Shown here: one piece after another, positions 1 to 40,291 of the stretch
How the letters are laid out: each line of letters starts with the position of its first letter
Position numbering within the stretch: position 1 is the first letter of the stretch
Notes under the pieces: model-generated
The model's input: the letters and a program-made list of their open reading frames with translations, nothing else
What the model was told of the DNA's origin: nothing
Database searches by the model: none
Assembly: GCA_023254355.1 (NCBI GenBank)
Contig: JALRLR010000003.1
Coordinates: 1 to 40,291 of the forward strand
Length of the DNA stretch: 40,291 nt
Origin: Candidatus Poseidonia sp.
GTDB taxonomy: Archaea; Thermoplasmatota; Poseidoniia; Poseidoniales; Poseidoniaceae
Direction of reading: 5' to 3'
Translations under genes and position numbers: made by a program

Positions 1-1
1 A

Positions 2-3000
2 AACAACACCATCCAAGACACGGGCAAGGAACCCGTGTTGATCGGTGAATACCACTACCAAGACCAAGGTTGGCAAGTCCCCGCCCCAACCGCGGCCCGC
101 CTCTACCTCGCTAACAACGTGATCTCGAACAACTCGGGTACGTGCAACTCTCAGATGTACGGTGGTGACTTTGCTTGCCCTGCCGTCCACGTGTTCCGCT
201 CGTCGGCCACCATCCTGGACAACACCATCTCCAACAACCTCGGTGACATCATTCGTGCGAAGGGTTCCCTCGTGAACGTCCAACGAAACACGGCGGACAG
301 CGCCGGTGGTTTCGCAGGAAACATCAGCCTCCACGACGACAATTACGGAAACAAGTACGGGTCCGTGGCTTACTTCTCAGGCAACAGCTGGAGCAACGTT
401 TCCCAAGTCTACAACATCACGGAATCCCGTGTCACGGTCCAATCCGAACAAATTCCCTCGCCCGGCAACGGTGAGCTCTACCCCGTCAACATTCGCTGGC
501 TTGGCGCTGAGTGCCCCTACGTCCAAGACGAGTGTCTGAAACTCCCCGACACCGTGGCCCTGCCTCCTGCCCAAATGCCGTTGGCCCTCGAACTCGTTGA
601 AAACGCCACGGTGTTTTCCTTTGCCGACTTGCAGAACTTCGACTCCAGCATGATTCACGTCCAAAACCAAAACACGGCTTGGGGTTCCCAAGTTCGAGAA
701 GGTGAACTCGTTCGCTATCAGGTCAAGGCCAAAAACTCCAACGTTGCTGGGGCGACCGTGGTCATCAAAGACGCCACCGGCCTTCCACTTTACGAGTTGA
801 CCACCGATGCACTCGGGTTCACCCAACAGGTATCGTTGCCATCGGATTTCTTGCTGGACCGTAACTGGAACCACCAAGTGGGCGACAAAAACGCGGTTAT
901 TCCAGGCGTACTCAATGAGACAGGACAGCCCATCGTCGTTGACGAAGATTCGTGTGCTGACGGGATCGACAACGACGGAGACACCTTCGTCGACGACGAC
1001 GATTCCGACTGTGTCAACGGCCGAGAACAACCGTTTTACACCGTTGAAGCCTTCAAGTTCGGCAGCGGAACCAAGGACTTCTCCTACGTCCTTTCGGGCC
1101 CCATCGAGGACGTCATCAACCTCAACAACGTTCGCCCGAGCGTGAGCGTCAACGAGCAGGACGGCACCTCCTTTGCCACCGTGGTCCGCATCACGGGGCA
1201 AGCCTGGGACGGTCAAAAGTGGCCCTATGCCAACGACAACACGGCGATTCAATCTCAGTTTGGGAAGATTCAGCGTGTTGAGATTCAGCCACCCGGCTCA
1301 TCCGACTGGTACACCGCCTCCGACGCCTCCGGTTCAAACGGCGAAATCACCATGGCCAACCATCCCTTCAAAGATTGGGTGTTCGATTGGGACATGTCCG
1401 CTCACCCTGAAGGCGAAGGCGACGTGACCTTCCGTATTCGCTCCTACGACGGTTTGGACTACTCACCGGTTGAAGTTCGCCAATACAAACTCAACTTGGT
1501 TGCCCCCACCATTTTGGTTGATGTCCCCACCTCAGGCAGCGCCCACAGCACCGGAAAGGTGTTGTTCCAAGGAACAGCCTCGGATCCATACCAAGGCATT
1601 CAAGGCAGCGACGTGAAACAAATTTGGTTCCACATCGACGGTCCAGGTGACATGGAGCAGCAATTCTTCCAAGCTGGCTCTACGAGTTGGTCGTACGAAT
1701 GGTTGGTTGGTGATTTGCCATCGGGCGAATACACCGTGACCGTTTGGGCGGCTGACAGCGACTTCTGTATTGATGACAACACCGGTTGTCAAGTTGAGGT
1801 GCGGACCATTTCCATCAACAACGAAAACATCCCACCGAACCTCCAACTTTCGTGGATTGGCTCGGCCGACCAAATGACGGGCGGCATCGACGGCGATACG
1901 ATTCGAGCCTCCGAGGAAACGAAGATCATCGGCGTCGCTCGTGACGTCGGTGGGTTCGTCACCCGTGTTGAAATCGAAATCACGGACCTTGCAAGCGGTT
2001 TGCTGTTGAACGACGGCCCCCTCCCGGTGACCAGTTTCAACGCTGACGGATCGTGGGTCGCCAATTGGGATACCTCCGATTTGGTTCACGACCGTGTGTA
2101 CTCCGTCACGGTCCGTGCTTACGACGGTGACGATTACTCACAGGACATCGTGTGGCGCATGACCATCAACAACCCGCTGGACGCCGAGAACGTTGACCCG
2201 GTGTTCAACGAAACGGGGTGGGTCGGTACATGGACCATCTTCTGCGACGAAAACTCAAACTCGTTTGACCGCTGTGGCGGTGGCGTCAGCTTCGACCTCG
2301 CAGAGTTCTTCTCTGACCCTGACGGTACCGGAGTGCCTTCCAACGATTTGGAATTCTATATCTTTGACGATGATGCGACCATTGAGGACGACTTCTACGA
2401 CGACTTCATCACCATCACGCCGCTTGGCGTGCTCACCTACGACCCGATGTCCTACATGGCCCAAACCACCAGCAACATCCCTGATTGGTCGTTGAACGGC
2501 GTGGTTGTCTACGCTCAAGATGACCAAGAATCCAAGGCCTATTCCCTCAAGGTCAACTTCTTGGTGCGGGCGGTTTCGTTCAGCGTGGAGCGTGTGGACT
2601 CCGGAGCCATCACGGTCAAGGACCCGGCCACGTTCCAAGGCGAGGGCCTTCCTGGAAGCACGGTCATCGTCCGGTTTGCGGAAGGGAATGCAAAGCTGAA
2701 TTCGACCCGAGTTCTTTCCGACGGTACGTGGAGCATGGACCTCACGGCCAGCCAATTGGGCATTGAGGGCAACTCGGCCGTGATTTTCGAGATGGACGGA
2801 CAGATTTACAAGTTCGCTGGACAAACGGAAAACGGCGAATTCTCCATTTCCGTGGCTGGCGATAACGCAGAGGGTTCCGGAATCTTGGGCATCGTGTTGA
2901 TCGTGATCGCCGTCCTTGTTCTCCTCGGAGCAGGGGCCTTCTTCTTCATTGAATTCGAAGAAGTTCCCGACGAAAGCGAACTCACGGGCGATGATGCTGC

Positions 3001-3202
3001 CGTTGAGGAAGACCCGTATGCGTGGGCGAAGGCCAAGCAAACGCCAGCGATTCCTGAACCTGCAGCAGCCGTTCCGGTGGTTGAGGCGGCCGCACCGGTT
3101 GCCGCCGCTGCACCCGCCGCTTCTCAACATCCCGGCTGGTTGTGGGATGAGGCCAACAACCAGTGGGTCCCCGACCCGAACTACCAGCAACCACCCCAGT
3201 GA
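2..3202 (+). CDS. Giant membrane-anchored surface protein, 5' end outside window
   Basis: The reading frame is open from base 2, so the true start lies upstream and about 1066 C-terminal residues are seen. The first ~100 residues carry Asn-rich repeats (NNVISNN, DNTISNN) typical of a right-handed parallel beta-helix. A Cys-flanked acidic loop (CADGIDNDGDTFVDDDDSDC) follows near residues 313-332, then several Ig/cadherin-like beta domains. A single hydrophobic helix at about residues 958-982 (GILGIVLIVIAVLVLL) is followed by an acidic then Ala/Pro-rich tail ending in a Trp-rich segment (PGWLWDEANNQWVPDPN). This implies a large extracellular adhesin-like or sugar-binding part, one anchor and a cytoplasmic tail. 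Substrate is not deducible. The gene ends 20 nt before the STAND regulator and could be co-transcribed with it. Architecture is well supported; function is inference. Confidence 0.85.
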   Translation, partial: NNTIQDTGKEPVLIGEYHYQDQGWQVPAPTAARLYLANNVISNNSGTCNSQMYGGDFACPAVHVFRSSATILDNTISNNLGDIIRAKGSLVNVQRNTADSAGGFAGNISLHDDNYGNKYGSVAYFSGNSWSNVSQVYNITESRVTVQSEQIPSPGNGELYPVNIRWLGAECPYVQDECLKLPDTVALPPAQMPLALELVENATVFSFADLQNFDSSMIHVQNQNTAWGSQVREGELVRYQVKAKNSNVAGATVVIKDATGLPLYELTTDALGFTQQVSLPSDFLLDRNWNHQVGDKNAVIPGVLNETGQPIVVDEDSCADGIDNDGDTFVDDDDSDCVNGREQPFYTVEAFKFGSGTKDFSYVLSGPIEDVINLNNVRPSVSVNEQDGTSFATVVRITGQAWDGQKWPYANDNTAIQSQFGKIQRVEIQPPGSSDWYTASDASGSNGEITMANHPFKDWVFDWDMSAHPEGEGDVTFRIRSYDGLDYSPVEVRQYKLNLVAPTILVDVPTSGSAHSTGKVLFQGTASDPYQGIQGSDVKQIWFHIDGPGDMEQQFFQAGSTSWSYEWLVGDLPSGEYTVTVWAADSDFCIDDNTGCQVEVRTISINNENIPPNLQLSWIGSADQMTGGIDGDTIRASEETKIIGVARDVGGFVTRVEIEITDLASGLLLNDGPLPVTSFNADGSWVANWDTSDLVHDRVYSVTVRAYDGDDYSQDIVWRMTINNPLDAENVDPVFNETGWVGTWTIFCDENSNSFDRCGGGVSFDLAEFFSDPDGTGVPSNDLEFYIFDDDATIEDDFYDDFITITPLGVLTYDPMSYMAQTTSNIPDWSLNGVVVYAQDDQESKAYSLKVNFLVRAVSFSVERVDSGAITVKDPATFQGEGLPGSTVIVRFAEGNAKLNSTRVLSDGTWSMDLTASQLGIEGNSAVIFEMDGQIYKFAGQTENGEFSISVAGDNAEGSGILGIVLIVIAVLVLLGAGAFFFIEFEEVPDESELTGDDAAVEEDPYAWAKAKQTPAIPEPAAAVPVVEAAAPVAAAAPAASQHPGWLWDEANNQWVPDPNYQQPPQ

Positions 3203-3222
3203 AACCGTTTGAGGGAACCTCC

Positions 3223-5748
3223 ATGGTCAGCCAGGGTAAACCGGGAGTGCAAGAGCGAATTCTTTTGCATCTGTTGGATTACTCCGACTTCAAAGACAGC
3301 ATTGAGGTGCCGTTTGCCCTTTCCCAAATGGGAATCGCCAACGCCGTCGCGATTGCACGGTCCAACGTTCCACGAGCCATTGCTGGCCTCAAGGACCAAG
3401 GCATTCTGGTTGAACGCCAAGCACACGTCAAGGGTGTCTCCCGAAAACGCAAGGCCTACTTTCTCACCGATAGCGGCGTCAGTCTGGCCTCGGAAACTTG
3501 GGAGCGTTTGGCCGACCTCCCCATTCGGTGCCTGTTTGAAGAAAAACCCGCTGAGGAGACGACCCTTTCGGGGGCCAAATCCGTCTTGCCTTTTCAGATG
3601 CGGCCAGTGGACATCATTCGGTACATGGACGATCACCAAACGTTGGATCTGCGCCGACTCAGCGCCGATTTGGTTGAACGCGACTTGTCAAAACACGTTG
3701 AAAAGCAGCTGGTGACCTCGCTGGCCGACCTGCCGAGGCTACGCCATTTCTATGGCCGGGAAACGGAACTCGACAACATGGTGAATTTGTTGGAAGCGAG
3801 GGCGACGACGCTCCTTGTGCCGGGCATCGCAGGCATTGGGAAAACAACCGTGGCGTCCAAACTCATTGAGCGATTTATGCATCGACGCAACTTGCTCTAC
3901 CACCGATGCCAGGATTGGGAAGGCTCTCGTTCGTTTTTCGAATCCATCGCCGATTGGCTTTCGAGCATGGGGAGTCCTGATTTTGCGACCTACCTCGCAG
4001 CAACACCTGTACCTCAACCCGGGGATGCTGCCCGTCTGTTGGTTGAAGCGCTCAGCGGTTCACCGTCGCTGATCGTGATTGACGACTTCCATAAGGTGGC
4101 CGATTTGGTGTTGCATCAAACGTTCCAAGCCATGTCCCTTAATTTGTTGGGAAGCGATGAACAAATTGGTTTGGTGATCTTTTCTCGATCGTTCAAACCG
4201 GTGGTTCCCACCAAGGATGCGGAAGGTCGGATTGCGAGTTTGGTGCTCCCCCTTGACGGTCTCGACCCTGAATCGGGTCGCAAATTGCTCAGCAGTTTTG
4301 AAAGTCTGGCTGATGAACAATGGTTGCACATTCACGGGTTGTCCCGAGGCCATCCCTTGGTGTTGGAACTCATCAACCGTGGCGCCTCAGCAGGAGCGTT
4401 TCACGAGACCCTGGAGAATTATGTGACGGTTGAGATCTTTTCAAAATTGAGCGCTGAACAAAAGCGAGTGCTTTCCGCACTGGCGATTTACCGGGAACCT
4501 GTTCTGCTGGAGGCGCTCGCCCAACAGGGCCTGAACACCGACGAGCTCGACAGCCTCGTTGAATCGGGGTTGGCTCGCCAAGCCGATGCTGAAACCTACG
4601 ACGTGCACGACCTCATTCGGGAGTTTTTGTTGCGCAGCGTTTCCCCAACCCTCAAGCAAGAATTTCACGCCAAATGCACTGAATGGTATCAGAAACAGCC
4701 AAAGAATCACGACATCCTCATCGAGCTCATTTACCACGCCATCCAATCCGTCCAGCACGAACTGGCCTCTGAACTCATCGTCACGGAGGGCCGTCAATTG
4801 GTGGCTCAAGGTCACATGGAATTGCTGGGATTGATTGAACAAATCGACGTCACTGACCTTCCCCTCTCCGTACAACTCACGTTGTCGCAGATGCAGGGTG
4901 AAATTTTGGCGCTCTTTGGCCGTCTTGACGAGGCTGACACGGTGCTCCAAAACGCTCTTTCTGTTGCTGAAAAAGAGGCGGATGTCATCGTTCAAGCCGA
5001 AGTGCTCTCATCGCTGGCCGATGTGAGTCGGAAGCAAGGCGACAGCGACCTTTCCCTCGACCGACATAAACAGGCTCTCAAGCACTACATCGCGCTCGGC
5101 CATGCCCGTTGGGCCGCTCGCACCTACAACAACATCGGGTACCTCCTCCGTCGGAAAAACGAGCGGAACAAAGCCCTCGAAGCCTACGGTGAGGTTGAGG
5201 CCATCCTCCGGTCAACCTCCGATGATGGCTTGATTAACAGCCAAATCACCTTGGCTCGTGCCTTGATTGACCTTGGCGAAGTGGACCGTGCACGTGAACA
5301 CGCCATGGCCTCCCATGAGCGGACCTCCCAACTCGACGATTCCGCTCTTCATGCCCGCGCTCAGGCCGTCTTGGGGCGATATTATGCCAAGGTTGGTCAA
5401 TCGGAATTGGCCCTCTTCCACTACTCGGAGGCTCTGGAGGCGATGAACGAAGCGGGCGATGTTCAATCCTTGGTTGAAATCACGATGCTGCTGGGTGAAG
5501 TGTTGCAAGATGCAGGGCGAACGGAGGAAGCCATGGAGCATTACGGCCAAGCGCTGGTGCTGGCTGAGGCCAACGACCTCCGCATGCAAATCGGCGATTT
5601 ACTTGCCCGATTAGGGGGCATGGCTCCCGACCGTCAAGATCGAATGGAATATCTTCAACGTGCGTTGAAAGTCTTCAGAGAATTGGGCGCACGTAACCGA
5701 ATGCGAGAAGTGCAATCGTTGGTCCATCGTGCCGTGATGGGACGCTGA
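3223..5748 (+). CDS. STAND-type ATPase with winged-helix N terminus and TPR C terminus
   Basis: A likely cytoplasmic signal-responsive ATPase/regulator of 841 aa. The N-terminal ~100 residues look like a winged-helix domain (SNVPRAIAGLKDQGILVERQ). The NTPase domain begins near residue 180 (YGRETELDNMV), with Walker A GIAGIGKTT at about 201-209 and Walker B LIVIDD at about 283-288. A helical/winged module follows, then TPR-like repeats from about residue 520 to the end. The layout matches MalT/AfsR-like STAND proteins, in which ligand or partner binding to the TPRs controls the ATPase switch; whether this one binds DNA is unproven. ATG 3223 is chosen because GAGG at 3211-3214 precedes it; a more upstream start would overlap the preceding gene. 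It converges on the pilin-like operon with a 5-nt gap. Confidence 0.85.
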   Translation: MVSQGKPGVQERILLHLLDYSDFKDSIEVPFALSQMGIANAVAIARSNVPRAIAGLKDQGILVERQAHVKGVSRKRKAYFLTDSGVSLASETWERLADLPIRCLFEEKPAEETTLSGAKSVLPFQMRPVDIIRYMDDHQTLDLRRLSADLVERDLSKHVEKQLVTSLADLPRLRHFYGRETELDNMVNLLEARATTLLVPGIAGIGKTTVASKLIERFMHRRNLLYHRCQDWEGSRSFFESIADWLSSMGSPDFATYLAATPVPQPGDAARLLVEALSGSPSLIVIDDFHKVADLVLHQTFQAMSLNLLGSDEQIGLVIFSRSFKPVVPTKDAEGRIASLVLPLDGLDPESGRKLLSSFESLADEQWLHIHGLSRGHPLVLELINRGASAGAFHETLENYVTVEIFSKLSAEQKRVLSALAIYREPVLLEALAQQGLNTDELDSLVESGLARQADAETYDVHDLIREFLLRSVSPTLKQEFHAKCTEWYQKQPKNHDILIELIYHAIQSVQHELASELIVTEGRQLVAQGHMELLGLIEQIDVTDLPLSVQLTLSQMQGEILALFGRLDEADTVLQNALSVAEKEADVIVQAEVLSSLADVSRKQGDSDLSLDRHKQALKHYIALGHARWAARTYNNIGYLLRRKNERNKALEAYGEVEAILRSTSDDGLINSQITLARALIDLGEVDRAREHAMASHERTSQLDDSALHARAQAVLGRYYAKVGQSELALFHYSEALEAMNEAGDVQSLVEITMLLGEVLQDAGRTEEAMEHYGQALVLAEANDLRMQIGDLLARLGGMAPDRQDRMEYLQRALKVFRELGARNRMREVQSLVHRAVMGR

Positions 5749-5753
5749 TACGG

Positions 5754-6233
5754 TCATTGGACGGCCGCTGGCCGGTCAAGCGATAGGAAGGTTGTGCCGT
5801 CTTCGTGCACGACCCATAAACGCTCAACTCCCGAAAGCGGAATCCGTCCCTCGTGCCCGCCTGCACCGGTGCCCGAAACGACCACTTCGGTGTCAAGCGG
5901 TCCACCCTCATCGATCAGTTCCAACGAAAAGTCATGAAGTTCCAGCCAAAACAGCGATTCATCGGCTTCGGTGGGTCGCCACGATATTTCTTCGGCATAC
6001 GACACGTTCGCCCCAAGGCGGCTCGCTTCATCCGCACGTTCCACGGCGGCTGCGATGTCTTCCATGTTGGCTTGAATCGCCTCTTGGTTCCACCTCAAAC
6101 GGGTGTTGGTTTCGATGTCCCATGCCCATACACTGAACATCGTCATGAGCATGACACCCAGTAGGAACGTGAAGATGTACCCCAGTTCGGTGGCCGCCGC
6201 CGAAGTGTCTCGCCTGAGGAGCGTTGTCTTCAC
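5754..6233 (-). CDS. Small pilin-like membrane protein
   Basis: A 159-aa protein with a short basic N terminus (KTTLLRRD), then one hydrophobic helix at about residues 14-40 (ATELGYIFTFLLGVMLM). An amphipathic helix and a short beta-rich C-terminal domain follow. The layout resembles the small archaeal type IV pilin-like/DUF7266-type proteins that accompany larger pilin-like subunits in haloarchaeal clusters; the family assignment is by resemblance only. The start is GTG, with GAGGTGA four bases upstream, and it overlaps the end of the preceding gene by 4 nt (GTGA), so translation is probably coupled. It is the last gene of a four-gene minus-strand set. A minor subunit or assembly role is inference. 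Confidence 0.75.
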   Translation of the reverse strand: MKTTLLRRDTSAAATELGYIFTFLLGVMLMTMFSVWAWDIETNTRLRWNQEAIQANMEDIAAAVERADEASRLGANVSYAEEISWRPTEADESLFWLELHDFSLELIDEGGPLDTEVVVSGTGAGGHEGRIPLSGVERLWVVHEDGTTFLSLDRPAAVQ

Positions 6234-8464
6234 AACATCACCTCGCGAGTGGTGACATCAAGCGATGCCAATTGAAGCGTGAATTCAATCGCTTGGCCGT
6301 TGGTGTGCCAAACCGCTTCAGCCGTTCCATAACTTGGGTCAGGGACCCAACCGACGTAATCGGTCAACAAGTCAAGGCGTCCCGGATAAACCGTCCAATC
6401 CTCGCTGGCTTCCAATCCAATTCCTGCATTATCGGCAATCGCCGTCCCGTAGGGTTCGGACCAGCCACGACGCACCTCGTAGGCCGGTGCCGAAGCGAGC
6501 GACGTTCGGTGAACGAGTTCAATGTCCAATTCCAATTCGCCCGCTCCACTGGAGCTGTCGGCGGTTGGATGGAGCGATGGGACGGTGGCGGCAAACCGAG
6601 GGCCCGGGCCTCCACGGTCGGAGGGAGGTACCACAACATAGGGCTTGAATTCGGGGTGGTTGGTCACGACGGCCCCGCCGCTGAACGCCACCTCCATGCC
6701 GTTGATGGAGGATTGGAACTGGTAGGCGAGACGGGAGAGGTGAAAGGCCCAAACCGTACCGATGGAGGCGTGGGTGGCCACGCCGTCTCCACCAATGACA
6801 TCGAGGCTCACACTGGATGGATGACGCCCCTCAATCCAAGCATTTTGGATGTCCACTTCGCCCCTGCCGCCCATGCGCTCCCACGGCAGGTCCGTCGTCA
6901 CCCAACCGCTTGCTTGCGTTCCCACGCTGGTGCACCGTTCTGCCCCGTCATGGAGGATTTGGTAGAGTCCATGGCCGCCGCCGCTTCGGAGCAGGCGCAA
7001 CGGATGACCGGATTCGACACGCAGGGATGTTGTGCCCAAGGAGGCCGCCATCGTGGTGGCATCGTTTTGGGCCAGGAAGGTGCCGGTGGCGTTGGTGGCC
7101 CCCGTCAAGTTCCACGATGAGGTGTATCCGGCGAGCCTGAGATGAAATGTTTCAGCCGTGGTGTTATCCTCGTTCACGTAGGTAAACAAGCCTCCAGAAA
7201 GGCCGCCCGTGTCGTCCGCGGGAATCAAGGTCAATCCGGGTTGTTCATCGGTTGTCGACAAGGTGTCGTCGGCCGCCCAGGTCACGAACAGGTCGCCGTC
7301 GGCGTCCAACGTGGCGGCACCTTCGTCCACGGCCGGTGGCCAAGTCACGTGCTCGACTTCACCCGGGGCCACGGAGATTCCACCGCCTCGCCACGTGACC
7401 GTGACGATCTCTTCGCCGGGGTTGGCCAACCGCAACGTGCCCTCCATGTTGGGTGGTGTGAAGGCATGACCGAGGTATGTTCCGGTATCCGACGGCCAGG
7501 CGGTCAGGCCGTCATCGGAGGAGGTGTCGGTTTTGACCAGAAGGCGCGAGGGGGAGCTGGTGCTGAGGTGGACGATGGTGGGTTGGGTGACGGTGACTTC
7601 GTGGGTGAACGAGACCGCCGTTCTGGCGTAGCCGCTGGGCAAAGCGTAGTGAATCTCCGTCTCGTCCTCAACGGTGAGGTGAATTTGGTTGGCGGTATCG
7701 CTGAGGACATGGATGGCCGACGTGCCGGTGGTCACGGGGAACGACCATGCATGGCCACGTTTGTCCGACGGTTCGGGTGCGTTGGGCAACACGTAGGCGG
7801 CACCACTCGCTCCCGTTTCTCCCATCACGGTTAACGCGTGACTGGACGTGATCACGGCGGTTCCAATCGAAGTGACATCAAAGGACCCGATATCGTCGAC
7901 CCGTAAGGCACGAGTTTGCACTTCCTCGCCGTTCACGGTCAACGAGACATCGATGGGGCCCAGCGGCATGGCAAGACCCGGCGTGACGGTGAAGGCCACA
8001 CGGTCCAAAATCGCCTCGACGGTGTAGTAATAGGGACGGTCAGGTCCCTGTCGAAGGTCAGTGATGCACACCGCTTCAATTCGACTCTCAGGGTGTCGGA
8101 TTTCGACCGTATCGTCAAAGTCCAAGGCTCCTCGTGCTCGCAGGCTCATGTCCTCTTTCCAGGTGGCCGAATACCACATTCCCCCTCGCAGGCTGTCCCA
8201 CACCAAATTCCCATCAACGGGGACCAAGGTGGCATGGGTTGAATCACCGGGCATGCCGCGTTCGGACAGCGAGGAGGTTTGTTGCGCAAGGAGGGTCATT
8301 TGGGCCGACATGTCGTGGCGCTCAACCGACCCCTCCATCTCTTCGATGACCGGCATCATCGAGACCATCATGAGTCCGATGATGGAGAGAACGCCACCAA
8401 ACAACAACACCGTTGCTACGGCTGCGGAGACCGCCTCCTCGTCCCGCGTGAGGTTGTGCCTCAT
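6230..8464 (-). CDS. Large pilin-like membrane protein with extended beta-rich ectodomain
   Basis: A 744-aa protein. The N terminus (LTRDEEAVSAAVATVLLFGG) has a charged stretch followed by a hydrophobic helix at about residues 12-38, the form of a class III (type IV pilin) signal. A helical neck (MPVIEEMEGSVERHDM) and a long beta-rich extracellular part follow. The neck and the next segment (ERGMPGDSTHATLVPVDG) resemble haloarchaeal DUF7289-type proteins, but the ectodomain is far longer. Start ATG 8464 overlaps the upstream stop by 4 nt (ATGA) and has GAGGTGA at 8469-8475. The stop overlaps the next start by 4 nt. The three genes therefore form a coupled set, probably for one surface structure. 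No pilB/pilC-type ATPase or platform gene lies in the window, so assembly would depend on genes elsewhere. Confidence 0.8.
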   Translation of the reverse strand: MRHNLTRDEEAVSAAVATVLLFGGVLSIIGLMMVSMMPVIEEMEGSVERHDMSAQMTLLAQQTSSLSERGMPGDSTHATLVPVDGNLVWDSLRGGMWYSATWKEDMSLRARGALDFDDTVEIRHPESRIEAVCITDLRQGPDRPYYYTVEAILDRVAFTVTPGLAMPLGPIDVSLTVNGEEVQTRALRVDDIGSFDVTSIGTAVITSSHALTVMGETGASGAAYVLPNAPEPSDKRGHAWSFPVTTGTSAIHVLSDTANQIHLTVEDETEIHYALPSGYARTAVSFTHEVTVTQPTIVHLSTSSPSRLLVKTDTSSDDGLTAWPSDTGTYLGHAFTPPNMEGTLRLANPGEEIVTVTWRGGGISVAPGEVEHVTWPPAVDEGAATLDADGDLFVTWAADDTLSTTDEQPGLTLIPADDTGGLSGGLFTYVNEDNTTAETFHLRLAGYTSSWNLTGATNATGTFLAQNDATTMAASLGTTSLRVESGHPLRLLRSGGGHGLYQILHDGAERCTSVGTQASGWVTTDLPWERMGGRGEVDIQNAWIEGRHPSSVSLDVIGGDGVATHASIGTVWAFHLSRLAYQFQSSINGMEVAFSGGAVVTNHPEFKPYVVVPPSDRGGPGPRFAATVPSLHPTADSSSGAGELELDIELVHRTSLASAPAYEVRRGWSEPYGTAIADNAGIGLEASEDWTVYPGRLDLLTDYVGWVPDPSYGTAEAVWHTNGQAIEFTLQLASLDVTTREVML
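6238..6244 (-). promoter_or_regulatory. Ribosome-binding site GAGGTGA, pilin-like gene 3
   Basis: GAGGTGA on the minus strand, 4 nt before GTG 6233 and within the coding end of the 744-aa gene. It supports GTG as the start of the 159-aa protein. Confidence 0.7.
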
Positions 8465-9546
8465 CGGCTCACCTCAATGCGCTGAAGGTCCACTTCGAAG
8501 TACAAAGGTAAGGATTGGGATGAAACACTGAATCCGTCAGCCCCACTCGCTCGGCCGTAGGGTGCAAAACCGATGTAGGTGTCAAGGGTTCCTGCGGAGC
8601 GTTGGATGGTGTATTCGGAAAGCCAGGTGTCGTGGTATTGCGGTGTGACAACGTCATGAAGGGCATTGGTGACTTCAAACTGCACGTTGTAGGCTCGTCC
8701 GCTGAACAACATCATCGGCCCTTTCGACACAAATTGCAGACCGACGTTCGAACCCGTGCCAATGGAGCCGTTGGTCACGACGTCGGTCAACAGCATGGAG
8801 AGCCGCAACTCATTGTTCGCCATGCGGTCAAATTCCACCGACGGCATGGCGCTCACTTCCCAGGCGCCGTTGGGAAACCGTTCGGCTCGGGCGTTGTTCA
8901 TGAGGACGATTTGGTGCTCACCTTGACCCAACGATGTGGTGATTTCAAGACCGGAAAGGGTGAGTTTGGCCTGACGATGCAAGGGTTGGTTGTCGGCACC
9001 GTACACGGTCACGATCATCCAATGCGATGCGCTGGCGTTGTGCGTGATGAAGACCTCTCGGTGGCTGGCCGTCACTTCGCTTTCAAAGAACACGCCAGGG
9101 GACTGGATCGTGATGCTGCGTGCGGTTTCGTTGGCCGAAAGAACGGCGATGGTCGTGTCGTTCACGTGGCGCAATTCAATGCGTTCACCGGCGGTTAAAT
9201 CAGCGGCAATGGTCCAGGCCTCCACGTTCTGAACGGGACGAATTGAGGTGGACTGGATGGCCAAGGTGTTTCGGAAACCGGTGCCGTCAGGGGCGTTGCC
9301 AGCCACTTCAATTCGGTCTTCAATTCGGTCGGCCAATCCCGTGGCTGAGTTCCAGTTGGTGTTGTCTTCAAAATCCGACAGGTAGGGGTTCAAGAAAATC
9401 CAGACGCCCCCCATGATGGTGATGACCATCGCCAAGAGCATGACCACGCCGAGAACTTCGCTGACCGCTCGTTCCTCTTCACGCAATCCTCGGGGACCTC
9501 TTCGTCCCGTCCGTCGGTTCACGCTTTGGACACGATGCGGTATCAT
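8461..9546 (-). CDS. Archaeal pilin/archaellin-like protein (DUF7289-type)
   Basis: A 361-aa protein with a strongly basic leader, then EEERAVSEVLGVVMLLAMV at about residues 23-41. The hydrophobic helix extends to about residue 52, and an acidic amphipathic segment (SDFEDNTNWNSATGLADRI) follows. The RAVSEVLG context is typical of archaeal prepilin-peptidase substrates (class III signal), with cleavage just before the hydrophobic segment expected from family knowledge. The rest is a beta-rich ectodomain. ATG 9546 has the strong site GAGGTGA at 9555-9561, 8 nt upstream. It follows the MBL-fold gene by 32 nt and leads the overlapping pilin-like trio. A structural subunit of a surface filament or membrane complex is likely; the exact structure is unknown. 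Confidence 0.82.
   Translation of the reverse strand: MIPHRVQSVNRRTGRRGPRGLREEERAVSEVLGVVMLLAMVITIMGGVWIFLNPYLSDFEDNTNWNSATGLADRIEDRIEVAGNAPDGTGFRNTLAIQSTSIRPVQNVEAWTIAADLTAGERIELRHVNDTTIAVLSANETARSITIQSPGVFFESEVTASHREVFITHNASASHWMIVTVYGADNQPLHRQAKLTLSGLEITTSLGQGEHQIVLMNNARAERFPNGAWEVSAMPSVEFDRMANNELRLSMLLTDVVTNGSIGTGSNVGLQFVSKGPMMLFSGRAYNVQFEVTNALHDVVTPQYHDTWLSEYTIQRSAGTLDTYIGFAPYGRASGADGFSVSSQSLPLYFEVDLQRIEVSR
8469..8475 (-). promoter_or_regulatory. Ribosome-binding site GAGGTGA, pilin-like gene 2
   Basis: GAGGTGA on the minus strand inside the end of the upstream gene, 4 nt before ATG 8464. Together with the ATGA overlap it suggests coupled but independently strong initiation. Confidence 0.7.
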
Positions 9547-9554
9547 TTAGCCAT

Positions 9555-9561
9555 TCACCTC
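9555..9561 (-). promoter_or_regulatory. Ribosome-binding site GAGGTGA, pilin-like gene 1
   Basis: GAGGTGA on the minus strand, 8 nt before ATG 9546. It fixes the start of the 361-aa pilin-like gene. The same heptamer precedes the other two pilin-like genes. Confidence 0.75.
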
Positions 9562-9578
9562 AAATCGTGCGTTGAGGC

Positions 9579-10391
9579 TCAATTGTGGAGGGGCGTTTCA
9601 ACCGCCTCATCGGTGTCGGCCTTTCCAATGTAGTGAGAGAAATCGGGTCCGTCTTGGTCGGAGATTCGAAGGTCACCCGAAAACACGTCGGCGATGTAGT
9701 AAAGGACGGTTGATTCGGCAAGGTGCGGTCGGTTGTTCTTCTGGCTCAGGTGTGTGAGGGTGATGGTACGGGTGGCTTCGGTGCACACCTCGGCGAGGAA
9801 TTGGCCGGTTTGGTCGTTCGAAAGGTGGCCGCCACGGCCCGAGATGCGGTCCTTGAGTCGGTAGGGGTAAGGTCCTGAAATCAGTTTGTTGTGGTCGTAG
9901 TTGGCTTCGATGGAGATGTGTTCACATCCCCGCACGTGGGCGACCAATTCGTCGGTCCACGAACCCAAATCGGTGATGATGGCCGCTCGCTCACCCGCAT
10001 GGCTGGCCACGAAGGCCACGTTGTCCGAGCCCGAATGAGGTACGGGGACGGGGAGGATCGCGAGGTCATCACCCACTCGAATCATATCAAGCGCTTCAAA
10101 GAACGTGGTGTGCTCGGGCAGCAGGTCGAGTTCCAGGGCCGTTCGCTCGTTGGCGAGGATTCGCGTTTCCCACTTCGTCTGCATGATGCGTGCTCCTCCA
10201 CCGTGATCTCCGTGGTGGTGCGAGATGAACACGCAATCGATGTCGTGAGGGGTGAGCTGAAGCCGTGCAAGCCGTTTCTCGAGCTGTGTGCCGCTGAATC
10301 CTTGGTCGATGAGCACCTTCACCCTCGGGGTTTCAAGCAGCGTGGAGTTTCCACGGCTGCCGGTTCCAAGGTGCGTGATGGTCATCGTCAT
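9579..10391 (-). CDS. MBL-fold metallo-hydrolase, YycJ/WalJ-like
   Basis: A 270-aa metallo-beta-lactamase-fold enzyme. It opens with HLGTGSRGNSTLLE and has the metal-binding motif SHHHGDHGGG near residue 60. Further conserved elements are TDLGSW, the SIEANYDHN segment, GRGGHLSNDQTG and a late histidine (LTHLSQKNN). The order matches the YycJ/WalJ branch, cytoplasmic metal-dependent hydrolases often regarded as nucleases; the actual substrate here is unknown. ATG 10391 is preferred because GGTGAAGGA lies just upstream; GTG 10406 and ATG 10385 are alternatives. The gene is first in the minus-strand set leading to the pilin-like genes (32-nt gap). Co-transcription may be incidental rather than functional. 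Confidence 0.87.
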   Translation of the reverse strand: MTMTITHLGTGSRGNSTLLETPRVKVLIDQGFSGTQLEKRLARLQLTPHDIDCVFISHHHGDHGGGARIMQTKWETRILANERTALELDLLPEHTTFFEALDMIRVGDDLAILPVPVPHSGSDNVAFVASHAGERAAIITDLGSWTDELVAHVRGCEHISIEANYDHNKLISGPYPYRLKDRISGRGGHLSNDQTGQFLAEVCTEATRTITLTHLSQKNNRPHLAESTVLYYIADVFSGDLRISDQDGPDFSHYIGKADTDEAVETPLHN

Positions 10392-10455
10392 GCGAACATC
10401 CTTCACCCGTCGCGGGTATCACTTGAACACACCGACGAACGGACGAGAAAAGGCT

Positions 10456-10480
10456 CGCTTTGCAAGGGTTTTGCAAAGCG
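10456..10480. promoter_or_regulatory. Perfect 10-bp inverted repeat, operator-like or RNA hairpin
   Basis: CGCTTTGCAA (10456-10465) and TTGCAAAGCG (10471-10480) are perfect inverse complements around a 5-nt spacer. The core TTGCAA occurs twice, 11 bp apart, about one helical turn. It lies in the ~150-nt divergent gap between the MBL-fold gene and the leader ORF/giant secreted protein. That position suits a dimeric regulator site; a transcript hairpin is the alternative. No TATA box could be assigned with confidence. Confidence 0.5.
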
Positions 10481-10531
10481 GCAGACGTGGGATGTATGAA
10501 CAATGTTCCATCACCCTCATAAGCAATCTTT

Positions 10532-10537
10532 GAGGAG
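10532..10537 (+). promoter_or_regulatory. Ribosome-binding site GAGGAG of leader ORF
   Basis: GAGGAG, 6 nt before ATG 10544. It is the best Shine-Dalgarno-like site in the region and points to the short ORF rather than directly to the giant gene at 10579. Confidence 0.6.
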
Positions 10538-10543
10538 TAAACG

Positions 10544-10582
10544 ATGAGCGAAGCGTATGCTTTGCAGTCGGTGAATCCATGA
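10544..10582 (+). CDS. Possible 12-codon leader ORF
   Basis: ATG 10544 opens a 12-residue ORF (MSEAYALQSVNP) ending in TGA at 10580-10582, which overlaps the ATG of the 1915-aa gene at 10579-10581. A strong GAGGAG site precedes it with good spacing, whereas the giant gene has only GGTGA (10570-10574) four bases before its ATG. The arrangement is typical of translational coupling, where ribosomes finishing the short ORF restart on the long one. The peptide has no signal sequence or recognisable run of regulatory codons. It could also be a chance ORF if transcription starts downstream of 10544. Confidence 0.45.
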   Translation: MSEAYALQSVNP

Positions 10583-13500
10583 GGCGCAGTCAAACCACCC
10601 TACTGACCACGCTTGCGGTGATTGCAAGTCTGTTGTTCATGTCTCAGTTCCCGGCGATTTCAAACGTGGCCAACGTCCACCCCGATGACACGACGCAGAC
10701 GCCGCCTCCCAACACCGATTCGGACGGCGACCTCATCCCCGACGTGCACGAAACGTTGTTTGAAGAATGGATGAATTGGACCGCTCCCGACGGCCGGAGT
10801 GTCAGCATGAAGGGACTTGACAAGGACGATGCATCGGACGCCGATACGGACCGCGACCTCGACGGTTTGAACGCCACCGAGGAATTTTGTTGGCCCTACC
10901 CGGCCAACTGTACGGCACCGGGATTCCCCCGTGGCTTGACCGGCCAACTTGATGAGAACAGCGACCGGGTCTACTTGGACCCCCGGATGTCGGACACCGA
11001 TGGCGACGGCATGCCCGATGGTTACGAAGCCTACATGTGTCAGCGGAGCGGTGGTTTTGACCCCATTTCCATTCGTTTCATTTGTCCAACGTTTGACCCT
11101 CTCAACGCCAGCGACCGGGTCCTTGACACCGACAACGACGGCTTTGATGTTAACAGAGACGGATTCATGAGCGAGGCAGAGCGTTACACGGCTCCAGAAG
11201 AGTATGCCCACGGCATGCCGACCAACTACACCAACGAGTTGGATGGCCTGTGGTGTTACGCCACGTTGCCCGACGGGGCCGTTCTGAAGAATTGGCCCTA
11301 CATCCCCTCAGGCGCCAACGCCACCTTCCACAATCTGCTCGCTGCGTGCACCACCCGTGATGTGGACGTCGTGGGTGAAGACATGTGGTTGGGAACCGAT
11401 CCGCTCTTGGACGATTCGGACCGCTATCTCTGGGACGGTTTCTCGATTCGACCGCTTTATCCTTCATTCGGGGACGGGATTCCTGACGGTTGGGAGGTTC
11501 ACTTCGGGCTTGACCCGTTGAACCGTTCGAACGCCCTCGCGGACCCGGACCGCGACGGTTGGGACGCCAATCGTGACGGCGGCATCTCGGAAGACCTCTC
11601 ACGTTCGCTCACCGCCATCAAGCTTGGCGAAGCCCTCTCCACCCTTGAGGAATACATCGTCCACTACGACGACGGTAACACCGTTTATCCCGGTCTGAAG
11701 TCAACCTTTGTTGGCGACACCGAGACGTTCTCGACCATGCCGTTGGTGTACGATGCGCCCGAAGACGTCCTTTCCGTGCTCCACCACGATGTTCGAGCCC
11801 TCGACGAAAACGACGGGACCGTCTACGCCATGACTCGCTACGGTGTGAGTGTTTTCAACGAGGCTGAGGCTACCCAAGCGCATCAATGGCTCCCCCAGGG
11901 GGTTGAATTGAACGACGGTTTCCTGGCTCGGGCCGACACCTCTCCCTACGCCTTGGTGATGGGAACCAGCATCGGTGTTGCCGTCGCCCCCCTGCTGGCT
12001 GATGGTTCGCTGGGCAACCTCCCCACGTGGTCGTGGTCGCTCATCGGGCCCGTCCATGCGGTTGCCCCGCTGGCCAGTGAGGACGTCAACCTCCACATCA
12101 TCGGACTTGGTGATGCCGGTGCTGGAGCGGTCATTGAACTCGACAGCGGTGCAAGCATCGCCGAGACGCACGACCTCGGTCTTGGGATCGCCGCCGGTTT
12201 GGCGGAGGCCAATGCCTCGGTGACGGCCATCCAACACGGTCTTGCCGGAGGGTCAACGCTCAAGCTCTTCGTGGGAACCGACCGTGGATTGTTCATGGTC
12301 GATACCGCTTCGGCACGAGACGAAGTCGCCGGTTCTTGGCGATTCTTTTACACGCAGGATGACGTCGATCTTCCGTCGAACGTGGACGAAGTCCGAAGCC
12401 TGCCTTTGGGAACGGTCGGGAACCCTGCCGAGGTTCGAGCCATGGTGCTTGATGGCCCCGCACCTTCCAACGCTCAAGTGCTTTGGTTCGGAACGCCAGC
12501 TGGCTTGCACAAACTCAACCTGAACGATGACACCATTGACCACAGCGGTTTGTTGTTGCATCCCGGCGTGGATGGGAAATTGTCACGCGAAACCAACAGC
12601 ATTCAAGCCATTCATCCAACCGGGGATGAGGTTTTGGTTGGCTCTGATTGGGGCCTTTGGGCCGTTGCGGGGGATTATGCTTCGGTGTACGGCCTCCAAG
12701 ACCAAACCCGTCTCCCTGGGGAAATTGTCGCCATCACCACCTCGGTTGGTGAAGGAAACGTCACGGTGTACGCCTCGGCTTCTCCAGGTCAATACGCCAA
12801 CCTGTTGCTCATGGACCCGGGTGCGAACGATTCGGACGCTGACGGCATGCCAGACGGTTGGGAGGTGGTTCACGGTTTGGACCCCACCGACCCTTGGGAT
12901 GCGCTCTACGACCATGACGGCGACGGGTTGGACCTCGACCAATCAGGGGACATGAACCTCGAGCGACTTTGGACCAACCTGGATGAATTCCGCTACACCC
13001 GGCTGACGCCTGAAGGCTACAACTCAACCGACCCTCGTTTGGGCGATACCGACGGTGACGGTTTGGGTGACGGTGCCGAGTATTTCGGTTTCTTCTTCGA
13101 GCAATCCAATCTTTGGTGCCACTACACGGTTCAACTGGTTCATGTGTGTGATGATGCAGCGGGGCAAGCCGCCAATGCCACCTACCTTGCCATGGCCAAC
13201 GTCGACAGCGCCACCGACCCCACCAATCCCGACACCGACGGTGACGGCATGCCGGACGGATGGGAAATCCAACACCGCCGCTGGGTCGGCACGACCTTCT
13301 CGGGCGGGAACAATTGGAGCCTTGACCCGCTTCGACCCGATGACGCCCAGTGGGATGCTGACGGTGATGGCCTTCCCAATCTATGCGAATACCAGTGGTC
13401 CATCGTTCGATTGATGGGCGTGAACGGCGATTTGTTGGAAGATTACGGAGAATCGGCGGAGGCCGCTTCGCAATGGGCCGTTGCCGACCCGAACCTCATC

Positions 13501-16326
13501 GATTCCGACGGTGACTCTCTGCCCGATGGTTGGGAGTCGAAGGGCCTGTGTTCGTGGGACCCTTCGCGACGAGGGGTCAATCCGCTGAACGGCTCAGATG
13601 CGTTTGAGAACCCCGACGGTGACGGTTATGACATCAATCATGACGGTGAACTCACCGCCAACGAAGCCTTCGTGAATTACCTCGAGTATCACGTTCGCAC
13701 CGATCTGTTCAACGGAAACATGACGCTTGATGGCGTGGAATTGCCCAACGGGTTCACCACCGACCTGTTCAACCGCATCGGTGACCTCGGTGCTCCCGAG
13801 GCCACCTTTGCTGAGCGAGCCTCCGGGGCGGTGACCTCGGGGCAATCGTTGTACAGCGTGGGCGCAGCCGACCCGTTGAGCGCCGACACGGACGAGGACG
13901 GCATGCCCGACGGTTGGGAAATTTTTCACGCTCGCTGGGATTTACTCGATGACGCATGGACCCTCAACCCGCTTGATTCAACCGACCGATGGAACGATGC
14001 CGACAGCGATGGCATGACCAACTGGGAAGAGTACAACGCCATCTCGCCCGTGTACAGCCAATCCGATGCGAATCGCTCGTCACCTCAATGGTTCGTGACC
14101 ACCATCGGCACGGCCTTCGCGCTTCAACAGTGGCCGGGAATCCCGACCGAGGCATCGTTTGGTGACTTCCTCTCGCAGGACCAAATCAACCTCACCGGAT
14201 GGACCTCTGATCCAAACAACGTCGACACCGACGGTGACGGCATGCTCGATGGTGTGGAACTCCTGTTCACTTCGTGGAACGTCTCGGCCGGGACATGGAC
14301 GCTCAATCCCTTGGTAGCGGGCGACGGTGATTTCGACAGCGACGAGGACGGTCTGATCGATCGCCAAGAATTTGCCCTGGCCACCGAACAACCAGACAAC
14401 GGCATCGAACATCCAAGCGATGCCCCACTCATGCACATCGACGGTGATTTCCAACAACCCACCGAGAAAGCTCAGCGCGTCTTCAACATCCTCATCTCAA
14501 AGGAAACTCGAGGGAAACGCTTGCTGAACGATTTCAATGCATGGCAGCAAGGCGAACCGCCCAACGCCTTCATCGAAGTGGTGTTGGGCATGACGGACCC
14601 CACCATTGCCGATACCGACGGTGACGGCATGTATGACGGGTTTGAGTATTGGTTCACGTCGTGGGATCTGGACCAAAATCGATGGTCCATCAACCCGCTC
14701 ATCGATGGCGATGTCAACCTGGATTCCGACCAGGACAGTTTTGACTGCAACGGCGACGGCGAAATCGATGCCAATGAATCGTTCAGCAATCTTCGAGAGT
14801 GGGAATCACGAACATGGGGGAAGTACCTGAACCGGAACACCGTACCCGCATCCATGGGGATCATTGATTTCGGAGAAGATGCGATGCTGGCCTACCAAGA
14901 AGAACTCGGTTACTCCTTGATTCAGGCACAGGCGGCTTTGTATCAAGACTTCATCGAGAAGGGGCAAGATTCCATGGACCGAATGGCGAAAATCAACTCC
15001 TTGGAAAGCGAGAACTTCAATCGGAGTTTGCGCGGTGTGGCTGACCCGACTCACCCCGATTCAGACAGCGACGGCATTCCCGACGGTTGGGAATACTGTT
15101 ACGCCATTTTTGGGATGAACGACATCACCACTCAAAACCACTGGGCAGCGAACCCGCTCAACCCTTGGGATGTCAACTACGACGGTGATCACGACGGCTG
15201 GTACGACCGAACGGCGTTTGATATCCCTGCAGAACAAGGGACGTGGGAGGACCGAAGTTTCACGCCCTCTGGCAACCTCATCCAAAACGGCATCGGTGAC
15301 CTCCCGTTCACGAACGGCATGGAGTACGATAACGAAACTCGCCCCGATCTCAACGACAGCGACGAAGACAGCCGAACCTACATCACCGAAGTGGTCAACG
15401 GAGCGGTTGTTTCGCATTCCAGAGATTACAACCTCTCCGACGGTCGTGAGGTGTTCAAATACGGTTCCAATCCAAGCGACAACGACACCGACGGCGACAT
15501 GCTCCCTGACTGGTACGAATACAAGTTGGGTTGGAACGAAAGCAACGACAATTACTCCTCGTACCTCCGAATCCGGGTGGTTTGGATTGACGTGGCCACT
15601 GGAGGGCCATGTGACACCTCCACCACCTCCTGTTTGCCGCTCTCCCAAGACGGTTCAGGTGGAACCTTGAGTCGGCCCGATGTCGAGATGGCTTGGTTCA
15701 CCCTCAACCCCGCCGACCCCAACGATGCCAATCTTGACCCCGATCAGGATGGAAACTGGGACTGTACGGGTGCTGGATGCACCTACGAGCCGTACACCAA
15801 CTTCCAAGAATTCTACGCCATCACGGTAAGCGAATACGCCTCTCCCAATGCAGTTCGATTAAGCGGGTTGACCTACGACGGCTCCCCCGTCACCGAAGGT
15901 TGGCAATTCCGTGCGGCCATCTTGGGGCTCGGGCAGTCCAATGAATTGGTGCTGAATTACCTCAAGCTTGACAAGTACGCTGGCCCCGATCGACAGTACG
16001 GGTACATCGTGGACGATCAAGACACGGATTTCCTCACGGTGGACGCCAGCGACGATATCGTGCTCATGGCTGGAAATCGGACCGATCTTTGGGAGATTGT
16101 CTATGCGGGCTCTCCCAACACGGCCCCCGTTCGTGGCGTTGGTGAGCACGAATTTGGATGGTACTTGCTTGACTTTGATGACGACCACCTCGCGGAAGGT
16201 TCCAACCCGATGAATTGGGATACGGACGGGGATTGGATGAACGACTGGTTCGAGGTCCGAGATGACGAAGAGGACGGGGTCCGTGGCGACTCCTCTCCCA
16301 TTCGATACGACTCTCGACAAACCTGA
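10579..16326 (+). CDS. Giant secreted calcium-repeat and beta-propeller protein
   Basis: A 1915-aa exported protein. The signal peptide spans about residues 1-30 (LLTTLAVIASLLFMSQF). About thirteen acidic repeats of the form DTDGDGMPDGWE are spread along it (for example near residues 139, 751, 885, 1102 and 1344), matching thrombospondin type 3 / EF-hand-like calcium loops. Interspersed are canonical EF-hand-type loops: DVNRDGFMSEAE (from residue 190), DINHDGELTANE (1018) and DCNGDGEIDANE (1389). Residues ~390-745 hold repeated FVGTDRGLF / WFGTPAGLH / LVGSDWGLW motifs, a likely beta-propeller. No C-terminal membrane helix is visible, so it may be released or held non-covalently. A structural or adhesive surface role stabilised by calcium is likely; any enzymatic activity is not evident. 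Start is set by the signal peptide. Confidence 0.88.
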   Translation: MRRSQTTLLTTLAVIASLLFMSQFPAISNVANVHPDDTTQTPPPNTDSDGDLIPDVHETLFEEWMNWTAPDGRSVSMKGLDKDDASDADTDRDLDGLNATEEFCWPYPANCTAPGFPRGLTGQLDENSDRVYLDPRMSDTDGDGMPDGYEAYMCQRSGGFDPISIRFICPTFDPLNASDRVLDTDNDGFDVNRDGFMSEAERYTAPEEYAHGMPTNYTNELDGLWCYATLPDGAVLKNWPYIPSGANATFHNLLAACTTRDVDVVGEDMWLGTDPLLDDSDRYLWDGFSIRPLYPSFGDGIPDGWEVHFGLDPLNRSNALADPDRDGWDANRDGGISEDLSRSLTAIKLGEALSTLEEYIVHYDDGNTVYPGLKSTFVGDTETFSTMPLVYDAPEDVLSVLHHDVRALDENDGTVYAMTRYGVSVFNEAEATQAHQWLPQGVELNDGFLARADTSPYALVMGTSIGVAVAPLLADGSLGNLPTWSWSLIGPVHAVAPLASEDVNLHIIGLGDAGAGAVIELDSGASIAETHDLGLGIAAGLAEANASVTAIQHGLAGGSTLKLFVGTDRGLFMVDTASARDEVAGSWRFFYTQDDVDLPSNVDEVRSLPLGTVGNPAEVRAMVLDGPAPSNAQVLWFGTPAGLHKLNLNDDTIDHSGLLLHPGVDGKLSRETNSIQAIHPTGDEVLVGSDWGLWAVAGDYASVYGLQDQTRLPGEIVAITTSVGEGNVTVYASASPGQYANLLLMDPGANDSDADGMPDGWEVVHGLDPTDPWDALYDHDGDGLDLDQSGDMNLERLWTNLDEFRYTRLTPEGYNSTDPRLGDTDGDGLGDGAEYFGFFFEQSNLWCHYTVQLVHVCDDAAGQAANATYLAMANVDSATDPTNPDTDGDGMPDGWEIQHRRWVGTTFSGGNNWSLDPLRPDDAQWDADGDGLPNLCEYQWSIVRLMGVNGDLLEDYGESAEAASQWAVADPNLIDSDGDSLPDGWESKGLCSWDPSRRGVNPLNGSDAFENPDGDGYDINHDGELTANEAFVNYLEYHVRTDLFNGNMTLDGVELPNGFTTDLFNRIGDLGAPEATFAERASGAVTSGQSLYSVGAADPLSADTDEDGMPDGWEIFHARWDLLDDAWTLNPLDSTDRWNDADSDGMTNWEEYNAISPVYSQSDANRSSPQWFVTTIGTAFALQQWPGIPTEASFGDFLSQDQINLTGWTSDPNNVDTDGDGMLDGVELLFTSWNVSAGTWTLNPLVAGDGDFDSDEDGLIDRQEFALATEQPDNGIEHPSDAPLMHIDGDFQQPTEKAQRVFNILISKETRGKRLLNDFNAWQQGEPPNAFIEVVLGMTDPTIADTDGDGMYDGFEYWFTSWDLDQNRWSINPLIDGDVNLDSDQDSFDCNGDGEIDANESFSNLREWESRTWGKYLNRNTVPASMGIIDFGEDAMLAYQEELGYSLIQAQAALYQDFIEKGQDSMDRMAKINSLESENFNRSLRGVADPTHPDSDSDGIPDGWEYCYAIFGMNDITTQNHWAANPLNPWDVNYDGDHDGWYDRTAFDIPAEQGTWEDRSFTPSGNLIQNGIGDLPFTNGMEYDNETRPDLNDSDEDSRTYITEVVNGAVVSHSRDYNLSDGREVFKYGSNPSDNDTDGDMLPDWYEYKLGWNESNDNYSSYLRIRVVWIDVATGGPCDTSTTSCLPLSQDGSGGTLSRPDVEMAWFTLNPADPNDANLDPDQDGNWDCTGAGCTYEPYTNFQEFYAITVSEYASPNAVRLSGLTYDGSPVTEGWQFRAAILGLGQSNELVLNYLKLDKYAGPDRQYGYIVDDQDTDFLTVDASDDIVLMAGNRTDLWEIVYAGSPNTAPVRGVGEHEFGWYLLDFDDDHLAEGSNPMNWDTDGDWMNDWFEVRDDEEDGVRGDSSPIRYDSRQT

Positions 16327-16337
16327 GGCCTTACCTG

Positions 16338-16342
16338 TTTTT
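16338..16342 (+). terminator. Weak T-tract terminator candidate
   Basis: Five T residues 12 nt after the stop of the 1915-aa gene, in a 65-nt intergenic gap. Archaeal termination often occurs at short T tracts, but five is marginal and could be chance. Confidence 0.3.
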
Positions 16343-16349
16343 GTGACGC

Positions 16350-16365
16350 TGAACCGCATGGTTCA
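16350..16365. repeat. Short perfect inverted repeat between the two giant surface genes
   Basis: TGAACC (16350-16355) and GGTTCA (16360-16365) flank GCAT. It lies 26 nt before ATG 16392. It may be an operator, an RNA hairpin or the remnant of a terminator with the T tract just upstream. Confidence 0.4.
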
Positions 16366-16391
16366 AATTGGAAGTCGGCTGTCATGGAGAC

Positions 16392-19300
16392 ATGCAGGGT
16401 AGCGGACAGCATAGATTGAGCGCACGAGGCATATGGTTGCTTCTGGTGGGCCTCATGGTGCTCACGCCTCTCGGCCCGATGGCAAACGTGGTTTCACTCC
16501 AGGCCGAAGCGGCTCCCGGCACCCGCCACGTCTACCAGTTTTCAGGCGGTTCGAGCGAACACATCGCTTTGTATCAAGGGGCCAATCCCGACTTGGGGGC
16601 CTCGGTGGACCTCCCTCGTGGCGCTTTGGTGACCGATGTTACCATGACGCTTTCCGGTGCATCGGCCACCGGTTGGTCACAGGTGGTGGCCGACGACCGC
16701 GTCCACTGGGTGCGAGGCGCTGAAACGGGCATCGACGATCGCAGTGGCGACCTGACCCTGGCGCTCGCCAACATCAGTCGCAACTTCCTTCCACACGGCG
16801 AAGATGCCTACATCAACCCCAACTCCGATGCATGGCTTGACAACGGTTCCTACGCCCTGCGTCAGCCTCACACCTCCAACGCCACGGAGAGCTTGTTCTC
16901 GCAACAGTCCACCAAAACGTCCTCCAGTTTCATGGCGCAAAGCCAAGGAGCCATCCTCAAACATCACGACTGGCTTTTCCTCTCCACGTGGTCCTCCTCC
17001 TCCTTCCACAACGTGGTTGAGCGCCTGTATCCGAACAACGCGACTCGGGAATCGGTCATCACCCTGGACCAAGCCTCGTGTACGCTGCCCCAGAAGCATT
17101 CCTCGTCGTATTACGCCTACTACGGCTTCCGAGATTGGACCGTGACCGACGATGAGCGCCTCTTCGGCATCCTCTCCGGCTATCGATACACCTACGGTTC
17201 GACGGCTCCAGTGAATTATCATCGCGTCATGGAAATGGACATCTCCCGCGATGACACCTGGACCTGCATTGATTCATACGACATTTCACCATCGGTCGGT
17301 GAGTACACCGGTATTGCCTATGACCGCGTCTCGGGGAAAGTCTGGGTCGCACACAACGCAATGAACCGCCTTTACGCCTACGACTTTGCCGGTGATGGGA
17401 CCGGAACCTACACTCGGAGCCAAGAGTTCTACACCTACACCTCCTCATCGTCCTCAACCTGGGAGTGCGGTGGCAGCACCAGCAGCAACCAGAAGCAAAT
17501 GCTTCGTGGCTTGGCCGTGAACGGCTCGACGTTCTACATGCGCTGCCAAAAAGACCAGTACTACAACGACCGTGACCAATTGGAGGCTTGGTCCGTTTCG
17601 GGCAGTTCCTCCGCCCTCATCCCCGAGAACACGGTTCGACAGATTTCCCGCCTTGGCTACGGGTTGCAATACGACGGCGAGCGATTTGTCACCGTGGACA
17701 GTGGGTATTCCACCTGGTCGGGTGCCACCCTGTATTACCGAGAGTTCGGCACCGGCTGGATGTACGAAACGACCCCGTCACCCGGCACCACCACGTGGTA
17801 CGGTGATGTCATCCGGACCGGAGACGATGTATTGGCCGCCAACGTGCAGACCTATTGGTCCGCCGCTTCCATCGGGGACCGGGTTGACTACTGGATTTCA
17901 GCGGACAACGGCACCCACTGGGAAGAGGTGGAGTCCAACGCCACCATTCACTTCGACCACCCCGGGAACGAACTGGTTTGGAAAGCACAACTGATTGGTT
18001 CAACGGCCGTTTCGTGGTGGGTTGACATGGATTACGCCACCGCTTACTCGTTGCAAGGCGATTGGACTTCACCCCACTTCAACACCGGTACCAAAGTGGG
18101 GAAGGTCCGCCCTCAGTGGACCGCTGATGTCCCTTCAGGGACCACCCTCAGCGTCCAAGTGTCCAACGACAACGGGACAACGTGGCTCGACGCCGTCAAC
18201 AACGGCGAGACCAGTTTCTCGACCGAAGCGGCCGGGAACACGCTACGGTATGCCATCGTCATGGGCACCAGCGACCTCACCAAGACACCCAAACTCGACC
18301 GATTCGTCCTCGAATACGAAGAGGGCTATCCTGACCGACCGATGCTGGATATCGGAGGGGACGGCACCTACGATTGGGAATCCGTCCTGTTCCTGAACGA
18401 ATCCTCGGTGGTTGCCTCTGACGATTCTCCGGTCGGCGATGTCGTCAAGCAGGCGCCAACGCTGGTGGATGCCTTCAACGACCATATCCCTGAGAACGGC
18501 GATGGCACGGTGAACATCCCCATCGGTGTGAAGGCTGCCAGTTCGGGGCGGGTGAAGATATCCAATATCGACATCACCTACGCCATGCAAACCCGTGCCG
18601 TTGATGCGTCCTTTGAGGGTGGTCTCGCCGCCCCTGACGGCATTTATCGAAATTTCATCACGCGGGTTGCACCGGGTGACGATGTGGACCGAGTGACCAA
18701 GGCGGTCATTGGCATCGATCACTCGCACGGCGAAAACCCCTCCTTCACCTGGGAACGCGGCGACTCGTGCACGGTCAATTCCGATGCTGGCGGTATCGTC
18801 GTGTTCGACGTCGCCAATTGCACCTCTTCGGTGGATGCAAACGACGTGGTGTCCATTTGGATGCCGACCAAAGTGAACTGGACGTGGGACGATGAATCCA
18901 GGACCGAAGCCATCATCTCGGTTGAAGATGACTTGGGTCCGTCGGTCAACCAATGGGAATCCTCGTCCATGAAACTCGTGGTTGAGAACGATATCCAACT
19001 TGACGGACTGCGAGTTTGGGAGGAAACGGGTCGTCAGTTGTACCCCATGGATTGGGTTCGAGGCGGCTTCAACTTGAGTTTCAGCGGGTCCATCCATTTC
19101 CAAGATTCTCAACTCATGCCACCCGCAGGAAGTTTCTCGCTTCGCGTGATCGGGCAAAACGTCACGTATGACGGCGACCCCATGGGTGAACCCATGGTGC
19201 TCTACGAGGAAGTGAATCCCGCCTTTGGCGCTTACAACATGACCTTCACGTCCCCCATCGAGTCCACACCAGGCGGGATGATTTTCTATGTTCAAGCGGT

Positions 19301-21833
19301 GGACCTCAAGAACGGTTCAACTTTTACCAACCCCAATTACAACAGCATTCGCTTGATTCTGGACGGGAATTCTCCACTCGTGTTGAGCGCCACCCCGTTG
19401 GACGGAACTGAACGGCATGCCGGTGCTGCCGGTGTCGGCCAATCCGTCTCCATCGTGGTTCAGGACTCGGTTGACCCGCCCCGTCAACTCAACCTCCATT
19501 ATTGGGTGGGTTGCAAAGCGAGTGATGCCATTGGGTGCACCGATTACAACTTTGATGGCTTGCCCAACGAAGACGAGTACGAATTGGCCACGCTGTCCTC
19601 CCCCGAAACTCGAGCGGGCGGTCTGAACATTTTCGAAGGCCTCATCGACGACTCGATGTTGCTCCACCGCCAACGCGTTTCGTTTTACGTGACGGGTGAA
19701 GATGAACAAAACAACGAGATTGCCATGGGTCGCGGCCCGGTCTGCCCACCGTCCACCATCACCTGTGGTTATCGTCCGGGTGAAGTTGTCCCTGATTGGG
19801 ATGCTGACCTCGTGACGTATCACATCCGTCAAGAGTTTGAACCAGAGGTTGACCTCGGCAATTCGTCCATTTTGGGTCACGATGATTACGAACCGCTCCA
19901 CCCAGGCATCCCCTACACCGCCCAAATCAAACTGAGTGACACCAACGGGTGGCAAGACATTCAGTATGTCCAAGTGGCGCTTGGTGGAGACTTCGACGAC
20001 GACGAGTCCTCGCTGTTCATCTCCTTGGCCGAAGGCGAAGACGGTCTTCCCAAAGCCGTGATGACCTCCGGCTCAAACAACATCGCCGTCTCCAACTTGT
20101 ACTCCACGGTTGAACTTGAACAAGGCAACGAATCGGTGGTGATCATCCAAGCTCGGTTCCAATTGACCTGGATGTTCCCCGAAGGGTTTGACACCGACGG
20201 GGAATCCCACTTCCTCCCGAGAATCAAAGTCACCGACATGCCTTGCAACGACAACGAAGTCACCCCGTGCTTTGAGGTCGAAGAAGGCCTGGGTGATGAT
20301 TGGTGGAGCCTTGACAACGACTTCCGCTTTGATACCGAAGCCGGCCACATTCGTGCCATTGAATTGCGAAACAGTGAAAATCACTACAACCCCGAGAATT
20401 ACGAAACCATCATCGGCGCCGGTCAGGCTCTGAGGGTCTCGGGCCGAGTGTTGTTTTCGGAGGACGAAACGCCCGCACCCCCCGGGGCGTTTGACGTGGT
20501 GTTCGGTGATTTCGAGAACAATTGGCGAACCTCCACTCGTGAAGACGGTGAATTCAGCCTCGATTTGCTCGTGCCTTCCGTTCGGTCCGGCCGGCTCGAC
20601 CTGCGCCTCAGCATGGATGACTTGCCGGGGCTGGCCTTTGATGAGACACCGTTCTCTCCGCGCGTCCGATTGGCCGTGGACAGTGCACGACCCACCATCG
20701 ACAGCATCTCCTTGGGAGGTGTTCCTGCTGGCTCGCCGCTCTCCATCGGTGCAGCCAACGATCTCCAAGTCATTCTCATCACCAACGACGAGAACGGGTT
20801 TAATTTCGAGGAATCTGCCGTCCTCCATTACCGCGTGAAAGCAGGCGAGGCTGAAATTTCTCGAGGAAGCGTCTTGCTTCCCGAGATCACACCGTTTGGC
20901 CAGCAATACTTCTGGAGCGGCTCCTTGGATTTGACCGATTCTGGCGCAACCACCCTCCTGCCGTATTACACCGTTGATGTTTGGGTCTCGGGTTCGGACG
21001 AAGCCGGCAACCCCTACGATACCCTTGGTAACTCCATGTCCGATGCCTTTGCATCATGGCCTCTCGCCTTGCTTGGACCTCGCGTGGACCTGCAGGATGC
21101 GTCCACCTCCATGCAGTGGGATGTTCCCAGTCCCTACGAAGGTGAAACGGCGACGATGGTGGTGAACACCCAGAATTTGGGTGGGAACGGCATGGTTGAA
21201 TTTGCCCTTCAGCAATTGGTTGACGGTGGATTCTGGTCGACCGTGAACGTGGTCGGTCTTGAAGCCACGGCAGGCGTCCCCCTCTCGGTTTCACTGCCGG
21301 TGGTCGCCACCGAGCAGGCCGGTACCGTAATCGAATACCGTGTGATCGTGATGGTTGACGGCGTCGAGATGGACCGTCACACCGTTGATTCGTTGCTCAT
21401 CAAGGAAGAAACGATTCGAGACGGCGAGGCCCTTTCTCAACAGCTCTCCACCGATGTGTTCAGCGTGACCCTGTTCATCATCGCGTTGGCCTCGGTGTCC
21501 TTTGGCATGTACGCCCTTGTCATGCGACGCCGCATGCTCGCCCCGGAGTCGGAGGAGGAGATGGCCGACCAAACCGATGTGGTCGCTGAGGAAATGCAAG
21601 CCACCAAGACCGTGCCGACCATCGTGGCCCCACCGGCACCGTCAGCTGCACAAGCCATCCCGCCCCCTCCTGGTGCGAGTGTACCCCCACCTCCGCAAAA
21701 CATCCCGAAGGCACCCGGACCTGACCGCTCTACTCCGCCCCCGGTTCCACCGACGGGCTTGCCGGAAGGTTGGAGTCAGGAGCAGTGGAATTCGTACGGT
21801 TGGCAATACATCGACGCGCTGTCAACGAAGTGA
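16392..21833 (+). CDS. Giant membrane-anchored surface protein with beta-propeller-like region
   Basis: An 1813-aa protein starting at ATG 16392; a TTG 24 nt upstream would add eight residues before the signal peptide and is less likely. The signal peptide spans about 1-43 (GIWLLLVGLMVLTPLGPMA). A Ser/Thr/Tyr-rich repeat region at about 170-500 (YDRVSGKVWVAHNAMNRLYA) suggests a beta-propeller. Next come beta-sandwich modules (ISADNGTHWEEVES; VSNDNGTTWLDAVNN) and several Ig-like domains. A single membrane helix at about 1688-1712 (VTLFIIALASVSFGMYALVM) precedes RRR, an acidic stretch and a Pro-rich tail ending WSQEQWNSYGWQYIDAL. Topology is outside-in with a cytoplasmic tail, like the protein at the window's left edge. 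Function is unknown; a sensor, adhesin or carbohydrate-binding scaffold is possible. Confidence 0.87.
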   Translation: MQGSGQHRLSARGIWLLLVGLMVLTPLGPMANVVSLQAEAAPGTRHVYQFSGGSSEHIALYQGANPDLGASVDLPRGALVTDVTMTLSGASATGWSQVVADDRVHWVRGAETGIDDRSGDLTLALANISRNFLPHGEDAYINPNSDAWLDNGSYALRQPHTSNATESLFSQQSTKTSSSFMAQSQGAILKHHDWLFLSTWSSSSFHNVVERLYPNNATRESVITLDQASCTLPQKHSSSYYAYYGFRDWTVTDDERLFGILSGYRYTYGSTAPVNYHRVMEMDISRDDTWTCIDSYDISPSVGEYTGIAYDRVSGKVWVAHNAMNRLYAYDFAGDGTGTYTRSQEFYTYTSSSSSTWECGGSTSSNQKQMLRGLAVNGSTFYMRCQKDQYYNDRDQLEAWSVSGSSSALIPENTVRQISRLGYGLQYDGERFVTVDSGYSTWSGATLYYREFGTGWMYETTPSPGTTTWYGDVIRTGDDVLAANVQTYWSAASIGDRVDYWISADNGTHWEEVESNATIHFDHPGNELVWKAQLIGSTAVSWWVDMDYATAYSLQGDWTSPHFNTGTKVGKVRPQWTADVPSGTTLSVQVSNDNGTTWLDAVNNGETSFSTEAAGNTLRYAIVMGTSDLTKTPKLDRFVLEYEEGYPDRPMLDIGGDGTYDWESVLFLNESSVVASDDSPVGDVVKQAPTLVDAFNDHIPENGDGTVNIPIGVKAASSGRVKISNIDITYAMQTRAVDASFEGGLAAPDGIYRNFITRVAPGDDVDRVTKAVIGIDHSHGENPSFTWERGDSCTVNSDAGGIVVFDVANCTSSVDANDVVSIWMPTKVNWTWDDESRTEAIISVEDDLGPSVNQWESSSMKLVVENDIQLDGLRVWEETGRQLYPMDWVRGGFNLSFSGSIHFQDSQLMPPAGSFSLRVIGQNVTYDGDPMGEPMVLYEEVNPAFGAYNMTFTSPIESTPGGMIFYVQAVDLKNGSTFTNPNYNSIRLILDGNSPLVLSATPLDGTERHAGAAGVGQSVSIVVQDSVDPPRQLNLHYWVGCKASDAIGCTDYNFDGLPNEDEYELATLSSPETRAGGLNIFEGLIDDSMLLHRQRVSFYVTGEDEQNNEIAMGRGPVCPPSTITCGYRPGEVVPDWDADLVTYHIRQEFEPEVDLGNSSILGHDDYEPLHPGIPYTAQIKLSDTNGWQDIQYVQVALGGDFDDDESSLFISLAEGEDGLPKAVMTSGSNNIAVSNLYSTVELEQGNESVVIIQARFQLTWMFPEGFDTDGESHFLPRIKVTDMPCNDNEVTPCFEVEEGLGDDWWSLDNDFRFDTEAGHIRAIELRNSENHYNPENYETIIGAGQALRVSGRVLFSEDETPAPPGAFDVVFGDFENNWRTSTREDGEFSLDLLVPSVRSGRLDLRLSMDDLPGLAFDETPFSPRVRLAVDSARPTIDSISLGGVPAGSPLSIGAANDLQVILITNDENGFNFEESAVLHYRVKAGEAEISRGSVLLPEITPFGQQYFWSGSLDLTDSGATTLLPYYTVDVWVSGSDEAGNPYDTLGNSMSDAFASWPLALLGPRVDLQDASTSMQWDVPSPYEGETATMVVNTQNLGGNGMVEFALQQLVDGGFWSTVNVVGLEATAGVPLSVSLPVVATEQAGTVIEYRVIVMVDGVEMDRHTVDSLLIKEETIRDGEALSQQLSTDVFSVTLFIIALASVSFGMYALVMRRRMLAPESEEEMADQTDVVAEEMQATKTVPTIVAPPAPSAAQAIPPPPGASVPPPPQNIPKAPGPDRSTPPPVPPTGLPEGWSQEQWNSYGWQYIDALSTK

Positions 21834-21847
21834 GGCGGTCCTCGTTG

Positions 21848-22285
21848 GTGGACGCTCCGGTCGATGGGATGGTGACGCTTCAAGAGCGGACCGTTAATTT
21901 GGTCAACCAACTCAACATGCCGCTGGTTGAGGTTTCGTTGGTGCTTGCGCGCCACATCAACCAACTCATGGCGACGTTGAACGAACACCTTTCCCAATCC
22001 GGCGAAAGCGTGAGTGAACAGGTGCATTCGCCTTGGCCCATCGATGTGGAAGCCGTCGACTCCTCGAGCACGTTTGCGCTTGAAAAGGTCATGAACATCG
22101 TGGACCAGCAGCGCATGGACATCCTCGACACGCTCATCCGCGTCACCCTGGTCGAAATCAACGCCTCTGTCGTGGATGCGTTGTTGGCGTTGCGGGCATG
22201 GGAACATTTGGCACGGACCCAACTGGCACAGGCCACCGGGCCGGGGCAGTTGTTTTCTCCTCTGAACATACCCGAGGACTGGTAA
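21848..22285 (+). CDS. Small helical protein of unknown function
   Basis: About 145 aa, predicted mostly alpha-helical with heptad-like hydrophobic spacing (NLVNQLNMPLVEVSLVLARH; VMNIVDQQRMDILDTLIRV). There is no signal peptide, membrane helix or known motif; the C terminus is FSPLNIPEDW. The start is uncertain: GTG 21848 and TTG 21845 follow a weak TGAGG near the upstream stop, and ATG 21869 would shorten it by seven residues. It follows the giant surface gene by 14 nt and precedes the lipoprotein gene by 37 nt, so it probably shares their transcript. I do not recognise the family; a cytoplasmic oligomeric helical bundle is all the sequence supports. Confidence 0.65.
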   Translation: MDAPVDGMVTLQERTVNLVNQLNMPLVEVSLVLARHINQLMATLNEHLSQSGESVSEQVHSPWPIDVEAVDSSSTFALEKVMNIVDQQRMDILDTLIRVTLVEINASVVDALLALRAWEHLARTQLAQATGPGQLFSPLNIPEDW

Positions 22286-22322
22286 ACAAGGAATTGAAGA
22301 ACAACCGACGTGAGGGTTGAGC

Positions 22323-23111
22323 ATGAACGCAAGGCATCTTCGCAGTCTCCTGTTGGCCACCTTGCTCATGGTGGGGCCCATGTCGGGTTGTTTGGGTGAG
22401 GACGGTTTTGAGTTGCTCCCCGAAAAAAAGGGGATTCCCGGAGGCTTGACGCTGGCCTGTTTGAGAGGGTCCGTGTATACCTCTTTGGTGATTGAAATTG
22501 ACCATGCGCCGGGTTACCGACCGTACACCAGCAGCACCGACCTTTTGGTTGAACGGCTGGAATCGGTCTGCGACAAACCCTCAGGGATCACCGTGAAATT
22601 CAACGAAGTAACGTTTGACCACGAAGGGTCATGGTCGGCTCAAGACGTTCGAGATGCAGGTTGGGAGGCCAAGGATGCTTCGCCGACCGATGGCACGACC
22701 CTCCGATGGCAATTCGTGTTCCCTGAAGGGGTCTACGAAGACGAGAGCGTTTTGGGGGTCGCCGTTGATGCCTCCACCGTCGCGTTGTTCGGTGATTCCA
22801 TTGAGGAAGCCGACGGATTGTTTGGTCGTCCTTCGGTGGAAGACGTTGAGAACAGCGTTTTGGTCCATGAAGCCGGTCACTTGTTGGGGTTGGTCAACTT
22901 GGTCTACCAATCACCGGTGGCCCACGAAGATTCCGAACACCCCGGCCATTCAAACAACGACAACTCCGTCATGTATTGGGCCATTGAATCCACTGACCTG
23001 ACCAACTTCATCTTTGGAAACCTTCCAACTGAATTCGATGATGATGACCTCGCCGACCTTGCTGGATTGGCCAGCGGCGACATTGAGGTCCGGGATCAAC
23101 TTTGGCCCTGA
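22323..23111 (+). CDS. Metzincin-like zinc metalloprotease lipoprotein
   Basis: A 262-aa surface protein. The N terminus (LRSLLLATLLMVGPMSGCLG) has a lipobox-like MSGC, indicating lipid anchoring outside the membrane. The catalytic motif HEAGHLLGLVN starts at residue 182 (zinc-binding His, general-base Glu, second His), followed by a Glu/His-rich segment (HEDSEHPGHSNNDN) and a Met-turn-like SVMYW. The usual third ligand of HExxHxxGxxH/D is Asn here; a downstream His could serve instead. Similar HExxHxxGLVN...LMYW proteins occur among prokaryotic membrane metalloproteases. ATG 22323 is chosen because TGAGGG at 22311-22316 precedes it. It likely processes surface proteins or external peptides; the substrate is unknown. 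Confidence 0.82.
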   Translation: MNARHLRSLLLATLLMVGPMSGCLGEDGFELLPEKKGIPGGLTLACLRGSVYTSLVIEIDHAPGYRPYTSSTDLLVERLESVCDKPSGITVKFNEVTFDHEGSWSAQDVRDAGWEAKDASPTDGTTLRWQFVFPEGVYEDESVLGVAVDASTVALFGDSIEEADGLFGRPSVEDVENSVLVHEAGHLLGLVNLVYQSPVAHEDSEHPGHSNNDNSVMYWAIESTDLTNFIFGNLPTEFDDDDLADLAGLASGDIEVRDQLWP

Positions 23112-23431
23112 CCCATGCTGGCAACGGCGTCTCGCCATGCATCAAAGATGGACCAAAGGTAGAGTCCCAGCCAAAGGATGATGGTCAGCGCAAGCGGGAT
23201 TTGCAGCAAACTCCAATCCACCGCTCGCTGGTGCTGGCGGTTGAAGTGCTGGCCGAGAAAGAGAAAAGGCACGGCAGCCAGCAACGCCGCAATGAGGGGG
23301 CGCATCGCCCCCCACATGCCCACGCCAAAGGTGATCTCCCGCCAAATTTCCCGAGCGATTCGGGTCGGTAGGAATCCTTTCGGTTCCATGGTGGATTCGG
23401 GAGAGAGCTGGACCACCAGTTCCTCTTCCAT
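23096..23431 (-). CDS. Small two-helix membrane protein
   Basis: About 111 aa from ATG 23431. An acidic N-terminal segment is followed by an amphipathic basic stretch (PTRIAREIWREITFG). Two hydrophobic helices follow, at about residues 44-62 (LIAALLAAVPFLFLG) and 78-98 (LQIPLALTIILWLGLYLW). The frame extends further upstream, but that part lacks membrane or domain features and would run into the divergent peptidase/Nudix gene. The 3' end overlaps the convergent lipoprotein gene by 16 nt. No family is recognised. Confidence 0.68.
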   Translation of the reverse strand: MEEELVVQLSPESTMEPKGFLPTRIAREIWREITFGVGMWGAMRPLIAALLAAVPFLFLGQHFNRQHQRAVDWSLLQIPLALTIILWLGLYLWSIFDAWRDAVASMGQGQS

Positions 23432-23515
23432 AGACGTCGGTGAACCTGCTGGTTTGTCAAGATGACGCCATGCAACGGGGGGATGGATGAAAAACCTCGG
23501 GTCCTTCATCCCTCC

Positions 23516-24535
23516 ATGCCTGCATCGAAGTCGGTCCTCATCACCGGTTTCGAACCGTTCGGAGGCCACACCACCAACATCAGCGCCACGGTGGCGGTGG
23601 CCTTGGGGTCGCTTCGGTCCATTCTTCATCCATGGACCGATGAAACGGTCGACCTCAAGGTGACCGCACGAGTGTTGCCCGTTGATGCGAACGGAGCACG
23701 TGACTGCGGTGAACGCTGGCGGTCTGGAGAGCGATGGGATGCGATTCTCCACATGGGCTTGTGTGAGTCATGTGAACTCCCTCGGGTTGAACGATTGGCG
23801 CGTGACCGACTTCACATGCGGATACCCGACAATCAAGGCAGGCAATCCACGGAAGGAACACTTGACGGTGGCGGAGCACGCGGGTGTTGGGTTGACCCAG
23901 GGGCGTTTGTCCGAGGGGGGCGATTCAGCGGGGCAGAGGTGTCCGACGATGCGGGGTCGTTTGTCTGCAACGAGACGTATTTTCACACCCTTGCTGCTTT
24001 GAGTGACGAGGGTGAAGGTCACCCGGTGCCGACGCCGGCTCTGTTTGTCCATCTTCCCCACCAGACGGTCATGCCCGTTGAGGATGCGCTCGAATTTGTG
24101 AAGGGCATCCTGCCCAGCCTCGTGTTTCCTTATCCTCCCGACGCCGTTCACGTCGTGGCGGCCTCGATCACGAACGGTTCGGGCCTTCCATTGGTTGCTC
24201 GCCGTGGCCCCGACCAACGCGATGCTGGTTTGTGGGAGTTTCCCGGAGGAAAATGCGAACCCGGTGAAGCTTGGAATCATGCCTTGCGCCGCGAAATCAA
24301 GGAAGAATTGGGCCTTGAGGTGACGCCAAGCCGGTTGTTGGGTACGTGGCTGAGGCCCAATGAACATGCGTGCTACGTGATTCACTTGGTTGGTGCGATC
24401 TTGAACCAACCCTCCGCTCAGCCGACCCTGAGCGTCCACGACGCATGGATGTGGGTTGATGAAACAACAGCCGATTCACTCGCGTGGGCTGGGCGTGACG
24501 GGGAGATGCACCAACTCCTGGCTTCACTGGTTTAG
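23516..24535 (+). CDS. Pyroglutamyl peptidase I (C15) fused to a Nudix hydrolase
   Basis: About 339 aa with two enzyme domains. Residues ~6-210 match pyrrolidone-carboxyl peptidase (family C15): opening VLITGFEPFGG, Glu92 in RVERLARD, Cys151 in SDDAGSFVCNETYF and His179 in FVHLPHQT, the expected Glu-Cys-His set with spacing like known enzymes. These remove N-terminal pyroglutamate from peptides. Residues ~220-339 form a Nudix domain with the exact box Gx5Ex7REUxEExGU at 245-267 (E251, R259, E260, E263, E264), preceded by LWEFPGG. Nudix enzymes cleave nucleoside diphosphate-X compounds or 8-oxo-dGTP. The frame runs continuously through both domains. ATG 23516 is chosen by comparison with C15 N termini; ATG 23483 and 23462 are alternatives. 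The functional link between the halves is unknown. Confidence 0.88.
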   Translation: MPASKSVLITGFEPFGGHTTNISATVAVALGSLRSILHPWTDETVDLKVTARVLPVDANGARDCGERWRSGERWDAILHMGLCESCELPRVERLARDRLHMRIPDNQGRQSTEGTLDGGGARGCWVDPGAFVRGGRFSGAEVSDDAGSFVCNETYFHTLAALSDEGEGHPVPTPALFVHLPHQTVMPVEDALEFVKGILPSLVFPYPPDAVHVVAASITNGSGLPLVARRGPDQRDAGLWEFPGGKCEPGEAWNHALRREIKEELGLEVTPSRLLGTWLRPNEHACYVIHLVGAILNQPSAQPTLSVHDAWMWVDETTADSLAWAGRDGEMHQLLASLV

Positions 24536-25047
24536 AGCCAAGTCGAGGCTTCACCATCGTCGTCCATGGCTCGGTCGTCATGCACGGAACGAGGTACTTG
24601 GGTGCGGCCGGGATGCCACGTGGCGGCTTGCAACCATTCACCCAATCCCTCGCCTTCGATTTCCAAGGTGAAGACGCCGCCCAGCGGTTCTTCACCCGGG
24701 ATGGGAAACGAAATCTTCCCGGCAAGGGCGGCTTGCCTTGAAATTGAAAAGACGGTTCGGTTTTCGCTCAATTCTCTTGCCATCGCATCGAGCGCCGTGT
24801 CCAAAATTCGTTGCTCGTGAAGGAAGGAGAGAAAGGTCCGCATCGAAACGTGGGTAAACACCCATTCGGCGTTCACGGCTGCTCCAAATTCAGGTTCTTC
24901 GGGGAGAGGTTCGGGATTCAATTCAGGAAACAGGTTTCCGAGTGCTTTGGCCACGGCAAGCGGTGAATCAGCGCCATGAAGCCCTGTGGTCAGACGGACT
25001 TGGAAGCCTTCGTCGATGCCCGTCAAACGGAGCCTCGCCTCGGACAT
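24532..25047 (-). CDS. UPF0201 / PF01877-type archaeal RNA-binding-like protein
   Basis: A 171-aa protein resembling the archaea-specific UPF0201 family (PF01877, described as RNA binding). It shows SPLAVAKALGNLFPELNPE in the first third, then the family's most recognisable stretch, FLHEQRILDTALDAMA, followed by a hydrophobic strand, SRQAALAGKISFPI and GVFTLEIEGEG. It has a somewhat extended acidic C-terminal tail (DDDGEASTWL). No membrane segment. The stop overlaps that of the convergent peptidase/Nudix gene by 4 nt. Exact molecular role is not established. Confidence 0.78.
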   Translation of the reverse strand: MSEARLRLTGIDEGFQVRLTTGLHGADSPLAVAKALGNLFPELNPEPLPEEPEFGAAVNAEWVFTHVSMRTFLSFLHEQRILDTALDAMARELSENRTVFSISRQAALAGKISFPIPGEEPLGGVFTLEIEGEGLGEWLQAATWHPGRTQVPRSVHDDRAMDDDGEASTWL

Positions 25048-25138
25048 ATCCGGCGTAGCACTGCACCCGTCAAGAATCTAGGGGTGACCTTCTTCCATGG
25101 CGAAGGGGTGAAGAATCGGTGGTGTTCCCCTCAAGAAC

Positions 25139-26176
25139 ATGGATGAGCCCAGCGGTCCCGTTTTAGCGACCGTCATCCCCGTTTACAACGAGGCGTCGCA
25201 CGTGGCGACGTGCCTGAACTCGTTGATCAACCAAACGTTGGCTCCGGAACAGCACATGATCATGGTGCTGGACGGTGGATCAACCGATGGCACACGCTCC
25301 ATCGTTCAATCCATCATGGCCACCGCCTCCACCGATGGGGGGCCACCGATGGTGCTCCTTGACAATCCTGGCCGGACGGTAGCCCATGCACGAAACCTCG
25401 CCTTAGAACACCTTCCACCGACGGTCCAATTCTTGATTGAGATGATCGGCCATGCGGTGGTGGAATCCTCGCATCTGGAGCAGCGGCTCGAAGCATGGTC
25501 TGCATGTGAACGTCTCGCAGGAGATGCTCTTGCCGGTGTCGGGGTCAGGGTGGTGCCGTTGAACCAAGGCCGAGGGGGCGTGACGATGTGGATTGAGGGA
25601 GTATTGGCCTCTCCCTTGGGCCAAAGCGGTGGTCAATTCGCCAAGTTCACCAAGCCCGAACCGACCTCCGTACCTGCGTTCGTGATGCATAAACGTCAGG
25701 CGGTTGAAGCCGTTGGTGGTTGGGATGAGGCCTTCATCACCAGCCAAGACAGCGATCTTTCCATGCGCCTGCAAAAGGCCGGCCACGTCCTTTACCGACA
25801 CCCGTCACCAACGGTGGCGATGCATAAACGGTCCAGTCTTCGTCAATGGTGGAAAATGGGTCACCGATACGGGTTTTGGCGAACCAAGGTGTTGCTCAAA
25901 CACCCAACTCGAGCCACGTGGCAGGAATTCCTGCCCTTGCTGGGCTTGGTCATGACCGCGGTCCTCTCGCTTCAAGCACCTCAATTCGGCCTTTGGCTTC
26001 CCCTTCTCTACCTCGTGGCTCTTGCGCTTGCGGGAGTCCATCAAGCCCTCAAACAACGTGCGCTCTCCTGCCTATGGGGTGTCCCGCTTTGCTTGGTGAT
26101 GCTTCACACCAGTTTCACCCTGGGCTTGGCCGATGGCGTGGTTCGTCAGGGTCGTCTTCCAAGCGACCGGGCATGA
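25139..26176 (+). CDS. Family 2 glycosyltransferase, ExoA-like, membrane-associated
   Basis: A 345-aa GT-A-fold glycosyltransferase, probably acting at the inner membrane face to extend surface polysaccharide or glycoprotein sugar. The N-terminal domain has VIPVYNEASHVATCLNSL, VLDGGSTDGT and NPGRTVAHARNLAL, typical of GT2. At the place where ExoA-like enzymes usually have a metal-binding Asp before Gly-His, this protein reads IEMIGHAVV, so the Asp of the DxD motif appears replaced. The later acidic motif is SQDSDLSMRL (GGWDEAFITSQDSD). The C-terminal ~90 residues hold two or three hydrophobic helices (EFLPLLGLVMTAVLSL; LWLPLLYLVALALAG). It may decorate the surface proteins encoded nearby. First gene of a three-gene plus-strand run. 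Confidence 0.88.
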   Translation: MDEPSGPVLATVIPVYNEASHVATCLNSLINQTLAPEQHMIMVLDGGSTDGTRSIVQSIMATASTDGGPPMVLLDNPGRTVAHARNLALEHLPPTVQFLIEMIGHAVVESSHLEQRLEAWSACERLAGDALAGVGVRVVPLNQGRGGVTMWIEGVLASPLGQSGGQFAKFTKPEPTSVPAFVMHKRQAVEAVGGWDEAFITSQDSDLSMRLQKAGHVLYRHPSPTVAMHKRSSLRQWWKMGHRYGFWRTKVLLKHPTRATWQEFLPLLGLVMTAVLSLQAPQFGLWLPLLYLVALALAGVHQALKQRALSCLWGVPLCLVMLHTSFTLGLADGVVRQGRLPSDRA

Positions 26177-26216
26177 ATCATGGGTCCAATAGATACATGA
26201 GCAAACCGGGCATGAA
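26166..26216. repeat. 12-bp exact direct repeat flanking the intergenic gap
   Basis: ACCGGGCATGAA occurs at 26166-26177, across the glycosyltransferase stop, and again at 26205-26216, just before the ribosome-binding site of the next gene. Copies are 39 bp apart. It could be a small duplication or a binding-site pair; no known element matches. Confidence 0.5.
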
Positions 26217-26230
26217 ACAAGGTGAAGGCC

Positions 26231-27157
26231 ATGAGTCAACCGCGAACCATGACCTCCAGAGGGCTGAGCGCCCTTCCACTCCTCCTGATGGGCGTTTCAC
26301 ATCTTTCACTTCCTCCGCTTCGAGCCATGTTCGAGGTTGAACCTCGTTTGATGTACGCGTGGTATGCGGTCGCCGTTGGCCTGGGCGTCATGTTGCTGCG
26401 TCGCTCCCGTGTGGTGAAGGACCACGAATACAATCGGGCCAAGGCCATGAAGAAAATCCGTCATGTCTACGAGGCTGAGGAACGAGGTGTTTGGGAGACT
26501 GAAGCTCAGCTTGACGCCACCATGGACGCCGATGCTAAGGCCAACATGGCGCGAACGATTGGTGAATTTTCAGGAGAAGGGGCGGAGATGGAATTGGGCG
26601 ACGACCAAGTTGAGGTGCAGATGCTCTCTGAGGCTGCCCATGTCGTCAAAGCCAACGCTCGGGTTTCGGGTGAGGTCACGTTTGAGGACGAATCCATTGC
26701 CGGGACGGTGGGCGCCACGCGCCAACGCAGCCCCATGGACCGGTTGCTCGATGGGGTGTGGTCCTTGTTTGGTCGGGACGCTCGTGCTGAACGAGAAGAA
26801 AGGCGACAGCAGCGTCTGATTCAGGCAGCGAAACAAGCTCCCGTGCTTGCTCAACGCCCCGTTGCGCCGCTCCGATTGAACAAGAGCGACGATACGGGTG
26901 AAGTGAACATGGTTTCCATGAGCGATGAAGGTGGCGTTGAAACCGTGATTTCAACCTCCGGTCAAGAGAAAGACGTACCAGCGTTGAACCGTGGGCCGGC
27001 CCCCGTGCCATCGGAGTCGCTTGAAAGCATGGCCATGATGGGCCAAGCACCGACGGCCGCCACCTTGTTCGCAACGGCTGGACCTCAATGCCGAGGGTGC
27101 CAAGCACCGGTTCAAGCCAACGAACGCTTCTGTCCTCACTGCGGTTTGGACCTGTGA
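26231..27157 (+). CDS. Membrane protein with C-terminal double-Cys zinc ribbon
   Basis: About 308 aa. ATG 26231 is chosen because GGTGA at 26221-26225 precedes it by 5 nt; the earlier GTG 26222 overlaps that site. Hydrophobic segments lie at about residues 10-27 (LSALPLLLMGVSHLSLP) and 41-57 (MYAWYAVAVGLGVMLL), followed by RRSR. A charged helical region and a disordered linker lead to a zinc ribbon at the end: CRGC and CPHC separated by about 11 residues. This places the ribbon in the cytoplasm. The family is not recognised; the zinc ribbon suggests nucleic-acid or protein binding. Located 54 nt after the glycosyltransferase and 55 nt before dnaJ. Confidence 0.75.
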   Translation: MSQPRTMTSRGLSALPLLLMGVSHLSLPPLRAMFEVEPRLMYAWYAVAVGLGVMLLRRSRVVKDHEYNRAKAMKKIRHVYEAEERGVWETEAQLDATMDADAKANMARTIGEFSGEGAEMELGDDQVEVQMLSEAAHVVKANARVSGEVTFEDESIAGTVGATRQRSPMDRLLDGVWSLFGRDARAEREERRQQRLIQAAKQAPVLAQRPVAPLRLNKSDDTGEVNMVSMSDEGGVETVISTSGQEKDVPALNRGPAPVPSESLESMAMMGQAPTAATLFATAGPQCRGCQAPVQANERFCPHCGLDL

Positions 27158-27212
27158 GTTGAGGCGTGAGGTTGAAAGCGGGCCCCTCGTCGTGGACGAT
27201 GAGGACGAGTCC

Positions 27213-28334
27213 ATGGCTGACAAACGAGACTACTACGAAGTCTTGGGCGTCGATAAATCTGCGTCGCAGAGCGACCTCAAGAATGCGTTTCGCCGCCTCG
27301 CTCGGAAATACCATCCTGACCGGAGCACGGAAGCGGATGCCGAGGACCGTTTCAAGGAAATTCAGGAAGCGTATGCGGTGCTCTCTGATGACCAAAAACG
27401 AGCTCAATACGACCGTTTTGGCCATGACGGTCCTCAAGGCAGTCCCTTCGGTGGCTTTGGCGGCGGTTTCAACATCAACTTGGACGACATCTTGGGTGGT
27501 GACTTCTTCTCGTCGTTTTTTGGCGGGGGGTCGGGTCGTCGCCGAACCCGCAGAGGTTCCGATATTTTGCTCCGTCACTCCGTTGACCTCAGGGATGTCT
27601 TGAACGGAACGGAGCAAGAGGTGGTGCTGGACCTCCCCGAGCCATGCACCTCATGCGAGGGAACGGGTGCGGAGGGGGGTGACCTTCAACGGTGTTCATC
27701 CTGTTCCGGTCAGGGACAAGTTCGGGTTCGTCAACAAGTTGGGCCGTTCATTTCCGAGGGTGTTCAGCCCTGCGATGTGTGTTCGGGTCGTGGGCAAGTC
27801 TCCGACCGACCCTGCGTGGATTGCGACGGACGCGGTCAAGAATTGCAGTCAAACACGCTCCGCTTTCGCGTCCCGGAAGGGGCTGAATCCGGCACTCGCA
27901 TGAGGATGCGAGGCAAAGGTGAACCGGCCCCCCAAGGGTCTGGTGAACCCGGGGACTTGTTCATCGAATTGGAGGTTGAAACGCATCCATGGTTCGAGCG
28001 GAGCGGGGCTGACCTCATCATGTCGCTTCCGCTTGGTTACACCGATCTGCTGCTGGGAACCACCGTGACGTTGGACCATCTTGATGAGAAACCCCTGGTC
28101 ATCAAGGTCCCCGCCCATTCAAATTCAGGAGACACCATCGAGGTCAAAAAACGAGGTCTTCCGCGTCAACGCAGCGGTGGAAGAGGCGATGTGATCGTGC
28201 TTCTGAAATTGTTTATGCCTTCAAAAATCAACAAAGGCGCGAAGAAAACGTTGGATGCCTTGCGAGATGAACTTGGACCAAAGGACACCCTTGAGAGCAT
28301 TCTCGAGGATGCACAAGAGCGTCGGCGGTCGTGA
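27213..28334 (+). CDS. dnaJ: Chaperone protein DnaJ (Hsp40)
   Basis: A 373-aa type I DnaJ that stimulates the ATPase of DnaK (Hsp70) and delivers unfolded protein. The J domain spans residues ~6-68 with HPD at 34-36. A Gly/Phe-rich linker follows (SPFGGFGGGF, FFGGGSGRRR). Four CxxCxGxG zinc-binding repeats are present: CTSCEGTG, CSSCSGQG, CDVCSGRG and CVDCDGRG. The C-terminal substrate-binding beta domains (GDLFIELEVETHPWFERSG; LPRQRSGGRGD) complete the family order. ATG 27213 is chosen because MADKRDYYEVLG is the usual N terminus and GAGGA lies 8 nt upstream. dnaK and grpE, which often sit beside dnaJ, are not in the window. Its stop abuts the convergent gene with no gap. Confidence 0.97.
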   Translation: MADKRDYYEVLGVDKSASQSDLKNAFRRLARKYHPDRSTEADAEDRFKEIQEAYAVLSDDQKRAQYDRFGHDGPQGSPFGGFGGGFNINLDDILGGDFFSSFFGGGSGRRRTRRGSDILLRHSVDLRDVLNGTEQEVVLDLPEPCTSCEGTGAEGGDLQRCSSCSGQGQVRVRQQVGPFISEGVQPCDVCSGRGQVSDRPCVDCDGRGQELQSNTLRFRVPEGAESGTRMRMRGKGEPAPQGSGEPGDLFIELEVETHPWFERSGADLIMSLPLGYTDLLLGTTVTLDHLDEKPLVIKVPAHSNSGDTIEVKKRGLPRQRSGGRGDVIVLLKLFMPSKINKGAKKTLDALRDELGPKDTLESILEDAQERRRS

Positions 28335-30554
28335 TCAGTCCCGAATTCGGCTCACGGTTTCAGGGATTCGTGCGGCCACCGGTTGACCGTTCATGCGCCC
28401 GTTTAATTCAACGTCGACTTGGTTTGCGGGCCCGTCCAATTCAACCAGCAAATAGGCCTTGTGACCGGATTGCATTTCGTCGAGGAAGACTTCCTCTCCC
28501 TGACGGAGGAATCGCGGTTCAACCTCCACGACGCTGAAGGCTTGACCTTCAGGGGCATCAAACCGCAAGGCCACCAGTTCCCACTCGCCCTGAAGAACGT
28601 GCACCCCCACAACGAGGGGCCAAGCACCGTCGCTTTTTGCGAGGCGTGGGTCCGTTTGCCACACGGCCAGCGCCACGTCCTCGGTGCGATGCTCCGTGCG
28701 TTGTTCTCCCCATGCATCAAGACCCTCCTGCCAATCGAGTTGCGCCACCACTTGGAGCACTTTGGCGAGGTCTGAGCGAGCGGTTTTGTTGTCCGTTTCT
28801 CCGCTGTCGAGACGGGCGGTGTACCACGCGAGCCGTTGTTTTGCCGTGGCCAGTTCCTCGGCAAAGCGTCGCTGCGTTTGCATGGTGTAGGCGAGGTAGA
28901 AGACCGGAATGAGGAACAGCGCTCCGAGGAACCATCGGGCCACGCCCCCCCAGAAGACGGCATCTTCGTCGGGTGGAAACCAAGGTTCCTCGCCTTCGTC
29001 GACCAGCGAATACGCCCCTTGAATGGTGTAGGTTCTTGGAGCGACGTCCACGCCCCACAGGTGAGGCGTTTCAGCGCTGGCATTTTGGAATCGAAGTTGG
29101 AAATAATGCGTCCCTCTTCCGACTTGAAGACCAATTTTGAGTTCACCACCAACCTGTTCGGTGATGTCGGTCGCCAACACCTCTCCGGAGTTTTGGTCAA
29201 TGTCCCAAAGCTGCACCTCAAGGTTCTCGAGATCACCCGATATCGTGAATTGCACGAAATGGATGGAGTCCTCCCATCCGTCCACCACCAACCGGTAGGT
29301 GTCAACGGTGTCATGCACCGCAAGGGTAAACTCACCTTGACTGACGCTGGTGAGGTTGAGAATCGGCCACGAACCGTTGTTGGTCTCGAGGGAAGCGGGG
29401 CGGTAAGAAGGGGCTTCGAGTCCGTTGGCGTCGGTAAAGGAATCGCTTTGAACCTCGAGGGCCATCACGGAAGCGGTCTCAAGAATCAGGCGTCCGACGC
29501 TGGTGTTGGGATAGGGGTAGACGGCGAAGGACTCATCCGGGGTGATGGTCTGAGGCTGACCATCGACCCACTGGCCGTCCATGAGTTGGTCAATCGTGAC
29601 CGAGACGTTGGCATGAACGGCTTGGAGGCGCAGGGCTTCCGTGTCGTTCCATTGGAACAGCACTTCTCGTTGACCGTAACCGAGGAGGTTGATCCCCTGT
29701 TGGAGGTCCTCGCCGATGAGCGATGTTTGACCGATGGGCTGGTGGGTCATGGCGTAGGCAGCCCAAACCGTGTCCGTCATCGGCGAAGAAACCTTGGCAA
29801 CCATGCGTCCGTCTTCGGGCACGGTCCACCACATGGAACGGGTTGCTTGGTTGAGGGTGTTGAACGCCGTCGGCGTCACAAACTTTCCGGGTAGGAGGCG
29901 TTCATCGGTGCCGGTCTGATGATAGAGTTCAACCTGAACCTCGTCGCTCGTTGCCAACCATTGCCATTCCATCGTTTCGCCTTCGGAGACGTTGAAGGTG
30001 AGGTACTCGGCCTTGTCGCTCTCGAAGAGACCGTGGATGAGGAAGGCGGCTTCAGCGTTGAGGGCAACATCGGCCGTTGAGCGTTCCAAGGTGACCGATG
30101 TGCACCCTGCCTCCAACATGCAGGGTTGGATGGAGGTGACGGTGTCGTCTTCGCCGGGCGCCGGTCGGGTCGTGGGGTGACCATCGTTCAAGTGTTCAAG
30201 GAGCATCATGTCCACCGTTTCGGCACTCTGTCCGGTGACCTCAAGAGCGATGGTGGTCGTTTGGTTGCTGGTGATGACCATGGTTTGTCCAACCGATGAG
30301 GAAGTCTGCAGTTCGGCATCATCGGTGCTGACCGAACAAGCCGTGCAATTCCAAGCCAAGAGGTTCGCCGTGTTGGCTTCCAAAGTCAGTTCGATGGTTG
30401 AAGTGGAATCGGGATTGACTTCAACGGAGAACAGACGCTGGTTATCAGGGGACGCTGCTGCCGTGGTGGTCAAGAGGACAGGTCCGAACAGGCAGGCGAG
30501 CAAGGAAGCGAGAACGAATCCCCTTCCGAGCGGCGTTCTCCATCCCATGGTCAT
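28335..30554 (-). CDS. Exported membrane protein, large ectodomain and cytoplasmic coiled coil
   Basis: A 739-aa protein. The signal peptide spans about residues 1-34 (GFVLASLLACLFGPVLLTTT). Residues ~35-530 form a beta-rich extracellular part with N-glycosylation-type sequons (NCTAC, NDTEAL, NVSEGE) and repeated folds similar to prokaryotic pre-peptidase C-terminal (PPC-like) domains (EYLTFNVSEGETMEW; YRLVVDGWEDSIHFVQF), an assignment by resemblance. A membrane helix at about 535-560 (WFLGALFLIPVFYLAYTM) is followed by a coiled coil (RRFAEELATAKQRLAWYTARL) and a beta-rich C-terminal domain. Signal-transducing or scaffold roles are possible; no catalytic motif is seen. The start codon lies in the palindrome CCCATGGTCATGGG (30544-30557), and a second ATG is two codons downstream. 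Confidence 0.8.
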   Translation of the reverse strand: MTMGWRTPLGRGFVLASLLACLFGPVLLTTTAAASPDNQRLFSVEVNPDSTSTIELTLEANTANLLAWNCTACSVSTDDAELQTSSSVGQTMVITSNQTTTIALEVTGQSAETVDMMLLEHLNDGHPTTRPAPGEDDTVTSIQPCMLEAGCTSVTLERSTADVALNAEAAFLIHGLFESDKAEYLTFNVSEGETMEWQWLATSDEVQVELYHQTGTDERLLPGKFVTPTAFNTLNQATRSMWWTVPEDGRMVAKVSSPMTDTVWAAYAMTHQPIGQTSLIGEDLQQGINLLGYGQREVLFQWNDTEALRLQAVHANVSVTIDQLMDGQWVDGQPQTITPDESFAVYPYPNTSVGRLILETASVMALEVQSDSFTDANGLEAPSYRPASLETNNGSWPILNLTSVSQGEFTLAVHDTVDTYRLVVDGWEDSIHFVQFTISGDLENLEVQLWDIDQNSGEVLATDITEQVGGELKIGLQVGRGTHYFQLRFQNASAETPHLWGVDVAPRTYTIQGAYSLVDEGEEPWFPPDEDAVFWGGVARWFLGALFLIPVFYLAYTMQTQRRFAEELATAKQRLAWYTARLDSGETDNKTARSDLAKVLQVVAQLDWQEGLDAWGEQRTEHRTEDVALAVWQTDPRLAKSDGAWPLVVGVHVLQGEWELVALRFDAPEGQAFSVVEVEPRFLRQGEEVFLDEMQSGHKAYLLVELDGPANQVDVELNGRMNGQPVAARIPETVSRIRD

Positions 30555-30593
30555 GGGTAGGGCTGGAGTCTTTCAAATCCACCCCTGCCGTTG

Positions 30594-30607
30594 TTCAAAC
30601 CTTTGAA
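30594..30607. promoter_or_regulatory. Perfect inverted repeat TTCAAA-CC-TTTGAA in a divergent promoter gap
   Basis: TTCAAA (30594-30599) and TTTGAA (30602-30607) are inverse complements around CC. A further TTTCAAA lies at 30571-30577. The 77-nt gap must hold promoters for both the membrane protein (-) and the archaeosine synthase (+), so these AT-rich elements are the best candidates for promoter or regulator sites. No TATA box is assigned. Confidence 0.45.
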
Positions 30608-30631
30608 GAAGCGACGGTGTCAGCCTGCATC

Positions 30632-32410
30632 ATGGCCGGTGTCCTTGGGCGAACCGTGATGGCTCGTCATCGCTATGCCCGGCTGTGGGGTTTGGGGGAC
30701 CGAAACGACCCCACTGCCCAAACGCCGGGCGTGGTCTTGATGGAAGGCGACCCCACGATGCCGTTGAATTACGCTCCGTTTGAAAGCACCTCGTCGGGAA
30801 CCCTCCCTTCGGTGTTGGAGGTTCGTTCACGGGGTTCGTTTGGACCGCCCGACTTTGCTGAAATCGGTCCACATTATTCGGTCTCGGTGGGCCACGTGTT
30901 ACCGCCATCCCTCGAGGACGCCAATGCGGGTGAGGTCCAGGGCACCTCCGCCCTCTTGCCCGTCTCTTGGCAACGCATGCATCACGATGCCTCCCTGATG
31001 GACCCCGCCCTCGCCCCAGAAATCGTGGTCCTCACCGATGCGGTTCAGTTGGCCAGCCAGCCCGGTAAACTTCCAACGGCCCTCATGACCCTGAAGCATC
31101 GTTTTCCCGGCGCCCTGGTGTGGGCGCCAGGCCTTGGAGGGGCCGACAACCTGGCAGCGTTGGTTTCCATGGGCGTGGATTTGGTTGATCTTGCTCGTTG
31201 TCGTCAAGCCACAGCCCACGGCATGGTGTTGACGCAAAACGGTCCTCGAGAGCCCTTGGCCCATGAAGCGTCCAATCTTGAAACGCAAGTCTACCATTTG
31301 ATGAAGGCCATGGACGAAGCAAGAGCCGCCATCGCCAACGGCTCGCTGGGGGTCTTGGCCACCCGTGCCTCGCTCTCCAGTCCTCGGATGGTGGAGCATT
31401 TGCGACGTCATCAAGCCTTGATGGCCGAACAGGTTGGCGTCCTGTCCTCCCATGTGGATGCCAACCATGTCTTTGAGTGCTTTTCCTCACACGTTCTTGA
31501 TGACCCGGTGGTGGTTGATTGGGAACGGTTCATTTGTGAACGTTACGAGGCTCCTGAACAGGTCCGTGAGGTCATGATTCTGTTGCCATGTTCAGCCAAA
31601 AAGCCCTACCGCTTGTCAAAATCTCACGGTCAATTCTTGCGGGCGATCAATTCCACCGGATTCCACGAAGTGATGATGACCTCGCCCCTTGGCTTGGTCC
31701 CCCGTGACCTTGAGGATGTTTGGCCGGCGGCCAACTACGATGTTCCCGTCACCGGCGATTGGTCCCTTGACGAACTTGACCGTGTTCAACGGATGTTGAA
31801 GCATCTCACTGCTCGAGCGGGCTACAAGCGAATCATCAACCACACCAACCTGGATTTGTCGTTTCTTGAGGTTGAGGTGGTCAACACCCGGGGGTCCGAT
31901 GGGGCGACCCAACACGAAGCGTTGGAACGATTGAAACTCGCAGCGAAGGACGCCGTCTCGACCTTTGAATTGCGCAATCAGAAAAACAGCCGCCGATTGT
32001 TGGAACATTACCGAAGCATCGCTCGCAAAACCACCGGCACGGATGCGTGGTGCCAAGGGCTTGAGGTGCGTGGAAAATTGCCGAGGTGGCGTTTGGAATT
32101 GAACGGTCAACAACTTGCCGTTTGGTCCGTTGACCGGAACGGATTTTCCTTCTCCAAGGCCTCCATCGATGTGCTGGATGAACACAAGGCCTTGCCAGAA
32201 ATTGAACTACATCCTGAGGTCAATTGGAAAGGGGATGTCTTTACTCAACACGTCCGAACCTTTGATTCAACCATTCGACGGGGCGATGACCTTCGTGTGA
32301 TGCAGAACGGCGGATGCATTGGCTTGGCCCGCGCCCACGCCCCCGGTTGGGAGTGGGGAGGGACGCCCGGGACCTTGGCGAAATCTCATCAGAGGAAGAA
32401 GAAACCGTGA
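30632..32410 (+). CDS. arcS: Archaeosine synthase ArcS-like (TGT-related with PUA domain)
   Basis: A 592-aa tRNA-modification enzyme. In archaea, preQ0 is inserted at G15 of tRNA by TGT, and ArcS acts on it (with a radical SAM partner in many species) to form archaeosine. The N-terminal half resembles a TGT-like barrel (LVWAPGLGGADNLAALVSMG; VDLVDLARCRQATAHGMVL). The ArcS hallmark LLPCSAKKPYRLSKSHGQF follows near residues 320-338. The C-terminal ~80 residues form a PUA-like RNA-binding domain (DDLRVMQNGGCIGLARA). ATG 30632 is chosen because family members begin near this point; GTG 30617 and ATG 30659 are alternatives. It is 72 nt upstream of rps15, an information-processing context. The TGT that makes the substrate is not in the window. 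Confidence 0.9.
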   Translation: MAGVLGRTVMARHRYARLWGLGDRNDPTAQTPGVVLMEGDPTMPLNYAPFESTSSGTLPSVLEVRSRGSFGPPDFAEIGPHYSVSVGHVLPPSLEDANAGEVQGTSALLPVSWQRMHHDASLMDPALAPEIVVLTDAVQLASQPGKLPTALMTLKHRFPGALVWAPGLGGADNLAALVSMGVDLVDLARCRQATAHGMVLTQNGPREPLAHEASNLETQVYHLMKAMDEARAAIANGSLGVLATRASLSSPRMVEHLRRHQALMAEQVGVLSSHVDANHVFECFSSHVLDDPVVVDWERFICERYEAPEQVREVMILLPCSAKKPYRLSKSHGQFLRAINSTGFHEVMMTSPLGLVPRDLEDVWPAANYDVPVTGDWSLDELDRVQRMLKHLTARAGYKRIINHTNLDLSFLEVEVVNTRGSDGATQHEALERLKLAAKDAVSTFELRNQKNSRRLLEHYRSIARKTTGTDAWCQGLEVRGKLPRWRLELNGQQLAVWSVDRNGFSFSKASIDVLDEHKALPEIELHPEVNWKGDVFTQHVRTFDSTIRRGDDLRVMQNGGCIGLARAHAPGWEWGGTPGTLAKSHQRKKKP

Positions 32411-32482
32411 CGGAGCAAGGCGTTCGCCGTGCGGAGTGATTAAGAAGGGGAGATAAGTCGGAAGGCCGCTTGGTGGTGTGAT

Positions 32483-32941
32483 ATGGCACGAATGTACAAG
32501 TCTCGACGAGGCCAAAGCGGCTCCTCCCGTCCAAATGTTTCTGAGGCACCAGCTTGGTCCAACACCGACAAGGATGCCATCCAGTCCCTCATTTTGGACC
32601 TCGCTAAATCCGGTCTCTCCTCGGCTGAGATCGGAACGGTTCTGCGTGACAAGCATGCCGTCCCCAACGTGCGACTGGTCCTCGGCAAGCGCATCGCGCA
32701 GGTTCTCTCCGAGAACGGCATGGGGGGAACATACCCGGAAGACATGATGAACCTCATGCGTCAAGCCGTCGGCATCATCAACCACTTGGGTTCAGGCAAC
32801 CACAAGGACATTCACAACAAGCGAGCCCTTGAGATCACGGAATCCAAAATCCGAAAACTCGCAAACTACTACAAGGACGAAGGCCGTCTCCCCGCTGACT
32901 GGCGGTACAAGCGAGACGAGTTGCGCTTGATGGTCGAGTGA
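32483..32941 (+). CDS. rps15: 30S ribosomal protein S15 (archaeal/eukaryotic S13-type)
   Basis: A 152-aa protein of the small ribosomal subunit that binds 16S rRNA in the central domain. It has the archaeal/eukaryotic N-terminal extension (MARMYKSRRGQSGSSRP, then PAWSNTDKD), which bacterial S15 (~89 aa) lacks. The C-terminal core contains LGSGNHKDIHNKRALEITES, IRKLANYYK and PADWRYKRDE, all characteristic. GGTGGTG at 32472-32478 precedes ATG 32483 by 4 nt. This is one of the firmest indicators that the genome is archaeal. It is followed 60 nt later, in the same frame after the stop, by the RecJ-like gene. Confidence 0.98.
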   Translation: MARMYKSRRGQSGSSRPNVSEAPAWSNTDKDAIQSLILDLAKSGLSSAEIGTVLRDKHAVPNVRLVLGKRIAQVLSENGMGGTYPEDMMNLMRQAVGIINHLGSGNHKDIHNKRALEITESKIRKLANYYKDEGRLPADWRYKRDELRLMVE

Positions 32942-33001
32942 GGCGCTTTCGCTTCTCACGGACACCTTGATGAGGGCCGCCGTATCCCCTTGCTTGTTCG
33001 T

Positions 33002-33925
33002 ATGCGAGATTTGTTCACCGCCCCTTTTGTTCAGCCCGTGGCATCGTTGCTCGGGGACTACTTGGGGCGTATCAAACAAGCCGAGGTGTTGCATCTCAGC
33101 GCCCCTGCCACGTTGGAAGGGGTGCTGGCTTTGGGCCAACTTGAAGCGGCATGCCTTGACAATGGCCTGCGGTATCGCCGACGCTTTACGTCTCCCAAAA
33201 AGCACGTGCCTCGTGACGAGGTGGCCATGCCCGAGCCCCCTGCTCACGGTTTGGGGGTTTTTTTCAACGTTGAATCGGAGACTTGGCAGGCCGAGGAACT
33301 TGGTGCCTCGGAACTGCTCGATGTGGTGCCTGTCCAAACCACGGTTCGGTTGGGTGCCCAACAACGAGCGCATGTCGGAGCGATTGACCCGGTGATTCAA
33401 GCCGCTGCCCTTGCCGCAGCCATGGCCCCGAACGGGCGAAGGGTTCGCGCTCTCCGACCCTATCTTTCGCTGGGATTGTGGTTGCGGGGTGCCCTTGACA
33501 CGACCTACGACCCGGTGCATTCGAGCGCCATCGCTCACCTCCAAGAAGAAGGTAGTTTGCGGACGGTCCCGTTGCCCGAAGTTCCCTCACCGGTGGTTGA
33601 CATGATGCCGGGCCTCTCCGAGCGCCAATTGAAACGCCTTTCCAAAGCGTGGCCCGGGATGAACGTTGACGAACGCACGCTGGCGTTGAGTGAATTGGTC
33701 TTGCCCTGCCTGAGTGACCCCAAGTTGTCAACCCCCCGATTGGAGGAATTGGTCTGGCATCGAATGGTGGTGCGCGACCATCCACAAGACATCGTCAGCC
33801 AAGCCCATGCGGTTCAATCCTCGTGGCCAGCAACCTTGGATGCCTCCCGCCTTCATGCCTCAAACCTGCTTGATGCTTGGCTGAGCACCGCCGTTCTGTC
33901 GGCTGGTGACAAAGCGACGGGTTGA
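33002..33925 (+). CDS. Possible degenerate RecJ/Cdc45-like (DHH-fold) protein
   Basis: About 307 aa, not confidently recognised. In many euryarchaea a RecJ-family protein (GAN/Cdc45-like, partner of GINS and MCM) is encoded near rps15. Around residues 28-55 the sequence EVLHLSAPATLEGVLALGQL has the spacing of the DHH motif HxDxDG followed by a helix, but both aspartates are missing. No DHH motif appears later. If related, it would be a non-catalytic, Cdc45-like form. It is shorter than usual RecJ/GAN proteins (~450 aa). ATG 33002 is used; TTG 32990 is an alternative and neither has a good ribosome-binding site. The annotation rests on context and faint pattern; an unrelated lineage-specific protein is possible. 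Confidence 0.5.
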   Translation: MRDLFTAPFVQPVASLLGDYLGRIKQAEVLHLSAPATLEGVLALGQLEAACLDNGLRYRRRFTSPKKHVPRDEVAMPEPPAHGLGVFFNVESETWQAEELGASELLDVVPVQTTVRLGAQQRAHVGAIDPVIQAAALAAAMAPNGRRVRALRPYLSLGLWLRGALDTTYDPVHSSAIAHLQEEGSLRTVPLPEVPSPVVDMMPGLSERQLKRLSKAWPGMNVDERTLALSELVLPCLSDPKLSTPRLEELVWHRMVVRDHPQDIVSQAHAVQSSWPATLDASRLHASNLLDAWLSTAVLSAGDKATG

Positions 33926-33944
33926 AGCCATCCGGTGCGTTGGG

Positions 33945-34301
33945 ATGTCCATGGCGATTGAACGACTGTTGACGGGCAGCATCCAGAATCAACTCCAAGA
34001 ACTGATGTCAACCGAGGATTTGGTCATTGAGGCCTTCCGTGATTTGGTGAAGGACGAACTCAAAGCTCATATCCGTGCCAAGGTGGATGAAGACCCCGAT
34101 CTTAAAGCCGAAATCAAGGATGCTGTGGCGTACTATTTCCATTCCAAAGCGCGCAGCATCTATGCCGAACTGAAGGCGACACGAGCGGCGACTCGCCTCG
34201 GTTTGCGGTTGTTGCCCGACGAACTTCAAGGCGAGGTCGGTGAAGCCTTGGTGACGTTATTTGAGAAAGAGCTTGGAGCACTTCTTGAGAAGGCACTTTG
34301 A
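33945..34301 (+). CDS. Small helical protein of unknown function
   Basis: About 118 aa, almost entirely alpha-helical with high charge (DLVKDELKAHIRAKVDEDPD; AYYFHSKARSIYAELKAT). No membrane segment or metal motif. ATG 33945 is chosen because GGTG at 33933-33936 precedes it; ATG 33951 is close. It lies 19 nt after the RecJ-like gene, so the two are probably co-transcribed and may act together, but no function can be read from the sequence. Confidence 0.7.
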   Translation: MSMAIERLLTGSIQNQLQELMSTEDLVIEAFRDLVKDELKAHIRAKVDEDPDLKAEIKDAVAYYFHSKARSIYAELKATRAATRLGLRLLPDELQGEVGEALVTLFEKELGALLEKAL

Positions 34302-34367
34302 CCGTTGTTGTTCACGGTTGAGCGTTCAAGTTATGTGCAATGGTGGATGTGCCCCACCTTGAGAACG

Positions 34368-36395
34368 ATGCGACAACCCCTGCTCCTGTGCACGTTGCTG
34401 GTCCTCACAGCGCTGCTTCCGTTGGTTCCCTCTGGACAAGCCGCTGAGACCAACGACGTGGTGGTGTGTTGCGACGCTTCGCCGGTTGAACTCTACCTCT
34501 TGGGGAGCGACGCCAACAAGAAATTGACACCGTTCGCCTCCGAACTGGGCGAAGATGCTCAATCCATCTCCCTTGAAACCTCGATTTCGTCCCAAGAGAG
34601 CCTCGGACGGTGGGTCCTGCCCGATACATGGGGTGGCGTGATTCCCGCTTCCACCTGGACCTTTGCGATGAACTACGAGGTCAGCAACGCTGCTGGCGTT
34701 CAAATCAACGCCACCGCCACCATCAACATCGGCTCCAAGAGTTTCAGTGCCAGCACTGAACCTGGGTCTTCGTTTCTCGCCCAAGGCACCGGCACCCTGA
34801 GTTTTGACATCGATGTGGATGAATTGACCACCTCGGGGTCGTCCAACATTGAATTGGAGTTGACCGCCCAAGCCATCATTTTCAGCGTACCGGGGTCGGA
34901 TGCGAAACTGGATTTTCTGTGGGGGAGCGAGGACCAAGATTCTTCGCTTGAAGCCACCATTCCCCTTTTGGATATCTTGATGGTGGAACCCGAAGTCGAA
35001 GGTTCGGACGTCTACCTCGCCGTTCGATTGGATTCTCCTTGGGGATTGTCAACCCTCGCCATGGCGGAATCCATCACGCTCAAGGTCAACGGAAAGGCGG
35101 TTGGGGGCGACCCCATCGAAACAGCATCGGGCGATACGGTGCGTGTCACCTGGACCTGGGGGGAAGCAGCCGGCGGAGACGAAACCATCAACGTCGAAGT
35201 GGAATTGGTGTTTCAGCAAGGCCAACCTGCCTTGAGCGGTTCAACCACGTTCGACATTGAAACGTTTGATTCCGGGGGTGGCACAGGCACCTATTATCCA
35301 CCCGATGAGCCCCTACGAACCGACGGTGCGGGCAGTGCTCTCGTGGTCACCATCGATGTTGAATTGTCAAACGACGGCCAAGGTTTGCTGGTTGAACGCG
35401 TGACCACCCTTACCATCAGCGATGAAATGGCGTTTTGGATGCGTTGGGCCATGGACCATATCGGCGACGACAACCCATCCCTATCGCCCATGATTCGGGC
35501 GTTTGCCGCCGGGCCCGTAACCGACGAAGACCGGGTGAGTCGGTTCATTGAAGACGTCGAACGGTCTGAATTTGAACGGCAAATGGTGTCGCTTGGTCCG
35601 ATGTACCTCACCACGGGCCTTGGACTGGATTCCGAGGACCTCCTCGGCTCCTTCCGGGAATTCAACGAATTGAAGGTTGAGGTCAATTTGAACGGGGAAG
35701 ATGCGGTCGTCAATCACCCCGTAACCTTGAGGTTCTCCACGACCCAATTGATTCCTGACGGGCTTTACTACACGTTGATCGAAGATTTTGCCGTTCCCCA
35801 ACCGGCGCCGCTATGGAGCAGCATTGATCTTGACTTGTCCGCCTCCTCAGGTTCGCTTACGGCGTTTATCAGGAACATCCCTCCCGACTCCGATGCATTT
35901 GATTTCTCTCTTTTGCGGACTCCATGGGGCGAACAACTGTCTTTGTCCGCAGAAAATCTTGATCAAAACGAAGTGTTTGCGCTCGAGTCCATTCCAACCT
36001 CCTCGTTGGCGTATGCGCCTCTTCCCGTGACCGTTTTGACGCTCGCGGCGCTCTTTGGCGCCTTCGCCGTTGCCCTTCGTATGTCCCGGTCTCGCTCTCG
36101 GTCGGTCATTTACCTGGAATTGGTTTTGATTCCGGTGACGGTTACGGTGATGCTGTTGGGCTTCCCCTTGATGTTCATCGGCATTGCCTGCGGCGTCGCA
36201 GCGGTCATTTGGTGGATCACCGCCATGGCCAGTCCCCGTCTTGCCGGTGAACCTCGGGGCGCGAAAAAGCGAGGTCCGAACTACCCCACCATTCCTTGTC
36301 CTGCGTGCCAAACGATGAACGCCGTTACCAGCGTCGAACGTCCGCACCGCTTTGCATGCGAAGGCTGTCAACGGATCATCAAACTCGTCGCTTGA
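34368..36395 (+). CDS. Exported membrane protein with C-terminal cytoplasmic zinc ribbon
   Basis: About 675 aa from ATG 34368; ATG 34347 would add seven residues before the signal peptide. The signal peptide is at 1-26 (LLLCTLLVLTALLPLVPSG). A beta-rich ectodomain to about residue 545 has Ig-like segments and a Gly/Pro-rich linker (SGGGTGTYYPPDEP). Three membrane helices follow at about 552-622 (VTVLTLAALFGAFAVAL; LVLIPVTVTVMLLGFPLMFI; GVAAVIWWITAM). A zinc ribbon closes the protein (CPACQ...CEGCQ, about 643-667). The odd number of helices puts the ribbon inside the cell. It could relay an outside signal to a cytoplasmic partner. No enzyme motif is visible. The stop forms TGATCA with that of the convergent CBS gene. 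Confidence 0.8.
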   Translation: MRQPLLLCTLLVLTALLPLVPSGQAAETNDVVVCCDASPVELYLLGSDANKKLTPFASELGEDAQSISLETSISSQESLGRWVLPDTWGGVIPASTWTFAMNYEVSNAAGVQINATATINIGSKSFSASTEPGSSFLAQGTGTLSFDIDVDELTTSGSSNIELELTAQAIIFSVPGSDAKLDFLWGSEDQDSSLEATIPLLDILMVEPEVEGSDVYLAVRLDSPWGLSTLAMAESITLKVNGKAVGGDPIETASGDTVRVTWTWGEAAGGDETINVEVELVFQQGQPALSGSTTFDIETFDSGGGTGTYYPPDEPLRTDGAGSALVVTIDVELSNDGQGLLVERVTTLTISDEMAFWMRWAMDHIGDDNPSLSPMIRAFAAGPVTDEDRVSRFIEDVERSEFERQMVSLGPMYLTTGLGLDSEDLLGSFREFNELKVEVNLNGEDAVVNHPVTLRFSTTQLIPDGLYYTLIEDFAVPQPAPLWSSIDLDLSASSGSLTAFIRNIPPDSDAFDFSLLRTPWGEQLSLSAENLDQNEVFALESIPTSSLAYAPLPVTVLTLAALFGAFAVALRMSRSRSRSVIYLELVLIPVTVTVMLLGFPLMFIGIACGVAAVIWWITAMASPRLAGEPRGAKKRGPNYPTIPCPACQTMNAVTSVERPHRFACEGCQRIIKLVA

Positions 36396-36866
36396 TCACA
36401 ACTTCAAATCTTTGAGGTTGTTGACCAATTGGACGGCCTCTTGGTAATCCCCCGGTGAGAAATACCCGATGAATTCGTCGTTGTCATCCACCGCCACGAC
36501 CGCTTGTGGACTTCGCTGCTGAACTTGGGCCAGCACGGTTTTGAGGTCGTTTTCCAATCGAACGGTCATCAAGTCCATCTCCATGTGCTCATGGCATTTT
36601 GCTGACGTGCCGTCAACGCCATCGGCGACTGCTTTGACCAATTGACGCTGGCCGATGACCCCTTTGACACGGTGGTCATCGCTCAAAACGACGAGGATGC
36701 CGCCCGGAACCGTGAGGAGTCGCTGTGCTGCTTCTTGAAGCGAGTCATCCGTCCCAATCGTCATGTGTTCGTCGTCAAGCGTTAGGTCCCGCACGGTCTT
36801 GCCCATGTTCCGTGAGCCGACGGGCCACCTTAGGAGGTTTTCCTCAAGGCGTTTCGCTTTCTTCAT
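36396..36866 (-). CDS. Two-CBS-domain protein
   Basis: About 156 aa. Two CBS motifs are visible: TVRDLTLDDEHMTIGTDDSL...ILVVLSDDHRVKGVIGQRQL and, further on, MEMDLMTVRLENDLKTVL...VVAVDDNDEFIGYFSPGDY. Paired CBS domains bind adenosine nucleotides such as AMP, ATP or SAM and regulate partner proteins. ATG 36866 overlaps the GluRS gene by 23 nt, while ATG 36806 would start right at the first CBS domain; neither has a well-spaced ribosome-binding site, so the start is uncertain. Position behind gltX suggests co-transcription. What it regulates is unknown. Confidence 0.82.
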   Translation of the reverse strand: MKKAKRLEENLLRWPVGSRNMGKTVRDLTLDDEHMTIGTDDSLQEAAQRLLTVPGGILVVLSDDHRVKGVIGQRQLVKAVADGVDGTSAKCHEHMEMDLMTVRLENDLKTVLAQVQQRSPQAVVAVDDNDEFIGYFSPGDYQEAVQLVNNLKDLKL

Positions 36867-38571
36867 GGCAAAGAACGAGGGTTTCGCTGTCCAAGACCAT
36901 GGCGTAACCGATGCGCTCGAGTTGCACCACCGTCCCGGTTGGATGGTTGTGTTGTTCAAGTTGTCCACGGTGGCGAATCAATTCGTTGTTCTTGGTTTCA
37001 AGAAGCACCGCTTCTTGGCTGTTGATGGCTGGGAGCCAGTGGACGATGGGCCGTTGGTCGCTTCTCGAGAGCCCTTGGACCTCAGCGTTGGTGTCGTTGA
37101 GGGCAACATCGGCAAACTCCTTGAGGCGGAGGTCCATGTGGTCCAAATCCTCGCTCTCGAGCCAAACCTTTCCTTCCTTGAGGTTCCATGCCCGAATTCC
37201 CATGGCATCATCGTTGGGATGGACGGCGAGCTCAAGCGATGAAGGATGTTCGCCAACCAAGGAGAAGGCAATGGGTTCACGGACAAATGAAAGGCGAGGC
37301 GCACCGGCATCCACCGCCTTGGTGTTGTGCGAATACAAGGTGGCCAGCGGAACGGAGATGTCCTTCTGCGTGACACCCAATTCAATCCAGAAATCCCGCA
37401 ACGCCTCGGCCTTGATGCCACGGTCCCGCAACCCAGCAAGCGTTGGTAGCCTTGGGTCGTTCCAACCGTCGTAGCGTCCATCTTCGATGTCTTTTCGCAT
37501 TTGTGAGGTGGAGAATCCTCCCCATTCGTGCACTTTCACTCGTCCCCAATAAACGGTTTCGGGGTAGGTCCAGCCGAAATGCTCGTACAGCAGGGTCTGC
37601 TTTCGAGTGGAGTCCATCAAATCCTTGCCCCGAATGATGTGCGTCACGCCTTGGAGGTGGTCTTCCACGGCACTTTGGAAATCCAAAAGCGGCCACACCA
37701 CGTAGGTGGATCCAATTTCCGGGCGTGGGTGTGGATGAGATTTCGTGTCCTGAAGGCGCAGGGCTGGCCAGTCCCTGAGGGCTGGATTCTTGAGGGTCAT
37801 GTCCGTTTTCACTCGCACAACGACCTCGCCGGGTTTGAAACTCCCCTTCAGCATGGATTTCCAAAGGGCCTGGTTATCAGCGATGGATTGGGACCGACAG
37901 GGGCAATTGGTTTGTCCGATGCGGTGTTCTTTGAACGCGTCTGCGCTGCATCGACACACATAGCCGAAGCCTTCGTCCAGCATGCGCTGAGCATGTTCGT
38001 AATAGTGTTCCATTCGGTCCGATGCCACCACCACACGGTCAGGCGCTCTTCCCGTGAGCCAGGTGGCTTCCTCAACGATCTGGTCGTAGGCTTCCAGAAG
38101 GGGAGGTTTTACTTTCGTGTCCGTATCATCAAATCGAAGGATGAACACGCCGTCATACATCTCCCGGTACCGGTTGTTAATCACCAATCCACGGGCGTGA
38201 CCAAAGGACAGAGGACCGTTGGGGTTGGGGGCAAATCGGAGGACGACTTCGCCCTTCGAAGCGTTGGTCAACTCGGGCAACCCCTCCCGGCGAGCTTTGG
38301 TTTCTCGTTTTTCAAGCAACTCGGGGGCTTCCGCTTCGAGCACTTTCCGAAGACGGTCAAGTCCGTGTTCCTTCGCCATTTGGTTGGCAGCGTTCACTTC
38401 CTGGGCTACCAGGCCGGTGACGGCTTTTCCGTGCTGTTTGAGGTCATCTCGCATCGCCATGATTCGACCGATGACGGAACCAACCGCCGCTTTCCCTTCG
38501 TATTCAAGGGCATTTTGGATGGCCACATGACGAATCATGGATTGAGTAACTTCGTCGGGTGTCCAGTCCAT
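36844..38571 (-). CDS. gltX: Glutamyl-tRNA synthetase, archaeal type
   Basis: A 575-aa class I aminoacyl-tRNA synthetase that charges tRNA with glutamate in the cytoplasm. The ~105-residue N-terminal helical extension is typical of archaeal GluRS. The Rossmann core opens with FAPNPNGPLSFGHARG (residues 113-128), the HIGH-equivalent, followed by FILRFDDTD. A Cys-rich segment (CRCSADAF...CPC) lies near residue 230. The KMSKS-like loop is in GGFSTSQMRKDIEDG near 355, and the C-terminal beta-barrel anticodon-binding region follows. Archaeal enzymes are often non-discriminating (charging tRNA-Gln too); a GatDE amidotransferase would be expected elsewhere. It lies 48 nt after rnhB and overlaps the CBS gene. 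Confidence 0.96.
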   Translation of the reverse strand: MDWTPDEVTQSMIRHVAIQNALEYEGKAAVGSVIGRIMAMRDDLKQHGKAVTGLVAQEVNAANQMAKEHGLDRLRKVLEAEAPELLEKRETKARREGLPELTNASKGEVVLRFAPNPNGPLSFGHARGLVINNRYREMYDGVFILRFDDTDTKVKPPLLEAYDQIVEEATWLTGRAPDRVVVASDRMEHYYEHAQRMLDEGFGYVCRCSADAFKEHRIGQTNCPCRSQSIADNQALWKSMLKGSFKPGEVVVRVKTDMTLKNPALRDWPALRLQDTKSHPHPRPEIGSTYVVWPLLDFQSAVEDHLQGVTHIIRGKDLMDSTRKQTLLYEHFGWTYPETVYWGRVKVHEWGGFSTSQMRKDIEDGRYDGWNDPRLPTLAGLRDRGIKAEALRDFWIELGVTQKDISVPLATLYSHNTKAVDAGAPRLSFVREPIAFSLVGEHPSSLELAVHPNDDAMGIRAWNLKEGKVWLESEDLDHMDLRLKEFADVALNDTNAEVQGLSRSDQRPIVHWLPAINSQEAVLLETKNNELIRHRGQLEQHNHPTGTVVQLERIGYAMVLDSETLVLCHEESETP

Positions 38572-38619
38572 GTCGCTCGCTCCGTCGGTCTGCTCGCTCC
38601 TTCAAGAAATGCATGGCGG

Positions 38620-39345
38620 TCAGGGTTGAAACAACGTTTGCTGGACGCCCCGTCGTTGCCCACGCACGGGCACCTCTCCGGTGCGCTGGGCTCGCCAAAA
38701 CTTCTGAACGGTTGCCCATCCCCATCGCACGTCCTCGTCAATGCCCTCTTGCCTGCAGAGGTGTGGCAAGGCCTCCTTGGTGGCGGGGTCGCTGGGATAG
38801 CCTGAGCCGACGGGCACACCCACGCGCTCTTCCATGACTCGTATTCGCCGGTCACGTTCTTCCTTCGCGAGGATGCTGGCCATTCCGACGGCAGGGTGGT
38901 TGAGGTCAGCTTTGTGTTCCGAGCGTATGCGGCTCTCGGGCCACGGCCAATCGGAAATCTTCAGGGTGATGCGCTGGCCGAAGCGTTCGGCGTTAACATC
39001 GCACGCATCAACGACGATGTCGCAGTTCGTCTTGTTGGGCGTCAAGGCCAAGGCCTCGTGAAAGCCTTCAACCTCAAGGAGGTTCAGCCCCTGGTTTTGG
39101 AGGGCCAAATCGATGCGTTGTGCAGGGAAAATGACGGTTGCACCAAACCATCCCTCTTGTTGGCATTGGTCCCAAAACCAATCCTCCAGTTGGCAGCGTT
39201 TGGCCGGGGAGAGGTCCTTCGAGTCTCGGACGCCTTGGTCCACCAATTCGGAAAGGGCGTTCTCCGGTACCGCGCAGATGCCGAACACCAACGGGCCAAG
39301 GACCGGGCCCCGTCCTGCTTCGTCCACCCCAACGCTCCAGCGCAT
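38620..39345 (-). CDS. rnhB: Ribonuclease HII
   Basis: A 241-aa endonuclease cutting the RNA strand of RNA-DNA hybrids, including single ribonucleotides in DNA. The signature GVDEAGRGPVLGPLV gives Asp8 and Glu9; Asp113 (VVDACDVN) and Asp147 (HKADLNHPAVGMASILA) complete the metal-binding site. Length and motif order fit archaeal RNase HII. ATG 39345 follows the upstream stop by 2 nt (TGACCATG), with GGAG about 9 nt upstream, so it is probably coupled to the preceding membrane-protein gene. A TTG at 39351 would overlap that gene. Confidence 0.96.
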   Translation of the reverse strand: MRWSVGVDEAGRGPVLGPLVFGICAVPENALSELVDQGVRDSKDLSPAKRCQLEDWFWDQCQQEGWFGATVIFPAQRIDLALQNQGLNLLEVEGFHEALALTPNKTNCDIVVDACDVNAERFGQRITLKISDWPWPESRIRSEHKADLNHPAVGMASILAKEERDRRIRVMEERVGVPVGSGYPSDPATKEALPHLCRQEGIDEDVRWGWATVQKFWRAQRTGEVPVRGQRRGVQQTLFQP

Positions 39346-39347
39346 GG

Positions 39348-40291
39348 TCAAAACTCCAAGTCATCAACCGGTGAAGGTCGAGGTGCCGCTTTGGGTGTTC
39401 GCTCCGTGGGCGTTGCTTCGCTCGTCGCCGATGTTTGAACCGCTGGCTCTGGTTCCAAGACGGCGGGAGGGGAAGCGATCTCGTTCCGTTGCAGGGCCGC
39501 CAGCATGTCATCTGCATGGGCCTTGTTTCGCTCCTCTGTTCGCTGGTCCAAGACGATGGTAGCGGCGTTCACCAAGCCCGGTTCGACCGGAGATTGGGCC
39601 TGGGCGGGCTGACCGTGCGCATGCCTGAACATCGCTTCGTACGTTTCTTTGGGAACGGCTTGGAGGGGTTCGGTTCGGACCGGTTCAACCGCCTCTGGTT
39701 CTTTTTCAAACTGTTTCATCCAGTCATCGGCCGTTGAAGTTTCTTGATACGGAAGGACCTGTTGGTGCTCGAGTCGGCGTTCACGGTCGACCACCGCCTT
39801 GTAGATGACCAACCCCGCAAACGCAATCGCCAGCAAAACCCCCGACCAGGCTTTGAGGTAAGCCACGGCCGTCGCAGCCATTTCTCCCCAAGCCACCCCT
39901 TGGTCTTCGTCAGGTTGGGGCTGCCATGGTTGGCCAAGGTAATCACCGGTCGAGGTGTGGACAAAGGGTAATTCAGGTGCAAAGCGGGAACGAATGGTGG
40001 TGTTCACGAACACGGTGCCGTTGTTGGGCTGGTCCTGGGGTAATTGGACCCACGCGCGGATGGTGAAGTTGGAATTCAACGGGATATCGTTGATTTCAAA
40101 CGAGCGCGGATATTGCAAACCCTCCTCATAGACGGCGTTATCCGGAGGGATGAATCCCATGTCAACCAAGTGACTGGATTGGAGTTGCACAATCAATCCA
40201 TCCACCGCATTGCCTTCGTTTCTCACCTCCATGGCGATGTTGAGCCGACCCTTGGCATCCACCTGTTCTTCCACGTTTCTGAAGGTCCACT
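39348..40291 (-). CDS. Single-pass membrane protein with long cytoplasmic tail, 5' end outside window
   Basis: The frame is open to the window end, so the N-terminal part is missing; about 313 residues are seen. The visible ectodomain has NEW3/CARDB-like features (RLNIAMEVRNEGNAVDGLIV; INDIPLNSNFTIRAWVQLP), typical of extracellular beta-sandwich repeats that follow larger surface domains. One membrane helix (WSGVLLAIAFAGLVIYKAVV) precedes RERR and a ~140-residue Glu/Pro/Ala-rich, probably disordered cytoplasmic tail ending PRPSPVDDLEF. The overall layout matches the two giant anchored proteins in this window, without their Trp-rich terminus. It is upstream of rnhB, 2 nt apart. Confidence 0.8.
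   Translation of the reverse strand, partial: WTFRNVEEQVDAKGRLNIAMEVRNEGNAVDGLIVQLQSSHLVDMGFIPPDNAVYEEGLQYPRSFEINDIPLNSNFTIRAWVQLPQDQPNNGTVFVNTTIRSRFAPELPFVHTSTGDYLGQPWQPQPDEDQGVAWGEMAATAVAYLKAWSGVLLAIAFAGLVIYKAVVDRERRLEHQQVLPYQETSTADDWMKQFEKEPEAVEPVRTEPLQAVPKETYEAMFRHAHGQPAQAQSPVEPGLVNAATIVLDQRTEERNKAHADDMLAALQRNEIASPPAVLEPEPAVQTSATSEATPTERTPKAAPRPSPVDDLEF

Follow-up and report, generated by a model that had tools for sequence, protein, structure and literature searches.

A single open reading frame in the window (the whole stretch of 40,291 nucleotides that we analysed, one contig of a 1.63 Mb, 82% complete Candidatus Poseidonia sp. assembly) encodes a Peptidase C15 domain followed by a NUDIX domain (Table 1), and we confirm that this fusion is real. 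It occurs in the two families of the order Poseidoniales as a single frame free of stops, mostly at one syntenic locus, and both of its domains are under purifying selection. From its sequence and predicted structure, the protein is probably an ancient, Poseidoniales-specific bifunctional housekeeping enzyme, in which a divergent C15 peptidase and a MutT2/NudG-like hydrolase would work from independent sites; we favour this reading with modest confidence.

Table 1. The C15-Nudix fusion gene, its domains and key residues, and its flanking genes, in window positions.
Feature	Position	Strand	Basis or remark
Small membrane-protein gene	23096..23431	-	divergent, conserved neighbour; start at 23431 inferred
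C15-Nudix fusion gene	23516..24535	+	339 aa
Peptidase C15 domain, residues 6-211	23531..24148	+	Pfam PF01470; Foldseek to pyroglutamyl peptidases
Catalytic Glu92 codon	23789..23791	+	aligned to conserved Glu of 6ltq/1a2z/1iof
Catalytic Cys151 codon (AGSFVCNETYF)	23966..23968	+	aligned to solved pyroglutamyl peptidases
Catalytic His179 codon (FVHLP)	24050..24052	+	aligned to solved pyroglutamyl peptidases
NUDIX domain, residues 212-323	24149..24484	+	Pfam PF00293; Foldseek to M. smegmatis MutT2
Nudix box GKCEPGEAWNHALRREIKEELGL, residues 245-267	24248..24316	+	sequence
Asp328 codon, at place of Asp in MutT2 LAWVPAD	24497..24499	+	alignment to 5zrc
Convergent gene	24532..25047	-	weak PF01877 RNA_binding match; conserved neighbour; 4-base overlap with 3' end of fusion

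The open frame spans 23462..24535 on the forward strand. Its first ATG, at 23462, would give a product of 357 aa, and a later one, at 23516, a product of 339 aa; we favour the later start because conservation among relatives sets in around residue 5 counted from there. Both domains exceed their curated Pfam cut-offs, with 55.3 bits against 22.7 for PF01470 Peptidase_C15 (E 1.1e-14) and 61.2 bits against 21.1 for PF00293 NUDIX (E 1.4e-16). The sequence-only reading of this DNA had placed both domains in one frame, with a full Glu92/Cys151/His179 set and an exact Nudix box, and its coordinates and residues were right. The triad aligns with that of solved pyroglutamyl peptidases and is invariant in all 56 homologues, and the box of the window protein fits GX5EX7REUXEEXGU exactly. 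A misaligned catalytic residue, which the same reading had named as a way in which it could fail, was not found, and its impression that both halves look active holds as a prediction of competence from these aligned, invariant positions.

In the Nudix half, Gly244, Gly245, Glu251, Arg259, Glu260, Glu263 and Glu264 are invariant (47/47), while the last Gly of the published consensus varies among relatives (G in 14 of 47). The catalytic residues of both domains are unchanged at identities as low as ~26%. Across seven sequence pairs, one of them with saturated dS, dN/dS was 0.07-0.25 for the C15 domain and 0.04-0.16 for the Nudix domain.

An assembly or sequencing error that ran two adjacent genes together has next to no chance of explaining the fusion. 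The closest public relative, another Poseidonia sp. assembly, encodes a 92%-identical protein of the same architecture, which places the window in a Marine Group II archaeon, and dozens of more distant copies carry the same fused frame in other assemblies, which excludes such an artefact. A search of 293 genomes from the order gave matches to at least part of the window protein in 280, and the best matches are stop-free and near full length. We found 48 of 56 distinct Poseidoniales sequences to be fused, a count that takes in one partial sequence (L021), and the other eight to be C15 only. In a diverse set of 20 fused sequences, every one matches both pyroglutamyl-peptidase and MutT-type models. 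Thus, most relatives encode one fused protein rather than two separate ones, settling the check on conservation that the sequence-only reading had proposed.

For the whole protein, AlphaFold gave a model with a pLDDT of 92.9 and a pTM of 0.91, and each half resembles solved enzymes in Foldseek searches. The first half matches pyroglutamyl peptidases at a target TM of 0.74-0.81, including the pyroglutamate-bound structure 5z48 (0.79-0.81). The second half matches MutT2 of Mycobacterium smegmatis at a target TM of 0.82-0.86 and 36-37% identity; the MutT2 structures with CMP, dCMP or 5-methyl-dCTP lie at 0.85-0.86 and 36%. Its C-terminal motif, LAWAGRD in the window protein and W-L-P-A-D in many relatives, aligns with LAWVPAD of MutT2. 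Asp328 (D in 43 of 47 sequences, N in the other four) falls in this PAD-type motif at a position that we take to help choose the base, making it a possible base-recognition site. The Nudix half scores far below the equivalog cut-offs of both NudG (PRK10546, 68.4 bits against 156) and the MutT 8-oxo-dGTP diphosphatase (TIGR00586, 48.4 bits against 97.9). Six other Nudix matches occur in the same genome, so the fusion is not its only Nudix protein.

The eight C15-only proteins all belong to Thalassarchaeaceae and form two groups nested inside the fused clade of the C15 domain tree, a quick tree whose inner branches are moderately supported. Since this nesting calls for two state changes, the fusion is probably ancestral. 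In the simplest history consistent with these sequences, it would have arisen before the two Poseidoniales families split, with the Nudix domain then lost about twice, although a single loss may account for the pattern instead. Fission of the Nudix domain into a free gene was rejected: in nine genomes with a C15-only gene, no separate gene closely resembled the lost domain, and these genomes have either no Nudix paralogue or paralogues of weak similarity (about 28-34% across most of the domain). Several further Thalassarchaeaceae genomes, of genera g14 and g21, gave no C15 match at all, which suggests that the whole gene was lost there. The C15-only lineages kept the C15 domain and lost the Nudix domain at the same locus, indicating that the two activities are separable. 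The persistence of C15 alone argues that its activity is independent of the Nudix partner and speaks against an obligate link between the halves.

Outside the order, the C15 genes examined in other Thermoplasmatota were standalone: there was no C15-Nudix fusion among them, and 30 of their loci had no Nudix box in either flank. No C15 was found in five genomes of the sister family in the class (f3). Samples of 299 genomes from the phylum of Thiopseudomonas and 301 from that of Ardenticatena contained no C15-Nudix fusion, and 16 long-frame or doubtful candidate regions from these two bacterial samples contained no Nudix box. The absence of the fusion from these samples supports, short of proof, its restriction to Poseidoniales. 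Viral carriers of the fusion were also considered and rejected, as matches on viral contigs were confined to the Nudix half and the longest-reaching matches that we read held no C15 motif.

Four matches that appeared to reach the C15 domain (L075, L077, L083 and L087) are Nudix or MutY-like proteins without C15; L083 and L087 are MutY-like adenine glycosylase frames with a C-terminal Nudix-like domain and an apparently complete Nudix box. Other Nudix combinations were seen on viral contigs. A single frame for a phage protein of ~1015 aa (L172:30-3074) encodes both a portal-protein domain (PF04860) and a Nudix domain (PF00293), a second contig (L173) carries a near-identical frame, and a 497 aa frame (L158:1023-2513) places a MutT-like Nudix domain after an HNH endonuclease domain.

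An operon context for the fusion gene was rejected: its flanks are one divergent and one convergent gene, leaving it without operon partners as a clue to a pathway. At C15-only loci, among them L066 (4989-5576) and L073, the gene likewise has an opposite-strand membrane-protein gene upstream and a convergent RNA_binding-like gene downstream, followed by DnaJ, while a motif scan did not find the conserved neighbours at L069, L071, L072 and L074. A lipoprotein-like gene with a HEAGHLLGL zinc-protease-like motif and a weak matrixin match (22317-23111, forward strand) adjoins the fusion locus in the window and is missing from that place in L066. Also on the forward strand of the window are two giant tandem proteins of 1915 and 1821 aa (10579-16326 and 16368-21833), which are surface-protein-like with almost no Pfam matches.

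The substrate of the C15 half is where the alternatives first diverge. The domain scores 60.8 bits against the pyroglutamyl-peptidase I equivalog (NCBIfam TIGR00504), far below the cut-off of 201.75, and, unlike other thermoplasmatotan C15s, has no STLP stretch. Arg109 and Glu153, which sit within conserved motifs, are invariant in all 56 Poseidoniales C15 domains, fused or not, and variable in related standalone C15 proteins. In the C15 domain tree, the Poseidoniales stand apart from other Thermoplasmatota with full SH-aLRT support, and a long branch lies between their clade and other C15s. In addition, neither of the two 5-oxoprolinase families searched for, PF03746 (PxpA-type) nor PF02538 (hydantoinase-B-type), was found in 21 Poseidoniales genomes, so recycling of pyroglutamate by either type of enzyme was set aside, and the earlier suggestion that the protein handles 5-oxoproline-linked metabolites is weakened. 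The lost STLP stretch, the newly invariant pair and the absent 5-oxoprolinase families make a plain pyroglutamyl peptidase label doubtful. Together with the long branch, they lend some weight to a reading in which the C15 half is an amidase for a different substrate, cyclic or lactam-like and perhaps charged, and the Nudix half an ordinary NTP pyrophosphohydrolase. However, the triad, the TGFxPF motif, Asn21 and the overall fold are all retained, and pyroglutamate could be exported or passed to another enzyme where 5-oxoprolinase is missing, leaving this substrate shift a tentative possibility.

A second set of alternatives concerns how the halves relate. Both might act in sequence on one metabolite, such as a pyroglutamyl or gamma-glutamyl-derived conjugate linked to a nucleotide or to RNA, as could be argued from the retention of the fusion across the order with both active sites intact and from the well-defined domain arrangement that the high pTM predicts. 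Yet the Nudix domain was lost in about two lineages that retained C15, the flanking genes point to no pathway, and we know of no conjugate of this kind, so we consider sequential action unlikely. Distinctly speculative, and a shade less likely, is the idea that the fusion marks a new pathway acting on a pyroglutamyl- or lactam-amide carried by a nucleotide-linked molecule, in which the altered C15 site with Arg109 and Glu153 would take off the cyclic acyl group, and hydrolysis of the diphosphate would fall to the Nudix domain. Alternatively, the Nudix half could sense a nucleotide without catalysing and so regulate the peptidase. Nudix domains that do not catalyse are a known class, usually found within multidomain proteins (PMC5389931), but the catalytic Nudix-box residues, all invariant here, would be needless in a pure sensor, and we regard this role as very unlikely.

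Two housekeeping activities in one polypeptide remain the most likely reading because both active sites look competent. We infer that both domains catalyse, on the substrate classes given here, from independent sites of a protein that is probably cytosolic. The C15 domain, if it behaves like pyroglutamyl peptidase I, would use Glu92, Cys151 and His179 to break the amide bond that follows a cyclic residue at the N-terminus, so that peptides lose their cyclised first residue. The Nudix domain, by likeness to MutT2 and NudG, would convert nucleoside triphosphates to monophosphate and pyrophosphate with the glutamates of its Nudix box and a divalent metal; its substrates would probably be (d)NTPs that are damaged or modified. 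Damage clearance is a possible role for such an enzyme. Weighing against this housekeeping reading are the low equivalog scores of both halves and the retention of the fusion for so long across an order, which suggests more than accident.

Surface-ocean waters are rich in Marine Group II archaea, most of which have not been cultured. A widely conserved enzyme for peptide-end trimming and nucleotide hydrolysis would offer a compact way into how they use peptides or control damage, and the lineages that naturally lost Nudix provide a ready comparison for whether the two activities are linked. We found no description of the fusion or of a Poseidoniales C15 in the open-access literature, a search base that leaves most subscription journals uncovered. 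The domain families are known; their combination, its age within Poseidoniales and the natural loss of the Nudix domain appear to be undescribed.

Compared with pyroglutamyl peptidase I (6ltq, 1a2z, 1iof, 5z48), the fusion C15 domain shares the fold, the Glu/Cys/His triad and the TGFxPFGG and PDNxG motifs. It differs in its low identity (21-28%), in the missing STLP stretch, and in the invariant Arg109 and Glu153 and the C-terminal Nudix domain that the fusion protein adds; the other C15 proteins examined are standalone. The Nudix half has its fold and a W-E-F/L-P/A-GGK-type box in common with M. smegmatis MutT2 (5zrc-5zrp) and E. coli NudG/ORF135 (2rrk, target TM 0.74), and its C-terminal W-x-P-A-D-like motif resembles theirs, but at 32-37% identity to these enzymes and as part of a larger protein instead of a free enzyme. 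Nudix domains are joined to unrelated domains elsewhere too, with partners other than C15. PRK08999 combines Nudix with a further domain, presumably ThiE-like, and NMN adenylyltransferase-Nudix proteins carry Nudix on an unrelated enzyme domain. Mycobacterial MutT1 consists of Nudix and a C-terminal domain (PMC11784022), again one that is not C15. The Poseidoniales fusion joins a Nudix domain to an apparently new partner domain.
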